DNA from: Pseudoxanthobacter soli DSM 19599
GTDB taxonomy: Bacteria; Pseudomonadota; Alphaproteobacteria; Rhizobiales; Segnochrobactraceae
DNA: 64,000 bases
Assembly (NCBI GenBank): GCA_945898215.1
Contig: CAMDHY010000005.1
Coordinates: 1-64,000, forward strand
Direction: 5' to 3'
A program made the translations under genes and the position numbers. Of the stretch, positions 1-64,000 are shown piece by piece (the stretch's first letter is position 1; each line of letters starts with the position of its first letter). Under the pieces are notes generated by a model that did not search any database, was not told where the DNA came from, and worked only from the letters and a program-made list of their open reading frames with translations.

Positions 1-78
1 CGGCGGGTCCGGTGGAAGCTTGAGTGGCACACGCACGGTGCCGGTGCCGCTCGGGCGCTTTCGTCTCGCGTCGGAAGT

Positions 79-1905
79 TCAGCTCGCGTCGGCGAGGATT
101 TCCTCGGCGTCGTCGACATCGCCCGCCCGTGTCGGCCGCGGCATGCGCGTCGGCCGCAGCAGGAAGGCGGGCACATGGTCGCCGAGACCCACCACTGGCC
201 GGTCGTCGCGATCCTCGCCGCGACGGTGGTCACCGCGACGGTCATTGCGGCCGCCGAGGCTGTCGGGCCGGACCGGCTCCGGCCCGTCCCGACGCTCGTG
301 ACGCCCGGAAGACTCTTGGCGCCCGGACGATTCCTGCCGTCCGGCCTGCTCCGGCCGAGAGGTCGGTTCCGCCCGTGGCGCCGGCTCGGGTCGCGCCGTC
401 TGTTCGGAGCGCTGGGCGGGCTCGGGGAGGGCTGCCTGCTCTGCCCGCGGCGCCCGCTCGGGCCGGGCGGAGCGCGAGCCCCGATCGGACCGCGCGCCGC
501 GCTCGCTGCGCGACTCCGGGTCGGACGCGACGGCGCGCTGCCGCGGCGGCCGGCCGGAGGCGGTACGCTCGGGCGATGCGGGCTCCGTCGCGGCATCGGC
601 CTCAACGGCGACCGGCTCGATCGCCTCCGCGGCCTTGGGCTTCGCCACCCGTCCACGGCCGCGACCGCGCGCCGGGCGCGGCGCCTCGGCGCCGTCCTCG
701 GCGATGGCTGCCGGCTCGCGCGGCGCCGACCGGGCACCACGGCCGCGACGCTCCGCCGGGGCGGGGGCATCATCGCCGGAGGGTGCGCCGTCCGCCCATT
801 CGATCTTGCGACCGATCAGCTTCTCGATGGCAGCGATTGCCTTGCTGTCGGCACCGGTGGCGATCGTCAGCGCCGTTCCGGTCCGCCCGGCGCGGCCGGT
901 GCGGCCGATGCGGTGGACATAGTCCTCGGCGTGATGCGGCACGTCGAAGTTGTAGATGTGGCTGACGTCCGGGATGTCGAGGCCGCGAGCGGCGACGTCA
1001 CTCGCCACAAGGAAGGTCAGGCTGCCCTTGCGGAAGCTCTCGAGCGTCGTGGTGCGGGCCCGCTGGTCCATGTCGCCGTGCAGCGAGCCGACCGAGAAGC
1101 CGTGCTGCTGCAGCGAGCGGAACAGGGTCGCAACGTCGCGCTTGCGGTTGCAGAAGATGATCGCGTTCTTCAGGCCCTCGGCCGATTCCATCAGCCGGCG
1201 CAGCGTGTCGCGCTTCTCCTGCGGAGCGTTGCCGGTGGCGACCAGGCGCTGGGAGATGTTGTCGACCGTGCTCGCCGGCCGCGACACCTCGACCCGGATC
1301 GGATCCTTGAGGAAGCTCGCGACAAGGCGCTGGATCTCCGGCGGCATCGTCGCCGAGAAGAACAGGGTCTGGCGGGTGGTCGGGATCAGCTTGCAGATGC
1401 GCTCGATGTCCGGGATGAAGCCCATGTCGAGCATACGGTCAGCCTCGTCGATGACGAGGATTTCGACGCCCTGCATCAGGAGCTTGCCGCGCTCGGAGTG
1501 GTCGAGCAGGCGGCCGGGCGTCGCGATCAGCACGTCGACGCCGCGCGACAGCTTGCGGTCCTGGTCCTCGAAGGAGACGCCGCCGATGAGCAGCGCCACC
1601 GAGAGCTTGTTGTTCACCCCGTACTTGACGAAGTTCTCCTCGACCTGGGCGGCGAGCTCGCGCGTCGGCTCAAGGATGAGCGTCCGCGGCATGCGCGCCC
1701 GCGCGCGACCCTGTTCGAGCCGCGTCAGCATCGGCAGCACGAAGGAGGCCGTCTTGCCGGTGCCCGTCTGTGCGATGCCCAGCACGTCCTTGCCCGCCAA
1801 CACGTGCGGGATAGCGCCCGCCTGGATGGGAGTGGGCTCACGATAGCCGGCGGCCTCAACCGCCGCGAGAACTTTCTCGCTCAGTCCGAGAGATTCGAAG
1901 CTCAT
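79..1905 (-). CDS. DEAD-box ATP-dependent RNA helicase, RhlE-like
   Basis: ATP-dependent RNA unwinding enzyme of superfamily 2, cytoplasmic, probably acting in ribosome assembly or mRNA turnover. The 608-residue product has the family motifs in order: a Q motif (GYREPTPIQ, near residues 20-28), Walker A AQTGTGKT (45-52), PTRELA (80-85), TPGR (129-132), DEAD (153-156), SAT (184-186) and HRIGRTGRAG near 335. The core ends near residue 380. The last ~220 residues are a low-complexity Arg/Glu/Pro/Ala tail with short repeats such as GRQESS twice in a row; such basic tails usually hold RNA. The ATG at 1905 has no good ribosome binding site. RhlE-like fits better than DbpA or SrmB by the core, but the exact subfamily is uncertain. 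Confidence 0.95.
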   Translation of the reverse strand: MSFESLGLSEKVLAAVEAAGYREPTPIQAGAIPHVLAGKDVLGIAQTGTGKTASFVLPMLTRLEQGRARARMPRTLILEPTRELAAQVEENFVKYGVNNKLSVALLIGGVSFEDQDRKLSRGVDVLIATPGRLLDHSERGKLLMQGVEILVIDEADRMLDMGFIPDIERICKLIPTTRQTLFFSATMPPEIQRLVASFLKDPIRVEVSRPASTVDNISQRLVATGNAPQEKRDTLRRLMESAEGLKNAIIFCNRKRDVATLFRSLQQHGFSVGSLHGDMDQRARTTTLESFRKGSLTFLVASDVAARGLDIPDVSHIYNFDVPHHAEDYVHRIGRTGRAGRTGTALTIATGADSKAIAAIEKLIGRKIEWADGAPSGDDAPAPAERRGRGARSAPREPAAIAEDGAEAPRPARGRGRGRVAKPKAAEAIEPVAVEADAATEPASPERTASGRPPRQRAVASDPESRSERGARSDRGSRSARPERAPRAEQAALPEPAQRSEQTARPEPAPRAEPTSRPEQAGRQESSGRQESSGRHERRDGPEPVRPDSLGGRNDRRGDHRRGEDRDDRPVVGLGDHVPAFLLRPTRMPRPTRAGDVDDAEEILADAS

Positions 1906-2384
1906 GTAACCGTTAGTTTAGGCGGCGTGCGATCGCGACGATCTGCCGGACCGAATACGCCTGACGGCCGCCGCGAGGCGTCCGTTCACCAGATTGGAAA
2001 ATAAGTGCAACCGGTGCGAAGTCAATGTCTTTCGGGTGACAGTGAGCGGAAATGACGTTCCATCGGCCGCTTTTGCCTGCACCGCCGCCGGGTGCGACGC
2101 CCTGTGCGACCCGATTGCGGCAGTTGTCCCCGGGCCACGCCAGATCGGCCAAGACCGGCAGATCCGCCAGCCGTCCAGCCGATTCCTGAGCCGGGGGAAG
2201 CCGATAGCGACCGGCGACCGCCACGCGCCGGGCCCGGACGCCGACCGGGACCGGCGGGAAACAAACCTTCCAACAAACTTGTCGCAACCGGTCAATATTG
2301 GCTTATTCCATTTTCGGTGGATGTGCATACTTTGCCGGTTCAGATGGCGTCCGTTTTTCGGGCGGCGGGACGGGAGTGGATTGC
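1906..2384. other. intergenic region between the helicase and the TAXI gene (divergent)
   Basis: This divergent gap has no ORF that resembles a known protein. The left half holds the candidate helicase promoter and leader. The right end, about 2260-2340, is clearly richer in A and T than the surroundings and probably carries the promoter of the TAXI gene, but no convincing -35/-10 pair could be fixed there. Confidence 0.5.
1998..2025 (-). promoter_or_regulatory. candidate sigma70-type promoter of the DEAD-box helicase gene
   Basis: Read on the minus strand, TTGACT (2020-2025) and TATTTT (1998-2003) are separated by 16 bases, close to the vegetative consensus. It lies about 90 bases before the helicase ATG, so the message would have a fairly long leader. 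Found by eye; no start site is known. Confidence 0.45.
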
Positions 2385-3371
2385 GTGCGTCTGTCGACCG
2401 GATGGCTGGTGGTCTTGGCTGCGGGGCTGATTGCCGGGGGGGGCGCGGCGCAGCAGAGCACGGCGACCTCGACGCGAACCGACACCCTCAGCATCGGAAC
2501 CGGCACCGTCTCCGGGGTCTACCTTCCCGCGGGCGGTGCCATCTGCACGATTGTGAACCGCTCCCGCAAGTCCACCGGCGTTCATTGCATGGTGGCGCCG
2601 ACCGAGGGGTCCGTCGCCAACCTCGAGGCGCTGCGCGACGGCCACGTCGACTTCGCCATCGCCCAGTCGGACATCGTCGCCGACGCCGCGCTCGGCCGCG
2701 ACCGCTTCGCCTCTGTCGGCCCGAGCACAGGGCTGCGGGCGGTGTTTGCACTTCACTCCGAGACGCTGAGCGTGGTCGTGAGCGAGGACAGCGACATCGA
2801 CGACTTCGACGGCCTGAAGGGCAAGCGTGTCGCCGTCGGCCCGCCGGGGTCGGGCCAGCGCGTCCTCCTCGACCTTTTGCTCGCCGCCCGCGGCTGGACG
2901 CTGCAGGACTTCGCTGCTGTCGTCGAAGTGGCGCCCACCGAGGAGGCGGACGCCCTGTGCGACGGCAAGGTCGATGCCGCGATCTACATGGCCGGCAACC
3001 CGACCGGGCTCCTGCAGGAGGCGACGACGAGCTGCGACACCGACATCGTGCCGATCCCGGCCGACCTGGTGGCGAAGGTCGTGAGCGCCAATCCGGCCCT
3101 GCGCCCGGCCGTCGTCCCCGGCGGCCTCTACCGCGACACGCCCGAGGACGTGCCGACCATCGGCACCGTGGCGCTCCTCGTTACCTCGACGGAGGAAACG
3201 GCCGACCACGTCTATCTGCTGGTGCGTGCGGTTTTCGAGAACCTCGGCGTCGTCAATTCCCTGCACCCTGCCCTGTTCGACCTGAAGCCCAAGGACATGG
3301 TGCAGCAGCCCTTTCCCGTGCCCCTGCACGCGGGAGCGCTGCGCTACTACCGTGAGCGCGGCTGGCGCTAG
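2385..3371 (+). CDS. TAXI-family TRAP transporter substrate-binding protein
   Basis: Exported solute-binding protein of the TAXI (TRAP-associated extracytoplasmic immunogenic) family; these deliver small organic acids or similar ligands to a fused DctQM-type membrane permease. The GTG at 2385 is chosen because it gives a clean signal peptide (residues 1-24: RLSTGW, a hydrophobic run of V, L, A and G, then AAQQ) and has GGGAG upstream; a longer reading from TTG 2298 would bury it. The mature part opens with the family-typical SIGTGTVSGVYLPAGGAIC and has the GSVANLEALRDG and DFAIAQSD segments. The 328-residue length is normal. No TRAP permease gene is next to it, so its partner must lie elsewhere. 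The ligand is unknown. Confidence 0.88.
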   Translation: MRLSTGWLVVLAAGLIAGGGAAQQSTATSTRTDTLSIGTGTVSGVYLPAGGAICTIVNRSRKSTGVHCMVAPTEGSVANLEALRDGHVDFAIAQSDIVADAALGRDRFASVGPSTGLRAVFALHSETLSVVVSEDSDIDDFDGLKGKRVAVGPPGSGQRVLLDLLLAARGWTLQDFAAVVEVAPTEEADALCDGKVDAAIYMAGNPTGLLQEATTSCDTDIVPIPADLVAKVVSANPALRPAVVPGGLYRDTPEDVPTIGTVALLVTSTEETADHVYLLVRAVFENLGVVNSLHPALFDLKPKDMVQQPFPVPLHAGALRYYRERGWR

Positions 3372-3397
3372 CCTGTCGCACCTGAAGACCCGGGGGG

Positions 3398-4627
3398 TCA
3401 CGGCTTCGCTGTGGATGCACCGCCTCGGCTCGGCCGCGCGAGGCCCCACCCGCCGGCGAGGGCGAGGGCCTGTAGCAGTGCGGCCGAGAGGAGCAGCGCA
3501 CGGAACGCATCGGCGCGCTCCCATCCGAGCGCCATCAGTTCGTCGATCAGGACACCGGTCAGCCACTGCTGCAGGAAGGCATAGGCGAAGACCAGGAAGT
3601 TGATGGCGGCGTTGGCGCGGCCGGCGAGGTGGCTTGGAAACGCCTGCGTGATCGCCGCGTAGGACAGCGTTCCGGTGGTCGCGAGGAAGCTGAACGCCGG
3701 CCACAGCCATACCGCAGGGCCGACCGGCAGCACGGCGATGAGGGCGACCAGCACGGTGAACGCCGCCATGCCTGCGGCCGCGACGGACGCGATCGGCACG
3801 CCGCGGCGGCCGACGCTGTCGGCGATCTTGCCCGAGGCGAGATAGCCCGCGACCATCGCCACCGCCATCGTCGACAGCCAGGCGGCGGCGAGCGACGGCG
3901 CGTGGCCGGCGACGTCGCGCAGCCAGGGCCCGACCCACAGCGTGCCGAAGCCGAGAAACGTGCCCTGGCAGGCGATCGAGCCGAGCGACAGCCGCCAGAA
4001 GCGCCGGCTCGTGAAGATCGCCCGGTAGCCGCCGTCGGCGGCTGCAGCCGCCCCGGACGGCGCCGTCTCGTAGTCGCGCGGCACGGCAAACCAGATCAGC
4101 ATGGCCGAGGCCAGCGTCAGCACCGCCAGCGCCGCGAACAGCGCCCGCCAGCCGAAGGCGTCGAGGATCAGCTCCGACGGTGCACCGGCGGCAAAGGCGC
4201 CGAGCCCACCGGAGGCGAGGTGCAGGCCGTTGACGAGCGCCAGCCGCTCGCGCGGCACCCACAGGCTGTAGGCCTTGAACGGCGCCATCAGGCAGGCGGA
4301 GACGCCGAGCCCGATCAGGGCGCGGCCGATGGCCAGTTGCACGAAGCCGTCGGCGACGACGAACAGCGCCGTGCCGGCCGCAGCGACGACCAGCAACCCC
4401 GCCTCGATGCGTCGCGGGCCGAAACGGTCGAGGGCGGTGCCGAGCGGCAGTTGCACGGCGCCAAAGGCGAGGAAGTAGAGCGCTGTCAGAAGTCCGAGTT
4501 CGGCGGCGGCGAGGTCGAAGCTCTCGGCCAGCGGCCGGGCCGCCACGGCGTTGACGAGGCGGAAGGCGAGGCTGAGGAAATAGCCGAGCGCAAACGGCAG
4601 GAAGATGCGCAGGATCAGCCGGGCCAC
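3398..4627 (-). CDS. MFS transporter
   Basis: Inner-membrane secondary transporter of the major facilitator superfamily, 409 residues with about 12 hydrophobic segments. The N-terminal half has the family loop after helix 2 (TALDRFGPRR, near residues 64-73) and an RALIGLGVSACLMAPFK helix typical of the MFS_1 group. The start is a GTG at 4627 with GGAG about 10 bases upstream, inside the end of the EamA gene. The two genes lie 4 bases apart on the same strand and are very probably co-transcribed and translationally coupled. The substrate cannot be told from sequence. Confidence 0.9.
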   Translation of the reverse strand: MARLILRIFLPFALGYFLSLAFRLVNAVAARPLAESFDLAAAELGLLTALYFLAFGAVQLPLGTALDRFGPRRIEAGLLVVAAAGTALFVVADGFVQLAIGRALIGLGVSACLMAPFKAYSLWVPRERLALVNGLHLASGGLGAFAAGAPSELILDAFGWRALFAALAVLTLASAMLIWFAVPRDYETAPSGAAAAADGGYRAIFTSRRFWRLSLGSIACQGTFLGFGTLWVGPWLRDVAGHAPSLAAAWLSTMAVAMVAGYLASGKIADSVGRRGVPIASVAAAGMAAFTVLVALIAVLPVGPAVWLWPAFSFLATTGTLSYAAITQAFPSHLAGRANAAINFLVFAYAFLQQWLTGVLIDELMALGWERADAFRALLLSAALLQALALAGGWGLARPSRGGASTAKP

Positions 4628-4631
4628 GACG

Positions 4632-5567
4632 TCAGCTCCGGCGCGCCAGTGCCGACCGCAGGCGGTCGATCGGCGCGGTCGCCGTCACCAGCCCGCCGAT
4701 GACGAGCACCGAGCCCGCGAGCACCGCCACGCCGGGATCCTCGCCGAGGAAGACCACCGCCATCGCCACCCCGGAAACCGGCATCAGGTACATCATCATG
4801 CCCGTCACGGCGGGCCCGGCGAGGCGGACGCTCGCCTGGTAGCCGAGAAAGGCCGCGACCGAGGCGAGGGCGACCAGCCCGCCGATCGACAGCCACTGGG
4901 TGCCGCTCGCCGGAAAGGTGCCCGTCGACATCGTCTCCAGCACCATCAGCGGGGCGAGAAGAGCGGCACCGGCTGTGGCGACGGTGACGAACAGGGCCAG
5001 CGCGGGCAGGCCGGCGAGCCGGGGCCGCCGCAGGATCACCGTGTAGACGGCCCAGGAGACGGCGCAGCCGAGGGTCAGCAGGTCGCCGAGGCGGAAGTCG
5101 AGACCAGTCAGCCTGTCGAGGGAGCCGCGTGAGACGAGCACGACGACCCCGACGAGCGCCAGCACGATGCCGGCTGCCTCACGGCGGCGGATCGGCCGGC
5201 CGCGCAGCACCCGCTCGAGCACCAGGATGGCGAGCGGCGAGGTGGTATAGATGAGGGTGGCGTTGGTCGCCGTCGTCGTCTGCAGCGCCGTGTAGAGGCC
5301 GCCGCCGCAGATCAGCATGCCGAGGGCGCCGAGGCCGACCAGCCACGACCACTCGGCCGCGAGCGTCGCCGAATGGCGGCGCAGGGCGGGGGCGGCGAGC
5401 GGCAGCAGCACCGCGGCGGCGAGCGCCCAGCGCAGGAACGCCAGCGTCCACGGCCCGGTGCTCTCGACGGCGGCGCGCCCGATCACCGGGTTCGTCGAGA
5501 ACAGCACCGGCGTCAGGATCAGGATGGCGACGGCGGCGGCGCCGCCCGAACTCGGGGACAGGGACAC
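4632..5567 (-). CDS. EamA-family (DMT) transporter
   Basis: Ten-helix inner-membrane protein of the drug/metabolite transporter superfamily with two EamA repeats: the first from about residue 12 (ILTPVLFSTNPVIGRAAV), the second from about 150. Such proteins commonly export amino acids, nucleosides or other metabolites. It is the first gene of a two-gene unit with the MFS transporter 4 bases downstream, which suggests a shared efflux role, but the substrate is unknown. The start is GTG 5567, the only in-frame start codon before the first helix; its ribosome binding site is weak. It is divergent from the ClC gene. Confidence 0.88.
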   Translation of the reverse strand: MSLSPSSGGAAAVAILILTPVLFSTNPVIGRAAVESTGPWTLAFLRWALAAAVLLPLAAPALRRHSATLAAEWSWLVGLGALGMLICGGGLYTALQTTTATNATLIYTTSPLAILVLERVLRGRPIRRREAAGIVLALVGVVVLVSRGSLDRLTGLDFRLGDLLTLGCAVSWAVYTVILRRPRLAGLPALALFVTVATAGAALLAPLMVLETMSTGTFPASGTQWLSIGGLVALASVAAFLGYQASVRLAGPAVTGMMMYLMPVSGVAMAVVFLGEDPGVAVLAGSVLVIGGLVTATAPIDRLRSALARRS

Positions 5568-5743
5568 GACGGACCGATCGGCTGGGCGCGGCGCGGGCGC
5601 GCCGTCCGCCGCCCCGGTGGTGTCGGACGGCGCGTGTCGGGTTACCGCGCCCGCAGCCGGCAGGCAAGCGTCGCCGGTGGCGGGGACGGTCGACGCCGGC
5701 GGCCCGCTTGTGCGGTCGACACCGGACGCTGTTCCATGCCCTG

Positions 5744-7159
5744 ATGATCACGGATCACGATCGACAAGCCTGGGGGACGAGCTTGCATACGGCGGACCGA
5801 CCGGCTGCGGCCACCATCTCGGACGGCGCCTTCTATCTCGTCGCCGGCGTGTGCGGGCTGGCGGTGGGCGTGGTGGGGGCGGCCTTCCACCTCAGCGTCG
5901 ACTTCCTGCTCGGCTGGCCGGCGTGGCTGGTGGCGCGGCTCGGCGACGGGCCGCTCGCAATCCTCTGCGGCGCCGTCATCGCCGCGCTCGCCGTGCTCGC
6001 CGCCTTCGCGCTGACGCGCCGCTTCGCGCCGGAGGCCGCCGGCAGCGGCGTGCAGGAGATCGAGGGCGCCATGGAGGGCCTGCGCGAGGTGCGCTGGTGG
6101 CGCGTTCTGCCGGTGAAGTTCGTCGGCGGCGTGCTGGCGCTGTCGTCGGGGCTGGTTGCCGGCCGCGAGGGGCCGACCATCCACATGGGCGCCTCGATCA
6201 TGCAGGCGGCGTCCGACTGGCTGAAGCTCGGGCGCACCGACGTGCGCGGGATGCTCGCCGCGGGGGCCGCCGCCGGCCTCGCCGCCGCCTTCAACGCGCC
6301 GCTCGCGGCGATCCTGTTCGTCATCGAGGAGACGCGGAAGCAGTTCCCCTACACCTTCCGCTCCTACACCGCCGTCATCATCGCCTCGGCGGCGAGCGCG
6401 CTCGCGACTGAGCTCGTCGGCGGCACCGCGCCAGACCTGCAGATTTCGACCGACGCGATGCCGCTCGCCCTGCTGCCGGCGTTCGCGGCGCTCGGCGTGC
6501 TGCTGGGCGCTCTCGGCGTCGTCTTCAATCGCTGCCTGGTCTTCTCGCTCGACTGGACGCAGGCGACGTTCCGCCGGGCGCCCTACGTGCCGGCGCTCGT
6601 CGTCGGCGCCGCCGTCGGCGCGCTGGCGATCGTACTGCCGGACGCCGTCGGCGGCGGCGAGACGCTGATCCTGCGCATGGTCGGCGAGAACCTGCCGGTG
6701 ACGGTGCTGCTGGTGATCGCGGCGCTGCGCTTCGCCGGGACAATGGCGAGCTACTCGACGGGGGTGCCGGGCGGCATCTTCGCGCCGATCCTGGCGCTCG
6801 CCACCGCCATTGGTCTCGCTGTCGGAACGCTGCTGGAGGCCGGATTCGTTGTGCCGGGCACGACGGCGGCGGCCTTCGCCATTGCCGCGATGGGCGGGCT
6901 GTTCTCCTCGACCATCCGCGCGCCGCTCGTCGGCGTCGTGCTGGTCGCCGAACTCACCGGCGCCTACGAGCTCATCCTGCCGGTGATCGTCACCTGCGCC
7001 ACCTCGAACCTGGTGGCGGAGCGCCTGCGCGGCCGGCCGATCTACGAGGTGCTGCTGGAGCGGACGCTCCGGCTCGCCGGGCGGACGCCGAACGTCCACT
7101 CCGACCCGATGTCGTCGCCGGTGGGCGTCGACGATCCGCCGGCGTCGGGGCGGGGCTGA
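5744..7159 (+). CDS. ClC-family chloride/proton antiporter
   Basis: Integral membrane chloride transporter of the ClC family, 471 residues, with the usual run of helices and no C-terminal CBS domains. The ion-pathway motifs are present: GSGVQEIEG, GREGPTIHMG with the gating glutamate (E148 of E. coli ClcA), IEETRKQF with the intracellular proton-transfer glutamate (E203), and GGIFAPILA. Having both glutamates points to a H+/Cl- exchanger rather than a channel. ATG 5744 is chosen; a TTG at 5783 has a stronger Shine-Dalgarno sequence (GGGGGA) and is a real alternative, which would shorten the N-terminus by 13 residues. Confidence 0.93.
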   Translation: MITDHDRQAWGTSLHTADRPAAATISDGAFYLVAGVCGLAVGVVGAAFHLSVDFLLGWPAWLVARLGDGPLAILCGAVIAALAVLAAFALTRRFAPEAAGSGVQEIEGAMEGLREVRWWRVLPVKFVGGVLALSSGLVAGREGPTIHMGASIMQAASDWLKLGRTDVRGMLAAGAAAGLAAAFNAPLAAILFVIEETRKQFPYTFRSYTAVIIASAASALATELVGGTAPDLQISTDAMPLALLPAFAALGVLLGALGVVFNRCLVFSLDWTQATFRRAPYVPALVVGAAVGALAIVLPDAVGGGETLILRMVGENLPVTVLLVIAALRFAGTMASYSTGVPGGIFAPILALATAIGLAVGTLLEAGFVVPGTTAAAFAIAAMGGLFSSTIRAPLVGVVLVAELTGAYELILPVIVTCATSNLVAERLRGRPIYEVLLERTLRLAGRTPNVHSDPMSSPVGVDDPPASGRG

Positions 7160-7195
7160 GGGCGAACCCTCGGCGCGGACCCTCGGCCGGCTCCC

Positions 7196-8041
7196 TCAGC
7201 CCTTCGGTGCGCGCGGGATGACGAAGCGGTCCATCGCCTGGGCCCAGCCGTCGCCGTCGTTCGAGCCGGTGACGAGGTCGGCGCGGGCCTTCACCTCCGG
7301 CCGGCTGTTGCCCATGGCGATCCTGAGCGCGCCGACGTCGAACATCGGCAGGTCGTTCGGCATGTCGCCGATCACCGCCACCTCGTCGAGCGGCACGCCG
7401 AAATAGTGGGCGAAGCCGCGCACGGCGTGGCCCTTGTCGGCAGTCGGGTGGGAGATGTCGACGTAGTATTCCTGCGAGCGCACCACCGAGGCCGTGTCAC
7501 CGAGGAGGGCGCGCAGTTCCACCTCGACGCGGTCGAGCATGGCGTGGTCGCTGGAGGCGGCGACGATCTTGCCAACGCGGGCGAGCTCGTCGCCGAAGGC
7601 AGGAACGATGGTCGGCTCGAACTGCACGGTGTGGCGCTCGAGCGGCACGTACTCGCCATTCGGGTCGGTGATGATCCATTCGCCGTCGGCGAACACCCAG
7701 ATCTCGGCGCCGTTCTCGGCGAGTACCCGCACCGTCGTCTGAGCCGCCGCGAGCGGCAGCACGTGCGCCTCGATCGGCGAAAGGTCGGAGTGGACCAGCG
7801 AGCCGCCGTTGAAGCCGCCAAAGACGTCGAGGCCGAGCTGATCGGCCAGCGGCTTGACGCCGCGCGGCGGCCGGCTCGAGACGATGCCGAGGGCGACGCC
7901 GGCGTCCCGCAGCCGGTGAGCCGCCGCGATCGTCTCGGGCCTCAGCGCCTTGGTCGGGTCGACGAGGGTGCCGTCGACGTCGGAGACGACGAGCGAGATG
8001 CGTGCTGGCAGTTCGGCGTTGCCGTTCGCGGCCTCGGTCAC
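7196..8041 (-). CDS. Cof-type HAD-family hydrolase (sugar-phosphate phosphatase-like)
   Basis: Haloacid dehalogenase-superfamily hydrolase, 281 residues, with a type IIB (Cof) cap. Motif I is SDVDGTLVD (nucleophile and acid Asp near residues 21-23), motif II is VSSRPPRG, and motif III/IV is GDMPNDLPMFD near the C-terminus. Relatives remove phosphate from sugar phosphates or related compounds. The GTG start at 8041 overlaps the zwf stop as GTGA, with GGGAG about 8 bases upstream, so it is the last gene of the pentose-phosphate operon and coupled to zwf. That position is usually taken by pgl (6-phosphogluconolactonase), which is not seen here. A link to 6-phosphogluconate metabolism is an inference; the substrate is unknown. 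Confidence 0.9.
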   Translation of the reverse strand: MTEAANGNAELPARISLVVSDVDGTLVDPTKALRPETIAAAHRLRDAGVALGIVSSRPPRGVKPLADQLGLDVFGGFNGGSLVHSDLSPIEAHVLPLAAAQTTVRVLAENGAEIWVFADGEWIITDPNGEYVPLERHTVQFEPTIVPAFGDELARVGKIVAASSDHAMLDRVEVELRALLGDTASVVRSQEYYVDISHPTADKGHAVRGFAHYFGVPLDEVAVIGDMPNDLPMFDVGALRIAMGNSRPEVKARADLVTGSNDGDGWAQAMDRFVIPRAPKG

Positions 8042-9597
8042 CGGAGCGGTGCTCCCGACAGGGGCAGCCACGAGTAGCCGTCGCGGCCGATCAGGGCGTG
8101 GGCGGCCTGCGGGCCGCTGCCGCCGGCGGCATAGGGGTAGAGGTCGCCGATGCGCGAACGCCAGGCGTCGAGCAACGGCTGCACAGCCGCCCAGCCGGCC
8201 TCGATGTTGTCGGCGCGCTGGAACAGCGTCGCATCGCCGACGAGGCAGTCGTAGATCAGCGTCTCGTAGCCGGTGGAGGGCTGCGCCTGGAAATAGTCCT
8301 TGTAGCGGAAGTCCATGTCGACCTCCGACAGCCGCACGGTGCGCCCCGGCACCTTGGCGGCGAAGCGCAGCGAGATGCCCTCGTCGGGCTGGACGTGGAT
8401 GACCAGCATGTTCGGAGTGAGCCCGCCGGCCGGCGTGTTGCCGAACAGGACGCCCGGCGCGCGCTTGAACTGGATGGCGATCTCGGTGCGCCGCGTCGTC
8501 AACGCCTTGCCGGTGCGGATGTAGAAGGGCACGCCCGACCAGCGCCAGTTGTCGACCATGCACTTCATGGCGACGTAGGTCTCGGTCAGGCTGTGCGCAT
8601 TGACGTCCGGCTCGGCGCGGTAGTCGGCGACCGGGTGGCCCAGAACCGAGCCGGCGGTGTACTGGCCGCGCACCGCCCAGTTCGCCGCCTCGCCGGGCGA
8701 CTGGATGCGCACCGCCTCGATCGCTTTCGCCTTCTCGGTACGGATGGCGTCGGCGTCGAAGGAGTTCGGCGGCTCCATCGCGGTCGTCGCGAGGAGCTGG
8801 AACATGTGGTTCGGCACCATGTCGCGCAACGCACCGGTGGCGTCGTAGAACTTGCCGCGCGTCTCGACGCCCACTGTCTCCGCCGCGGTGATCTGCACGT
8901 GCTCGATGTACTCGCGCCGCCAGATCGGCTCGAAGATACCGTTGGCGAAGCGCAGGCTCATGATGTTCTGCACCGTCTCCTTGCCGAGGAAATGGTCGAT
9001 GCGGAACAGCTGGTGCTCGCCGGCGGCGCCGAGCAGGTGCGCATTCAGCGCCTTCGCCGAGGCGAGGTCGTTGCCGAACGGCTTCTCGATGACGATGCGG
9101 CGGAAGGACTTCTCGCCCTCCTGCAGCAGACCGGAGGCCGCGAGCTGCTCCGGGATCGAGCCGAAGAAGCGCGGTGCCACGGCGAGGTAGAACACCGCGT
9201 TGGTCGAGCCGTCGGCGCGCGGCACGATGCGCGCCTTCAGCGTCTCGTAAGTGGCCGGGTCGTCGAAGTCGCCGGCGACGTAGCCGATGCGGCCGATCAG
9301 CCAGGACCACACCTCCTCGTCGATCGAGGCGGTGCCGTCGGTGCTGTGCGCGATCAGCGCGCGCACCGAGTCCGTCAGGAACGCCCGGTAGTCGTCCTCG
9401 GAGCGGGCGATGTGGTCGACGCCGATGATCTGGAACTCGGGATCGAGCACCCCCTCGAAGGCGAGGTTGTAGATCGCCGGCATCAACAGGCGCTTCGTCA
9501 GGTCGCCCGAGGCGCCGAAGATGAACATCGTCGCCGGCGGGGCCGGCGCGGCGTCGGAGGGCATCCTCGCATGCCCGAGCGTCACCTGATCGTTCAT
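8038..9597 (-). CDS. zwf: glucose-6-phosphate 1-dehydrogenase
   Basis: First step of the oxidative pentose phosphate pathway: glucose 6-phosphate to 6-phosphogluconolactone with reduction of NAD(P)+. The 519-residue product has the nucleotide-binding FGASGDLTKR (residues 28-36), EKPFG (171-175) and the active-site RIDHFLGKE (199-207), followed by the C-terminal alpha+beta domain; the length is usual. It sits 4 bases after gnd and overlaps the HAD gene by 4 bases in the tkt, tal-pgi, gnd, zwf, HAD operon. Start is ATG 9597. Confidence 0.97.
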   Translation of the reverse strand: MNDQVTLGHARMPSDAAPAPPATMFIFGASGDLTKRLLMPAIYNLAFEGVLDPEFQIIGVDHIARSEDDYRAFLTDSVRALIAHSTDGTASIDEEVWSWLIGRIGYVAGDFDDPATYETLKARIVPRADGSTNAVFYLAVAPRFFGSIPEQLAASGLLQEGEKSFRRIVIEKPFGNDLASAKALNAHLLGAAGEHQLFRIDHFLGKETVQNIMSLRFANGIFEPIWRREYIEHVQITAAETVGVETRGKFYDATGALRDMVPNHMFQLLATTAMEPPNSFDADAIRTEKAKAIEAVRIQSPGEAANWAVRGQYTAGSVLGHPVADYRAEPDVNAHSLTETYVAMKCMVDNWRWSGVPFYIRTGKALTTRRTEIAIQFKRAPGVLFGNTPAGGLTPNMLVIHVQPDEGISLRFAAKVPGRTVRLSEVDMDFRYKDYFQAQPSTGYETLIYDCLVGDATLFQRADNIEAGWAAVQPLLDAWRSRIGDLYPYAAGGSGPQAAHALIGRDGYSWLPLSGAPLR

Positions 9598-9601
9598 CGG
9601 A

Positions 9602-10585
9602 TCAGCCGCCCGTCGGCCGCTCGATGTGGCCGCCGAACTTGAAGCGCATCGCCGACAAGAGCTTCTCGCCGAAGGAGTGTTCCTGGCGCGAACGGAAGCG
9701 CGCGTAGAGCGAAGCCGTCAGCACTTCCGCCGACACCGCCTCCTCGACCGCCGCCATCACCGTCCAGCGGCCCTCGCCGGAATCGGCGACCGAGCCGGTG
9801 TAGTCCGACAGGGTCGGGTTCTCGACCAGCGCCATCGCCGACAGGTCGAGCAGCCAGGAGGAGATGACGCTGCCGCGCCGCCACACTTCCGAGATGTCCG
9901 TGAGGTCGAGCGAATAGCGCTCGTTCTCCGGAAGCTCCGCCGAGTCCTTGTTGCGCAGGATGTCGAAGCCCTCGGCATAGGCCTGCATCAGGCCGTACTC
10001 GATGCCGTTGTGGACCATCTTGACGAAGTGGCCGGCGCCGGGCGGCCCGGCGTGAATGTAGCCGCGCTCGGCGCGGCTATCGAGGCCGTCGCGGCCGGGG
10101 GTGCGCGGGATGTCTCCGAGGCCGGGGGCGAGGCAGTCGAAGATCGGGTCGAGACGGTCGACGGCTTCCTTGTCACCGCCGATCATCATGCAGTAGCCGC
10201 GATCCAGGCCCCAGACGCCGCCGGACGTGCCGACGTCGACATAGTGCAGGCCCTGCTCGCGCAGCCCCTCGGCGCGGCGGATGTCGTCCTTGTAGAAGCT
10301 GTTGCCGCCGTCGATGATGGTGTCGCCCGACGCCATCAGCTTGGCGAAGGCGGCGACCGTCTCTTCGGTCGGCGCGCCGGCCGGCAGCATCACCCAGACG
10401 GCGCGCGGCGCGTCGAGCTTCGACACCATGTCCTCGAGGCCGGACGCCCCGACGCAGCCCTCGCCGGCGAGCTCCTTAACCGCCGCGTCGTTGCGGTCCC
10501 ACACGACGCAGGTGTGACCGGCGCGGGTCAGGCGGCGGGCGATGTTGCCGCCCATGCGGCCGAGGCCGACGATACCAAGCTGCAT
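9602..10585 (-). CDS. gnd: 6-phosphogluconate dehydrogenase, decarboxylating (short GndA/GntZ type)
   Basis: Oxidative decarboxylation of 6-phosphogluconate to ribulose 5-phosphate. The 327-residue product is the short form, about 140 residues shorter than E. coli Gnd. The N-terminus is a Rossmann fold (GIVGLGRMG, residues 4-12) and the substrate-binding GTSGGVWG and [20 protein letters not shown] segments follow. After the second strand the sequence is VVWDRN; an Asp there and the short form suggest NAD+ rather than NADP+, which is an inference. ATG 10585 is chosen over an upstream start because of GGGAGAG just before it. Third gene of the pentose-phosphate operon. Confidence 0.94.
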
Positions 10586-10666
10586 TCTCGTCTCTCCCGG
10601 AAGGGTTGGCAGCGGCCGGTGCACTCCGGCCGCCGGATCTTGGTGGGGCAGGGGCCTCGCGAGGCC

Positions 10667-13546
10667 TCAGCCTAGGGCGCGCTCGACGGCCGTGGCGACG
10701 CGGGCGAGGCCTGCCGCCACGTCGCTGCCGAGATGGACACGCAACGCCCGGCGGCCGCGCTCGGCCAGAACGTCGAAGTCACCGCGCGCCTGCGCCTGCT
10801 TGACGATGCTGAAGCCGTATGTGTGGCCCGGCACCGCCAGGTCCTTCGCATCGTCGGCGGTGATCTGCAGGAACACGCCGGAGTTCGGTCCGCCCTTGTA
10901 GGCCTGGCCGGTCGAGTGCAGGAAGCGCGGACCGAAGCCGACGCAGGTCGCCACCTTGCGTGCGTCGCGGATGACGGTGCGCAGCTTCGTCAGCACCTCG
11001 GTGTGGGCGGCGTTGCGCTCGATGTAGGCGAGCAGCGCCGCATAGTCGCCGGCACCGAGGCGGGCGAGGTGGGCGGCGACATAGGCGTCGAGGGTCTTAG
11101 CCGAGGCCGCCGCCTCGATCTCGCCGGCGTTGCGCTTGTCGGCGAAGAGCTTGATGCCCTCGGCCTCGAAGAACGGCGCCTCCGGGGGCAGGGTGCCGGT
11201 TTTCTCGTAGGCGTCGGTGAGCTTCTTCGTCTCGATCTTGCTCGCCTCGACGTCCGGCTGGTTGAAGGCGTCGATGCCGATGATCGCGCCGGCGACAGCG
11301 GTGGCGATCTCCCAGCGGAAGAACTCCTGGCCGATCTGGTAGGGCTCGCTCACGGTGATACGCACCACCGGCTGGCCGGCGTCTTCAAGCGCCTTGATGG
11401 CTGCGTCCTGGGCGGCGTCGACGCCGCCTACGAGGCTGAGATAGGCGAAGATGCGGTCCTTGCCGTAGACGGCGGGCGCGCCGAGCGGCTCGCTGTCGAC
11501 CGGCACGATGCCCTTGCCGACCTTGCCGGTCGATTCCGCCAGAAGCTGCTCCATCCAGGCGCCGACGTCGGCGATGCCGGGGGAGGCGACGATCGTCACC
11601 TTGTCGCGGCCGTTGACCGCGCCGACGCCGAGAATGGCACCGAGCGTGGCGCCGGGATTGTCGGCCGGCGGCACGGAGGCGGCGCAGGCGCGCACCATGA
11701 TGTCGGTGGCGTCGAGGAAGCGCTCGAGGTCGAGCCCCATCACCGCCGCCGGCACCATTCCGAAGTTCGACAGCACCGAATAGCGGCCGCCGACGCCGGC
11801 ATCGCCGTAGAAGATGTGCCGGAACTTGTCGCCCTCGGCGACCTTCTGCATGTGCGAGCCGGGGTCGGTGACAGCGACGAAGTGCGCGCCGGCCTTCTCC
11901 GCGCCGACCGCCTTCACGGTGAGGTCGAAGAAGTACTCCTTGAGGATGTTCGGTTCGAGCGTGCCACCAGATTTCGAGGAGACGATGAACAGCGTCTTCG
12001 CCGGGTCGATCTTCGCCTGGAAGGTGGCGATCTGCGCCGGGTCGGTCGAATCGAGCACCAGGAGCTCGGGGAAGCCGGCCTGCTTGCCAAAAGTCTTGGC
12101 CAGCACCTCCGGGCCGAGGCTGGAGCCGCCCATGCCGAGCAGCAGGGCGTGGGTGAAGCCCGCCGCCTCCACGTCCTTCTGGAAGGCGACGAGGGCGGGC
12201 AGCTCCTTCTTGTCGGCACCGGTGATGCCGAGCCAGGCGAGCCACTTGTTTTCGTCGGCACCGGTCCACAGCGAGGCGTCGCGCGCCCACAGCCGCCGGA
12301 CCGCGCCGCCCTTGCGGGCGATGTCGAGCTCGGCCTTGACGAGCGGCGCCATGTCCGCGGGCAGGGAGTGGGTGGAGCCGTCGAGGCGCGGGCCCAGGAA
12401 CTCGACACGGCGCTTCGCGACCGTCGACAGCAGGCTGTCGAAGGCATCGGCGAATAGCGTCACGCCATCGCGCAGCAGTTCCTGCGTGATCGCATCAAGA
12501 TCAACGCCGAAGCGCTTGAGATCATCCAGTACCTTGCGCGCAGCATCGACGTCGACGGTCAGCGCCTCGGCTGCCTTTCCATGGTCGCGGAAGGCGTCCA
12601 TCGTGGCCGGCGGCATGGTGTTGACGGTCTCGCGGCCGATCAGGTCCTCGACGTAGAGGGTGTCGGGATAGGCCGGGTTCTTGGTGCCGGTGCTCGCCCA
12701 AAGCAGGCGCTGCGGGCGGGCGCCGTCGGCGGCGAGCGCCTTGAAGCGGTTGCCCTCGCTCAGCTTGATGAAGTGCTGGTAGGCGAGCTTGGCATTGGCG
12801 ATCGCCACCTTGCCCTTGAGCCCGGCGAGCGCTTCGGCGTTTTCGTCCTTCGCCGCGATCTTCGCGTCGATGGCGTGGTCGACGGCGCTATCGATGCGGC
12901 TGATGAAGAAGCTCGCGACGCTCGCCACCCGCGAGACGTCGCCACCCTTCGCCTTGAACGCCTCGAGCCCGTCGAGATAGGCGTCGGCGACGGCGGCGTA
13001 GGCCTCCTGCGAGAACAGCAGCGTCACGTTGATGTTGATGCCGTCGCCGATCAGCGTGCGGATGGCGGGGACGCCGGCGGCGGTGCCCGGCACCTTCACC
13101 ATCAGGTTCGGCTTGTCGACCGCCTTCCAGAGGCGGCGGGCCTCGGCGATCGTCTCGTCGGTGGCATCGGAGAGGTACGGGGAGACCTCGAGGCTGATGT
13201 AGCCGTCGACGCCGTCGGTGGCGTCGTAGACCGGCCGCAGCACGTCGGCAGCCGCCTTGATGTCGGCGATGGCGAGCGCATCGAAGATGCCGAAAGCGTC
13301 GACGTCGCCCTTGCCCTCCATCTCGGCGAAGGCGCTGTCGTAGTCCTTGCTGCCGCCGATCGCCTTCTCGAAGATCGACGGGTTCGAGGTGACGCCCTTC
13401 AGGCCGTCCTCATCGACCATCTTCTTCAGCGCACCGCTCTCGATGTGGCTGCGGCGGACGAAGTCCAGCCACGGCGACTGGCCGTAGTCGGCGAGCTCAA
13501 CCAGCGGGTTCTTGCCGGCCTTGGGGGTGGAGGACTGTTCGCTCAA
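10667..13546 (-). CDS. bifunctional transaldolase / glucose-6-phosphate isomerase
   Basis: One 959-residue polypeptide joins two pentose-phosphate enzymes. Residues ~1-375 are transaldolase (Tal type 2): TSNPSIFE (53-60), Schiff-base Lys151 in MVKVPGT, and LLWASTGTKNPAYPD (281-295). Residues ~380-959 are phosphoglucose isomerase: GMGGSSLGPE (471-480), SSKSGGTLEP (523-532), GGRYSVLSNFG, and a C-terminal HSTGQAYKGGPNSG segment. Such fusions are known in some alphaproteobacteria and cyanobacteria. The start is TTG 13546 with GGGAG 8 bases upstream; the open frame extends further only as an antisense-like shadow of tkt. It begins 35 bases after the tkt stop. The fusion couples sedoheptulose/erythrose interconversion to glucose 6-phosphate supply. 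Confidence 0.95.
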   Translation of the reverse strand: MSEQSSTPKAGKNPLVELADYGQSPWLDFVRRSHIESGALKKMVDEDGLKGVTSNPSIFEKAIGGSKDYDSAFAEMEGKGDVDAFGIFDALAIADIKAAADVLRPVYDATDGVDGYISLEVSPYLSDATDETIAEARRLWKAVDKPNLMVKVPGTAAGVPAIRTLIGDGININVTLLFSQEAYAAVADAYLDGLEAFKAKGGDVSRVASVASFFISRIDSAVDHAIDAKIAAKDENAEALAGLKGKVAIANAKLAYQHFIKLSEGNRFKALAADGARPQRLLWASTGTKNPAYPDTLYVEDLIGRETVNTMPPATMDAFRDHGKAAEALTVDVDAARKVLDDLKRFGVDLDAITQELLRDGVTLFADAFDSLLSTVAKRRVEFLGPRLDGSTHSLPADMAPLVKAELDIARKGGAVRRLWARDASLWTGADENKWLAWLGITGADKKELPALVAFQKDVEAAGFTHALLLGMGGSSLGPEVLAKTFGKQAGFPELLVLDSTDPAQIATFQAKIDPAKTLFIVSSKSGGTLEPNILKEYFFDLTVKAVGAEKAGAHFVAVTDPGSHMQKVAEGDKFRHIFYGDAGVGGRYSVLSNFGMVPAAVMGLDLERFLDATDIMVRACAASVPPADNPGATLGAILGVGAVNGRDKVTIVASPGIADVGAWMEQLLAESTGKVGKGIVPVDSEPLGAPAVYGKDRIFAYLSLVGGVDAAQDAAIKALEDAGQPVVRITVSEPYQIGQEFFRWEIATAVAGAIIGIDAFNQPDVEASKIETKKLTDAYEKTGTLPPEAPFFEAEGIKLFADKRNAGEIEAAASAKTLDAYVAAHLARLGAGDYAALLAYIERNAAHTEVLTKLRTVIRDARKVATCVGFGPRFLHSTGQAYKGGPNSGVFLQITADDAKDLAVPGHTYGFSIVKQAQARGDFDVLAERGRRALRVHLGSDVAAGLARVATAVERALG

Positions 13547-13581
13547 GGAATTCGCTCCCGTTCGATCTATCTGCCGGCGAC

Positions 13582-15708
13582 TTAGCGGCCGGCCTGGGCG
13601 CGCGCGGCTGCGAGCACACGCTCCGGCGTGAATCCGAACTCGGTCAACAGCGCCTTCAAGGGCGCCGAGGCGCCGAAGGTGTGCATGCCGATCTTGGCAC
13701 CCGACAGGCCGACATAGCGGTCCCACCCGAGGGTGGAGGCCTGCTCGACCGAAACGCGGGCGGTGATGTGCGGCGGCAGGACCTCGTGGCGATAGGCCTC
13801 GTCCTGCTTCTCGAAGAGCTCCCACGACGGCATCGAGACGACGCGCGAGCGGATGCCCTCGGCCTTCAGCGCCTCGTGGGCGCCGACGCAGAGCTGCACC
13901 TCGCTGCCGGTCGCCATCAGGATCACCTCCGGCTCGCCGCCCTCGCTGTCGGCGAGGATGTAGGCGCCGCGGGCGACGCCGGCGGCGGGAGCGTACTTGG
14001 TGCGGTCGACCGTCGGCAGCGCCTGGCGCGACAGCACGATGCAGGCCGGCTCGTGGCGCAGCGACAGCATGGTGCGCCAGGTCTCCGCGACCTCGTTGGC
14101 GTCGGCCGGGCGGAACACGAGCAGGCCCGGGATCGAGCGCAGACCGATCAGCTGCTCCACCGGCTGGTGAGTCGGGCCGTCCTCGCCGACGCCGATCGAA
14201 TCGTGGGTGAACACGTAGATGACCGGCAGCTCCATCAGCGCCGAGAGGCGGATCGCCGGCTTCATGTAGTCGGAGAAGATCAGGAAGCCGGAGCCGAACG
14301 AGCGCAGCTTCGACAGCGACATGCCGTTGCAGATCGCCCCCATGGCGTGCTCGCGGATGCCGAAGTGGAAGTTGCGGCCGCCATAGGAGCCGGCCTCGAA
14401 GTCGCCGGCGCCCTCGAAGGTGAAGCGCGTCTTCGTCGAGGGGGCGAGGTCGGCGGCGCCGCCGACGAGCCACGGCAGATGCGGGGCGATGGCGTTCTGC
14501 ACCTTCGCCGAGGCGTCTCGCCCGGCCATGCCCTTCTCGTCGGCCGGGAAGGCCGGGATGGCGCTGTCCCAGCCCGCCGGCAGCTTGCGCGCCTGCATCT
14601 CTTCGATCTCGGCGGCGAGCTCGGAATGGGCCGCCTTGTAGCGGGCGAACATCTCTTCCCAGGCGACGCGATGGTCGTGACCGCGCTTGCCCATCATTTC
14701 GGCGAAGCGCTCATAGACGCCGTCCGGCACCAGGAATTTCGCATCTTCCGGCCAGCCGTAGCTCTTCTTGGCGAGACGGATCTCCTCCTCGCCGAGGGGC
14801 TCGCCGTGGGCTGCGCTGGTGTCCTGCTTGTTCGGCGCGCCGTAGCCGATGTGGCTCTCGACGATGATCATCGTCGGCCGGTCGTCCACATGCTGGGCGC
14901 TGTCGAAGGCGGCAGCCAGGCGTGGGCAATCGTTGGCGTCGCCGACGCGCAGCACGTTCCAGCCATAGGCGAGGAAGCGGGCGGCGACGTCCTCGCTGAA
15001 GGCGAGGGAGGTGTGGCCCTCGATGGTGATACGGTTGGAATCATAGATCCACACGAGGTTCGACAGCTTCAGGTGGCCGGCGAGGGAGGCCGCCTCGCTG
15101 GAGATGCCCTCCATCATGCAGCCGTCGCCGCCAAGCGCGTAGACGCGGTAGTCGAACAGCTTGAAGTCCGGCTTGTTGTAGCGCTCGGCGAGCCAGCGCT
15201 CGGCGATCGCCATGCCGACGCTTGTGGCAACGCCCTGGCCGAGCGGACCGGTGGTGGTCTCGACGCCGGAGGTGAGGTGGTATTCCGGGTGGCCCGGGCA
15301 CTTCGAGCCAAGCTGGCGGAAGTGCTTCAGGTCGTCGAGCGTCACCGACGGCTCGCCGAGGCGCTCGTACTGGCTGTTGACCGACTTCACACCGGCGAGG
15401 TGCAAGAGCGCGTAGAGCAGCGTCGAGGCGTGGCCGGCCGACAGCACGAAGCGGTCGCGGTTCGGCCAGATCGGGTCGGCCGGGTCGAAGCGCAGGAACT
15501 GCTGCCATAGCGTGTAGGCGACGGGGGCCATCGCCATCGGCGTGCCGGGGTGGCCGGAGTTCGCCTGCTGCACCGCGTCCATGGCGAGGGTGCGGATGGT
15601 GTTGATCGCCAGGCTGTCGATGTCGGAAACGGTCTGCGCGGAGCCCGTGCCCCGCAGGTGCCCGGACGCCGCCTCGGCGTCCCCCGGTGTCCGTTCCGTC
15701 GAACTCAT
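13582..15708 (-). CDS. tkt: transketolase
   Basis: Thiamine-diphosphate enzyme of the non-oxidative pentose phosphate pathway, moving two-carbon units between ketose and aldose phosphates. The 708-residue product has the N-terminal SGHPGTPMAMAP (51-62), the TPP-binding GDGCMMEG (194-201) with DSNRI (223-227), and the central pyrimidine domain with HDSIGVGEDGPTHQP. It has an extra ~28-residue N-terminal extension before SDIDSLAINTIR. Start is ATG 15708 with GAGGA upstream. It is the first gene of the five-gene operon and is divergent from the GH15 gene. Confidence 0.97.
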   Translation of the reverse strand: MSSTERTPGDAEAASGHLRGTGSAQTVSDIDSLAINTIRTLAMDAVQQANSGHPGTPMAMAPVAYTLWQQFLRFDPADPIWPNRDRFVLSAGHASTLLYALLHLAGVKSVNSQYERLGEPSVTLDDLKHFRQLGSKCPGHPEYHLTSGVETTTGPLGQGVATSVGMAIAERWLAERYNKPDFKLFDYRVYALGGDGCMMEGISSEAASLAGHLKLSNLVWIYDSNRITIEGHTSLAFSEDVAARFLAYGWNVLRVGDANDCPRLAAAFDSAQHVDDRPTMIIVESHIGYGAPNKQDTSAAHGEPLGEEEIRLAKKSYGWPEDAKFLVPDGVYERFAEMMGKRGHDHRVAWEEMFARYKAAHSELAAEIEEMQARKLPAGWDSAIPAFPADEKGMAGRDASAKVQNAIAPHLPWLVGGAADLAPSTKTRFTFEGAGDFEAGSYGGRNFHFGIREHAMGAICNGMSLSKLRSFGSGFLIFSDYMKPAIRLSALMELPVIYVFTHDSIGVGEDGPTHQPVEQLIGLRSIPGLLVFRPADANEVAETWRTMLSLRHEPACIVLSRQALPTVDRTKYAPAAGVARGAYILADSEGGEPEVILMATGSEVQLCVGAHEALKAEGIRSRVVSMPSWELFEKQDEAYRHEVLPPHITARVSVEQASTLGWDRYVGLSGAKIGMHTFGASAPLKALLTEFGFTPERVLAAARAQAGR

Positions 15709-16138
15709 GGGTCATCCTCACTACGGGTTGGGCGGCCGGCCTCGGGCCGCAACGGCACCGGGACCAGAGAAGAGATGTCTCGTGACGGCCCGATGAACTG
15801 TCGGCCGGCGAGAGATCGGTTGCCGGATGCAGGGGCGCCGATTCGGAAGGCTCGCGGCGGATCGGCCCGTCCGAAGGGCGGGCCGACGTAACGAACCACC
15901 CCCTCGCACCGAAATGAACTAGGTCCAGCACCCTCCGGTCGCACAATGGACGCGAGACCATACAGCGGACCCGCCCCGTCGTCACCAAGCGGAGACATGA
16001 ATTTGCGTTCAGATCGATCCAACCCTCTGACGATCAACGGCGAAGCGGGTGCTGCACGGCGGCGCCGCGCGCGCTAGTGTGTTGCGCGATGAACGGGTGC
16101 CGCGGATGCGGAGATGCCCGGCACGGGAGAGAAACCAC
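15709..16138. other. divergent intergenic region between tkt and the GH15 gene
   Basis: This gap must hold promoters for both the pentose-phosphate operon and the GH15-ROK unit. No convincing promoter boxes, dyad operators or protein-coding ORFs could be fixed by eye. A 26-codon ORF from ATG 15997 is arginine-rich and unconvincing. Confidence 0.5.
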
Positions 16139-18583
16139 GTGGACGGCACAGTGATCACGCCCCCGGGCGCCCCCGGGCTCTCGCCCCGCTGGACCTCGAG
16201 CGCCAAGAGCGGCGTCGGCACGGCGATGACGGCGGCAAGCCGGATCTGGTTCACCATCAGCCACGGCATCCTCAACGAGATCTACTACCCGCGCCTCGAC
16301 ATGGCGTGCACCCGCGACCTCGGCTTCCTCGTCACCGGCCCCGACGGCTACTTCTCCGAAGAGAAGCGCGACGCGGACCACGAGGTGGCGTTGTTGGAGG
16401 AGGGCACCCCCGCCTTCCGGCTGACCAACACCGCCCGTGACGGCCGCTACCGCATCACCAAGGTGATCCTCACCGACCCGCACCGCGAGACGCTGCTGCA
16501 GGAGGTGGTGTTCGAGGCACTGGTCGGCACGCTTTCGGACTACCGGCTCTACCTCCTGGCCTCGCCCCACCTCGTCAACGCCGGCGCCCACAACACCGGC
16601 TGGGTCGGGGACTACAAGGGCACGCCTATGCTGTTCGCCTCGGGGCGGCGCGGCGCCTCGCTCGCGATCGCCTCGTCGGTGCCGTGGCCGTCGCGCTCGG
16701 CCGGCTTCGTCGGCATCTCCGACGGGTGGCAGTGCCTGACGCAGCACGGCGTGCTCGAGAAGCGCTACCAGCGGGCGGAGCACGGCAACGTCGCGATCAC
16801 CGGCGAGATCGACCTCATGGCCGCCAGCGGCCATGCGACGATCGCGCTCGGCTTCGGCGTCCGCGCCGAAGAGGCGGGCTATCGCGCCCTCTCCAGCCTG
16901 CAGGACGGCTTCGAGGTGGCGCGGCGCGACTATGTCGCCGGCTGGCGCGAGTGGCAGCGCAACCTGATGCCGCTCGATCGACCGTCCGACCGCAAGAACA
17001 TGGACCAGTACCGCGTGAGCGCCGCCGTGCTCGCCGTGCACCGCTCGCCCGCCTTCCCGGGCGCGACCATCGCCAGCCTGTCGATCCCCTGGGGCTTCAA
17101 CAAGGGCGACGAGGACCTCGGCGGCTACCATCTCGTCTGGCCGCGCGACCTCGTCGAGACGGCGGGCGGCTTTCTCGCCGCCGGCGCCATCGACGACACC
17201 AAAGCGATCCTCGGCTACCTGATGGCGATCCAGGAGGCCGACGGCCACTGGTCGCAGAACGTCTGGCTCGACGGCATGCCCTACTGGGAGGGCGTGCAAA
17301 TGGACGAGTGCGCCTTCCCGATCCTGCTCGCCGACATGCTGTGCCGCGGCGGCCACCTGTCGAAGGACGACCTCGCCCGCTTCGTGCCGATGGTCGAGCG
17401 CGCCGCCGCCTACATCGTCCAGAACGGCCCGGTGACGGGCCAGGACCGCTGGGAGGAGGACGCCGGCTACTCCCCCTTCACCCTCGCGGTGGAGATCGCC
17501 GGCCTGCTCGCCGCCGCCGACATCCTCGAGATCGCCGGCCGCGCCGACGCCGCGAACTGCCTTCGCGAGACCGCCGACACCTGGAACGACGAGATCGAGT
17601 TCTGGACCTTCGCGACCGGGACGGCGCTCGCCGAACAGCTCGGCATCTCCGGCTACTACGTGCGCATCGCCCCGCCGGAGACGTCGGACGCCGCCTCGCC
17701 GGTCGACGGCTTCGTGCCGGTGAAGAACCGGCCGCCGAGCGACATGCAGCAGCGCGCCTCGTGCCTGATCAGCCCGGACGCGCTCGCCCTCGTCCGCTTC
17801 GGGCTACGCGCCGCCGACGATCCGCGCATGGTCGATACCGTCAAGGCGATCGACTCGATGCTGAAGATCGACCTGCCGCAGGGCCCGCTCTGGTACCGCT
17901 ACAACGGCGACGGCTACGGCGAGCAGGCGGACGGCCATCCGTTCGACGGGACCGGCATCGGCCGGCCGTGGCCGCTGCTCGCCGGCGAGCGGGCCCACTA
18001 CGAACTCGCCGCCGGGCGCACGGCCGCCGCCGCGGCCCTCCTCGAGACCCTGGAGAAGTCGGCCGGGGCGGGCGGAATGCTGCCTGAGCAGGTCTGGGAC
18101 GGCGACGACATCCCGGAGCGCGAGCTCTTCCGCGGCAAGCCGTCCGGCAGCGCGATGCCGCTCGTCTGGGCCCATTCCGAGCACATCAAGCTCCTGCGCT
18201 CGCTGCGCGAGGGCCAGGTTTTCGATATGCCGCCGCAGCCGGTCGAGCGCTACCAGGTGCGCAAGGTCACTTCGCCGGTCCGCGTCTGGCGCTTCAACCA
18301 GAAGCGGCGCTCGCTGCCGATGGGCAAGCGCCTGCGCATCGAGGTGCCGAAGGCGGCCTCCGTCCGCTGGACGATCGACGAGTGGACGACCGAGAACGAC
18401 CTGTCGACGGTGACGAACAGTTTCGGCGTCCACCTCGTCGACCTGCCGATCGGCGAGCTGCCACGCGGCACGCACGTCCGCTTCACGTTCTGCTGGGCGT
18501 CGACGGGCGAGTGGGAGAACGAGGACTTCGTCGTCACCATCGACGGGGCCCAGGGCATCGCCACCATGACGGCCGCCGACTGA
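16139..18583 (+). CDS. glycoside hydrolase family 15 alpha-glucosidase (glucoamylase-like)
   Basis: Hydrolase releasing glucose from the non-reducing ends of alpha-glucans. The 814-residue product has an N-terminal glucodextranase-like beta domain (to about residue 280), a GH15 alpha/alpha barrel with VWPRDLVETAGG, QMDECAFPILLADML (general acid Glu) and LPEQVWDGDDIPE plus PLVWAHSEHIKLLRS (general base region), and a C-terminal beta domain. No signal peptide is seen, so it should act on internal glycogen or maltodextrin. The GTG at 16139 is chosen because GGGAGAG lies 7 bases upstream. The ROK kinase follows 38 bases on. Some actinobacterial GH15 proteins are trehalases, so the exact substrate is open. 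Confidence 0.93.
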   Translation: MDGTVITPPGAPGLSPRWTSSAKSGVGTAMTAASRIWFTISHGILNEIYYPRLDMACTRDLGFLVTGPDGYFSEEKRDADHEVALLEEGTPAFRLTNTARDGRYRITKVILTDPHRETLLQEVVFEALVGTLSDYRLYLLASPHLVNAGAHNTGWVGDYKGTPMLFASGRRGASLAIASSVPWPSRSAGFVGISDGWQCLTQHGVLEKRYQRAEHGNVAITGEIDLMAASGHATIALGFGVRAEEAGYRALSSLQDGFEVARRDYVAGWREWQRNLMPLDRPSDRKNMDQYRVSAAVLAVHRSPAFPGATIASLSIPWGFNKGDEDLGGYHLVWPRDLVETAGGFLAAGAIDDTKAILGYLMAIQEADGHWSQNVWLDGMPYWEGVQMDECAFPILLADMLCRGGHLSKDDLARFVPMVERAAAYIVQNGPVTGQDRWEEDAGYSPFTLAVEIAGLLAAADILEIAGRADAANCLRETADTWNDEIEFWTFATGTALAEQLGISGYYVRIAPPETSDAASPVDGFVPVKNRPPSDMQQRASCLISPDALALVRFGLRAADDPRMVDTVKAIDSMLKIDLPQGPLWYRYNGDGYGEQADGHPFDGTGIGRPWPLLAGERAHYELAAGRTAAAAALLETLEKSAGAGGMLPEQVWDGDDIPERELFRGKPSGSAMPLVWAHSEHIKLLRSLREGQVFDMPPQPVERYQVRKVTSPVRVWRFNQKRRSLPMGKRLRIEVPKAASVRWTIDEWTTENDLSTVTNSFGVHLVDLPIGELPRGTHVRFTFCWASTGEWENEDFVVTIDGAQGIATMTAAD

Positions 18584-18621
18584 AGGCCGAGCCGGACACC
18601 GCAACCAACAGGGAGGCGCCC

Positions 18622-19332
18622 GTGAGCGCTGGAATTCTCGCGATCGACGTCGGCGGCTCGGGCCTCAAGGCGGCCGTCATCGATGACACCGGCAAGCTCC
18701 TCTCCGACCGCATCCGGGTACCGACGCCGCATCCCTGTCCGCCGGCGCTGTGCGTCGAGACCCTCGCCGGACTTGTGGCGCCGCTGACGGGCTACGACCG
18801 CATCTCCATCGGCTTTCCCGGTGTCGTGCGCGAGGGCAAGGTGCTGACGGCTCCCAATCTCGGCACCGAGGCCTGGGCCGGGTTCGCGCTGGCCGAGGCG
18901 GTGTCGGCGACGCTCGACGGCCATCCGGTGCGGATGATCAACGACGCCGAGATGCAGGGCTTCGGCATCGTCAAGGGGGAGGGGCTCGAGCTCGTGGTGA
19001 CGCTCGGCACCGGCTGCGGCACGGCGCTCTTCCGGAATGGCGAACTGATGCCGCACATGGAACTCGCCCACCACCCGATCCACGAGGACAAGACCTACGA
19101 CGAGTGGCTCGGCCGGGCGGCCCTGGACGAGGCCGGGAAGAAGCACTGGAGCAAGCGCGTCCACAAGATGATCGACATCCTGTTCGTGCTGCTCCACTAC
19201 GACCACCTCTACCTCGGTGGCGGAAACGCCAAGCACGTCGAGGGCGACCTGCCGCCAACCGTCTCGGTCGCGTCGAACGAGGCGGGGCTCGAGGGCGGCG
19301 CCGCCCTCTGGCGCGCGTCCAAGCCGGCCTAG
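18622..19332 (+). CDS. ROK-family sugar kinase, polyphosphate-glucokinase-like
   Basis: Short ROK kinase (236 residues) expected to phosphorylate glucose at position 6. The phosphate-binding loop AIDVGGSGLKAAVID opens the protein, with INDAEMQGFG and LGTGCGTALFRNG in the middle and ELAHH in the glucose-binding region. It lacks the zinc-binding cysteine cluster of ordinary ROK glucokinases, a trait shared with polyphosphate glucokinases; polyphosphate use is therefore possible but unproven. The GTG at 18622 has GGGAGG 5 bases before it. It lies 38 bases after the GH15 gene, which fits a glucan to glucose to glucose 6-phosphate route. The stop codon overlaps that of the convergent ogt-like gene. 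Confidence 0.88.
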   Translation: MSAGILAIDVGGSGLKAAVIDDTGKLLSDRIRVPTPHPCPPALCVETLAGLVAPLTGYDRISIGFPGVVREGKVLTAPNLGTEAWAGFALAEAVSATLDGHPVRMINDAEMQGFGIVKGEGLELVVTLGTGCGTALFRNGELMPHMELAHHPIHEDKTYDEWLGRAALDEAGKKHWSKRVHKMIDILFVLLHYDHLYLGGGNAKHVEGDLPPTVSVASNEAGLEGGAALWRASKPA

Positions 19333-19889
19333 GCTCCGTCGATCGCCGACATGGCGGCGAACAGCGGCAGCGGCGCGTGGGCCGATTCGATCGCCAGCAG
19401 CCGCCGCTTCGTCGCGACGCCTCCCGGGGCCGAGAAGCCGCCGATCGCCCCGCCGGCGGCGAGGACGCGGTGGCAGGGCACGACGATCGGGAAGGGGTTG
19501 GCGCCGAGGGCCCGCCCGACGGCCCGCGCCGCGTCCGGTTCGCCGATCGCGCGCGCGACCTCGCCGTAGGTCCGCGTCTCGCCGGCCGGGATAGCCAGCG
19601 CCGCGGCGTAGACGCGCCGGTCGAAGTCAGGCACGCCCTCGAGGTCGAGTTCGAGGAAGCCGAAGCTCTCGGCCGCACCGGCGAGGAGCCGGCGGATCGC
19701 CGCGACCCCGGCGGCCACCGGTGCCGGCGGCTCTCCCGCCGCGGAGGCGCCGGCCCGCCGGCTGAGCGCCGCGAGAACGCTCGCGTCGGCCCCCTCCGGC
19801 AGGCAGGTCGCCACGACGTGCGTGCCCCGCCAGGCGATGCCGCACCGCCCGAGGGCGGTGTCGAAGACGAGATGGGACGCCGCGATCAT
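19329..19889 (-). CDS. methylated-DNA--protein-cysteine S-methyltransferase (Ogt type)
   Basis: DNA repair protein that moves alkyl groups from O6-alkylguanine to its own cysteine in a single-use reaction. The 186-residue product has the active-site PCHRV with Cys139 inside NPFPIVVPCHRV, the recognition helix TYGEVARAIG (108-117) with the arginine finger context ARAVGRALG, and GGAIGGFS after it. It has only the alkyltransferase part, with no Ada-type N-terminal zinc domain or AraC domain. ATG 19889 has a weak ribosome binding site. It ends by overlapping the ROK stop codon by 4 bases, tail to tail. Confidence 0.95.
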   Translation of the reverse strand: MIAASHLVFDTALGRCGIAWRGTHVVATCLPEGADASVLAALSRRAGASAAGEPPAPVAAGVAAIRRLLAGAAESFGFLELDLEGVPDFDRRVYAAALAIPAGETRTYGEVARAIGEPDAARAVGRALGANPFPIVVPCHRVLAAGGAIGGFSAPGGVATKRRLLAIESAHAPLPLFAAMSAIDGA

Positions 19890-20045
19890 CCACGAAATCT
19901 AACACAGTCGGCGCGGCGGCCGTCATGCCTCGCGGCGACCGCACCGGAGCCCACGTCGGGCTGCGGCGCTCGACGGCGGTTTCCGCGCATCCCAGCGGCT
20001 GCGGTCCGGGAGGCGTGCCGCCGTGATCCGGAACGATCCGGAACG

Positions 20046-20070
20046 GGAACGGCGGCGGACCATTGGCGTT
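20046..20070 (+). promoter_or_regulatory. EcfG-type general stress promoter candidate, with two more GGAAC copies upstream
   Basis: GGAAC (20046-20050) and CGTT (20067-20070) are 16 bases apart. This equals the consensus GGAAC-N16/17-CGTT known for EcfG/SigT sigma factors of the alphaproteobacterial general stress response. Two tandem copies of GATCCGGAAC lie just upstream (20025-20044), giving three GGAAC boxes in 21 bases. It lies 27 bases before the ATG of the small membrane peptide. Found by eye. Confidence 0.55.
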
Positions 20071-20097
20071 GTTCCCCGAGACGGCCGGAGAGCGCCC

Positions 20098-20178
20098 ATG
20101 GACATTCCCTATCCCCTTGCTATCGCCCTCGTCGCGGCCACCTACGGCTTCATCGCCGTCGGCGCATGGGTGATGTGA
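20098..20178 (+). CDS. putative 26-residue single-span membrane peptide
   Basis: A 27-codon ORF (ATG 20098 to TGA 20178). The product starts MDIPYPLAIALVAATYG and ends GFIAVGAWVM; nearly all of it after residue 5 is hydrophobic, enough for one membrane span, with an acidic N-terminal residue and no basic residue at all. GGAGAG lies 5 bases before the ATG and an EcfG-like promoter just before that, so transcription, translation start and hydrophobic product all agree. No family is recognised. Small membrane peptides often tune a larger membrane complex or the stress response. It could still be a chance ORF; conservation in related genomes would decide. Confidence 0.5.
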   Translation: MDIPYPLAIALVAATYGFIAVGAWVM

Positions 20179-20221
20179 GCGAAGGTTGCGCAGATTGCGG
20201 CCGCGACGGAGCAGCGGCCGC

Positions 20222-22021
20222 TCAGGTGACCGGCTCCGCTTGGCGGGCGCCGGGCAGGACGCGGAAGCGGCGCGTCTCCGTCGTGTAGGTCGCCTCGAAC
20301 ACCGTCGACAGGAAGACGTGATCGACGATCGCCTCTTCCTCGGTCACCTCGAGGAGCAGGAAACCACGGCGCGCGCACTCCGCGTCGATGAGGGTGTCGG
20401 CCGGCGACTTGCGGGCGCTCGAATCGACGAAGAGCGCGGCGACGAGTTCCGGCGGCACGCCGAGCAGATACTGTTCGTAGCCCGGCGAACTCACCGACGT
20501 GCAGCCGAACTCGGGGCCGACCGGCACCGGCTCCGAGTCCGTCGGCAGGACGAGGTTCGCCGTCCAGGCATTGTGGGAATCGCCGGTCAGCACGATCGGG
20601 TTCGGCGCGGCGGCGAGCGCCGAGAGCATTCTCAGCCGCGCGGTGGGGTAGCCCGTCCAGGCGTCGGCGGCGAGCGGGAAGGGCAGGCCGACTTCGCCGA
20701 GGGCGGCCAGCTGGACACCGAAGCCGGGGCCGAAGAGCTGATCGAGCAGACCGATGAACTGCGCCCGCTGCCCCTCGTCGAGCAGCGCCGTGCCGTTGAT
20801 GTCGGGGGCGTTCTGATAGAACATCAGCACTTGGTTGCCGATCAGCTGCCACGTCTGTTTTGTCGCGGCGAGCTTTCCTGCGAGCCACTCCTCCTGTTCG
20901 CTGCCAAGCAGCGTCCGCGGCCGCTCGCGATCGTGGACGTCGGCGGGGAACGGTCCCTGCGATGCGGCAGCGGCATACACGGCGAGGAGGTCGGCCGTGC
21001 CGAGTTGCTCGTTGCGGCCGGCATGCCGCGTGTCGATCATCACGAGCCGCGCAAGGTCGCCGAAGTCGAAGACGCGGTAGACCTCGTCGGGCCGGTTGCT
21101 GACCGGGTCGATGCGGTCACCGTCCTTGGGCTCGCGGATCGGCAGCCACTCGTAGAAGGCGCGGACGCCGGCCTTCTTGCGGGCGATCCAGCGCCCCTCT
21201 TCGTCGGGCTGATGGTTCTCGGCGCCCGACGTCCAGGCGTCGTTGGCGATCTCGTGGTCGTCCCAGATGTTGATGAACGGGTTGTCGCGGTGCAGCGCCT
21301 GCAGGTGCGCGTCGGTGCGGTAGAGGGCGTGGCGGGCGCGGTACTGGTCGAGCAGGACGATTTCCTCCGCCGGCAGCAGGGCGGCATCCCGGGGCTTCGG
21401 GACGAGCTCGAGGGCGGCGGCCGGGGTGGTGTAGCCATCCGGACCGGGACCGTATTCGTAGATGTAGTCGCCGAGGTGCAGCACGGCGTCGAGATCGTCG
21501 TGCTTGGCCGCCTCGCCATAGGCGTTGAAGTAGCCGAGTTCGTAGTTCGAGCAGGAGAACACCGCGAACTTCAGCCGCCGCACGCCGTCCCGCGGCAGCG
21601 TGCGGGTGCGCCCGACGGGGGACAGCTTGCCGCCGACCTCGAAGCGATAGAAGTAGGTCCTGCCCGGCTTGAGGCCGTCGACGTCGACCTTGACGGTATA
21701 GTCCTGACGCAGGCTCGCGAGGCTGCGGCCGTTGCGGACGACCCGGCGCATCTTGCGGTCTTCGGCGACCACCCACTTGACGGGGATGTTGGCGGCGGCA
21801 CCGTCCCGGGTGACGCGGGTCCAGATGACGACACGGTCGCGCAGGGGATCGCCGCTCGCTACGCCGTGTAGGAAGACCTCGTCCGCCGCGGTCGCAGGAT
21901 CGGTGACCGCGAAGGTGATCGCCGTGGCGGAGATGCCGGCGACGAGCGTCATCTGCAGGGCCTCACGGCGCGTCAGCGCCGTCCTGGCGGCCGGGTCGCG
22001 GTCTTCGGTTTCATCGCCCAT
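20222..22021 (-). CDS. PhoD-like alkaline phosphatase/phosphodiesterase, Tat-exported
   Basis: Periplasmic metallo-phosphoesterase of the PhoD family, releasing phosphate from phosphate esters. From the chosen ATG 22021 the product has 599 residues and opens with a twin-arginine signal (LTRREALQMTLVAGIS, RR at about residues 18-19), as expected for PhoD enzymes that fold with their Ca/Fe metals before export. It then shows the PhoD N-terminal beta domain (HGVASGDP) and metal-binding HLGDYIYEYG and WDDHEIANDAW, and DSHNAW later. An upstream start at 22072 would bury the Tat signal. It lies 87 bases downstream of the alpha/beta hydrolase on the same strand. No Pho box was recognised. Confidence 0.93.
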   Translation of the reverse strand: MGDETEDRDPAARTALTRREALQMTLVAGISATAITFAVTDPATAADEVFLHGVASGDPLRDRVVIWTRVTRDGAAANIPVKWVVAEDRKMRRVVRNGRSLASLRQDYTVKVDVDGLKPGRTYFYRFEVGGKLSPVGRTRTLPRDGVRRLKFAVFSCSNYELGYFNAYGEAAKHDDLDAVLHLGDYIYEYGPGPDGYTTPAAALELVPKPRDAALLPAEEIVLLDQYRARHALYRTDAHLQALHRDNPFINIWDDHEIANDAWTSGAENHQPDEEGRWIARKKAGVRAFYEWLPIREPKDGDRIDPVSNRPDEVYRVFDFGDLARLVMIDTRHAGRNEQLGTADLLAVYAAAASQGPFPADVHDRERPRTLLGSEQEEWLAGKLAATKQTWQLIGNQVLMFYQNAPDINGTALLDEGQRAQFIGLLDQLFGPGFGVQLAALGEVGLPFPLAADAWTGYPTARLRMLSALAAAPNPIVLTGDSHNAWTANLVLPTDSEPVPVGPEFGCTSVSSPGYEQYLLGVPPELVAALFVDSSARKSPADTLIDAECARRGFLLLEVTEEEAIVDHVFLSTVFEATYTTETRRFRVLPGARQAEPVT

Positions 22022-22108
22022 CGCGCGTCTCGCCTTTGTCTGGAATTCGACCAGTAAAAGGCGGAAGGGCAACGGTGCTGTGACGGTCGCGGCTAGCCGG
22101 CGGCTAGA

Positions 22109-23068
22109 CTAGCGTTCCAGGTACCACCGCACGAGGCTGTTGAAGTCGCGCCACTGGTCCATCCAGAGGTAGTGATTGGCCCGGTCGAAGACGTGGAACT
22201 GGGCGCCCGGGATGCGCTTGTAGAGCGCGAGGCCGTTGTCGACGCCCTTCACCGAGTTGTTGCCCCAGATGACCAGCGGCTGCTGCCGCAGCGTCGAGAC
22301 GACCTCGCCGATGTGCACGCCGTCGACGAGGTATTGCTCGGCGTTGCGGGTCCCGCCGTCGGCGAAGAACGCCTTCCAGGGCTCCTCCCAGACCGGCATC
22401 CACTTCGTCCCGAGCGCGACGCAGCGGTCGAGGAAGGCGTCCGGCAGGATCGAGGCGTCGAACATCATGTTCGACACCCACTTGCGCATGCCCTCCCGCG
22501 AGGTTTCCAGCGTGCTGCGGACCATCGTTCCCGGCACAAAGGCTTCAACGTAGCGCGCGCCGACGGCGGACGAGCCGATGCCGCCGGCGGGAAGCGCCAG
22601 GCTGGCGCTGTCGACCAGGATCAGCTCGCGCAGGAGGTCGGGCCGCCGCAGCGCCACGTAGGCGGCGATCCAGGCGCCCTGGGACTGGCCGAGGAGGTGG
22701 ACCGGCCCGACGCCGAGCGCTTCGATGAAGGCCAGCACGTGTTCGGCGCGCACGCGGACATGGCCGAGGTCGGCGAGATCGCGCGGCGGATCGGTGTCGC
22801 CGCCGCCGAGTTCGTCGACCGCGAACACGTGGAAGCGCTCGCCGAGCGGAACAAGCGTCGGGAACCAGCGCTCGCTGCCGAGGCCGACCTGGAAGTTCGC
22901 GCCGTGCACCAGCACCAGCGGCGGCGCTCCCGGGTCGCCGGTCTCGCGGTAGTGGGTGCGGTAGCCGTCGACGGTGATGAAGCGGCTCCGGACCGCATCC
23001 GGTTCGTCGTAGATCGTGCGCCAGCCCTGTGCATCCGCGCGTGTGCGCTCGGCGGTCGCCGCTGCCAT
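22109..23068 (-). CDS. alpha/beta-fold hydrolase
   Basis: Serine hydrolase of the alpha/beta-hydrolase fold, 319 residues, no signal peptide. The oxyanion HGANFQ (55-60), the nucleophile elbow GQSQG with Ser129, and the late catalytic His in FDRANHYLWM are present; the acid is probably in the preceding strand. The layout resembles C-C bond hydrolases of meta-cleavage pathways (HpaI/BphD-like) but no aromatic-degradation gene lies near. The substrate is unknown. ATG 23068. It may share a transcript with the PhoD gene 87 bases downstream. Confidence 0.88.
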   Translation of the reverse strand: MAAATAERTRADAQGWRTIYDEPDAVRSRFITVDGYRTHYRETGDPGAPPLVLVHGANFQVGLGSERWFPTLVPLGERFHVFAVDELGGGDTDPPRDLADLGHVRVRAEHVLAFIEALGVGPVHLLGQSQGAWIAAYVALRRPDLLRELILVDSASLALPAGGIGSSAVGARYVEAFVPGTMVRSTLETSREGMRKWVSNMMFDASILPDAFLDRCVALGTKWMPVWEEPWKAFFADGGTRNAEQYLVDGVHIGEVVSTLRQQPLVIWGNNSVKGVDNGLALYKRIPGAQFHVFDRANHYLWMDQWRDFNSLVRWYLER

Positions 23069-23167
23069 CGCGATTCCTCTCCGCGTCTTCTCCGGTCGGG
23101 GCGCACGCTAGCCGCGGTGACGCCGGCCAACAAGCCGCGAGGCTCGGTTCATGCTCGTCGGAAAGGC

Positions 23168-23241
23168 TGGCTGGGGGACTAGGATTCGAACCTAGATTAA
23201 CGGAGTCAGAGTCCGCTGTTCTACCGTTGAACTATCCCCCA
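23168..23241 (-). tRNA. tRNA-Gln, anticodon CTG
   Basis: Read on the minus strand, a full cloverleaf is seen. Acceptor TGGGGGA pairs with TCCCCCA, the discriminator is G, and the terminal CCA is encoded (23168-23170). The D arm is AGTTCAACGGTAGAACA, the anticodon stem GCGGA/TCCGT encloses loop CTCTGAC with anticodon CTG, and the T arm contains GGTTCGAATCC. It reads CAG codons. Confidence 0.97.
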
Positions 23242-23304
23242 TCCGTCACGCGACAGATGGTGCGGCGCCACCGCTGCGGGGCGCCGCGGCTGCACGGCGC
23301 GCGG

Positions 23305-23334
23305 CTTATAGCGCGGCCGCGCGGCACAGTGCAA
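23305..23334 (-). promoter_or_regulatory. candidate promoter of tRNA-Gln
   Basis: On the minus strand TTGCAC (23329-23334) and TATAAG (23305-23310) are separated by 18 bases. The -10 box is one of very few AT-rich hexamers in this extremely GC-rich stretch. The tRNA 5' end lies about 63 bases downstream. Confidence 0.45.
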
Positions 23335-23532
23335 CCACCCGTCCGCGGATGGACGCGGATTTGGCGGAGCTCGCCCGTTCGCCGCGCACGGCCCGAGCGC
23401 CGCGTGGCGGGCCGTGCGCGGGCGCGCCATCCCGCGGTGCGGCGATGACCGGTTTGTAGTGGGCCGCCGGCTTGATAGACTGTGCCGGACTGCCGGGGCT
23501 CCGGCACTGCGATTTTGGATCGGCGGTACCAC

Positions 23533-24612
23533 GTGTCTGCATACAGCGAGGACGGAACGACGGCGGTCGCGCGCGAGCCGGTCGATCGCGCGCCGGGCCG
23601 ACGACCGCCGCCCCGTGTCTACGCCGCCCTTGATCTCGGCACCAATAACTGCCGGCTCCTGATCGCCGAGCCGCGCCGTCACGGCTTCCGCGTCGTCGAC
23701 GCCTTCTCGCGGATCGTCCGCCTCGGCGAGGGCCTCGCCCGCACCGGGCGACTCAGCGAGCCGGCGATGGACCGCGCCGTCGAGGCCCTGAAGATCTGCC
23801 GCCGCAAGCTCGTCGACCGCTCGGTGTCGCGGGCCCGCCTGATCGCCACCGAGGCCTGCCGGGCGGCGATCAACGGCTCGGAGTTCCTCGCCCGCGTCAA
23901 GGATGAGGCCGAGCTCGACCTCGAGATCGTCTCCCGCGAGACCGAGGCGCGGCTTGCGGTCATCGGCTGCGCCGGCCTCGTCGACATCGAGAGCGACGGC
24001 GCCATCCTGTTCGACATCGGCGGTGGCTCGTCGGAAGTGGTCTGGATCGACCTCGCCGGCAAGGGCGCCCACCGCGGCGTCGACCGCGCCATCGGCGCCT
24101 GGGCGTCGCTGCCGGTCGGCGTCGTCACCCTCGCCGAGCGATTTGGCGGTCACGAGGTCGACGCCGCGGTGTTCGAGGCGATGGTCGCGGACGTGACACT
24201 GCGCCTCGAGGCGTTCCGCGGCGCGGCGGAGGTCGACAGGGCGGCGGCGGGCGGGCGCATCCACCTGCTCGGCACCTCCGGCACGGTGACGACCCTCGCC
24301 GGCGTCCATCTCGGGCTCGACCGCTACGACCGCCGCCGCGTCGACGGGCTCTGGCTCGGCGCCGACGAGGTCGATCAGATGGTGGCGCGCATCTGCGCCA
24401 TGACCCACGCCGACCGCATCGCGAGCCCGTGCATCGGCTTCGACCGGGCGGACCTCGTCATCGCCGGCTGCGCCATCCTCGAGGCGATCCGGCGCCGCTG
24501 GCCTTGCACGCGGCTGCGCGTCGCCGACCGTGGCCTGCGCGAGGGCATCCTCGCCGAACTCATCGACGCCGACCGCCGCGACGGCTACGGCGACCAGGAC
24601 GGCTGGCGGTGA
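23533..24612 (+). CDS. ppx: Ppx/GppA-family exopolyphosphatase/guanosine pentaphosphatase
   Basis: Actin-fold phosphatase that shortens inorganic polyphosphate or hydrolyses pppGpp. The ASKHA domains show [32 protein letters not shown], the catalytic-loop [12 protein letters not shown] and the second nucleotide loop [10 protein letters not shown]. The product is ~359 residues from the GTG at 23533; a GTG at 23482 is an alternative that adds 17 unremarkable residues. It is a short Ppx without the C-terminal HD domain of the E. coli enzyme. The stop overlaps the rlmE start (GTGA). The pairing ppx-rlmE is common in Alphaproteobacteria. Confidence 0.92.
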
Positions 24613-25373
24613 GCGCCTCCGGCAAGGCGAGCGGCGGCGGCAAGGGAGCGGCGGGCAGCGGCCGCGGCTCCGGCGACCGCGCCCTGAAAGTGCGCGTGAA
24701 GACGGCAAAGAAGCGCACGGCCGCCTCGACGCGCTGGCTCTCCCGCCAGCTCAACGACCCCTATGTCCGCCGCACCAAGGCGGAGGGCTACCGGTCGCGG
24801 GCGGCCTACAAGCTCATCGAGATCGACGAGCAGTACAAGCTTCTGTCGAAGGGCCTGCGCATCGTCGACCTCGGCGCCGCCCCCGGCGGCTGGTGCCAGG
24901 TGGCGGCGGCGCGCACGAATTCCACCGACTCCGACCCGCGCATCGTCGCCATCGACTATCTGCCGGTCGATGCGCTGCCCGGCGTCGTCATCCTACAGAA
25001 GGACTTCCTCGACCAGGACGCCCCGGCGGCGATCGTCGCGGCTCTCGGCGGCGCCAAGGCCGATCTCGTGCTGTCCGACATGGCGGCGCCGGCGACGGGA
25101 CACAAGAAGACCGACCACCTGCGCATCATGCACCTCTGCGAGGTGGCGGCGGAGTTCGCCCGGGACATTTTGAAGCCCGGGGGCGCCTTCCTCGCCAAGG
25201 TGCTGCGCGGCGGCACGGAGAACCAGCTGCTCGCCGACCTGAAGCGTGACTTCGCCCAGGTGATGCACGTCAAGCCGCCGGCCAGCCGCTCCGATTCGGC
25301 CGAACTCTATGTGCTGGCGAAGGGTTTTCGCGGGCGCAGCGAGAGCGACGAGGCGCCGGCGGACGGCGGCTGA
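24609..25373 (+). CDS. rlmE: 23S rRNA (uridine-2'-O-) methyltransferase RlmE
   Basis: SAM-dependent 2'-O-methyltransferase (FtsJ/RrmJ) acting on U2552 (E. coli numbering) of 23S rRNA in the large subunit. The 254-residue product has a Gly/Ser/Lys-rich N-terminal tail, then a catalytic Lys in [13 protein letters not shown] motif [14 protein letters not shown], and the catalytic Asp in [16 protein letters not shown], with FLAKVLRGG (third tetrad residue) and the late Glu in [11 protein letters not shown]: the K-D-K-E tetrad. The GTG at 24609 overlaps the ppx stop by 4 bases. Confidence 0.95.
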
Positions 25374-25418
25374 CGGGCAGGCGTCGTCACGTCGTGTGCT
25401 CCGGACCGAGCCCGTCGC

Positions 25419-26846
25419 TCAGGCGCCCCCCTCCGACGTGTCGCTGTCGGCGGGTGGGCGGCGCCGGCGGCCCGACATCGACGCGCCGGCGTCGGCCGGC
25501 AGGCGCAGGTAGGTGAGCACCGGCACCAGCGAGATCGCGCCGAGGATCAGGAACGCCGTCAGGTAGTCGGTCAGGGCGATCGAGTGGTCGCCGCTCTGCG
25601 ACCGCAGCACCTCGAGGATGAAGGCCGCGACGGCGACGCCGGTCGACAGCGCCAGCTGCTGGCTGACGCTCGACAGGCTGGTGGCGCGGCTCGTCTGGTC
25701 GTCCGGCACGTCGGCATAGGTGAGCGCGTTCAGGCAGGTGAACTGCAGCGAACGGAAGAAGCCGGCGGTGAGCAGCACCACAACGATCACATAGTGCGGC
25801 ACGCCGTAGATGAAGAGCCCGGTCACCGCGATGAAGCCGGCGCTGAGGACGCCGTTCACCACCAACACCGGCTTGAAGCCGACGCGCCGCACGATCGGGG
25901 CGGCCGTGAACTTCATCAGGAGTGCGCCGCCTGCGCCCGCGAAGGTCAGCATCCCCGTCTCGAAGGCCGTCAGCCCGAGGCCGAGCTGCAGCATCAGCGG
26001 CAGCAGGAACGGAAGGGCGCCGATGCCGATGCGGAACAGGAAGCCGCCGACGACGCCGGTGAACAGGGTGCGGTACTTGAACAGGGCGAGGTCGAGCAGA
26101 GGCCGGCTCGTCGACCGGCGGGCGTGGGCGACATAGAGCGTGGTGCACACGGCGCCCGCCGCGAGCAGCGCGAGCGACACCCAGAACGGCACGAAGGCCT
26201 GGCCGAACACCGAGAGCCCGAACACCAGTCCCGACAGTCCTGTGCCGAGCAGGACGAAGCCGAGGGCGTCGAACCGCCCCGGGTCCTCGGCCCGGAAATC
26301 CGGCACGAACAGTCGCGCCAGGATGAAGCCGACGATGCCGACGGGGACGTTGATCCAGAAGATCCAGCGCCAGTCGAAGAAGGTGACGATGAAGCCGCCG
26401 AGCGGTGGCCCCATCATCGGCCCGAGCAGGCTCGGCACCGTCAGCCACGCCATCAGACTGACGAGCTCGCTGCGCGGCGCGCTGCGGATCACCACCAGGC
26501 GTCCGACCGGCGTCATCATCGCCCCGCCGACGCCCTGCAGCACGCGTGCGGCGACGAACTGCTCGAGGGTGCTGGAGAAGCCCGAACAGATCGAGCCGAT
26601 GGTGAAGACGACGATCGCCAAGGAGAACACGGCGCGGGCGCCGAAGCGGTCCGCCGCCCAGCCGGAGGCGGGGATGAAGATCGCGAGGCCGAGGAGATAG
26701 GAGGTGAAGGCGAGCTTGAGGGCGATCGGGTCGACCGAGAGGTCGACGGCGATCGCCGGCAGTGCCGTGGCGATCACAGTGGCGTCGACCTGCTCCATGA
26801 ACAGGGCGGACGCGACGATCAACGCGGTGAACTGGGGGCGGGTCAC
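25419..26846 (-). CDS. DHA2-family (EmrB/QacA) MFS multidrug exporter
   Basis: Proton-driven drug exporter with about 14 membrane segments, 475 residues. DHA2 signatures are present: the helix-1 motif ALFMEQVDATVIATALPAI, the loop WAADRFGARAVF, the VLQGVGGAMMTPVGRLV motif C-like helix, and LLGPMMGPPLGGFI. The GTG at 26846 (TRPQFTAL next) is chosen because translation further upstream is Arg/Pro-rich and not membrane-like. There is no membrane-fusion (EmrA) partner or TetR regulator beside it. It is divergent from guaB across a 518-base gap. Confidence 0.9.
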   Translation of the reverse strand: MTRPQFTALIVASALFMEQVDATVIATALPAIAVDLSVDPIALKLAFTSYLLGLAIFIPASGWAADRFGARAVFSLAIVVFTIGSICSGFSSTLEQFVAARVLQGVGGAMMTPVGRLVVIRSAPRSELVSLMAWLTVPSLLGPMMGPPLGGFIVTFFDWRWIFWINVPVGIVGFILARLFVPDFRAEDPGRFDALGFVLLGTGLSGLVFGLSVFGQAFVPFWVSLALLAAGAVCTTLYVAHARRSTSRPLLDLALFKYRTLFTGVVGGFLFRIGIGALPFLLPLMLQLGLGLTAFETGMLTFAGAGGALLMKFTAAPIVRRVGFKPVLVVNGVLSAGFIAVTGLFIYGVPHYVIVVVLLTAGFFRSLQFTCLNALTYADVPDDQTSRATSLSSVSQQLALSTGVAVAAFILEVLRSQSGDHSIALTDYLTAFLILGAISLVPVLTYLRLPADAGASMSGRRRRPPADSDTSEGGA

Positions 26847-28867
<2,021 letters not shown>

Positions 28868-28902
28868 CGCGGCGGTTCCCGAGCGCACGAGAGGCCATCC
28901 CC

Positions 28903-29337
28903 ATGACCGTCGCCGCCAAGCTCCTGCCGATGTTCGTCCAGGTCGCCCTGACGCTTTGGCTCCTGTTCCTCCTCGGCTGGCGGCGCTACCGGGCCGTGCA
29001 GGGAGGCGAGGTGAAGCTCGAGCCGGAGTTCGCGCTGCGCAGCGACCGCTGGCCGCCGCGCGTCCGCCAGGTCTCGAACGCGCTCGCCAACCAGTCCGAG
29101 ATCCCGGTTCTCTTCTATGTCGCGATGGTGCTCGGCCTCGCCGTCAACGCCGTCGACTTCCTGTTCATCGTCTTCGCCTGGATCTTCGTGATCGCGCGGC
29201 TGCTGCACGCCGGCGTCCACGTCACCAGCAACGACATCCGCTTCCGCTTCCCGACCTACGCGGTCAGCGTCCTCGCCGTCATCGTGCTGTGGGTGATGAT
29301 CGCCCTGCACGTCTTTCTGGCGCCGGCGCTCGCATGA
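28903..29337 (+). CDS. MAPEG-family membrane protein
   Basis: Four-helix membrane protein of the MAPEG family (membrane-associated proteins in eicosanoid and glutathione metabolism), 144 residues. Hydrophobic segments lie at about residues 5-25, 63-83, 85-105 and 115-140. The loop NALANQSEIPVLFYV (about 60-74) is the family signature. Bacterial members are mostly uncharacterised; some have glutathione transferase activity. The ATG at 28903 has GAGAGG 8 bases upstream. Its stop overlaps the start of the next gene (ATGA), so the two are coupled. Confidence 0.87.
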   Translation: MTVAAKLLPMFVQVALTLWLLFLLGWRRYRAVQGGEVKLEPEFALRSDRWPPRVRQVSNALANQSEIPVLFYVAMVLGLAVNAVDFLFIVFAWIFVIARLLHAGVHVTSNDIRFRFPTYAVSVLAVIVLWVMIALHVFLAPALA

Positions 29338-30638
29338 CGCCGGCGGCACGGGTCGCGGCGGCGATCGAGGCCCTCGAAGACGTCTCGACGCGCCACCGGC
29401 CGGCATCCGAGGCGCTGAAGGACTGGGGCCGGGCGCATCGGTTCGCCGGCTCCGGCGACCGCGCGGCGATCGGCAACCTCGTCTTCGACGTGCTGCGCCG
29501 ACGCGCCTCGCTCGCCCGGCGGATGGGCTCGGACGCGCCCCGCGCCCTGGTGCTCGCCGGCTGGCATCACCTCTGGGGCGAGCCGCTCGACGCCATCGCT
29601 TCGGCGGCCGCCGATCCGCACGGCCCCGGTGCGCTCTCCGACGAAGAGCGCACGGCGCTCGCGGAAGGCTCGCTCGAGGGCGCTCCCGACTGGGTGCGCG
29701 CCGATCTGCCGGAGTGGCTGGCACCGCGGCTGTCGGCCTCGTTGGCGCTGGGGCTGGTGGAGGAGGGCGAGGCACTCGCCCGCCGCGCACCGGTCGACCT
29801 GCGCGTCAACACGCTGAAGGCGAAGCGCGAGAAGGTGCTCGCCCGGCTGTCGCGCTTCGAGGCGGTGGCGACGCCGTGGTCGCCGGTCGGCGTCCGCGTG
29901 CCGGTCGGCGAGCGGACGGCGCGGGCCCCGCACGTCGAGGGCGAGACGGAATATGCCCGCGGCTGGTTCGAGGTGCAGGACGAGGGCTCGCAGGTCGCAG
30001 CCCTGCTCGCCGGCGCGCGTCCGGGCGACCAGGTGGTCGACCTCTGCGCCGGTGCCGGCGGCAAGACGCTGGCGCTCGCCGCCGAGATGGACAACCGCGG
30101 CCAGGTCTATGCCTACGACGCCGACGCCCGCCGCTTCGGCGACATCGTCGCCCGCATCGACCGCTCCGGCGCCCGCAACATCCAGCTGCGCTCGCCGAAG
30201 ACGGCCGAGCCGCTCGCCGATTTGCGCGACCGCGCCGACCTCGTGCTGATCGACGCGCCGTGCACGGGTTCCGGCACGTGGCGCCGCCGGCCGGACGCGA
30301 AGTGGCGCCTCTCCGACGAGCAACTCGCGCAGCGGATCGTCGAGCAGGACGGCGTGCTCGCCGACGGCGCCCGCTTGGTGCGTCCGGGCGGCCGTCTCGT
30401 CTACGTCACCTGCTCGATCCTGCCGGAGGAGAACGAGGCGAGGGTGGCCGCCTTCCTCGCGCAGGCGCCGGACTTCGCGCTCGCCGACCCGGCCGAGAGC
30501 TGGCTCACGGCCTTCGCCGACGTCGTGCCGGAGCGCTTCGTCGCGACCGTCGGCGACGCCGGCCGCGCCATCCGCCTGACGCCGGCGAGCGCCGGAACGG
30601 ACGGCTTCTTCGTCGCCGTGATGACGCGCCGGGCCTGA
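29334..30638 (+). CDS. RsmB/NOP-family RNA (cytosine-5) methyltransferase
   Basis: SAM-dependent m5C methyltransferase acting on rRNA, 434 residues. It has the N-terminal helical domain seen in RsmB and then the Rossmann core: CAGAGGKTLALA (SAM loop), the catalytic-site IDAPCTGSGTWRRRPDAKW with PCTG cysteine, and VTCSILPEENE with the second (nucleophile/release) cysteine. ATG 29334 overlaps the MAPEG stop. The guaB, MAPEG, rsmB-like, guaA order is familiar from Hyphomicrobiales. RsmB (C967 of 16S) is the best guess for the target, but alphaproteobacterial paralogues exist. Confidence 0.9.
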   Translation: MTPAARVAAAIEALEDVSTRHRPASEALKDWGRAHRFAGSGDRAAIGNLVFDVLRRRASLARRMGSDAPRALVLAGWHHLWGEPLDAIASAAADPHGPGALSDEERTALAEGSLEGAPDWVRADLPEWLAPRLSASLALGLVEEGEALARRAPVDLRVNTLKAKREKVLARLSRFEAVATPWSPVGVRVPVGERTARAPHVEGETEYARGWFEVQDEGSQVAALLAGARPGDQVVDLCAGAGGKTLALAAEMDNRGQVYAYDADARRFGDIVARIDRSGARNIQLRSPKTAEPLADLRDRADLVLIDAPCTGSGTWRRRPDAKWRLSDEQLAQRIVEQDGVLADGARLVRPGGRLVYVTCSILPEENEARVAAFLAQAPDFALADPAESWLTAFADVVPERFVATVGDAGRAIRLTPASAGTDGFFVAVMTRRA

Positions 30639-30648
30639 CCGCGCGCGG

Positions 30649-31686
30649 CTACTGCAGCGAGCGCGTCAGGATCAGCACGTCGAGGTTCTCTGTCGGCACG
30701 TAGTCGGTCTTGCGGACCTCGAACAGCGTCGGGCCGATCTTGGTGACGCCCTCGGCGCAGAAGCTGACGAGGTTGTCGGGCGCGCCCTTGTCGACGACGA
30801 GGCGGAACTCGCCGATCGGCCCGGCCCAGTTGGCGCCCGTGGTCAGGATGTAGCCAACGCGCTGCTCGGCGAGATAGCCGCCCTCCGCCTTCTTCGCCGC
30901 GCGCTCGGCAGCAGTGAGGAACGATTTGTCGACGCAGTATTTGTCGATCGTCGGCCGCGTGTAGGGATCGCTCGCCGCGCCCGGCTGGCCGATCATTGAG
31001 CCGACCGACATTCCGACGCTCGGCACGTAGCGGTGCTCCACCAGCGTCTCGGTGCCGGCGGCAAAGCGCTGCTCCCGGTAGAACGTCGTGTGCAGCGTCC
31101 AGCGCGCCTCCAGGTGCCGCTTCATGCCGGTGCCGTCGTCGTCATACTCGACGACCTCGGCGAGCCCGAGCCGGACGAGTTCATCCCACTGGTCGGCCGG
31201 CAGGGCGTCGAGGACCATGTTCGTGCTGCGCAGATGCGGGGCGAGCGGGACACCCATGCCGGTCAGCAGCGCCGTGCGGTCGAGGCCGCGCGCCGTCACC
31301 CGCTGCTCGACGGCGTTTTCCACGGGCGCACCGTTCACCTCGGTGGTGAAGTCAATGAGCCGCACCGGGTCCTCGGTCGGGAAGGAGATGTTCTGCTCGG
31401 CCGAAGAGATGTTGATGTCCGGCATCGGGAAGGCGACCAGGCTGACGACGTCTTCGTCCGTGCGGTTGAAGAAGCGGTATTTGACGCGCACCAGCCTGGT
31501 CGAGACGAACAGGTCCTCCGAGCGCATCTCGATCGCATCGTTGTGGACGAAGACGAGTCCGCCAGCGGCGAGCTCGGCGGAGGAATCGTTGGCGGCGGCG
31601 GGCCCGGCCGATCCAATGATCCCGACGGCGACGGCAACGGCGCCGATCACGAGGGCGGCGGCAAGCGGGCTGGCGAGCGGTCTCAT
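30649..31686 (-). CDS. DUF4424-family exported protein of unknown function
   Basis: Exported protein, 345 residues, that I recognise as DUF4424 by the mature N-terminus ANDSSAELAAGGLVFVHN and the following MRSEDLFVSTRLVRVKYRFFN. A signal peptide covers about residues 1-32 with an AAA-type cleavage site. The rest looks all-beta, with no enzyme motif and two cysteines (CVDKS and SFCAEG) that could form a disulfide. ATG 31686 is chosen since GAGAG lies about 8 bases upstream; ATG 31698 is an in-frame alternative. It is convergent with the RsmB-like gene (10-base gap) and divergent from guaA. The function is unknown. Confidence 0.82.
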   Translation of the reverse strand: MRPLASPLAAALVIGAVAVAVGIIGSAGPAAANDSSAELAAGGLVFVHNDAIEMRSEDLFVSTRLVRVKYRFFNRTDEDVVSLVAFPMPDINISSAEQNISFPTEDPVRLIDFTTEVNGAPVENAVEQRVTARGLDRTALLTGMGVPLAPHLRSTNMVLDALPADQWDELVRLGLAEVVEYDDDGTGMKRHLEARWTLHTTFYREQRFAAGTETLVEHRYVPSVGMSVGSMIGQPGAASDPYTRPTIDKYCVDKSFLTAAERAAKKAEGGYLAEQRVGYILTTGANWAGPIGEFRLVVDKGAPDNLVSFCAEGVTKIGPTLFEVRKTDYVPTENLDVLILTRSLQ

Positions 31687-31863
31687 CAGGGCTCTCATCG
31701 GTCGGCTACGGGGCACACGGCCATGATTGCGCCCCCGATCGGGCCGCAGCGCAAGCCCCTCGCGGCGGGCATTGCGGCCCCGCGGCCGGCGCGGGTCGGC
31801 GTTCGTGGACAAAGGCCGCGTTAGCCCCTAGGAGAGCCTGACTTTCAAGGACAACGGCGCCCC

Positions 31864-33411
31864 ATGACCGACACCGTCCTCATCATCGACTTCGGCAGCC
31901 AGGTGACGCAGCTGATCGCCCGGCGCGTGCGCGAGAACGGCACCTACTGCGAGATCCATCCCTTCCAGACCGCCGAGGCGGCCTTCCACCGCCTGAAGCC
32001 GAAGGCGGTGATCCTCTCCGGCGGCCCGGCCTCGGTGCCGGACGCGGGCTCGCCGCGGGCGCCCCAGGCGGTCTTCGAGGCCGGCATCCCCGTCCTCGGC
32101 ATCTGCTACGGCCAGATGACGATGGCCGAGCAGCTCGGCGGCACCGTCGAGGGCGGCCACCATCGCGAGTTCGGCCGCGCCGACGTCACCGTGCGGGGCC
32201 CGAGTGCGCTCTTCGACGGCGTCTGGGAGGTCGGCGGCAAGCATCCCGTCTGGATGAGCCACGGCGACCGCATCACCGAGATGCCGGCGGGTTTCGAGGT
32301 CTATGCCGCCTCGCCGAACGCCCCCTTCGCCGTCATCGCCGACGAGGACCGGCACTTCTACGGGCTGATGTTCCACCCGGAAGTCGTCCATACCCCCGAC
32401 GGTGGCCGGCTCCTGTGGAACTTCGTCCACAAGATCGCGGGCCTCAAGTCCGAGTGGACGATGTCGGCCTACCGCCAGGCGATGGTCGACAAGATCCGCG
32501 CCCAGGTGGGCAGGGGCCGGGTCGTCTGCGGGCTCTCCGGCGGCGTCGATTCGGCGGTCGCCGCCGTCCTCATCCACGAGGCGATCGGCGACCAGCTCAC
32601 CTGCATCTTCGTCGACCACGGGCTGATGCGCCTGAACGAGGCGGAGGAGGTCGTCGGGCTGTTCCGCGGCCACTACAACATTCCGCTCGTCCACGTCGAC
32701 GCGAGCGAGATGTTCCTCACCGCGCTCGAGGGCGAGGCGGATCCGGAAACGAAGCGCAAGACGATCGGGCGCCTGTTCATCGAGGTGTTCGAGGCGGAGG
32801 CGAAGAAGCTCGGCGGCGCCGAGTTCCTCGCCCAGGGCACGCTCTACCCCGACGTCATCGAGAGCGTGTCGTTCTCCGGCGGCCCGTCGGTGACGATCAA
32901 GTCGCACCACAATGTCGGCGGCCTGCCCGAGCGGATGAACATGACGCTCGTCGAGCCGCTGCGCGAGCTCTTCAAGGACGAGGTGCGGGCGCTCGGCCGC
33001 GAACTCGGCCTGCCGGAGAGCTTCGTCGGCCGGCACCCGTTCCCCGGCCCCGGCCTCGCCATCCGCTGCCCGGGCGGCATCACCCGCGAGAAGCTCGACG
33101 TGCTCCGCCGCGCCGATGCGATCTATCTGGAAGAGATCCGCGCCGCGGGCCTCTACGACGTCATCTGGCAGGCCTTCGCGGTGCTGCTGCCGGTGCAGAC
33201 GGTCGGCGTGATGGGCGACGGGCGCACCTACGAGCACGTGCTGGCGCTCCGCGCGGTGACGTCGATCGACGGCATGACGGCCGACTTCTACCCCTTCGAC
33301 ATGGCCTTCCTCGGCCGCACGGCGACCCGCATCATCAACGAGATCCGCGGCATCAACCGCGTCGTCTACGACGTGACGTCGAAGCCGCCGGGCACGATCG
33401 AGTGGGAGTGA
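31864..33411 (+). CDS. guaA: GMP synthase (glutamine-hydrolysing)
   Basis: Converts XMP to GMP with ATP and glutamine. The 515-residue product has the class I glutamine amidotransferase domain (LIIDFGSQ at 6-13, nucleophile Cys81 in GICYGQ, and the His/Glu pair in MFHPEVVHT), the ATP pyrophosphatase P-loop [12 protein letters not shown], and the C-terminal dimerisation domain ending KPPGTIEWE. The length is usual. It follows guaB by three genes on the same strand. Confidence 0.98.
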
Positions 33412-33478
33412 GGCGCAGCCGACGTGTGGCGACGCTTGCGCGCCGCCGACCGCCAGACCACTGACGGCGCTCACGGGC

Positions 33479-33503
33479 GGGTGCCACATCCGATGTGGCA
33501 CCC
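33479..33503. terminator. perfect 12-bp inverted repeat between convergent guaA and the OYE gene
   Basis: GGGTGCCACATC and GATGTGGCACCC are exact reverse complements around a single C. It lies in the 99-base gap between two convergent stop codons, where a bidirectional terminator is expected. There is no T-run on either side, so Rho-independent action is uncertain; it might instead be a protein-binding site. Confidence 0.45.
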
Positions 33504-33510
33504 GGGCGGG

Positions 33511-34605
33511 TCAGTGGCCGAATCCGGCGGTCATGGCGGGGTAGTCCGTGTAGCCCGCAGCGCCGCCACCATAGATCGTGGCGGGATTGGGCTGCGCGAG
33601 CGTTGCGCCGGTCATCAGCCGCTCGATCAGGTCTGGATTGGCGATGAATGGACGGCCGAACGCGAACAGGTCCGCCTTGCCCTCGGCCAGGCGTGACCTC
33701 GCGAGGTCGAGATCGTAGCCGTTGTTGGCGATGTAGGTGTTCCTGAAGCGGCGGCGGAGCGATCCGAAGTCGAACGCAGCCACATCGCGCGGGCCGCCAG
33801 TGGCGCCCTCGACGATGTGGACATAAGCGATGCCCAGCCTGTCGAGCTGCGCCACGACATAGTCGAACTGGGGCTGTTCGTTGCCGGACATCACGATGCC
33901 GCTGGCCGGCGAGACCGGTGAGAGGCGGACACCGGTGCGATCCGCGCCGATCTGCCGCGACACGGCCTCGGTCACCTCCAGCAGCAGGCGGGCGCGGTTC
34001 TCGATCGAGCCGCCGTAGGCGTCGGTGCGGACATTGGCCGTCTCCCGCAGAAACTGGTCGAGGAGATAGCCGTTGGCGCCATGCACCTCGACCCCGTCGA
34101 AGCCCGCCGCGATCGCGTTTGCGGCGGCCCGACGGAAGGTTTCGACGATGGCGGGAATCTCGCCGGCTTCGAGCGCACGCGGCTCCGAGACGTCGGCGAA
34201 GCCATTGTTGACGAAGGTCTTCGTCTCCGCGCGGATGGCCGACGGTGCGACGGGGGCCTTGCCGCCGAGAAGATCGACGTGGCTGACGCGGCCGACATGC
34301 CACAGCTGGACGAAGATGCGTCCGCCCTTGGCGTGGACCGCGTCGGTCACCGTCCGCCAGCCGGCGATCTGTTCCGGCGTGTAGAGCCCGGGCGTGTCCT
34401 GGTAGCCTTGCGCCTGCTCGGAGACCTGCGTGGCCTCGGTGATGATGAGCCCGGCGCCGGCGCGCTGGGCGTAGTACTCGGCCGCGTGCTGGCTCGGCAC
34501 GAGACCGGGGCCTGCACGGTTGCGCGTCAGCGGCGCCATGACGATGCGGTTCGAGAGCGTGAGCGGGCCGAGCTCGTACGGGGCGAAAAGGGACTTGTCG
34601 GACAT
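33511..34605 (-). CDS. NADH:flavin oxidoreductase, old yellow enzyme family (NemA-like)
   Basis: FMN ene-reductase that reduces activated C=C bonds, N-ethylmaleimide or nitro compounds. The 364-residue (beta/alpha)8 barrel has RIVMAPLTRNRA near the N-terminus, QLWHVGRVSHVDLL, the substrate-binding His-x-x-Asn in VEVHGANGYLLDQFLRE, NVRTDAYGGSIENRARLLLE, and the phosphate-binding FGRPFIANPDL near the end. All are typical of class I OYEs. ATG 34605. The LysR gene lies upstream on the same strand across a 319-base gap and could regulate it. Confidence 0.94.
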   Translation of the reverse strand: MSDKSLFAPYELGPLTLSNRIVMAPLTRNRAGPGLVPSQHAAEYYAQRAGAGLIITEATQVSEQAQGYQDTPGLYTPEQIAGWRTVTDAVHAKGGRIFVQLWHVGRVSHVDLLGGKAPVAPSAIRAETKTFVNNGFADVSEPRALEAGEIPAIVETFRRAAANAIAAGFDGVEVHGANGYLLDQFLRETANVRTDAYGGSIENRARLLLEVTEAVSRQIGADRTGVRLSPVSPASGIVMSGNEQPQFDYVVAQLDRLGIAYVHIVEGATGGPRDVAAFDFGSLRRRFRNTYIANNGYDLDLARSRLAEGKADLFAFGRPFIANPDLIERLMTGATLAQPNPATIYGGGAAGYTDYPAMTAGFGH

Positions 34606-34924
34606 GGAGCATCATCTTTCGTGCGTCTGTCGCGTTCGATCGCGCGCGTGGCTGCGTGACTGTCAGTCGGCCGCCCGGTAACGCGCCGCGTGGCGTGTGT
34701 TCCTGAAGCATGTGCGGAAGCATGGCCTGACGCGCGGCCTAAGGGGCGCTGCACTGTTGCACATCGGGCGGCGCTCAATCGTGACGGCCTCGCGGCGATC
34801 GACGCCGCCCAGCGCCGCCTCGACGAATTCACCGCTCTCCACCACGCCGGGTCCGAGGTGAGCCAGCGCCGGATCGACGACCTCATCGTCCGCAGCGGCC
34901 TGCCGGGAGCGGAACAACGGCCCG
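34606..34924. other. intergenic region between the LysR gene and the OYE gene
   Basis: No recognisable gene. Both strands have open frames of about 85-105 codons, but neither has a good start, a ribosome binding site or a family resemblance. It presumably holds the OYE promoter. Confidence 0.45.
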
Positions 34925-35848
34925 TCAGGCGTCGCCGAACGCGTCCTCGATTTTCGCCAGGGCGAGGCTCAAGCGCGGCGCGACGAAGTCGAGGAAGGCC
35001 CGGCGCTTGAGCGGCTGCACCGGTTGCGGCTGGTGAACGAGGTTGACCGGGGCCGGACGACCATCCCACTGGCGAAGCACGGGGACGAGGCGTCCGTCGG
35101 CGATGGCCGCCGCGACCTGATAGGACATCAGGCGCGCGACGCCGAGGCCGGCCGCCGCCGCCTCCACCACCGCATCGGCCGTGTTGACCGAGAACCGCGG
35201 CCGGATCGGCACCACGCGCTCGGACGCACCCATCCCGAATGTCCAGCTGCGGCGGGTCTGCGGGCCCTCGAAGGCGATGCAGTCGTGGTCGATCAGGGCG
35301 TCGGGGTCGGCGGGTTCGCCGCGTCGGGCGAGATAGTCCGGGCTCGCGCTGGCGATCCAGCGCACATGTCCGACCTGACGGCCGATCAGCCGACTGTCGG
35401 GCATGCGGCCGATGCGGACCGCCACATCGACATGGGCTTCGACGAGGTCGATCACCTGATCCGAGAGGATCAGCCGCACGGTGACCGGCGGATAGGCGGC
35501 CAGGAAGGCATGGACCACCGGGGCGACGTGGAGCTTGCCGAACATGATCGGCGCCGTCACCACCAACTCGCCGCGCGGTTCGCGATACTCGCCGCTGGCG
35601 GCACGCTCGGCGTCGGCCAGATCGTCGAGGAGGCGGCGCGCCACCGCCGTGAAGGCCTCGCCGGCCTCGGTCAGGACGAGCCTGCGGCTGGTCCGCACCA
35701 GAAGCCGCGAGCCGAGATGCGTCTCCAAATCGGAGATGCGGCGGCTGATCGTCGGCAACGGCACCTTGAGCGAACGGGACGCCGCCGACAGGCTGCCGCC
35801 GTCCACCGCCGCCACCAGCGTCCGCATGGCCTCGAAGCGATCCATCAT
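34925..35848 (-). CDS. LysR-family transcriptional regulator
   Basis: DNA-binding regulator, 307 residues. The N-terminal winged helix-turn-helix (FEAMRTLVAAVDGGSLSAAS, about residues 5-24, then ISRRISDLETHLGSRLLVR) is followed by a two-lobed effector domain. It belongs to the CrgA/DmlR-like branch by the MDRFEAMR opening. It is divergent from the AhpD-like gene with 109 bases between them, so it most likely controls that operon and itself; the OYE gene downstream may be a further target. Starts are two adjacent ATGs (35848 and 35845). Effector unknown. Confidence 0.93.
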   Translation of the reverse strand: MMDRFEAMRTLVAAVDGGSLSAASRSLKVPLPTISRRISDLETHLGSRLLVRTSRRLVLTEAGEAFTAVARRLLDDLADAERAASGEYREPRGELVVTAPIMFGKLHVAPVVHAFLAAYPPVTVRLILSDQVIDLVEAHVDVAVRIGRMPDSRLIGRQVGHVRWIASASPDYLARRGEPADPDALIDHDCIAFEGPQTRRSWTFGMGASERVVPIRPRFSVNTADAVVEAAAAGLGVARLMSYQVAAAIADGRLVPVLRQWDGRPAPVNLVHQPQPVQPLKRRAFLDFVAPRLSLALAKIEDAFGDA

Positions 35849-35850
35849 GC

Positions 35851-35865
35851 TTCCATAAAACGGAA
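35851..35865. promoter_or_regulatory. candidate LysR operator TTCC-N7-GGAA
   Basis: An inverted repeat TTCC/GGAA with a 7-base AT-rich spacer, holding a T-N11-A core (T35852, A35864), the usual LysR-binding pattern. It starts 2 bases upstream of the LysR ATG, where binding would also allow autoregulation. The whole gap to 35957 is unusually AT-rich for this window and ends with a strong GGGAGGG ribosome binding site for the divergent gene. Confidence 0.5.
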
Positions 35866-35957
35866 TATAGGGTCTAGAAAATGACGTCTGACGGTGAAAA
35901 ATGAAAGATCATAGATAGGAGGCACCGGCCGTTCCGGCTGGAAGGGAGGGACCTCCG

Positions 35958-36509
35958 ATGACCCGTCTTGCCACCCCCGCCACCATCACTGACGCCCCCG
36001 AAGCCTCGCGTCCGCTGCTCGAAGCCGTCGCCAGGCAGCTCGGCAGCGCCCCCAACATGTTCCGCTCGATCGCCCTCAGCCCGCAGGCGCTCGAAGGCTA
36101 TCTCGGCCTGTCCGGCGCGCTCGCCAAGGGCTCGCTGCCGGCCGCCACGCGCGAGCGGATCGCGCTGGCCGTGGCCGAAATCAACGGCTGCAGCTACTGC
36201 CTGTCGGCGCACACCTATCTCGGCCGCAACCTCGCGAAGCTCGACGATGCGGAGATCACCGCCAACCGCAGCGGCGCTTCGAACGACCCGAAGGCCGACG
36301 CCGCCGTCCGCTTCGCCGCAAAGGTCGCGACCGCTCGCGGCCACGTCGGCGACGCCGACTTCGCCGCCGTGAAGCTCGCCGGCTACAGCGATGCGCAGGT
36401 CATCGAGATCGTCCAGCACGTCGCGCTGAACACCTGGACCAACCTCTTCAACGAGGTCTTCAAGACCGAGATCGACTTCCCGGTCGTCGAAGCCCGCACC
36501 GCCGCCTGA
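35958..36509 (+). CDS. carboxymuconolactone decarboxylase-family (AhpD-like) peroxidase-related protein
   Basis: Small all-helical protein of the CMD/AhpD superfamily, 183 residues. The active-site stretch EINGCSYCLSAHTYLG has the CxxC pair (Cys78, Cys81) and His85 of AhpD-type thiol enzymes, so peroxide or disulfide chemistry is likelier than lactone decarboxylation. ATG 35958 has GGGAGGG 7 bases before it. It opens a run of four same-strand genes divergent from the LysR gene. Confidence 0.9.
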   Translation: MTRLATPATITDAPEASRPLLEAVARQLGSAPNMFRSIALSPQALEGYLGLSGALAKGSLPAATRERIALAVAEINGCSYCLSAHTYLGRNLAKLDDAEITANRSGASNDPKADAAVRFAAKVATARGHVGDADFAAVKLAGYSDAQVIEIVQHVALNTWTNLFNEVFKTEIDFPVVEARTAA

Positions 36510-36534
36510 TCCTGAGGCGTGATGATCATCCCGG

Positions 36535-36561
36535 CAGGCGCCGACTTCGCCCCGGCGCCTG
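36535..36561 (+). other. intercistronic stem-loop
   Basis: CAGGCGCCG and CGGCGCCTG are exact complements around a 9-base loop, located between the AhpD-like gene and the hydrolase gene. No T-run follows. It could weaken read-through or protect the upstream message; it is seen only by pairing. Confidence 0.4.
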
Positions 36562-36592
36562 TCCCCCGTCACATATTGCCCGCGGCTTCCCC

Positions 36593-37447
36593 ATGACCCT
36601 CCACAAGTTCGCCACCGTCAACGATCGCCGTGTCTTCTATCGCGAGGCCGGCGACCCCTCTCTTCCCACCATCATCCTGCTGCACGGCTTCCCCACCAGC
36701 AGCTTCATGTTCCGCGACCTGATCCCGCTGCTTGCGGACCGCTTCCACGTGATCGCGCCGGACTACATCGGCTTCGGCCACTCGGACGCGCCGCCGGTCA
36801 GCGCCTTCGACTACAGCTTAGACAACCTCACCGCTCACGTCGCCGGTCTCATCGAAGAGCTCGGGCTCACCTCCTACATCCTCTACATGCACGACTATGG
36901 CGGCCCGGTCGGCTTCCGGCTGTTCACGCAGAACCCCGAGGCCGTCACCGGCTTCGTTATCCAGAACGCCAATGCCTACATGATCGGCGTCGGCGACCCG
37001 GCGGCGCAGATCTTCCTGCCGCTCTGGGCGAAGCGCGACGCCGCCAGCGAAACCGCCGCCCGCAGCCTGCTGGCCGCCGAGACGACGAAGTTTCAGTATC
37101 AGGTCGGGGCTCGCGACATCGACGCTGTCAGCCCCGACAACTGGACGCATGACCAGGCCCTGCTCGATCGCCCCGGCCACGATGCGGCGCATCTGAACCT
37201 GCTGCACGACTACCAGACCAACGTTGCTCTCTACGTCAGCTGGCACCGGGCTTTCCGCACCCACGGCCCGAAGACGCTCATCGTCTGGGGCCGGAACGAT
37301 CCGTTCTTCGTCCCCGCGGGTGCGGACGCCTACCTCGCCGATCTGCCGCAGGCCCGGCTGGTTTGGCTCGATGCCGGCCACTTCGTCCTCGACGAGAATG
37401 CCGCCGCCGTCGCTGCCGAGATCAAGGCGAGCTTCGCCGCCCCGTGA
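36593..37447 (+). CDS. alpha/beta hydrolase with Asp nucleophile (epoxide hydrolase/dehalogenase-like)
   Basis: Alpha/beta hydrolase, 284 residues. HGFPTSSF (31-38), the nucleophile elbow MHDYGGPVG with Asp101 in place of Ser, and the late His in LDAGHFVLDE fit epoxide hydrolases and haloacid/haloalkane dehalogenases. True haloalkane dehalogenases have Asn or a Trp partner after HG; here Phe follows, so epoxide hydrolase or fluoroacetate-dehalogenase-like chemistry is favoured. No signal peptide. ATG 36593. Second gene of the LysR-linked run; the neighbours suggest a role against electrophiles or peroxides. Confidence 0.88.
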   Translation: MTLHKFATVNDRRVFYREAGDPSLPTIILLHGFPTSSFMFRDLIPLLADRFHVIAPDYIGFGHSDAPPVSAFDYSLDNLTAHVAGLIEELGLTSYILYMHDYGGPVGFRLFTQNPEAVTGFVIQNANAYMIGVGDPAAQIFLPLWAKRDAASETAARSLLAAETTKFQYQVGARDIDAVSPDNWTHDQALLDRPGHDAAHLNLLHDYQTNVALYVSWHRAFRTHGPKTLIVWGRNDPFFVPAGADAYLADLPQARLVWLDAGHFVLDENAAAVAAEIKASFAAP

Positions 37448-37601
37448 CCCTTCTACGCCCCACGCAACGCCATGATGCAACACGTTGGCGATGCGGGTGG
37501 AATCCCGATGACGGTGACGGTCGCACGGTTCTTGACCGCCACCGCGCTGCAGACCGGCGGCGGCGTTGCGCCGTTGGTCCGTCCACGCAGGAGAGCCCGA
37601 C

Positions 37602-38216
37602 ATGACGCCGTCCAGCGACATCGCCTTCACCCCGACCGTCAAGGCCATCCAGACTGCGCGCGGATCGCGTGAGATCTATGCGCGGATAGAGGCTCGCGGC
37701 GGCTTCCAGACAGCGGTGACCGCCGACCTCGAGGCGTTCCTGGCCGACGTCGACACCGCCTATCTCGCCACGGCCAATGCCGAAGGCCAGCCCTATGCCC
37801 AGCACCGCGGCGGCCCCAAGGGCTTCATTCGCCTGCTCGACGACCGCACGCTGGGCTTTGCCGACTACAGCGGCAACCGCCAGTATGTCAGCATCGGCAA
37901 CCTGGCCGAGAACGATCGCGCCTTCCTGTTCCTCATGGACTACGCCCACCGCCGGCGCATCAAGATCTGGGGCCGCGCCGAGGTCAGCAACGACCCGGCC
38001 GTGATCGCCCGTCTGATGCCGGAGAACTATCGCGCCCGGCCCGAGCACGCGATCCTGTTCCGGATCGAGGCCTGGGATGTGAACTGCCCGCAGCATATTC
38101 CGCAGAAGTTCGATGCGGCCGACGTCGGTGCCGCCGTCGCGCGCCTGAACGGCCGGATCGCCGTGCTCGAAGCCGAGAACGCCGCCCTCAGGAGCCGGAT
38201 CGGAGAGCCCCGATGA
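37602..38216 (+). CDS. pyridoxamine 5'-phosphate oxidase-family FMN split-barrel protein
   Basis: Flavin-binding split-barrel protein, 204 residues. The barrel opens with [21 protein letters not shown] and contains [16 protein letters not shown] and [11 protein letters not shown], typical of the PNPOx-like group that binds FMN or F420. It is not PdxH itself. The C-terminus ends in a short coiled coil ([16 protein letters not shown]) that may give dimers. ATG 37602 has GGAGAG 8 bases upstream. The stop overlaps the DUF1348 start by 4 bases. Its substrate is unknown. Confidence 0.88.
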
Positions 38217-38677
38217 GCCGCCCGCCGCTGCCGCCCTTCACCGACGAGACGGCCGCCCGGAAGGCGCGTACGGCCGAAGACGCCTGGAACAGCCGCGACC
38301 CGGCCGCGGTCGCGCTCGCCTATACGCCCGACAGTCGCTGGCGGAACCGGGCGGAATTCCTATCGGGCCGTGAGGAGATCGAGGCGTTCCTCACGCGCAA
38401 GTGGGCGCGCGAGCTGGACTACCGGCTGATCAAGGAGGTGTGGGCGCACGCCGGCGACCGCATCGCCGTGCGCTTCGCCTACGAGTATCACGACGACAGC
38501 GGCCAGTGGCTTCGCGCCTATGGCAACGAGAACTGGCAGTTCGATGCGGACGGCCTGATGGAACGCCGCATCGCCAGCATCAACGAGCATCCCATCACCG
38601 CGGCCGAGCGCAAGTTCCACTGGCCGCTCGGCCGCCGGCCCGACGACCATCCCGGCTTGAGCGCCTCGGGGTTCTAG
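38213..38677 (+). CDS. DUF1348/NTF2-like (SnoaL-fold) protein
   Basis: Small cone-fold protein, 154 residues, of the nuclear-transport-factor-2-like superfamily; the family text [19 protein letters not shown] and [18 protein letters not shown] marks it as DUF1348. Such folds serve as isomerases, hydrolases or ligand carriers; DUF1348 has no settled function. ATG 38213 overlaps the FMN-protein stop (ATGA), so the two are coupled. Last gene of the four-gene run. Confidence 0.87.
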
Positions 38678-38831
38678 GCACGACGGCACCGTCGTCGCGG
38701 TGTCGCGCCCCATGCCAGAGGGATAGGTGACGGAGGCGGTCGTGGCGCCCTCGGCGTTGGAACGGATGGTGCCGCCCTCGCCCTTCCGGCATGTGGCCGC
38801 CGCCGCCGATCGACGGCCGTGGATGTGCGCG

Positions 38832-39197
38832 TCACCGGCGCCGGGTGAGGATCATGCCGCCGTGGTGCAGCGTGTCGGTGTCGACGAAGACGCCGTCGGC
38901 GGTGAAGCCGGTGTCGTCCCAGTAGAAAATCTCCGGGCCGGTGACCTTGTAGCGCCCCTGATAGGCGCTTTCGCGGCTGCCGCGCGCCTCGTTGTAGCGG
39001 CCGTTCGGCAGCAGTTCGTGGCGAACGCGGCCGTCGGCGGTTACCCACATGCCGACGTAGGGGTGGTTTTGGGTGTGCTCCCAGCTTTCGGACGCCGCGG
39101 AGGGGTGTTCGGTAGTCATCTGTGCCCTGGCCTCCGGGAGGACTGCGAACGCGGCGGTGGCCGCGAGGGTGAGCGCGAGGGGGCGGAGCGCCGTCAT
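38832..39197 (-). CDS. Atu4866-like exported protein (streptavidin-like fold)
   Basis: Exported 121-residue protein with a signal peptide (1-25, ending ARA). The mature part NHPYVGMWVTADGRVRHELL, NGRYNEARG, SAYQGRYKVTG and DDTGFTADGVFVDTDTLHHGG matches what I remember of Agrobacterium Atu4866, whose structure is a small streptavidin-like barrel that may bind a ligand. The start (ATG 39197) overlaps the stop of the CMD-like gene (ATGA), so both are made together. Ligand and function unknown. Confidence 0.82.
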   Translation of the reverse strand: MTALRPLALTLAATAAFAVLPEARAQMTTEHPSAASESWEHTQNHPYVGMWVTADGRVRHELLPNGRYNEARGSRESAYQGRYKVTGPEIFYWDDTGFTADGVFVDTDTLHHGGMILTRRR

Positions 39198-39682
39198 GGC
39201 GTCGCCCTCCCGTCGCCCGCGGCCGCAGCGCGGCGTTCGGCGAAGAGCTCGGAGAGCGCCTGCGAGGCGGCGATGGCCCGGGGGAAGCCGGCCGGCACGG
39301 TGATCATGTAGACGACCTCCTTCAGCTCCTCCTCGCTCACGCCGATGTTGAGGGCGTAGCCGGCGTGGACCTTGACGAACGGCGTCAGGCCGAGGGACGC
39401 GAACACGGCAACCGCCGCCAGCTGTCGCGTGCGATCGTCGAGGCCCGGGCGGGACCAGACGTCGCCCAGCGCATAGGCCTCGGTCGCATCGGCGAGGAAG
39501 GGGAACTCCCGCCGCATCTCCTCGAGCACAGGCTGTGACAGGCCGTGGTTGAGGGATCGGACGACGGCGTCGCCGCGCTGGCGCCGTTCCTCGGTGGTCT
39601 CGGCGAAGGCCGGGGAGGGAAGGGCGGCGAAGGCCAGGACCGCCGCGGCCGTGCGCAGCGAAGATTGGATCGGATGGGTCAT
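39194..39682 (-). CDS. exported carboxymuconolactone decarboxylase-family protein
   Basis: CMD-fold protein with a signal peptide (about 1-27, ending AFA), 162 residues. The core has RTRQLAAVAVFASLGLTPF, VHAGYALNIGVSEEELKEVVYMITV and GFPRAIAA, as in gamma-carboxymuconolactone decarboxylase, but without the CxxC of AhpD-type members. Export of a CMD protein is less common. ATG 39682 follows GAGGAGC; the open frame runs on upstream to 39970 only because a broken SDR fragment happens to be in the same frame. Coupled to the Atu4866-like gene. Confidence 0.85.
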   Translation of the reverse strand: MTHPIQSSLRTAAAVLAFAALPSPAFAETTEERRQRGDAVVRSLNHGLSQPVLEEMRREFPFLADATEAYALGDVWSRPGLDDRTRQLAAVAVFASLGLTPFVKVHAGYALNIGVSEEELKEVVYMITVPAGFPRAIAASQALSELFAERRAAAAGDGRATP

Positions 39683-39693
39683 GGCTGAGCTCC

Positions 39694-39970
39694 TCAGGTG
39701 CTGGCGATGGGGCGGACGACGATCTCGCTGACGTCGCCGTCGTCGGGCTGCTCGAGGGCGTAGCGGACGGCGCGGGCGATCGCGTCCGCCTGGAGCGCGA
39801 CGGCGCGGAAGGTCTTCATCGCCGCCGATCTCGGCCGCCAGCGCCTCGAGGCGGTCGGTGCGGCGGGCGCCGAGGGCGAGCCTGGCGCCGGCGCGGCCGA
39901 ACTCGCGGGCGATCGCCGCGCCGATGCCGCTGGAGGCGCCGGTGACGAGGACGATCTTGTCGAGAGGCAT
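39694..39970 (-). pseudogene. short-chain dehydrogenase/reductase remnant with internal deletion
   Basis: The ATG at 39970 starts a normal SDR N-terminus: IVLVTGASSGIGAAIARE with the TGxxxGxG cofactor loop, then GARRTDRLEALAAEI, to about residue 49. The sequence then jumps, with a frame change, to a normal SDR C-terminus, MKTFRAVALQADAIARAVR followed by YALEQPDDGDVSEIVVRP and a TGA at 39694-39696. Roughly 150 residues including the Ser-Tyr-Lys active site are missing. The junction is near 39820. The remnant keeps its place next to the divergent LysR gene and upstream of the CMD-like gene, so the deletion may be recent. Confidence 0.85.
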
Positions 39971-39987
39971 GATGGCTCCTTCCTCGA

Positions 39988-40059
39988 TTGGTGCTTGCCA
40001 AGAGGATGGGCCGGCCAGATTGTCGAGAGTAGCCGCCTATCGCTTGTCAGTCTGGATAG
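39988..40059. promoter_or_regulatory. candidate LysR-binding dyads between the SDR remnant and the second LysR gene
   Basis: Two inverted repeats lie in the 101-base divergent gap: TTGG-N6-CCAA (39988-40001) and CTATC-N13-GATAG (40037-40059). The second is 12 bases before the LysR ATG. Either could be the regulator's binding site; spacing differs slightly from the T-N11-A ideal. Confidence 0.35.
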
Positions 40060-40071
40060 CTCAGTTAACCA

Positions 40072-40983
40072 ATGGCGCCAGATCTCAACGCGTTCGCCGT
40101 CTTCGTCCTGGTCGCCGAGGAGCGCAGCTTCCGCGCGGCGGCGGACCGGTTGGGGGTAACGCGGTCAGCGGTGAGCCAGACGATGCGGCGGCTCGAGGAG
40201 AGCCTCGGCATCGCGCTGGTGCAGCGCACGACGCGCAGCGTCAGCCTGACGGAGGCCGGCGAGCGGCTGCTGGCCGATATCGAACCGGCGGTCGCCGACA
40301 TCCGCGCCGCGCTCGAAGGGATCGAGGGGCTGAAGGGGCGACCCCATGGCCGGCTGCGGCTGGCGGTGTCCTCGATCGCCGAGTGGTTCCTCTCGGGGCC
40401 TTTCCTGGCGGCCTTCGCCGAGGCCCATCCTGAGGTGGCGCTCGACATCACCGTCACCGACGAGGAGTTCGACATCGTCGCCGAGGGTTTCGACGCGGGC
40501 GTGCGGCTCGGCGAGGTGATCGAGCAGGACATGATCGCCGTGCCAGTGGCTGGCGAGGAGAGGCAACTCGCGGTCTGCGCGCCGTCCTACCGGGCGCGTT
40601 TCGGGGTGCCGTCACACCCGGCGGAGCTCGCCAGGCATGCCTGCATCGGCTGGCGGCCGACGCCGAGGGCGGCGCCCTATCGCTGGGAGTTCGCCGAGAA
40701 CGGCCGGGACTTCAGCGTCGACGTCGCGCCGCGCTTCACCACCAACGACATGGCGCTGATGATCAAGCTCGCGACCGCCGGCGCCGGCATCACCTTCGGC
40801 ATGGAGGAGAGCTTCCGCCCGGCGCTGGACCGCGCGGAGCTGGAGCCGATCCTCGAGGACTACCTGCCGACCTTTCCCGGCTTCTATCTCTACTATCCGA
40901 GCCGCAGGAACGTCGCGCCGAAGCTGCGGGCGCTCATCGACCATCTACGGCGTCACGGCGGAGTTCGATCGGAGGCGGGCTGA
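40072..40983 (+). CDS. LysR-family transcriptional regulator
   Basis: DNA-binding regulator, 303 residues, with the N-terminal helix-turn-helix LNAFAVFVLVAEERSFRAAA, VTRSAVSQTMRRLEESLGI, then the effector domain from about residue 90. It is divergent from the SDR remnant, the CMD-like and the Atu4866-like genes, which it most likely controls. Start ATG 40072. Its last 39 bases overlap the end of the convergent P-type ATPase gene. Effector unknown. Confidence 0.93.
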   Translation: MAPDLNAFAVFVLVAEERSFRAAADRLGVTRSAVSQTMRRLEESLGIALVQRTTRSVSLTEAGERLLADIEPAVADIRAALEGIEGLKGRPHGRLRLAVSSIAEWFLSGPFLAAFAEAHPEVALDITVTDEEFDIVAEGFDAGVRLGEVIEQDMIAVPVAGEERQLAVCAPSYRARFGVPSHPAELARHACIGWRPTPRAAPYRWEFAENGRDFSVDVAPRFTTNDMALMIKLATAGAGITFGMEESFRPALDRAELEPILEDYLPTFPGFYLYYPSRRNVAPKLRALIDHLRRHGGVRSEAG

Positions 40984-43728
40984 CCGGCGCTCCGCCACCC
41001 AGTGCGTTATTCCCTTCTCGACCTCGACGATCACCAGCAGCGCGACGCCGATGCCGACGATGGCGACGCCGTCCAGGAGCGACAGCGGGCGGCTGCCGAA
41101 CACCATCTGCAGCGGCGGCAGATAGGTGAAGGCGAACTGGGCCACGATGACCGTGCCGACGCCGATCAGCACCGCCCGCGTTCCGAGCACGCCGGTCCAG
41201 GTGAGCGATGTGCCGTGCACGTAGCGGACACTGAAGAGATAGAAGATCTCCATCACGACGATCACGTTAACCGCCATCGTGCGGGCCGTCTCCAGCGGCA
41301 GCTCGCGCGACAAAGCCCAGACAAAGATGCCGAAGGTGCCGACGACCATCAGGGCGGAGACGAAGAGGATCCGCCACAGCAGCCGGCCCGAGAGGATCGC
41401 GGTCCCGGAGGGACGGGCGGGACGGCGCATCGCCCCCGGCTCGGTCGGCTCGAAGGCGAGCGTCAGCCCGAGCGCCACGGCGGTGATCATGTTGATCCAG
41501 AGGATCTGCACAGGCGTCACCGGCAGGGTCAGGCCGAACAGGATGGCGAGGATGATGGTGAAGGCCTCGCCGCCGTTGGTCGGCAGCGTCCAGGCGATCA
41601 CCTTGGTGAGGTTGTCGTAGACCGTGCGCCCCTCGCGGACGGCGGCGACGATCGAGGCGAAGTTGTCGTCGGCGAGCACCATCTCGCTCGCCTCCTTGGC
41701 GGCCTCCGTGCCCTTGCCACCCATGGCGACGCCGACGTCGGCACGCTTCAGGGCAGGGGCGTCGTTGACGCCGTCCCCCGTCATGGCGATCACGGAGCCG
41801 TCGCGCTGCAGCGACTCCACCAGCCGCAGCTTGTGCTCTGGGCTGGTGCGGGCGAACACAACCGCCTCCTGGGCGAGGCGGTGGAAGCCGTCGCCGTCGG
41901 CGGCGTCGAGGTCATGACCGGTCACCGCCTTCGGATCCTCGGCGAGGCCGAGCCTGATGGCGATGGCGCGGGCGGTGGCGGCATGGTCGCCGGTGATCAT
42001 CTTCACCCGGATGCCGGCCGCCTTGCATTCGGCGATGGCGGCGATCGCTTCCGGGCGCGGCGGATCGATCAGTCCGACGAGGCCGAGCAGCGTCAGGCCA
42101 CCGTCCACGTCCGCTGTCTGGAGGACGCGGGCATCCGGGGAAAGGCTGCGGCGGGCGACGGCGATGACCCGCTGCCCGTCTTTCGCCAGCGCCTCGACCC
42201 GGTGGTGCCAGGCGGAGGCCTCGATGGGCCGTTCGCCGTCGAGCGTAGCCACCGACTCGCACATGGCGAGCACCCGCTCCGGCGCGCCCTTGACGTAGGC
42301 GACCGGCGCCCGCCCGTCGCGGGCGTGCAGCGTCGCCATGTAGCGATGGCGGGAATCGAAGGGGATCTCGTCGAGCCGGACGAAACCCTCCCGTGCGGCC
42401 ACGGCGTCATGGCCGGCCTTCATCGCCAGCGACACCAGCGCGCCTTCCATCGGGTCGCCGTCGACGATCCACGGCCCACCGCTTGCGCCGCCGCCGTCGC
42501 GCAGGTGCGCGTCGTTGCAGAGGAGGCTCGCCAGCGTCAGCTCCTCCAGCACAGGGTCGGCGGCCGGGTCGATGCGCTCGCCGGCGGCGTGGAAGGTGCC
42601 GTGGGGCGCATAGCCGGTGCCGTCCACCTCGATGGCGCGGTCGGCGGTGACGACCCGGCCGACCATCATCTCGTTGCGGGTAAGGGTGCCGGTCTTGTCC
42701 GAGCAGATCACCGAGACCGAGCCCAGCGTCTCCACCGCCGGCAGCCGGCGAATGATGGCGTTGCGACGGGCCATGCGCCGCACACCGACGGCGAGCGCGA
42801 TGGTCATGACGGCCGGAAGCCCTTCCGGGATCGCCGCGACGGCGAGACCCACCACGACCATGAAGCCGTCGTCGAGACTGTAGGCCTGCACAAGCACGGC
42901 GTAGGCGAGCATGAGGACCGACACGGCGAGCACCGCAACCGTGATCTGGCGTGCGAACTGGTCCATCTGCCGGACCAGTGGGGTGGCGAGCTGCTCCACT
43001 GCGCCGATCAGGGTGCTGATCCGCCCGAGCTCGGTCGCAGCGCCCGTCGACACGACCACGCCGGTCGCCTGGCCGGCGGTGACGAAGGTGCCGGAGAAGG
43101 CCATCGACAGGCGGTCACCGAGTGCGGCGCCGGCGGCGACGGCCACCGTCCCCTTGTCGACTGGTACCGATTCGCCCGTGAGGATCGCCTCGTCGATCCT
43201 GAAGTTGCGGGCGCGGACGAGGCGCAGGTCCGCCGGCACCCGGTCGCCCGCCTCCAGCAGCACGATGTCGCCGGGCACCACCGCATCGGCGCCGATCGTC
43301 AGGCGCCGCCCGTCGCGGACGACGGAGGCGTGCGGGTCGATCATGCCGCGGATCGCCTCCAGCGCCCGCTCGGCGCGGCCCTCTTGGACGAAGCCGATGA
43401 TGGCGTTGAGGACGACGACCGCCAGGACCACGAGGGCGTCGGTCGGATGGCCGATCGCGGCGGCGAGCGCGCCGGCAGCGAGCAGGACGTAGATCAGCAG
43501 GTTGTGGAACTGCAGCAGGAAGCGGACGAGGTTGGAGCGACGCGGGCCCTGCGGCAGGAGGTTGCGGCCGTGCTGCTCGAGCCGGCGGGAGGCCTCGGCG
43601 CCCGGCAGGCCTTCGACCCGGGTGCGCAGGGCTTCCAGCGCCTCTGGCGGCGCCATCGCGTGCCACAGCGAGCTTTCGGCCTCGGGCCAGCCGCTCTTCG
43701 GCACTGCCGCGGAGGTGGCATGGCGCAT
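40945..43728 (-). CDS. P2-type cation-transporting ATPase (Ca2+/cation pump-like)
   Basis: ATP-driven membrane cation pump, 927 residues from ATG 43728 (GGGAG upstream). Motifs: N-terminal cation-ATPase domain, TGES in the actuator (ILTGESVPVD), the phosphorylated Asp in CSDKTGTLTRNE, KGAPERVL, and the hinge MTGDGVNDAPALKRADVGV. The TM4 site AAIPEGLPAV matches SERCA Glu309 and TM5 TNGGEAF keeps the Asn/Glu pair. In TM6 ILWINMITAVAL the Asp of SERCA (Asp800) is Ala, so at most one Ca2+-type site is complete; mycobacterial CtpF looks alike as far as I recall. The ion is uncertain. The 3' end overlaps the convergent LysR gene. Confidence 0.92.
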   Translation of the reverse strand: MRHATSAAVPKSGWPEAESSLWHAMAPPEALEALRTRVEGLPGAEASRRLEQHGRNLLPQGPRRSNLVRFLLQFHNLLIYVLLAAGALAAAIGHPTDALVVLAVVVLNAIIGFVQEGRAERALEAIRGMIDPHASVVRDGRRLTIGADAVVPGDIVLLEAGDRVPADLRLVRARNFRIDEAILTGESVPVDKGTVAVAAGAALGDRLSMAFSGTFVTAGQATGVVVSTGAATELGRISTLIGAVEQLATPLVRQMDQFARQITVAVLAVSVLMLAYAVLVQAYSLDDGFMVVVGLAVAAIPEGLPAVMTIALAVGVRRMARRNAIIRRLPAVETLGSVSVICSDKTGTLTRNEMMVGRVVTADRAIEVDGTGYAPHGTFHAAGERIDPAADPVLEELTLASLLCNDAHLRDGGGASGGPWIVDGDPMEGALVSLAMKAGHDAVAAREGFVRLDEIPFDSRHRYMATLHARDGRAPVAYVKGAPERVLAMCESVATLDGERPIEASAWHHRVEALAKDGQRVIAVARRSLSPDARVLQTADVDGGLTLLGLVGLIDPPRPEAIAAIAECKAAGIRVKMITGDHAATARAIAIRLGLAEDPKAVTGHDLDAADGDGFHRLAQEAVVFARTSPEHKLRLVESLQRDGSVIAMTGDGVNDAPALKRADVGVAMGGKGTEAAKEASEMVLADDNFASIVAAVREGRTVYDNLTKVIAWTLPTNGGEAFTIILAILFGLTLPVTPVQILWINMITAVALGLTLAFEPTEPGAMRRPARPSGTAILSGRLLWRILFVSALMVVGTFGIFVWALSRELPLETARTMAVNVIVVMEIFYLFSVRYVHGTSLTWTGVLGTRAVLIGVGTVIVAQFAFTYLPPLQMVFGSRPLSLLDGVAIVGIGVALLVIVEVEKGITHWVAERRSARLRSNSAVTP

Positions 43729-44161
43729 GGCGTCGTGTCTCCCTGCGATTGATCTCGGCAGGCCGCCGGCGAGCGGCGCCTGCACCGGCGCGGAAGCTAA
43801 CGTGATGGCCGCCGACGATGAATTGATCGGCATCAACGCCGACTGATCGCGCCGCGAAAGTGGCGATCGACGAGTATCGGCGTCCTCTGGCCCAACCTTA
43901 TCAGTATCCGCACGAGGATGTCGGTCCATAGCAACGGAAGGTCAGCGTTTTTCGGATGTGGGACCGGGTCCACGGGGCTATGGCCGGCGCGTGTTCCAGC
44001 CTCGACGAAACAGGCGTTGACGATGTTCTGTCGGTTCCGGCGGTTTTTCGCGTCGGCGTCGCAGGCCGCCGACGGAGGCGGTGCCATCGCCTCGGGCACC
44101 GCCTGTCGATTGCGGGACGTCCGCAACGCGCCTAGAGGATTCGCCTCCAGGGGGAACGCCG
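43729..44161. other. divergent intergenic region between the P-type ATPase and the dehydratase
   Basis: No recognisable gene or repeat. A TTGACG at 44017-44022 could be a -35 box for the dehydratase gene, but no fitting -10 box follows. Open frames in it are GC shadows without a usable start. Confidence 0.45.
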
Positions 44162-45904
<1,743 letters not shown>

Positions 45905-45944
45905 CGGGGAGGGGCCGGTCGGACCGGCCGGCCCCGCGTGCCAT

Positions 45945-46391
45945 TCAGTCCGTGCGCAGGCCCTGGAAGGCGAAGAAGGTCCCGCGCTTTTCCCCGTCGG
46001 CGAGTACCAGGCGGCCGAGCAGGCGATCGACGCGGGTCGGGCGCGCTTCGCCGGCGAAGAGGCCGTCGACATTGAACAGCGTCTTGACGCCGCTGCCGGG
46101 CGGATCTTCGATCGACAGGCTGCCGCTGGCGCGGCAACTCCCTTCCTGCGGGAACAGCGGGCCTTCGATGCTGATCTGCGGCGCGGTCAGCGAGTCCGCC
46201 TGGCACGACTGGCGGTCGATCCAGCCCTTGGCAATGCGGACCTCGCAGTAGATCGGTGCCTTCGCCGCACTGATGACGAGGAGCCACTGGCCGTCGGCGG
46301 CGCGGGGGTCGCACGCCTGTGCCGCCTCGGCCGGCGCGGTCGGGAGCGCCAGGGCGAACATCAGGGCCGGGACAGCCGCTCCGATCCGCAC
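45945..46391 (-). CDS. exported hypothetical protein
   Basis: Exported protein of 148 residues, no family recognised with confidence. A signal peptide (1-24) ends AEAA, and the mature part has four cysteines (ACDPRA, IYCEVR, QSCQAD, GSCRAS), enough for two disulfides, and looks like a small beta protein. The GTG at 46391 is chosen because AGGGGAGG lies 9 bases upstream; a GTG at 46415 is a weaker alternative. It is convergent with the dehydratase gene. An invasion-associated-locus-B-like fold came to mind but is not supported by motif. Confidence 0.7.
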   Translation of the reverse strand: MRIGAAVPALMFALALPTAPAEAAQACDPRAADGQWLLVISAAKAPIYCEVRIAKGWIDRQSCQADSLTAPQISIEGPLFPQEGSCRASGSLSIEDPPGSGVKTLFNVDGLFAGEARPTRVDRLLGRLVLADGEKRGTFFAFQGLRTD

Positions 46392-46514
46392 CGACTCAAG
46401 CCTCCCCTCGCACACGCGTCACCGTCGGATACGTGGTCCCCGCACCGCGCGCAACCTCCGGCGGTTGCCGTTCGCCCGACGAGGTAAACCGGGTCGACCG
46501 ATGGACCCAGACCA

Positions 46515-46949
46515 TCACCGCGTGATGACGATGCGGGTGTTGCGGGGCCCGTAGGACGACACGAGCTGGAACAGCGTCGCGGCGTTGCCCGGGGCGAGCC
46601 GCACGCAGCCGTGCGAGGCGGGGCGGCCGAGGGCCTTGACGGCGGTCGTGCCGTGGATCGCGTAGCCGCCGCGGAAGAAGATCGAGTACGGCATCGGCGC
46701 ATTGTCGTACTTGCGCGAGTACCAGCGGCGGTGAAGCCGTGTCGGGCGATAGCTGCCCGTGGGGGTGACGTAGCCGCGCCGCGCGGTCGACACCGGCCAG
46801 GAATAGGCGGGCTTGCCGGCGATCGACACGTACATCCGCTGTTCCGACAGGTCGACGCGGGCGACGACGTTCCCCGCCGCGGCGGGTGTGGCGGCGACGA
46901 GCAATCCGATCGCCAGCATCAGCATCGTCGAGGCGGCCACTCTGAGCAT
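46515..46949 (-). CDS. L,D-transpeptidase (YkuD domain)
   Basis: Exported cell-wall enzyme that forms 3-3 cross-links in peptidoglycan or attaches proteins to it. The 144-residue product has a signal peptide (1-25) and a single YkuD domain with the catalytic HxxxxSHGCVR: AIHG (97-100) and SHGCVR with Cys115. It is short, with no LysM or peptidoglycan-binding domain. ATG 46949 follows a G-rich ribosome binding site. Alone in its transcript as far as can be seen. Confidence 0.93.
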   Translation of the reverse strand: MLRVAASTMLMLAIGLLVAATPAAAGNVVARVDLSEQRMYVSIAGKPAYSWPVSTARRGYVTPTGSYRPTRLHRRWYSRKYDNAPMPYSIFFRGGYAIHGTTAVKALGRPASHGCVRLAPGNAATLFQLVSSYGPRNTRIVITR

Positions 46950-47191
46950 CGCTCCCCCTCCCGCGTTCCCCCTTTGAGGTTCCCGGTCAGCAGCTTAGTC
47001 GGCGCGCCAGCCCGTCGCCATTGTCGCGAAGACCGCGGAGGGCACCAAACCCTTGCGAGCGGTCAACAATCGGTGATGGGTCAGCTGTCAGGACGAGGGC
47101 ACGGCCGCCGGCGCGACCGTTGGACGCCTCGTCGCCGGCGGCGGAACGGGTAAGGTGCGCCGCGTCGCACTCGCGATCGGGAGATGTCTGC

Positions 47192-47764
47192 ATGCTCGTC
47201 CTCGTGCTCGGGCTCGTCATCTTTCTCGGCAGCCACCTGCTGCCGACGGCGCCGGCGCTGCACGACCGTCTGGTCGCGCGTTTCGGCCTCAATACCTACA
47301 AGCTGCTCTATTCGGCCGTCTCCCTCGTCGGTCTGGTCCTGGTGATCTGGGGCTATGGGCTCGCGCGCGCCGAGGGGCCGGCGATCCTCTACGATCCGCC
47401 GACGTGGCTGCGCCACCTGACGCTGCTGCTGATGGCGCCCGTCTTCGTGCTGGCGTTCGCCGCCTACCTGCCCGGTCGCATCAGCGCCGCGGTCCGTCAC
47501 CCCCTTATCACGGCGGTGAAGCTGTGGGCGTTCGCGCACCTGCTCGCGAACGGCGATGCCGCGTCGGTGCTGCTGTTCGCGAGCTTCCTCGCCTGGGGCG
47601 TGATCGACCGCATTTCCCTCAAGCGGCGGGAGGCGGCGGCGCGCGTGGCGGTGCCGCGAGGGCCCATCCGCAACGATTTCATCGCGCTCGGCGCCGGGCT
47701 CCTTGTTTATGCCGCCTTCGTGACGAAGCTTCACGCTTGGCTGATCGGGGTGCCGGTCGTCTGA
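47192..47764 (+). CDS. NnrU-family membrane protein
   Basis: Integral membrane protein of 190 residues with about six hydrophobic segments. The NnrU signature is clear: GLVIFLGSHLLPTAPALHDR at the start, FGLNTYKLLYSAVSLVGL, and VKLWAFAHLLANGDAASVLL with the family-wide HLLANGD. NnrU was named from a denitrification gene of Rhodobacter, but most NnrU proteins occur without denitrification genes, and none are seen here; related proteins isomerise carotenoids in plants (Z-ISO). The biochemical role is open. ATG 47192 has GGGAGA upstream. Confidence 0.88.
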   Translation: MLVLVLGLVIFLGSHLLPTAPALHDRLVARFGLNTYKLLYSAVSLVGLVLVIWGYGLARAEGPAILYDPPTWLRHLTLLLMAPVFVLAFAAYLPGRISAAVRHPLITAVKLWAFAHLLANGDAASVLLFASFLAWGVIDRISLKRREAAARVAVPRGPIRNDFIALGAGLLVYAAFVTKLHAWLIGVPVV

Positions 47765-47915
47765 GTCGGGCGCCGGCCGTTGCCGTTCCGCTTGGCTCGG
47801 TGACACGAACCCTGTAAGCCCACGACACTTCGCGCCGTGCTGCGCCGTCCCTCCGCCGGACGACGGAGAGACCGGCGTTCGTCGTGAACGGTCAGCTTCG
47901 TCGAGACGGGGTCGA

Positions 47916-48599
47916 ATGTCGGATATCTTCCACGAGGCCGAGCGCGACTTTAAGCGCGAGCAGATGAAGAAGCTCTGGGAGCGCTTCGGCATCGTCGTGA
48001 TCGCGATCGCGGTGCTGATCGTCGCCGGAACGGCGGGCTGGCGTGGCTATCTCCACTGGCAGCAGTCGCAGGCGAACGAGTCTGGCGACCTGTTCTTCTC
48101 GGCCCTCGAGCTCGCCCAGCAGGAAGACCATTCCGGCGCCGCGACCGCGCTGGCGAGCCTCGCCGAGAGCGGTCCTGCGGGCTACAAGCTGCTCGCCCGC
48201 TTCCGGGCGGCGAGCGAATACGCCCAGGCCGGTGACCGCGCGGCCGGCGTCGCCGCCTTCGACGCGATCGCCGCCGACGGGGCCGTGCCGACGCTCTACC
48301 GCAACCTCGCCCGTGTGCGGGCGGGCTATCTCGCCCTCGACGACGGCAACCGCGCCGCCGTCGACGAGCGGGTGGCGGCGCTCGCGGTGGGCGAGGGGCC
48401 ATGGCGCCAGGCGGCGCGCGAGGTCGCGGGTCTCGCGGCCTATTCGGCCGGCGATCTCGCTGCGGCCGAAACCTATTTCCGACAGATCGCGGACGACCGG
48501 GCAGCGACGGGCGAGTTCCAGAATCGCGCCCAGTTGATGCTGTCGCTGATCCAGAGCGCGAAACCGCCGGCCGCCGCAAGCGGTGGAGATCCCTCTTGA
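47916..48599 (+). CDS. YfgM-like tetratricopeptide membrane protein
   Basis: Membrane-anchored TPR protein, 227 residues. A cytoplasmic N-terminus (EAERDFKREQMKKLWERFG) precedes one membrane span at about 24-43, and the periplasmic part has degenerate TPR helices (TPR_21/YfgM). In E. coli YfgM joins the SecYEG-PpiD translocon and sits next to bamB and der; the same order is found here, which supports the call. Its stop overlaps the bamB start as TTGA. ATG 47916. Confidence 0.88.
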   Translation: MSDIFHEAERDFKREQMKKLWERFGIVVIAIAVLIVAGTAGWRGYLHWQQSQANESGDLFFSALELAQQEDHSGAATALASLAESGPAGYKLLARFRAASEYAQAGDRAAGVAAFDAIAADGAVPTLYRNLARVRAGYLALDDGNRAAVDERVAALAVGEGPWRQAAREVAGLAAYSAGDLAAAETYFRQIADDRAATGEFQNRAQLMLSLIQSAKPPAAASGGDPS

Positions 48600-49984
48600 G
48601 TGCGTTCCCGTTCGCCGGTGCTCTGGCGCGTATCGCCGCCGTCGCGCTCTGCGCCGGCCTCGTCACCGGCTGCGAGACGGTGTCCGATGCCGTCTATTCG
48701 ATCAATCCCTTCGCCGAGAAGGACAAGATCCTTCCCGGAACGCGCACCGCCGTCTTCAACGACGAGGGCTCTGCCGCGCTGGTGCAGCCGGAGGGTGGGG
48801 CGCGCGCGGCCTCAATCGGACCGGCCCAGGCCTATGCGGACTGGTCGCAGCCCGGTGGCAACGCCGCCAACGACCCCGGCAACATCGCCTATGACGGCAG
48901 CGCGGCGCGGGTCTGGAGCACCTCCATCGGGGGTGGCGGCGGCGGCTCGAGCTTCGGCGGCCTCGGCGGGGGCAAATCGCTGCGCATCTCGGCCCGCCCG
49001 GTGGCGGCCGGCGGTCGCCTCTATGTCTATTCCCCCGGTGCCGTCGTCACCTCGCTGTCGCTCACCGGTGGCGGCCGCGGCTGGTCGGTGACGCTCCGGC
49101 CGGAGGGCGAGCGCGACATCGCCAACGGTGGCGGCGTCTCCTACGACCAGGGCCGCGTCTATGTCGGCACCGCCTATGGCGCGCTGACGGCGCTCGACGC
49201 CGGCTCGGGCTCGCAGGTCTGGACGAAGGAGCTCGAGGCGCCCGCCCGCGGCGCGCCGACCGCCGCCAACGGCAAGGTCTTCGTCGTCACCCAGACCAAC
49301 GTGGTGTTCGCGATCAATCAGGCCGACGGCGCCGAGCTTTGGTCCTATCGCGGCATCCCCGAGACCGCCGGCCTCGTCGCCAACGCCTCGCCCGCCGTGG
49401 TCGGCGACACCGTCGTCGTCCCCTACACCTCGGGCGAGGTCATCGCCTTCAACGCCACCACCGGCGAGCCGAAGTGGTCGGACGCCGTGACGCGGGCGAC
49501 GCGCACCATGGCGCTCTCCTCGATCAACGATCTGTCGGCGAGCCCGGTGGTGAGCGGCGGTGTCGTCTTCGCCTCCGGTGTCGCCGGGCGCACCATCGCC
49601 ATCGACCTATCAACCGGCGCCCGCAAGTGGGAGCAGGACGTCGGATCCGCCCACACGCCGATCGTGTCCGGCAACGCGCTGTTCCTCGTCGATCTCGACG
49701 ACCGCGTCGTCGCGCTCGACCGAAACAGCGGCGCGCCGCTGTGGACGACGCAGCTACCGATCGTGAAGTCGCGCAAGGAGCGGACGAACTGGGCTGGTCC
49801 GGTGCTGGCCGGCGGTTCATTGTGGTTCGTCTCCAGCGATTCGAAGCTCGCCTCCGTCGACGCGTCGTCCGGCCAGATCACCAGCACGCGCGCGATCGGC
49901 GAGCCATCCTACATTTCGCCGATCGCGGCCTCCGGGCTGATGATCACCGTGTCGGAGAATGGCACGATCTCCGCGTATCGCTGA
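48596..49984 (+). CDS. bamB: outer-membrane assembly lipoprotein BamB-like beta-propeller
   Basis: Lipoprotein subunit of the BAM complex that folds outer-membrane proteins. The 462-residue product begins at TTG 48596 (overlapping the yfgM-like stop, with GGTGGAG 8 bases upstream), which gives a lipoprotein signal with lipobox LVTGC (Cys near residue 26). PQQ-like propeller repeats follow, for example [35 protein letters not shown] and [18 protein letters not shown] glycine-rich stretch ([17 protein letters not shown]) lies between the anchor and the propeller. der follows after 16 bases. Confidence 0.92.
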
Positions 49985-50000
49985 CGCGGGGGAAACGCGA

Positions 50001-51395
50001 ATGCAGCTCAGGGTCGCCATCGTCGGCCGGCCGAACGTCGGCAAGTCGACCCTCTTCAACCGTCTCGTCGGGCGCAAGATCGCGCTCGTCGACGATACAC
50101 CGGGCGTGACGCGCGACCGGCGCGAGGGCAATGCCCGGCTGTCGGGGATGCGCTTCGTCGCCATCGACACCGCCGGCCTCGATGACGTCGACGCCGAGAG
50201 CCTCGCCGGCCGCATGCGCGCGCAGACGGAGGCGGCGATCCGTGAGGCGGACGTCGTGCTGTTCGTCATCGACGCCCGAGCCGGGGTGACGCCCCTCGAC
50301 GAGCATTTCGCCGAACTGGTCCGCCGCACCGATCGCCCGGTCATTCTCGTCGCCAACAAGTCGGAAGGCCGCGCAGGCGAGTCTGGCGCGCTCGAGGCCT
50401 ACGCGCTCGGCCTCGGCGACCCGGTTCAGGTCTCGGCCGAGCACGGCGAGGGCATGGCCGACCTGCACACCGTGCTGGCGCGCTTCGAGCCGCCGGAGGA
50501 GCCGGAGCTCGCGGACGACACGGCGGAGGTGATCGCCGGGCCGGACGACGACGGCGAGGACGACGCGCCGACGATCGACACGCGGCCCCTGAAGCTCGCC
50601 ATCGTCGGCCGTCCCAACGCCGGCAAGTCGACGCTGATCAACGCGCTCCTCGGCGAGGAGCGCCTGCTGACGGGTCCCGAGGCCGGCATCACCCGCGATG
50701 CGATCACCGTGCCGTGGACCTGGCGCGACCGCCGGGTCGATCTCGTCGACACCGCCGGCCTGCGCCGCAAGGCCAAGGTCGAGGGCAAGCTCGAGCGCCT
50801 TTCCGTCGGCGAGACGCTCCGCTCGATCCGCTTTGCTGAGGTCGTCGTGCTGACGCTCGACGCGACGCAGCCCTTCGAGAAACAGGACCTGCAGATCGCC
50901 GACCTCGTCGAGCGCGAGGGCCGGGCGATCATCGTCGTCGCCGACAAGTGGGACCTCGTCGAGGACCGCAACGCGACGCTGCGGGCGCTGCGCGAGATGT
51001 CGGACCGGCTGCTGCCGCAGCTGCGCGGCGTAACCATTGTGCCGGTCTCGGGTCTCGTCGGCACCGGCCTCGACAAGATGATGCAGGCGGCCTTCGCGGC
51101 GCGCGACAGCTGGAGCCGCCGCATCTCGACGGGCCGCCTCAACCGCTGGCTCGGCACCGTCATCGAGCACCATCCGCCGCCGGCGGTGTCGGGGCGGCGC
51201 ATCAAGCTGCGCTACATGACGCAGGTGAAGAGCCGGCCGCCGCACTTCGTGGTGTTCTGCTCCCGGCCGGAGGCGCTGCCGGACGCCTACATGCGCTACC
51301 TGGTCAACGGCCTGCGCGAGCGCTTCGAGCTGCCGGGCGTCCCTATCCGCTTCTCGCTGCGCAAGGGCGACAACCCGTTCGCCGACAAGGACTAG
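50001..51395 (+). CDS. der: ribosome-biogenesis GTPase Der (EngA)
   Basis: Double-GTPase needed for 50S ribosomal subunit maturation. The 464-residue product has two G domains: the first with GRPNVGKST (residues 8-16) and DTAGL, the second with [17 protein letters not shown] and the NKxD-equivalent ADKWDL. An acidic linker (DDDGEDDAP) joins them and a C-terminal KH-like domain ends KGDNPF. In the first domain the G4 motif is NKSE. ATG 50001 has GGGGGA upstream. Confidence 0.97.
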
Positions 51396-51399
51396 AGCC

Positions 51400-52152
51400 T
51401 CAGGCGAGCGGGGCGGGTGGTTGGAACGCCTTCAGCGACCGGCTCGGGTGGTCGTAGAGGACGCCGGAGACGGCGCACTCCGGCGCAAGCAGGTCGAGGA
51501 TCGGCGCCACCACGTCTTCCGGGGGCGGCAGGGTCGCCGGATCCTCGCCGGGCATCGCCTGGGCCCGCATCTTGGTGCGCATGGCGCCCGGGTTGACGAG
51601 GTTCGCCTTGATCGGTGTGTGCGCGGTCTCGGCCGCGTAGGTGCGCACGATCATCTCGAGGGCGAGCTTCGACGTGGCGTAGAGACCCCAGTAGGGCCGG
51701 CTTTTCTGCGAGGCGGTGGACGACAGAAACGCCGCCCGGCCGGCGTCCGACTGGCGCAGCAGCGGGTCGAGCGAGCGGATCAGCCGCCAGTTGGCGGTGA
51801 CGTTTACCGCCATCACCTCGTCGAACACCTTCGGATCGATGTGGCCGATCGGCGACAGCGGCCCGAGCATGCCGGCGTTGCCGACGAGCACGTCGAGGCG
51901 GCCCCAGCGCTCGTGGATCGAAAGGCCGAGGCGGTCGAGGGCGGGCATGTCCCGGAGGTCGACAGGCACCAGCGTCGCGGCCGAGCCGCCGGCGGCACGG
52001 ATCTCGTCGTCGAGCTCCTCCAGCGCCCCGACGGTGCGCGACAGGGCAATGACGTGAGCGCCGGCCGCTCCGAGAGCGAGCGCCAGGGCACGGCCGATGC
52101 CGCGCGAGGCGCCGGTGACGAGGGCGATGCGCCCCTCGAAGCGAGGATCCAT
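51400..52152 (-). CDS. short-chain dehydrogenase/reductase
   Basis: NAD(P)-dependent oxidoreductase, 250 residues, complete. Cofactor loop TGASRGIGRALA (14-25), VGNAGMLG, catalytic Ser in FLSSTAS, and YATSK (catalytic Tyr and Lys) are all present; NPGAMRTKM follows. The sequence resembles YciK-like or cytoplasmic SDRs found next to purF in many Hyphomicrobiales. The substrate is unknown. ATG 52152. Convergent with der, 4 bases apart; the purF gene lies upstream on the same strand (23-base gap), so it is probably the last gene of the cvpA-purF unit. Confidence 0.92.
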   Translation of the reverse strand: MDPRFEGRIALVTGASRGIGRALALALGAAGAHVIALSRTVGALEELDDEIRAAGGSAATLVPVDLRDMPALDRLGLSIHERWGRLDVLVGNAGMLGPLSPIGHIDPKVFDEVMAVNVTANWRLIRSLDPLLRQSDAGRAAFLSSTASQKSRPYWGLYATSKLALEMIVRTYAAETAHTPIKANLVNPGAMRTKMRAQAMPGEDPATLPPPEDVVAPILDLLAPECAVSGVLYDHPSRSLKAFQPPAPLA

Positions 52153-52175
52153 CCGGCGTGTCCGTAGCTAGTGGG

Positions 52176-53714
52176 TCAGGAAACCTCGGCGAGCAGCGAG
52201 AGCTGCCGCACGGTTTCCTTCTCCTGGCGGTCGGTGAGGCGGGTCGGGTAGTCGCCCGTGAAGCAGGCGTCGCAGAACTGCGGATGCCGCGGATCGCGCC
52301 GCGTCTCCCCGACGGCGCGGTAGAGGCCGTCGATCGACAGGAAGGCGAGGCTGTCGACCTTGATGAAGCGGGCCATCTCCTCGACCGTCATGCGGGAAGC
52401 GATCAGCTTCGACTTCTCCGGGGTATCGACGCCGTAGAAGCAGGAATCGGTCGTCGGCGGCGAGGCGATGCGCATGTGCACCTCGGCCGCGCCGGCGTCG
52501 CGCATCATTTCGACGATCTTGAGCGAGGTGGTGCCGCGCACGATCGAATCGTCGATGAGCACGATCCGCCGGCCCTCGATGAGGGCGCGGTTGGGGCTGT
52601 GCTTCAGCTTGACGCCCATGTGGCGGATGGCGTCGGACGGCTCGATGAAGGTCCGCCCGACATAGTGGTTGCGGATGATGCCGAGCTCGAACGGCAGCCC
52701 CGCCTCCTGCGAGTAGCCGATCGCCGCCGGCGTGCCGGAATCGGGCACCGGCACGACCAAGTCGACGTCGGCTGGCGATTCCCGCGCGAGCTCGGCGCCG
52801 ATCTTCTTGCGCACGTCGTAGACGTTGCGGCCCTCGACGTTGGAGTCTGGCCGGGCGAAGTAGACGTACTCGAAGACGCAGAAGCGCGACTTCAGGCGCT
52901 GGAAGGGGAACAAGCTCTCGATGCCGGTCTCGGTGATCACCACCATCTCGCCCGGCTCGATGTCGCGGATGAAGGTGGCGCCGATGATGTCGAGGGCGCA
53001 GGTCTCCGACGCGAGCACGAAGGCGTCGTCGAGGCGGCCGAGCAGGAGCGGCCGCACGCCGAGCGGATCGCGGCAGCCGATCATCTTCTTCTCCGACAGG
53101 GCCACCAGCGCGTAGGCGCCCTCGAGCTGGCGGAGCGCCGTGATGAAGCGCTCGACCAGCGGGCCGGGCTCGCTCGTCGCGATCAGGTGGATGATCGTCT
53201 CGGTGTCGGATGTCGACTGGAAGATCGAGCCGCGGTTCTGCAGCCGGCGCTGCAGCGTCATGGCGTTCGTCAGGTTGCCGTTGTGGGCGACCGAGAAGCC
53301 GCCGCCGGCGAACTCCGCAAACAGCGGCTGCACGTTGCGCAGGATCTGGCCACCGGTGGTGGCGTAGCGGGTGTGGCCGATGGCGCGGTCGCCCTTCAGG
53401 CGCTCCATCACCGAGGGCTTCGTGAAGTTGTCGCCGACGAGGCCGATATAGCGCTCGGGGACGAACTGGTGGCCGTCGAAGGAGACGATGCCCGCAGCTT
53501 CCTGGCCGCGGTGCTGCAGCGCGTGCAGCCCAAGCGCCACCAGCGCGGCCGCCTGATCGTGGCCGAACACGCCGAAGACGCCGCACTCCTCGTGGAGATG
53601 GTCGTCGTCGAAGGCGTGGCCGCCGAAGCCGACCTCTGAGGATGAAGGGCCGCCAGAGGCGGCGTCTCGCGAGGGGGTCGGTGCGTCACCGGCCGCGGCG
53701 GACCCGTCGTTCAT
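52176..53714 (-). CDS. purF: amidophosphoribosyltransferase
   Basis: First committed step of purine synthesis: PRPP plus glutamine to phosphoribosylamine. The 512-residue product has a leader peptide that ends just before Cys44 in HEECGVFGVFG; by analogy it is cut so that Cys becomes the N-terminal nucleophile. The N-terminal glutaminase has HRGQEAAGI, GHTRYATTG and HNGNLTN; the PRPP loop is VLIDDSIVRGTTS. ATG 53714 (GAGCGAG upstream) is preferred; ATG 53756 would add 14 residues. It follows cvpA by about 55 bases. Confidence 0.97.
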   Translation of the reverse strand: MNDGSAAAGDAPTPSRDAASGGPSSSEVGFGGHAFDDDHLHEECGVFGVFGHDQAAALVALGLHALQHRGQEAAGIVSFDGHQFVPERYIGLVGDNFTKPSVMERLKGDRAIGHTRYATTGGQILRNVQPLFAEFAGGGFSVAHNGNLTNAMTLQRRLQNRGSIFQSTSDTETIIHLIATSEPGPLVERFITALRQLEGAYALVALSEKKMIGCRDPLGVRPLLLGRLDDAFVLASETCALDIIGATFIRDIEPGEMVVITETGIESLFPFQRLKSRFCVFEYVYFARPDSNVEGRNVYDVRKKIGAELARESPADVDLVVPVPDSGTPAAIGYSQEAGLPFELGIIRNHYVGRTFIEPSDAIRHMGVKLKHSPNRALIEGRRIVLIDDSIVRGTTSLKIVEMMRDAGAAEVHMRIASPPTTDSCFYGVDTPEKSKLIASRMTVEEMARFIKVDSLAFLSIDGLYRAVGETRRDPRHPQFCDACFTGDYPTRLTDRQEKETVRQLSLLAEVS

Positions 53715-53769
53715 CGTCTCGCTCGAACCACTCTGCGGTTCGCGACAAAAGACCATTCGCCGGACCCGA

Positions 53770-54480
53770 CTATTGGCCGTTGCTGCCGCTCGATTGAATC
53801 AACTGGTTGAGCCCCTGGCGGGCTCCCGAGCCGTAGCTCGCATCGGACTGCTGGTCGGTCGTCGGTGGTATTCCGGCCGGAGCCCCGCCGGTGGGAGCGG
53901 GGGCGCCGTCGGTCGGCGCAGGCTCCGAACCGGCTGGCGGCGTCGCTGCCGGCGGCGTCCGGTTGCCGCCAGGTATATAGCGATCGAGGATCGATCGGTC
54001 AGGGGCGTCGGGCAGGGCTGCGACAAGTTGCGTGCCGAGATTGTCGAGCATCGGCTTCGAGCGCGCCTGCGCCACCCACGCCGGCTGCTGCACCGGCGGC
54101 ACCAGGAAGTTGAAGAACAACATCGCCACGACGATCAGGAGCAGGCCGCGCGCCGCCCCGAAGACGAAGCCGAGCGTCCGGTCGAGGATGCCGATCTTAC
54201 TGTCGATGACGAAGTCGGAGATCTTCATCGTGATGATGCTGACGATGATCAGCGTGAGGAAGAAGATGCCGCCGATGGCGATGCCGAGCGATACGTACTC
54301 GTTGCTGACGTACTGCCGCACGAGCGGCAACAGGTCGTCGTAGAAGAAGTAGGCGGCCGCAGCGGCGGCGACCCACGAGGCTATCGACAGCACCTCGCGG
54401 ACGAAGCCGCGCAGCATGGCCAGGAAAGCCGAGATCAGGATGACGACGAGAACGAGCCCGTCGAGCAGCGTCACCGACAT
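53770..54480 (-). CDS. cvpA: CvpA-family membrane protein
   Basis: Inner-membrane protein with four hydrophobic spans in residues 5-130 (MLRGFVREVLSIASWVAA is the family core) and a Pro/Ala/Thr/Gly-rich tail of about 80 residues, 236 in all. CvpA is linked to colicin V production in E. coli and to envelope stress, and sits before purF in most proteobacteria, as here. ATG 54480. It is co-oriented with radA upstream (48-base gap). Confidence 0.92.
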   Translation of the reverse strand: MSVTLLDGLVLVVILISAFLAMLRGFVREVLSIASWVAAAAAAYFFYDDLLPLVRQYVSNEYVSLGIAIGGIFFLTLIIVSIITMKISDFVIDSKIGILDRTLGFVFGAARGLLLIVVAMLFFNFLVPPVQQPAWVAQARSKPMLDNLGTQLVAALPDAPDRSILDRYIPGGNRTPPAATPPAGSEPAPTDGAPAPTGGAPAGIPPTTDQQSDASYGSGARQGLNQLIQSSGSNGQ

Positions 54481-54528
54481 TGTTCGGACAACCTCACTCG
54501 CGTGGCACGACCACGACGCCTCGTTTCA

Positions 54529-55971
54529 TCACCGCGCATTCCCGCTCCGCTGAGGCGCGCCGACACGCTGGACGCCGGCTCGGGTGGGAGGGGAGAGTTC
54601 ACCATCGTCGATCGATGAAGCCGCGACTCGGCCGACAAGATCAAGCAGCGTCCGTAACCCGGTGACGTCGATCCGGCGCTCCCGGACCTCGTCCCCGATC
54701 GAACCTTCCGGCAAGACGGCCTGCCGGAAGCCGAGCTTTTCCGCTTCCTTGAGGCGTGTCGAGACGCGCCCGACGGGGCGGATCCCCCCCGTCAGACTGA
54801 CTTCGCCGAAATAGACGCAATCGGCAGGCAGGGCAACCCCGCTCAGGGACGACAGCAGCGCCGCCGCCACCGCGAGGTCGGCCGCCGGCTCGACGATCCT
54901 GAGGCCGCCGGCAACGTTGAGATAGACGTCGTTGACGCCGAAGCGGATACCGCAGCGAGCTTCCAGCACGGCGAGGATCATCGACAGGCGGTTGCCATCC
55001 CAGCCGACGGTGGCGCGGCGCGGGTTGGCGAGCGGCGAGGGGGCGACGAGGGCCTGGATCTCGACGAGCAGCGGCCGCGTGCCTTCCACGCCGGCAAACA
55101 CCGCCGTGCCCGGGCTCGTGCGGTCGCGGTCGCCGAGGAAGAGCTCGGACGGGTTGAGCACCTCCTTCAGGCCCTGGCCGGTCATCTCGAAGACGCCGAT
55201 CTCGTCGGTCGGGCCGAAGCGGTTCTTCGTCGTCCGCAGGATGCGGAAGGGGCCACTGCCGTCGCCCTCGAAGCCCATTACCGCATCGACCATGTGCTCG
55301 ACGACGCGCGGGCCGGCGATCTGGCCGTCCTTGGTGACGTGGCCGACGAGCACCAGGGCGGCGCCGGACTGCTTGGCGTAGCGGATCAGGGCGTGCGAGG
55401 ACGCCCGCACCTGGCTGACGGTGCCGGGGGCCGACTCGATCGAAGCGGTCCACGCCGTCTGGATCGAATCGATGACGATCAGGGCCGGCGGCGGCGCGGC
55501 GGTGAGCGTCGCAAGGATGTCTTCCACCGAGGTCTCCGCGGCGAGCCCGACGGCGCTGCCGGCGAGGCCGAGCCGCTGAGCCCTGAGGCGCACCTGGTCG
55601 GCCGCCTCCTCGCCGGTGATGTAGACAACGCGTCCGCCCTGTGCGGCAATCGCCGCGGCCGCCTGCAGGAGCAGCGTCGACTTGCCGATGCCTGGGTCGC
55701 CGCCGAGCAGGATCGCCGAGCCGCGCACGAAGCCGCCGCCGGTCACCCGGTCTAGTTCGGCGATGCCGGAAGCGGTGCGCGGTGCCGCCGCTCCCTCGCC
55801 CTCGAGTCTCCCGAGGGGCACGATGCGGCCTGGCCGCGCCGCCGGCAGCGGGCCACTGGCGGCCTCTTCGACGATCGAGTTCCATTCACCGCACGCCTCG
55901 CAGCGGCCGTTCCAGCGGTTGGTGATGTTTCCGCAGGACTGGCAGACGAACTGGCTGCGGGCGCGCGCCAT
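54529..55971 (-). CDS. radA: DNA repair protein RadA
   Basis: RecA-related ATPase that helps branch migration in recombinational repair. The 480-residue product has the N-terminal zinc finger (Cys10, Cys13, Cys24, Cys27), Walker A GGDPGIGKST (about 90-99), the RadA-specific KNRFGPTDE, and a C-terminal Lon-like (inactive protease) domain with GEVSLTGGIRPV. ATG 55971 shares its A with the alr stop (TGATG), so the two are coupled. Confidence 0.96.
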   Translation of the reverse strand: MARARSQFVCQSCGNITNRWNGRCEACGEWNSIVEEAASGPLPAARPGRIVPLGRLEGEGAAAPRTASGIAELDRVTGGGFVRGSAILLGGDPGIGKSTLLLQAAAAIAAQGGRVVYITGEEAADQVRLRAQRLGLAGSAVGLAAETSVEDILATLTAAPPPALIVIDSIQTAWTASIESAPGTVSQVRASSHALIRYAKQSGAALVLVGHVTKDGQIAGPRVVEHMVDAVMGFEGDGSGPFRILRTTKNRFGPTDEIGVFEMTGQGLKEVLNPSELFLGDRDRTSPGTAVFAGVEGTRPLLVEIQALVAPSPLANPRRATVGWDGNRLSMILAVLEARCGIRFGVNDVYLNVAGGLRIVEPAADLAVAAALLSSLSGVALPADCVYFGEVSLTGGIRPVGRVSTRLKEAEKLGFRQAVLPEGSIGDEVRERRIDVTGLRTLLDLVGRVAASSIDDGELSPPTRAGVQRVGAPQRSGNAR

Positions 55972-57161
55972 CAGGCCGCGCCGGTGTAGTCGCGTGAGAA
56001 GCGGCTGCCGAGGTGGGTGAGCACCTCGTAGCCGATGGTGCCGGCGTGGGCCGCGATGTCGTCGACCGGCACATGGTCGCCGAACAGCTCGATCCAGTCG
56101 CCGCGCCGCGCGGCGGCGGGCGGTACGTCGGTGACGTCGTAGATCAGCAGGTCCATCGAGACCCGGCCGACCAGGGGCACGCGGTGGCCGGCGAGCCAGC
56201 CGACGGCGCCGCCGGCCCCGTCGCTCGAGCCGGCAGCGCGCGGGAAGCCATCGGCGTAGCCGATGCCGACGACGGCGAGCCGGCTCGGACGGGAGAGCGT
56301 CTTGGCCGCACCGTAGCCGACCGATTCGCCGCCGCCCGCCTCGCGGATCTTGATGATGCGGCCCTCGAGCCGGGCGACGGGCCGCATCGGATTTGCGAGA
56401 CCCGCGACCGCCCGGCCGCCGTAGACGGCGATGCCGGGGCGCACGAGGTCGAAGTGGGTGGCTGGCAGCGCCAGGGTGGCGGCGGAGTTCGCCAGCGAGG
56501 CGGGAATGTCCGGGAACAGCGCCCGTGCCGCCTGGAAGGCCTCGATCTGGCGGGCGTTCAGCGGATGGTCCGGCGTGTCGGCGCAGGCGAGGTGGCTCAA
56601 CAGCAGCGTCAGGCCGAGGTGTGGTCGCAACGTCGCGCTGGCGGCGACCGTCGCCGCGACGTCGCGGGCGAGGCCGAGGCGGTTCATGCCGGTGTCGACG
56701 TGCAGCGCCGCCGGTAGCGGCCGGCCACGGGAGCGGCCGAGGGCGGCCCAGTCTTCGACCTCCTCGAGGCTGCCGAGCACCGGACGAAGGCCGGCGTCGG
56801 CGACGAGCGCGGCGGCGCCAGGGGGAAAGCCGTTCAGAACGTAGACGGTGGCGTCCGGCGCGATCGCCTTCGCGCCGAGAGCCTCGGCGATGGTGGCGGT
56901 GAAGAAGGTGCGACAGCCGGCGTCGGCCAGCGTTCCCGTCGCCGCCTCGAGGCCGATGCCGTAGCCGTCACCCTTCACGACGCCGGCACATTCGCTCGGC
57001 CCGGAGCGGGCCGCGAGGCTGCGCCAGTTGTCGGCCAGCGCGGCGAGATCGATCGTCAGGCGCCCACCCGCCAGGTGGTCGGTCTCGTCGAGGAGCACCG
57101 GGCGCACCGGCGCGGCGAGGGCGGACGGGTCGACCGGTCGATGCATCGCCGCCTTCGGCAT
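55971..57161 (-). CDS. alr: alanine racemase
   Basis: PLP enzyme making D-alanine for peptidoglycan. The 396-residue product has the PLP Lys63 in VVKGDGYGIG, the helper Tyr in ESVGYGAAKTL, and the C-terminal barrel (GRVSMDLLIYDVTD). The PLP loop differs from the usual KANAYGHG (here KGDGYGIG) but keeps the Lys, Tyr and Gly frame. ATG 57161 is 2 bases after the dnaB stop. A biosynthetic form is likely as there is no dadA next to it. Confidence 0.94.
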   Translation of the reverse strand: MPKAAMHRPVDPSALAAPVRPVLLDETDHLAGGRLTIDLAALADNWRSLAARSGPSECAGVVKGDGYGIGLEAATGTLADAGCRTFFTATIAEALGAKAIAPDATVYVLNGFPPGAAALVADAGLRPVLGSLEEVEDWAALGRSRGRPLPAALHVDTGMNRLGLARDVAATVAASATLRPHLGLTLLLSHLACADTPDHPLNARQIEAFQAARALFPDIPASLANSAATLALPATHFDLVRPGIAVYGGRAVAGLANPMRPVARLEGRIIKIREAGGGESVGYGAAKTLSRPSRLAVVGIGYADGFPRAAGSSDGAGGAVGWLAGHRVPLVGRVSMDLLIYDVTDVPPAAARRGDWIELFGDHVPVDDIAAHAGTIGYEVLTHLGSRFSRDYTGAA

Positions 57162-57163
57162 CC

Positions 57164-58642
57164 TCAGTCCCTGTCCGGGAGGTGGTACTCGCGCGCGAGG
57201 TTCGAAAAGCGCGTCACCTCTGCATCGAATTGCAGCGGAACCGTGCCCGTCGGTCCGTGACGCTGCTTGCCGACGATGACCTCGGCGACGCCGGCGACCG
57301 CCTCCATCTCCGCCTGCCACTTGAAGAACTCCTCGGAGCCCTCCTTCGGCTTGTGGTTCTTCAGATAGTACTCCTCGCGAAAGACGAACATGACGACGTC
57401 GGCGTCCTGCTCGATCGAGCCCGATTCGCGCAGGTCCGACAGCTGCGGCCGCTTGTCGTCGCGCGATTCGACCTGGCGCGACAGCTGCGACAGCGCGACG
57501 ATTGGCAGATCGAGCTCCTTGGCGAGCGCCTTCAGGCCGGTGGTGATCTCGGTGATCTCCTGCACGCGGTTCTCGCCGCGCCGGCCGGAGCCCTGCAGGA
57601 GCTGCAGGTAGTCGACGATCAACAGGTCGAGCCCGCGCTGGCGCTTCAGGCGGCGGGCGCGGGCGGCGAGCTGGCCGATCGAGATGCCGCCGGTCTGGTC
57701 GATGTAGAGCGGCAGCGCCTGGATCTCCTGCGCCACCGCGGCGATGCGGTCGAACTGCTCGGCGTCGATCGAGCCGCGCCGGATCAGCGACGACGAGACG
57801 CCGGACTGCTCGGCGATGATGCGCGTGGCGAGCTGCTCGGCCGACATCTCGAGCGAGAAGAAGCCGACGATGCCGCCGTCCTCGGCGTGCGGGCTGCCGT
57901 CGGCGGAGGCGCCGGGCCGGTAGTTGCGGGCGATGTTGTAGGCGATGTTGGTGGCGAGCGCCGTCTTGCCCATGGCGGGACGGCCCGCGAGGATGACGAG
58001 GTCGGAGCGCTGCAGGCCGCCCATCAGGCGGTCGAGGTCGTTGAGGCCGGTGGCGAGGCCCGAGAGGCCGCCCGAGCGCTGGTAGGCGGCCGCCGCCATG
58101 TCGAAGGCGGTCGCCAGCGCATCCGAGAAGGCCTGGAAGCCGCCTTCGTAGCGCCCGGTCTCGGCGAGTTCGTAAAGACGCCTCTCGGCGTCCTCGATCT
58201 GCACCTTCGGCGGCGCCTCGATCGGCGAGTCGAAGGCGATGTTGACCATGTCCTCGCCGATGCGGATCAGCGAGCGCCTGAGCGCGAGGTCGAAGATCGT
58301 CCGGCCGTGGTCCTCGGCGTTGATGATCGTCGTCGCGTCGGCGGCCATCCGCAGCAGGTACTGCGTCACCGACAGGTCGGCGATCTGCTCGTCGGCGGCG
58401 AAGAAGGTCTTGAGCGTGATGGGCGAGGCGTTCTTGCCGGCCCGCACCAGCTGCGACGTCTTCTCGAAAATGCGGCGGTGCGCCTCGAAAAAGAAGTGGC
58501 CTGCCTCGAGGAAGTCGGAGACCCGGTAGAAGGTCTCGTTGTTCATCAGGATGGCGCCGAGCAACTGGCGCTCGAGCTCGACATTGTGCGGCGGCAGCCG
58601 GTTGAAGGCGGCGGCGTCGAGCTTGCGGGCGGTGGCTTCCAT
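57164..58642 (-). CDS. dnaB: replicative DNA helicase DnaB
   Basis: Hexameric helicase of the replication fork. The 492-residue product has the N-terminal collar domain (PPHNVELERQLLGAIL), the linker, and the RecA-like core with Walker A AGRPAMGKTA, SLEMSAEQLATR, Walker B LLIVDYLQLLQ and the arginine-finger QRHGPTGTVPLQF. No intein and no insertion; the length is close to E. coli DnaB (471). ATG 58642. First gene of the dnaB-alr-radA run. Confidence 0.97.
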   Translation of the reverse strand: MEATARKLDAAAFNRLPPHNVELERQLLGAILMNNETFYRVSDFLEAGHFFFEAHRRIFEKTSQLVRAGKNASPITLKTFFAADEQIADLSVTQYLLRMAADATTIINAEDHGRTIFDLALRRSLIRIGEDMVNIAFDSPIEAPPKVQIEDAERRLYELAETGRYEGGFQAFSDALATAFDMAAAAYQRSGGLSGLATGLNDLDRLMGGLQRSDLVILAGRPAMGKTALATNIAYNIARNYRPGASADGSPHAEDGGIVGFFSLEMSAEQLATRIIAEQSGVSSSLIRRGSIDAEQFDRIAAVAQEIQALPLYIDQTGGISIGQLAARARRLKRQRGLDLLIVDYLQLLQGSGRRGENRVQEITEITTGLKALAKELDLPIVALSQLSRQVESRDDKRPQLSDLRESGSIEQDADVVMFVFREEYYLKNHKPKEGSEEFFKWQAEMEAVAGVAEVIVGKQRHGPTGTVPLQFDAEVTRFSNLAREYHLPDRD

Positions 58643-58803
58643 GGCGGTTCGGCGTCCTCGGAACGGCGGCCGACCGAGTTACCGCGACACGGCCGGGACC
58701 GGCCAGCCCCGCGGGCCGGTTGTCCCCGCTAAACTCCTGCGGCGGCCGCCGTGAAGGTTAGGTGATTCGCCGCCGCTTGACGTGCGCGCCGCGTCGTCTC
58801 CCG

Positions 58804-60060
58804 TCACTCGCCGGCGAGACGCAACGACGTGCGGGCCTGCTCGCGCTCCCGCAGCCGGCTCTCCTCCAGGAAGATGTAGTCGCGCGTCCGCGGCACCGCG
58901 TGCTGGTCGCGGGCGAACTGGATCTGGAAGTTCATCATGTCCTGGTGGCGGAAGGCCGTCTCGGAGGCGGCGAGATAGAACTCCCACATCCGGCAGAAGC
59001 GCTCGTCATACAGCGCCTTCGCCTCCTCGCGGCGCGCCAGGAAGCGCTCGCGCCAGGCCCGCAGCGTCTCGGCATAGTGCAGGCGGAGGATCTCGATGTC
59101 GGTGGTGATCAGCCGCTGGCGCTCGATCACCGGCACCACCTCCGACAGGGCCGGGATGTAGCCGCCGGGGAAGATGTACTTCTGGATCCACGAGTTGGTG
59201 TCGCCCGGCCCGTCGAAGCGGCCGATCGAGTGCAGCACCATGATGCCGTCCGGCTTCAGGAGCTGCTTCACCTTGGCGAAGTACTCCTCGAAGTGACCGA
59301 CGCCGACGTGCTCGAACATGCCGACCGAGACGATGCGGTCGAAGGGGCCCTCCAGCGTCCGGTAGTCGCGCAGCTCGAAGCGTGCCCGGCCGGAGAGGCC
59401 TCGCTCGGCGGCACGCGCGTTGGCGACGCCGTACTGCTCCTCCGACAGGGTCACCCCGGTGACGTCGGCTTCGCAGACGTCGGCGAGATAGAGCCCGAGG
59501 CCGCCCCAGCCGCAGCCGATGTCGAGCACCTTCTGGCCCGGCGAGATCATCAGCTTGGCGGCGAGGTGGCGCTTCTTGGCCAGCTGCGCGCTCTCGATGT
59601 CGTCGTTGGGCTGCTCGAAGTAGGCGCAGGAATACTGCCGGTCGGCATCCAAGAAGAGCCGATAGAGGGCGCCGTCGAGGTCGTAGTGGTGGGCGACGTT
59701 GCGGCGGGCTCGCTTCTCGGTGTTGTGCTGGCGCAGGCGGCGCGTCGCCACGCGCCACAAGCCGCGCAGCTTCGCCGGCCAGGTCGGCTGCGAATCGCCC
59801 CGCAGGTTGCTCAGCAACACGTCGAGAAGATCGTAGATCGATCCCTGTTCGACGATCACCTTGCCGTCCATGAAGGCTTCGCCGAATTTCAGCTCTGGGT
59901 CGAGGATGATGGCACGCTCGGTCGCCGCATCGACGAACCGCGCCCGCACCGGTCTTCCGAGGCCGTCGCCGAAGCGGCGCAACCGTCCGTCGGAACCGAC
60001 GATCTCAAGTGCCCCGTGCGTCACCGCGCGCGACAGGATGGCTTCCAGCACACGAATCAT
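58804..60060 (-). CDS. cyclopropane-fatty-acyl-phospholipid synthase-family methyltransferase
   Basis: SAM-dependent methyltransferase acting on membrane lipids, 418 residues. The N-terminal lipid-binding domain (residues 1-120; FVDAATERAI, GEAFMDGKV) is followed by HYDLDGALYRLFLD, the SAM loop DIGCGWGGLG, and VGMFEHVGVG. It then has YIFPGGYIPALSEV and a C-terminal helical part, all as in Cfa. ATG 60060 has GGGGG upstream. The gene could make cyclopropane or other methyl-branched acyl chains. Confidence 0.94.
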   Translation of the reverse strand: MIRVLEAILSRAVTHGALEIVGSDGRLRRFGDGLGRPVRARFVDAATERAIILDPELKFGEAFMDGKVIVEQGSIYDLLDVLLSNLRGDSQPTWPAKLRGLWRVATRRLRQHNTEKRARRNVAHHYDLDGALYRLFLDADRQYSCAYFEQPNDDIESAQLAKKRHLAAKLMISPGQKVLDIGCGWGGLGLYLADVCEADVTGVTLSEEQYGVANARAAERGLSGRARFELRDYRTLEGPFDRIVSVGMFEHVGVGHFEEYFAKVKQLLKPDGIMVLHSIGRFDGPGDTNSWIQKYIFPGGYIPALSEVVPVIERQRLITTDIEILRLHYAETLRAWRERFLARREEAKALYDERFCRMWEFYLAASETAFRHQDMMNFQIQFARDQHAVPRTRDYIFLEESRLREREQARTSLRLAGE

Positions 60061-60160
60061 TTCCGGCCCCCGGGCGCGGGAAAGGCGCAAGCCTCGGTAC
60101 GGAGGGGGATCGTATTCGGCCGTTCTCCACCACTCAAGTGGGTGTGTGCAAACGCGAAAA

Positions 60161-60185
60161 GGACGCGGCGTCGAACGCCGCGTCC
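60161..60185 (-). terminator. intrinsic terminator of the rpsF-rpsR-rplI operon
   Basis: A perfect 11-base stem GGACGCGGCGT/ACGCCGCGTCC with a 3-base loop, about 50 bases after the rplI stop on the minus strand. It is followed on that strand by TTTTCGCGTTT, a U-rich tail. This is the clearest Rho-independent terminator in the window. Confidence 0.8.
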
Positions 60186-60209
60186 TGATTGCTGCAAAAG
60201 TATGACGGA

Positions 60210-60226
60210 CCGGGGCTTCGCCCCGG
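60210..60226 (-). terminator. second hairpin just after rplI
   Basis: CCGGGGC/GCCCCGG with a TTC loop lies right after the rplI stop, before the main terminator. No T-run follows directly. It may add to termination or protect the 3' end. Confidence 0.5.
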
Positions 60227-60236
60227 CCGCGTCCGG

Positions 60237-60800
60237 TCAGGCCTCGGCGCGCTCGCCGCGATCCTCGCCTTCGTCCTCGTCTTCTTCCGGCTCGAACTCG
60301 AAGCCGGTGTCGCGCTGGTTGAGGCTCTCGCCACGCGCCTGGCGCTCCGCCTCATCGGCCGAGCGGGCGACGTTCAGGGTCACCGCGACGACGACTTCCG
60401 GGTGCAGCACGATGCGGACGGTGTGCAGGCCGATCGACTTGATCGGCTGCTGCAGGTCGACCTGCGTGCGGTTCACCGAGAAGCCGGCCGCCTCAATGGC
60501 GTCGGCGATGTCGCGGGTCGTGACCGAACCGTAGAGCTGGCCGGTCTCGCCCGCCTGGCGGATGGCGGTGAACGACTTGCCCTCGAGCTTCTCGCCGACG
60601 GCCTGGGCCTCGCTCCTGCGCTCGAGGTTGCGCGCCTCGAGGTGGACCCGCTCGTGCTCGAATCGCTCGCGGTTCGAGGCGGTAGCGCGCAGCGCCTTGC
60701 CCTTCGGCAGCAGGAAGTTGCGGGCGAAGCCGTCGCGGACGCGGACGACGTCGCCCATCTGGCCGAGCTTGGCGATGCGCTCGAGCAGGATGACTTGCAT
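60237..60800 (-). CDS. rplI: 50S ribosomal protein bL9
   Basis: Ribosomal large-subunit protein near the L1 stalk. The 187-residue product opens with [19 protein letters not shown], has the [14 protein letters not shown] signature, a long middle helix, and the C-terminal globular domain with [14 protein letters not shown]. It is ~40 residues longer than E. coli L9 because of an acidic tail ([20 protein letters not shown]). ATG 60800 has AGGAG upstream. Last gene of the three-gene ribosomal operon. Confidence 0.97.
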
Positions 60801-60925
60801 GGGTTTGCTCCTGTGGACTGTCCCGCCCCTGGTGGGCGGTTAGAGACCGGAAGTCCGTGTCGGGCTCCGGCCCCAGGCCGAGACCGCGGATGCGCCGGAC
60901 GGATCACCCGCCCGGCGCCGCGACC

Positions 60926-61177
60926 TCAACGGATGACGTAGGGCAGCAGGCCGAGGAAGCGGGAGCGCTTGATCGCCTTGGCGAGCTCGCGCTGCTTCTT
61001 CTGCGACACCGCGGTGATGCGGGAGGGGACGATCTTGCCGCGCTCGGAGATGTAGCGCTGCAGCAGCTTGACGTCCTTGTAGTCGATCTTCGGCGCGTTG
61101 GCGCCGGAGAACGGGCACGTCTTGCGGCGGCGGAAGAACGGGCGGCGGGTGGGAAGCTGTGCGATATCAACGGCCAT
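60926..61177 (-). CDS. rpsR: 30S ribosomal protein bS18
   Basis: Small-subunit protein that forms a pair with bS6 on the platform. The 83-residue product has [34 protein letters not shown] and [20 protein letters not shown], all typical. One Cys remains (TCPF), as in many bacteria. Starts at ATG 61177, 6 bases after rpsF. Confidence 0.97.
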
Positions 61178-61183
61178 GACGCG

Positions 61184-61639
61184 TCACTCCTGTCCGGCGG
61201 CGTCGTCGTCGCGCCGCGGACGGCGCTCACCACGGTCACGATCGCGATCACGGCCACCGCCGAAGTCGCGGCCGCCACCGAAGTCGTCGCGATCACGGCG
61301 ACGGCGGTCGTCGCGGTCGCGCTTCTGCAGCATCACCGACTGCGCTTCCTCGTGCTCTTCCACGCGGATCGTCAGATAGCGCAGCACGTCCTCGTTGATG
61401 CGCATCTGGCGCTCCATCTCGGCCACGGCGGCCGGCGGGGCGTCGATGTTCATCAGCGCGTAGTGCGCCTTGCGGTTCTTCTTGATGCGGTAGGCGAGGG
61501 GCTTCACCCCCCAGTTCTCGACCTTGGCGATCTGGCCGCCGTTCTGCTCGATAACGCCCTTGAACTGCTCGACGAGCGCATCGACCTGCTGGCTCGACAC
61601 GTCCTGTCGGGCCATGAACACATGTTCGTAGAGTGGCAT
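61184..61639 (-). CDS. rpsF: 30S ribosomal protein bS6
   Basis: Small-subunit protein, partner of bS18. The 151-residue product has [39 protein letters not shown] and the [19 protein letters not shown] core. The C-terminus is extended by about 45 residues rich in Arg and Asp ([13 protein letters not shown] and [14 protein letters not shown] runs), longer than the modified Glu tail of E. coli S6. ATG 61639 has AGGAAAGG upstream. First gene of the operon. Confidence 0.97.
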
Positions 61640-62048
61640 GGATTGCCGCCTTTCCTCGTTCACGTGCACGGCCGGCGCGGAGCCTCGTCGAAGCCTCTTT
61701 CAGGAAAGGCGTCGAGTTGCGTCGTCTTCGCGAGCGGAGACACGGGACGATGGGTGATCGCGCCACCCGCCGCCGCGCCGCCGGAACAAGTCCGATCGGC
61801 ACAGCCGTCCGTTCAGCCCCCGGCCGGAGCCAGTGCATCGCACGTGCTTTTAACGACACTGGCGGCGGATGCAAGCATTCGGCGCGAATCACCGGTCGCC
61901 CACTTCGCCGCACGGCCCCCGAATGCCGTGCCGGACTTGACTTCCCGAGACCGAGGCGCCTTTGTCGAGACGCCGTTCGCTGCCTGACCGGGGGCGGACG
62001 CTGACGCGAAGTCGACGCCGTCGAGAAGATCAGGACTATCGCACCCCC
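61640..62048. other. divergent intergenic region between rpsF and fabD
   Basis: Both the ribosomal operon and fabD must start here. A TTGACT (61937-61942) with CTTTGT 17 bases on is a possible fabD promoter. On the minus strand TTGCAT with TAAAAG 16 bases on, at about 61850-61875, is a possible rpsF promoter. The bS6-bS18 pair often binds its own leader; no clear motif of that kind was fixed by eye. No ORF resembles a protein. Confidence 0.35.
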
Positions 62049-62993
62049 ATGACCACCGCCTTCACCTTTCCGGGCCAGGGCAGCCAGAGCGTCGGCATGG
62101 GCCGCGCCCTCGCCGAGAGCCACGCCGCGGCGCGGCGGGTGTTCGAGGAGGTGGACGAGGCGCTCGGAGAATCGCTCTCGACCGTGATTTTCGAAGGCCC
62201 CGAGGAGGCGCTGACGCTGACGGCCAACGCCCAGCCGGCCCTGATGGCGACCTCGATCGCGACGCTGCGGGTGCTCGAGGCGACCGGCGTCGACGTCGCC
62301 ATGACGGCCCGCTTCGTCGCCGGCCATTCGCTCGGCGAGTATTCGGCGCTGGTGGCGGCGAACAGCCTGTCGGTGACCGACGCCGCGCGCCTGCTCAGGG
62401 CCCGCGGTCGTGCCATGCAGGACGCGGTGGCGGCGGGCGAGGGCGCCATGGCCGCCTTGCTGGGTGTCGATCTCGACGTCGCCGCCGCCGTCGCGGCGGA
62501 GGCCGCCGAGGATGACGTCTGTGACGTCGCCAACGACAATGCACCGGGACAGGTCGTTCTTTCCGGCTCGAAGGCCGCCATTGACCGCGCCGTCGCCATC
62601 GCCAAGACGCGCGGCGCCAAGCGCGCCGTGATTCTCGCCGTCAGCGCGCCCTTCCACTGCTCGCTGATGGCGCCCGCCGCCGAGATCATGGCCGAGGCGC
62701 TCGCCGCCACGACCGTGCGGGCGCCGATTGTGCCGCTCTACGCCAACGTCACCGCCGCGCCCGTCACCGACCCGGCCGAGATCCGGCGCCTGCTCGTCGA
62801 GCAGGTGACGGGCACCGTGCGGTGGCGCGAGAGCGTCGCGGCGCTCGCGGCCGGCGGCGTCGACTGCTTCGTGGAGATCGGCGCCGGCACGGTGCTGACG
62901 GGACTTGCGAAGCGGATCGCCAAGGATGCGCGGGCCTTCGCGGTGGGCACCCCCGCCGATGTCGAGGTGTTCGGCGAGCGTCTCGCCGGCTGA
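62049..62993 (+). CDS. fabD: malonyl-CoA:ACP transacylase
   Basis: Loads malonyl groups onto acyl carrier protein for type II fatty acid synthesis. The 314-residue product has FTFPGQGSQSVGMGR (5-19), the nucleophile Ser94 in GHSLGEYSAL, and the catalytic His203 in SAPFHCSLM. The length is usual. ATG 62049. First gene of the fabD-fabG-acpP order. Confidence 0.97.
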   Translation: MTTAFTFPGQGSQSVGMGRALAESHAAARRVFEEVDEALGESLSTVIFEGPEEALTLTANAQPALMATSIATLRVLEATGVDVAMTARFVAGHSLGEYSALVAANSLSVTDAARLLRARGRAMQDAVAAGEGAMAALLGVDLDVAAAVAAEAAEDDVCDVANDNAPGQVVLSGSKAAIDRAVAIAKTRGAKRAVILAVSAPFHCSLMAPAAEIMAEALAATTVRAPIVPLYANVTAAPVTDPAEIRRLLVEQVTGTVRWRESVAALAAGGVDCFVEIGAGTVLTGLAKRIAKDARAFAVGTPADVEVFGERLAG

Positions 62994-63006
62994 CGGAGTG
63001 GCTGAC

Positions 63007-63744
63007 ATGTTCGATCTGACGGGTCGCCGTGCCCTCGTCACCGGCGCGAGCGGCGGCATCGGCGAGGCGATCGCAGCGTCTCTTCACGCCCGTGGCGCAA
63101 CTGTCGCCGTGTCCGGCACGCGTCGCGAGAAACTCGAGGCGCTGGCGGTCCGCCTCGGTGATCGGGTCCACGTGCTGCCGGCCAATCTCGCCGATCGAGC
63201 CGAGGTGGCCGCCCTGTTTCCCGCAGCCGACGCCGCGATGGGCCAGGTTGACATCCTGGTCAACAACGCCGGTATCACCCGCGACAACCTGTTCATGCGG
63301 ATGAAGGACGAGGAGTGGGACGCCGTCCTCGAGGTCAACCTCACGGCTGGCTTCCACCTCGCCCGGGCGGCGCTGCGCGGCATGATGCGCCGCCGTCACG
63401 GCCGGATCATCGCCATCACCTCCGTCGTCGGTGTCACTGGAAACGCCGGCCAGGGCAACTATGCGGCGGCCAAGGCCGGCATGATCGGCATGACGAAGGC
63501 GCTCGCCAAGGAAGTGGCGAGCCGCAACATCACCGTCAACACCGTCGCCCCCGGCTTCATCGCGACCGCCATGACCGACGTGCTGGACGAGAAGCAGCGC
63601 GACGCGATCCTCTCCGCAGTGCCGGCCGGCCGGCTCGGCACCCCCGACGACGTCGCCGCGGCGTGCGTCTATCTCGCCAGCGACGAGGCGGCCTACGTCA
63701 CCGGTCAGACCCTCCACGTGAACGGTGGCATGGCGATGGTCTGA
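63007..63744 (+). CDS. fabG: 3-oxoacyl-[ACP] reductase
   Basis: NADPH-dependent reduction of 3-oxoacyl-ACP in fatty acid synthesis. The 245-residue product has TGASGGIG (12-19), NNAGITRDNL, Ser139, Tyr152 and Lys156 (the last two in NYAAAKAG), and the C-terminal NGGMAMV common to FabG. ATG 63007 has GGAG 8 bases upstream; a GTG at 62998 is possible. It follows fabD after 13 bases. Confidence 0.97.
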   Translation: MFDLTGRRALVTGASGGIGEAIAASLHARGATVAVSGTRREKLEALAVRLGDRVHVLPANLADRAEVAALFPAADAAMGQVDILVNNAGITRDNLFMRMKDEEWDAVLEVNLTAGFHLARAALRGMMRRRHGRIIAITSVVGVTGNAGQGNYAAAKAGMIGMTKALAKEVASRNITVNTVAPGFIATAMTDVLDEKQRDAILSAVPAGRLGTPDDVAAACVYLASDEAAYVTGQTLHVNGGMAMV

Positions 63745-63993
63745 GCGGAGTTTTCCGTGCGGAAACCGACCCTTGGCGGGTCTGGCGGTGCGCTGGCAAT
63801 GGCTGGGAAAGTGTGTTACCTAGCCCCGGCCGAGCGCGGCTTCCGATCCCGGAACGCCCGATGCTGGCCTGTCGCCATGCGTGGGTGATCCGACGGAGCT
63901 CTGGGGTCTCCCAAATCTTCCCACGTGAACGAGCGAGATCCGGACGCCAACGGACTCCTGTGTGAACCGAACGAAACCAATCGAGGATTGAGC

Positions 63994-64000
63994 ATGAGCG
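63994..64000 (+). CDS. acpP: start of acyl carrier protein gene (cut by window edge)
   Basis: Only ATGAGCG is in the window, after GAGGATTGAGC, a fitting ribosome binding site. The position 249 bases after fabG is that of acpP in nearly all related genomes, and MS is the usual start of ACP. The rest lies outside, so the call rests on context. Confidence 0.6.

Follow-up and report, generated by a model that had tools for sequence, protein, structure and literature searches.

A putative EcfG-type promoter preceding an ORF for a 26-residue hydrophobic micropeptide in Pseudoxanthobacter soli

Positions 20025-20178 of the window (the whole stretch of 64,000 nucleotides that was analysed) are best read as an EcfG-driven gene for a single-span membrane peptide, a reading to which a probability of about 0.6 is assigned. 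The first-pass annotation had described GGAAC-N16-CGTT, two more GGAAC boxes, a GGAGAG sequence and a 26-codon ORF, and every element of this promoter, Shine-Dalgarno (SD) and ORF layout was found in its place when the sequence was read, in the order and with the spacing claimed. The locus lies in an intergenic gap of 332 bp (19890-20221) between two minus-strand genes, and the features are as follows.

19329-19889, minus strand: methylguanine-DNA methyltransferase (MGMT; PF01035)
20026-20045, plus strand: 10-bp tandem repeat ATCCGGAACG, which contains the first two GGAAC boxes (sequence)
20030-20034, plus strand: first and most upstream GGAAC box, with no -10 match at a spacing of 16-17 nt (sequence)
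20040-20044, plus strand: second GGAAC box, with CATT 16 nt on at 20061-20064 (sequence)
20046-20070, plus strand: likely EcfG-type promoter GGAAC-N16-CGTT, the third GGAAC at 20046-20050 and CGTT at 20067-20070, spacer 16 nt (motif and genomic-site statistics)
20076-20078, plus strand: predicted region of transcription initiation, 6-8 nt past the -10 (promoter geometry only)
20087-20092, plus strand: SD-like GGAGAG, 5 nt before the ATG (sequence)
20098-20178, plus strand: 26-codon ORF and stop, MDIPYPLAIALVAATYGFIAVGAWVM, probable single membrane span; ATG at 20098-20100, TGA at 20176-20178 (sequence, hydrophobicity)
20198-20224, plus strand: palindrome GCGGCCGC...GCGGCCGC forming a GC-rich stem that lacks a T-tract and lies between the stops of the ORF and of convergent phoD (sequence)
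20222-22072, minus strand: PhoD phosphatase (PF09423), convergent to the 26-codon ORF

The main GGAAC box is located 52 nt before the ATG and CGTT is separated from the ATG by 27 nt. This arrangement has the -35 and -10 elements with the 16-17 nt spacer of EcfG-type general stress response (GSR) promoters and is followed within ∼100 bp by a start codon and its SD, and the genome encodes PhyR, NepR and a presumed EcfG. As the first-pass annotation had proposed, assignment to EcfG is well supported, because the consensus, the GSR-like distance to the start codon and the presence of a PhyR-NepR-sigma locus all agree, and the element at 20046-20070 is likely to be an EcfG-type promoter. The second GGAAC box and its CATT form a possible weaker promoter, which would overlap the main one from 6 bp upstream. 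A 51-aa reading from a GTG at 20023 was dropped, as its start would precede the promoter.

PhyR (NF006623), NepR (PF18557) and an ECF sigma factor (NF009199), all scoring above cutoff, are encoded in one cluster on contig C120, and the sigma factor is taken as EcfG by its place beside nepR. In this cluster (C120:8500-13440, L125) the PhyR gene diverges from those for NepR and the ECF sigma factor, and the region that separates them carries EcfG-type sites on both strands, the usual autoregulated layout. Across the genome many EcfG sites precede genes resembling typical GSR targets, PhyR included. PLDc_N was confirmed by Pfam, an entericidin-like protein scores below its family cutoff, and further products are presumably Ku, CsbD-like and DUF892-like proteins, names given mostly by sequence resemblance.

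Taken by itself, the GGAAC-N16-CGTT motif has no statistical significance in the window, where one was found against 0.68 expected from shuffles, that is, approximately one per 64 kb at 70% GC; a relaxed GGAAC-N16-GTT match, also at chance level, is present on the minus strand at 34680-34703. Genome-wide, 74 EcfG-type sites were counted compared with 31 for the reversed pattern used as control, and so ∼40% of the genomic matches may be chance. These counts favour the explanation that motif and ORF have no connection with EcfG regulation, which is nevertheless improbable given the intergenic position of the site and the order of promoter, SD and ATG. SD+ATG ORFs with 18 codons or more, starting 8-65 nt after the site, were found downstream of 24 of the 74 EcfG sites but of only one of 30 reversed-pattern sites.

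The hydrophobicity of the ORF argues in the same direction. The 26 residues have a GRAVY of 1.52 and a single charged side chain (Asp2), residues 3-26 being uncharged, and no Pfam or NCBIfam family was matched above cutoff, in agreement with the earlier description of a hydrophobic micropeptide without known family; with fewer than 50 aa, one hydrophobic span and little else, it has the form of a small membrane peptide. Null rates derive from a 464-kb portion of the 4.78 Mb genome, equal to 928 kb when both strands are counted, in which six SD+ATG ORFs of 18-45 aa had a GRAVY of at least 1.0 and this ORF alone reached at least 1.4. When GTG and TTG starts were allowed, two other ORFs exceeded its hydrophobicity, both without an EcfG motif. 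At the rate of hydrophobic ATG micro-ORFs ∼0.02 would be expected behind all 74 EcfG sites and two were seen, the 26-aa ORF and a 23-aa peptide on contig C10, a comparison made after the ORF was known and to be read as a guide, with no formal p-value. Codon log-odds were +6.3 in the ORF frame, whereas the five remaining frames scored between -7 and -39, and the per-codon score ranked 37th among 273 short SD+ATG ORFs, many of the higher-ranked of which are probably real short genes or gene fragments. Codon usage thus weakly favours coding.

The 26-aa ORF is the sole credible plus-strand candidate in the gap for the promoter to serve. Predictions for its surroundings gave neither a sigma-70-type promoter nor an intrinsic terminator; the palindromic stem at 20198-20224, which was not called in the intrinsic-terminator prediction, is a possible 3′ end of the transcript. 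Lacking a terminator, the transcript would extend as antisense RNA over the 3′ end of phoD. The main rival explanation is the following: a real EcfG promoter would generate an RNA without a functional peptide, either non-coding or antisense to phoD, and the ORF would be incidental. There is precedent in the seven non-coding sRNAs reported to be activated by S. meliloti RpoE2 (PMC6180224). Yet the predicted folding of the RNA did not exceed that of shuffled sequences (z 0.92), a result more in keeping with an mRNA than with a structured RNA, the one Rfam match (E 0.1) was far under its gathering score, and a well-spaced SD followed by a very hydrophobic ORF is not expected in an sRNA. An EcfG-driven RNA of this kind is considered unlikely.

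The neighbourhood (16049-24612) includes a ROK-family kinase (ending at 19332), PhoD and a Ppx/GppA phosphatase (23482-24612) within a few kb, and a GH15-type glucodextranase at 16049-18583. The common theme of the region is possibly phosphate or polyphosphate, together with glucan.

Conservation of the ORF in relatives, which the first-pass annotation had named as a check, was not found. By tblastn the peptide had no homologue at E 0.05 among 396 further genomes from the order, and at E 5 the matches were at chance level and nearly all within larger frames; the small-frame matches (e.g. G293, G359, G386, G389 and G732) were read and none had a matching micropeptide together with an EcfG motif. 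Nothing credible was found by tblastn in 384 genomes of the class. Two other genera of the family contained neither a homologue nor an equivalent at the 114 EcfG sites examined in them, the ORF was missing next to phoD in Hansschlegelia, Chelatococcus and Methylopila, whose PhoD genes are 63-67% identical, comparison of the gap DNA with 100 relatives returned short chance matches only, and a plasmid collection gave no useful match. The method is sensitive to peptides this short, as a 23-aa control was found down to ∼50% identity, and the 26-aa ORF therefore appears to be an orphan of this genus or species. Absence of conservation is a point in favour both of a chance association and of an RNA without functional peptide.

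The control was the peptide MKGILLWLIGIPIPIIILIYLLF (23 aa), which is preceded in the same genome by an EcfG motif at C10:4156-4180 (locus C10:4156-4285, L021 and L168; relatives L167-L196 and L344-L372). It belongs to a family, here termed IPIP, of 23-28 aa with the motif L-W-x2-G-x-P-x-P and a single hydrophobic span. MKGILLWLIGIPIPIIILIYLLF was detected in 65 of 199 order genomes at 50-91% identity. All 29 order copies inspected had an ATG and an SD-like sequence, and in 24 of these 29 GGAAC-N16/17-NGTT was present with GGAAC 55-75 nt before the ATG. A profile search of the class found the family in 57 of 385 genomes; among 25 class-sample copies, of which two (L347 and L352) belong to the order itself and the remainder come from outside it, 12 had an EcfG motif within 110 nt, compared with 2.6% of background windows from the same loci. 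No Pfam or NCBIfam model exists for the family and the sequence of MKGILLWLIGIPIPIIILIYLLF was not found in a literature text search. The peptide may be SEP6 of S. meliloti. The IPIP family shows that EcfG-driven micropeptides exist, with the layout described in the first-pass annotation. The conserved IPIP peptide is a stronger case than the 26-aa peptide, because its promoter layout is common to many genera, its sequence is highly conserved and the searched family libraries hold no model for it. In a relative from the same bacterial family as P. soli, a 49-aa membrane protein of the DUF3096 type is encoded 82 nt downstream of an EcfG site (C1:1925029-1925554; L337, G001) and is probably another small membrane protein in the stress regulon.

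Descent of the 26-aa peptide from this family, as a degenerate or far-diverged member, was also considered. Both peptides are EcfG-associated, short and hydrophobic, and IPxP is common to both when they are aligned; however, the family invariants L6, W7 and G10 precede IPxP at a point where the 26-aa peptide has only MD, the L-W-x2-G-x-P-x-P motif is absent from it, identity is 27% and an intact family copy is present in the same genome on contig C10. Such a relationship is highly improbable.

The preferred reading, an EcfG-driven membrane peptide, may be set out as follows. The 26-aa gene would belong to the general stress response regulon as a monocistronic unit; in stressed cells PhyR would remove NepR from EcfG, and EcfG-RNA polymerase would start at ∼20077 from GGAAC-N16-CGTT. 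The short transcript, with its Shine-Dalgarno sequence, would be translated to a 26-residue peptide, which would enter the inner membrane post-translationally as a single span and act as a small stress peptide in the style of YohP, either altering membrane properties or binding a larger membrane protein. We infer transcription, EcfG dependence, translation, insertion and function from the locus, the peptide itself being plausible from its sequence. The second EcfG micropeptide in the genome, on contig C10, indicates that such a class exists.

Small membrane proteins are common targets of EcfG, SigT and RpoE2. The regulons of these sigma factors (ECF15) in the Alphaproteobacteria share with the 26-aa locus GGAAC-N16-CGTT, an SD and ATG close downstream and a genome with PhyR, NepR and the ECF sigma factor; they differ in that the product here is a 26-aa orphan, whose dependence on EcfG is predicted. 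The IPIP family and the 26-aa gene both have an EcfG motif ∼50-75 nt before an SD-ATG micropeptide with a single hydrophobic span. YohP of E. coli has 27 aa, is linked to stress and is inserted post-translationally by SRP with SecYEG or YidC; its production reduces membrane potential and fluidity, and it has glycines at G15 and G21, of which G15 is required for dimerisation (PMC7549839, PMC12719787). The 26-aa peptide resembles YohP in length, single hydrophobic span, presumed stress expression and the placing of glycines in the later half of its span (G17 and G22), but it has no flanking lysines, would be under a different sigma factor, and its translation and insertion are predicted; the likeness is one of size and setting rather than homology, and no sequence relationship is claimed. 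SEP6 has fewer than 30 aa and a predicted span, was found in the P100 fraction and is conserved in Hyphomicrobiales (PMC10117765). It is like the 26-aa peptide in size, membrane prediction and as an unannotated Hyphomicrobiales peptide, but it may be a member of the IPIP family instead of a counterpart of the 26-aa peptide.

The 26-aa locus is ordinary in kind, and its interest is as a pointer to a neglected class. To our knowledge most EcfG target genes have no assigned function, and ORFs of fewer than 30 codons are usually skipped by gene callers, and the stress regulon may therefore be partly invisible. We suggest tentatively, at slightly under even odds, that the general stress regulons of Alphaproteobacteria routinely hold stand-alone genes for membrane peptides of fewer than 30 residues, comprising at least one family of wide conservation (IPIP) and lineage-specific ones like the 26-aa peptide, which would be functional counterparts of YohP missed by gene callers. 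Among such overlooked stress-regulon peptides the 26-aa peptide would be a lineage-specific candidate.
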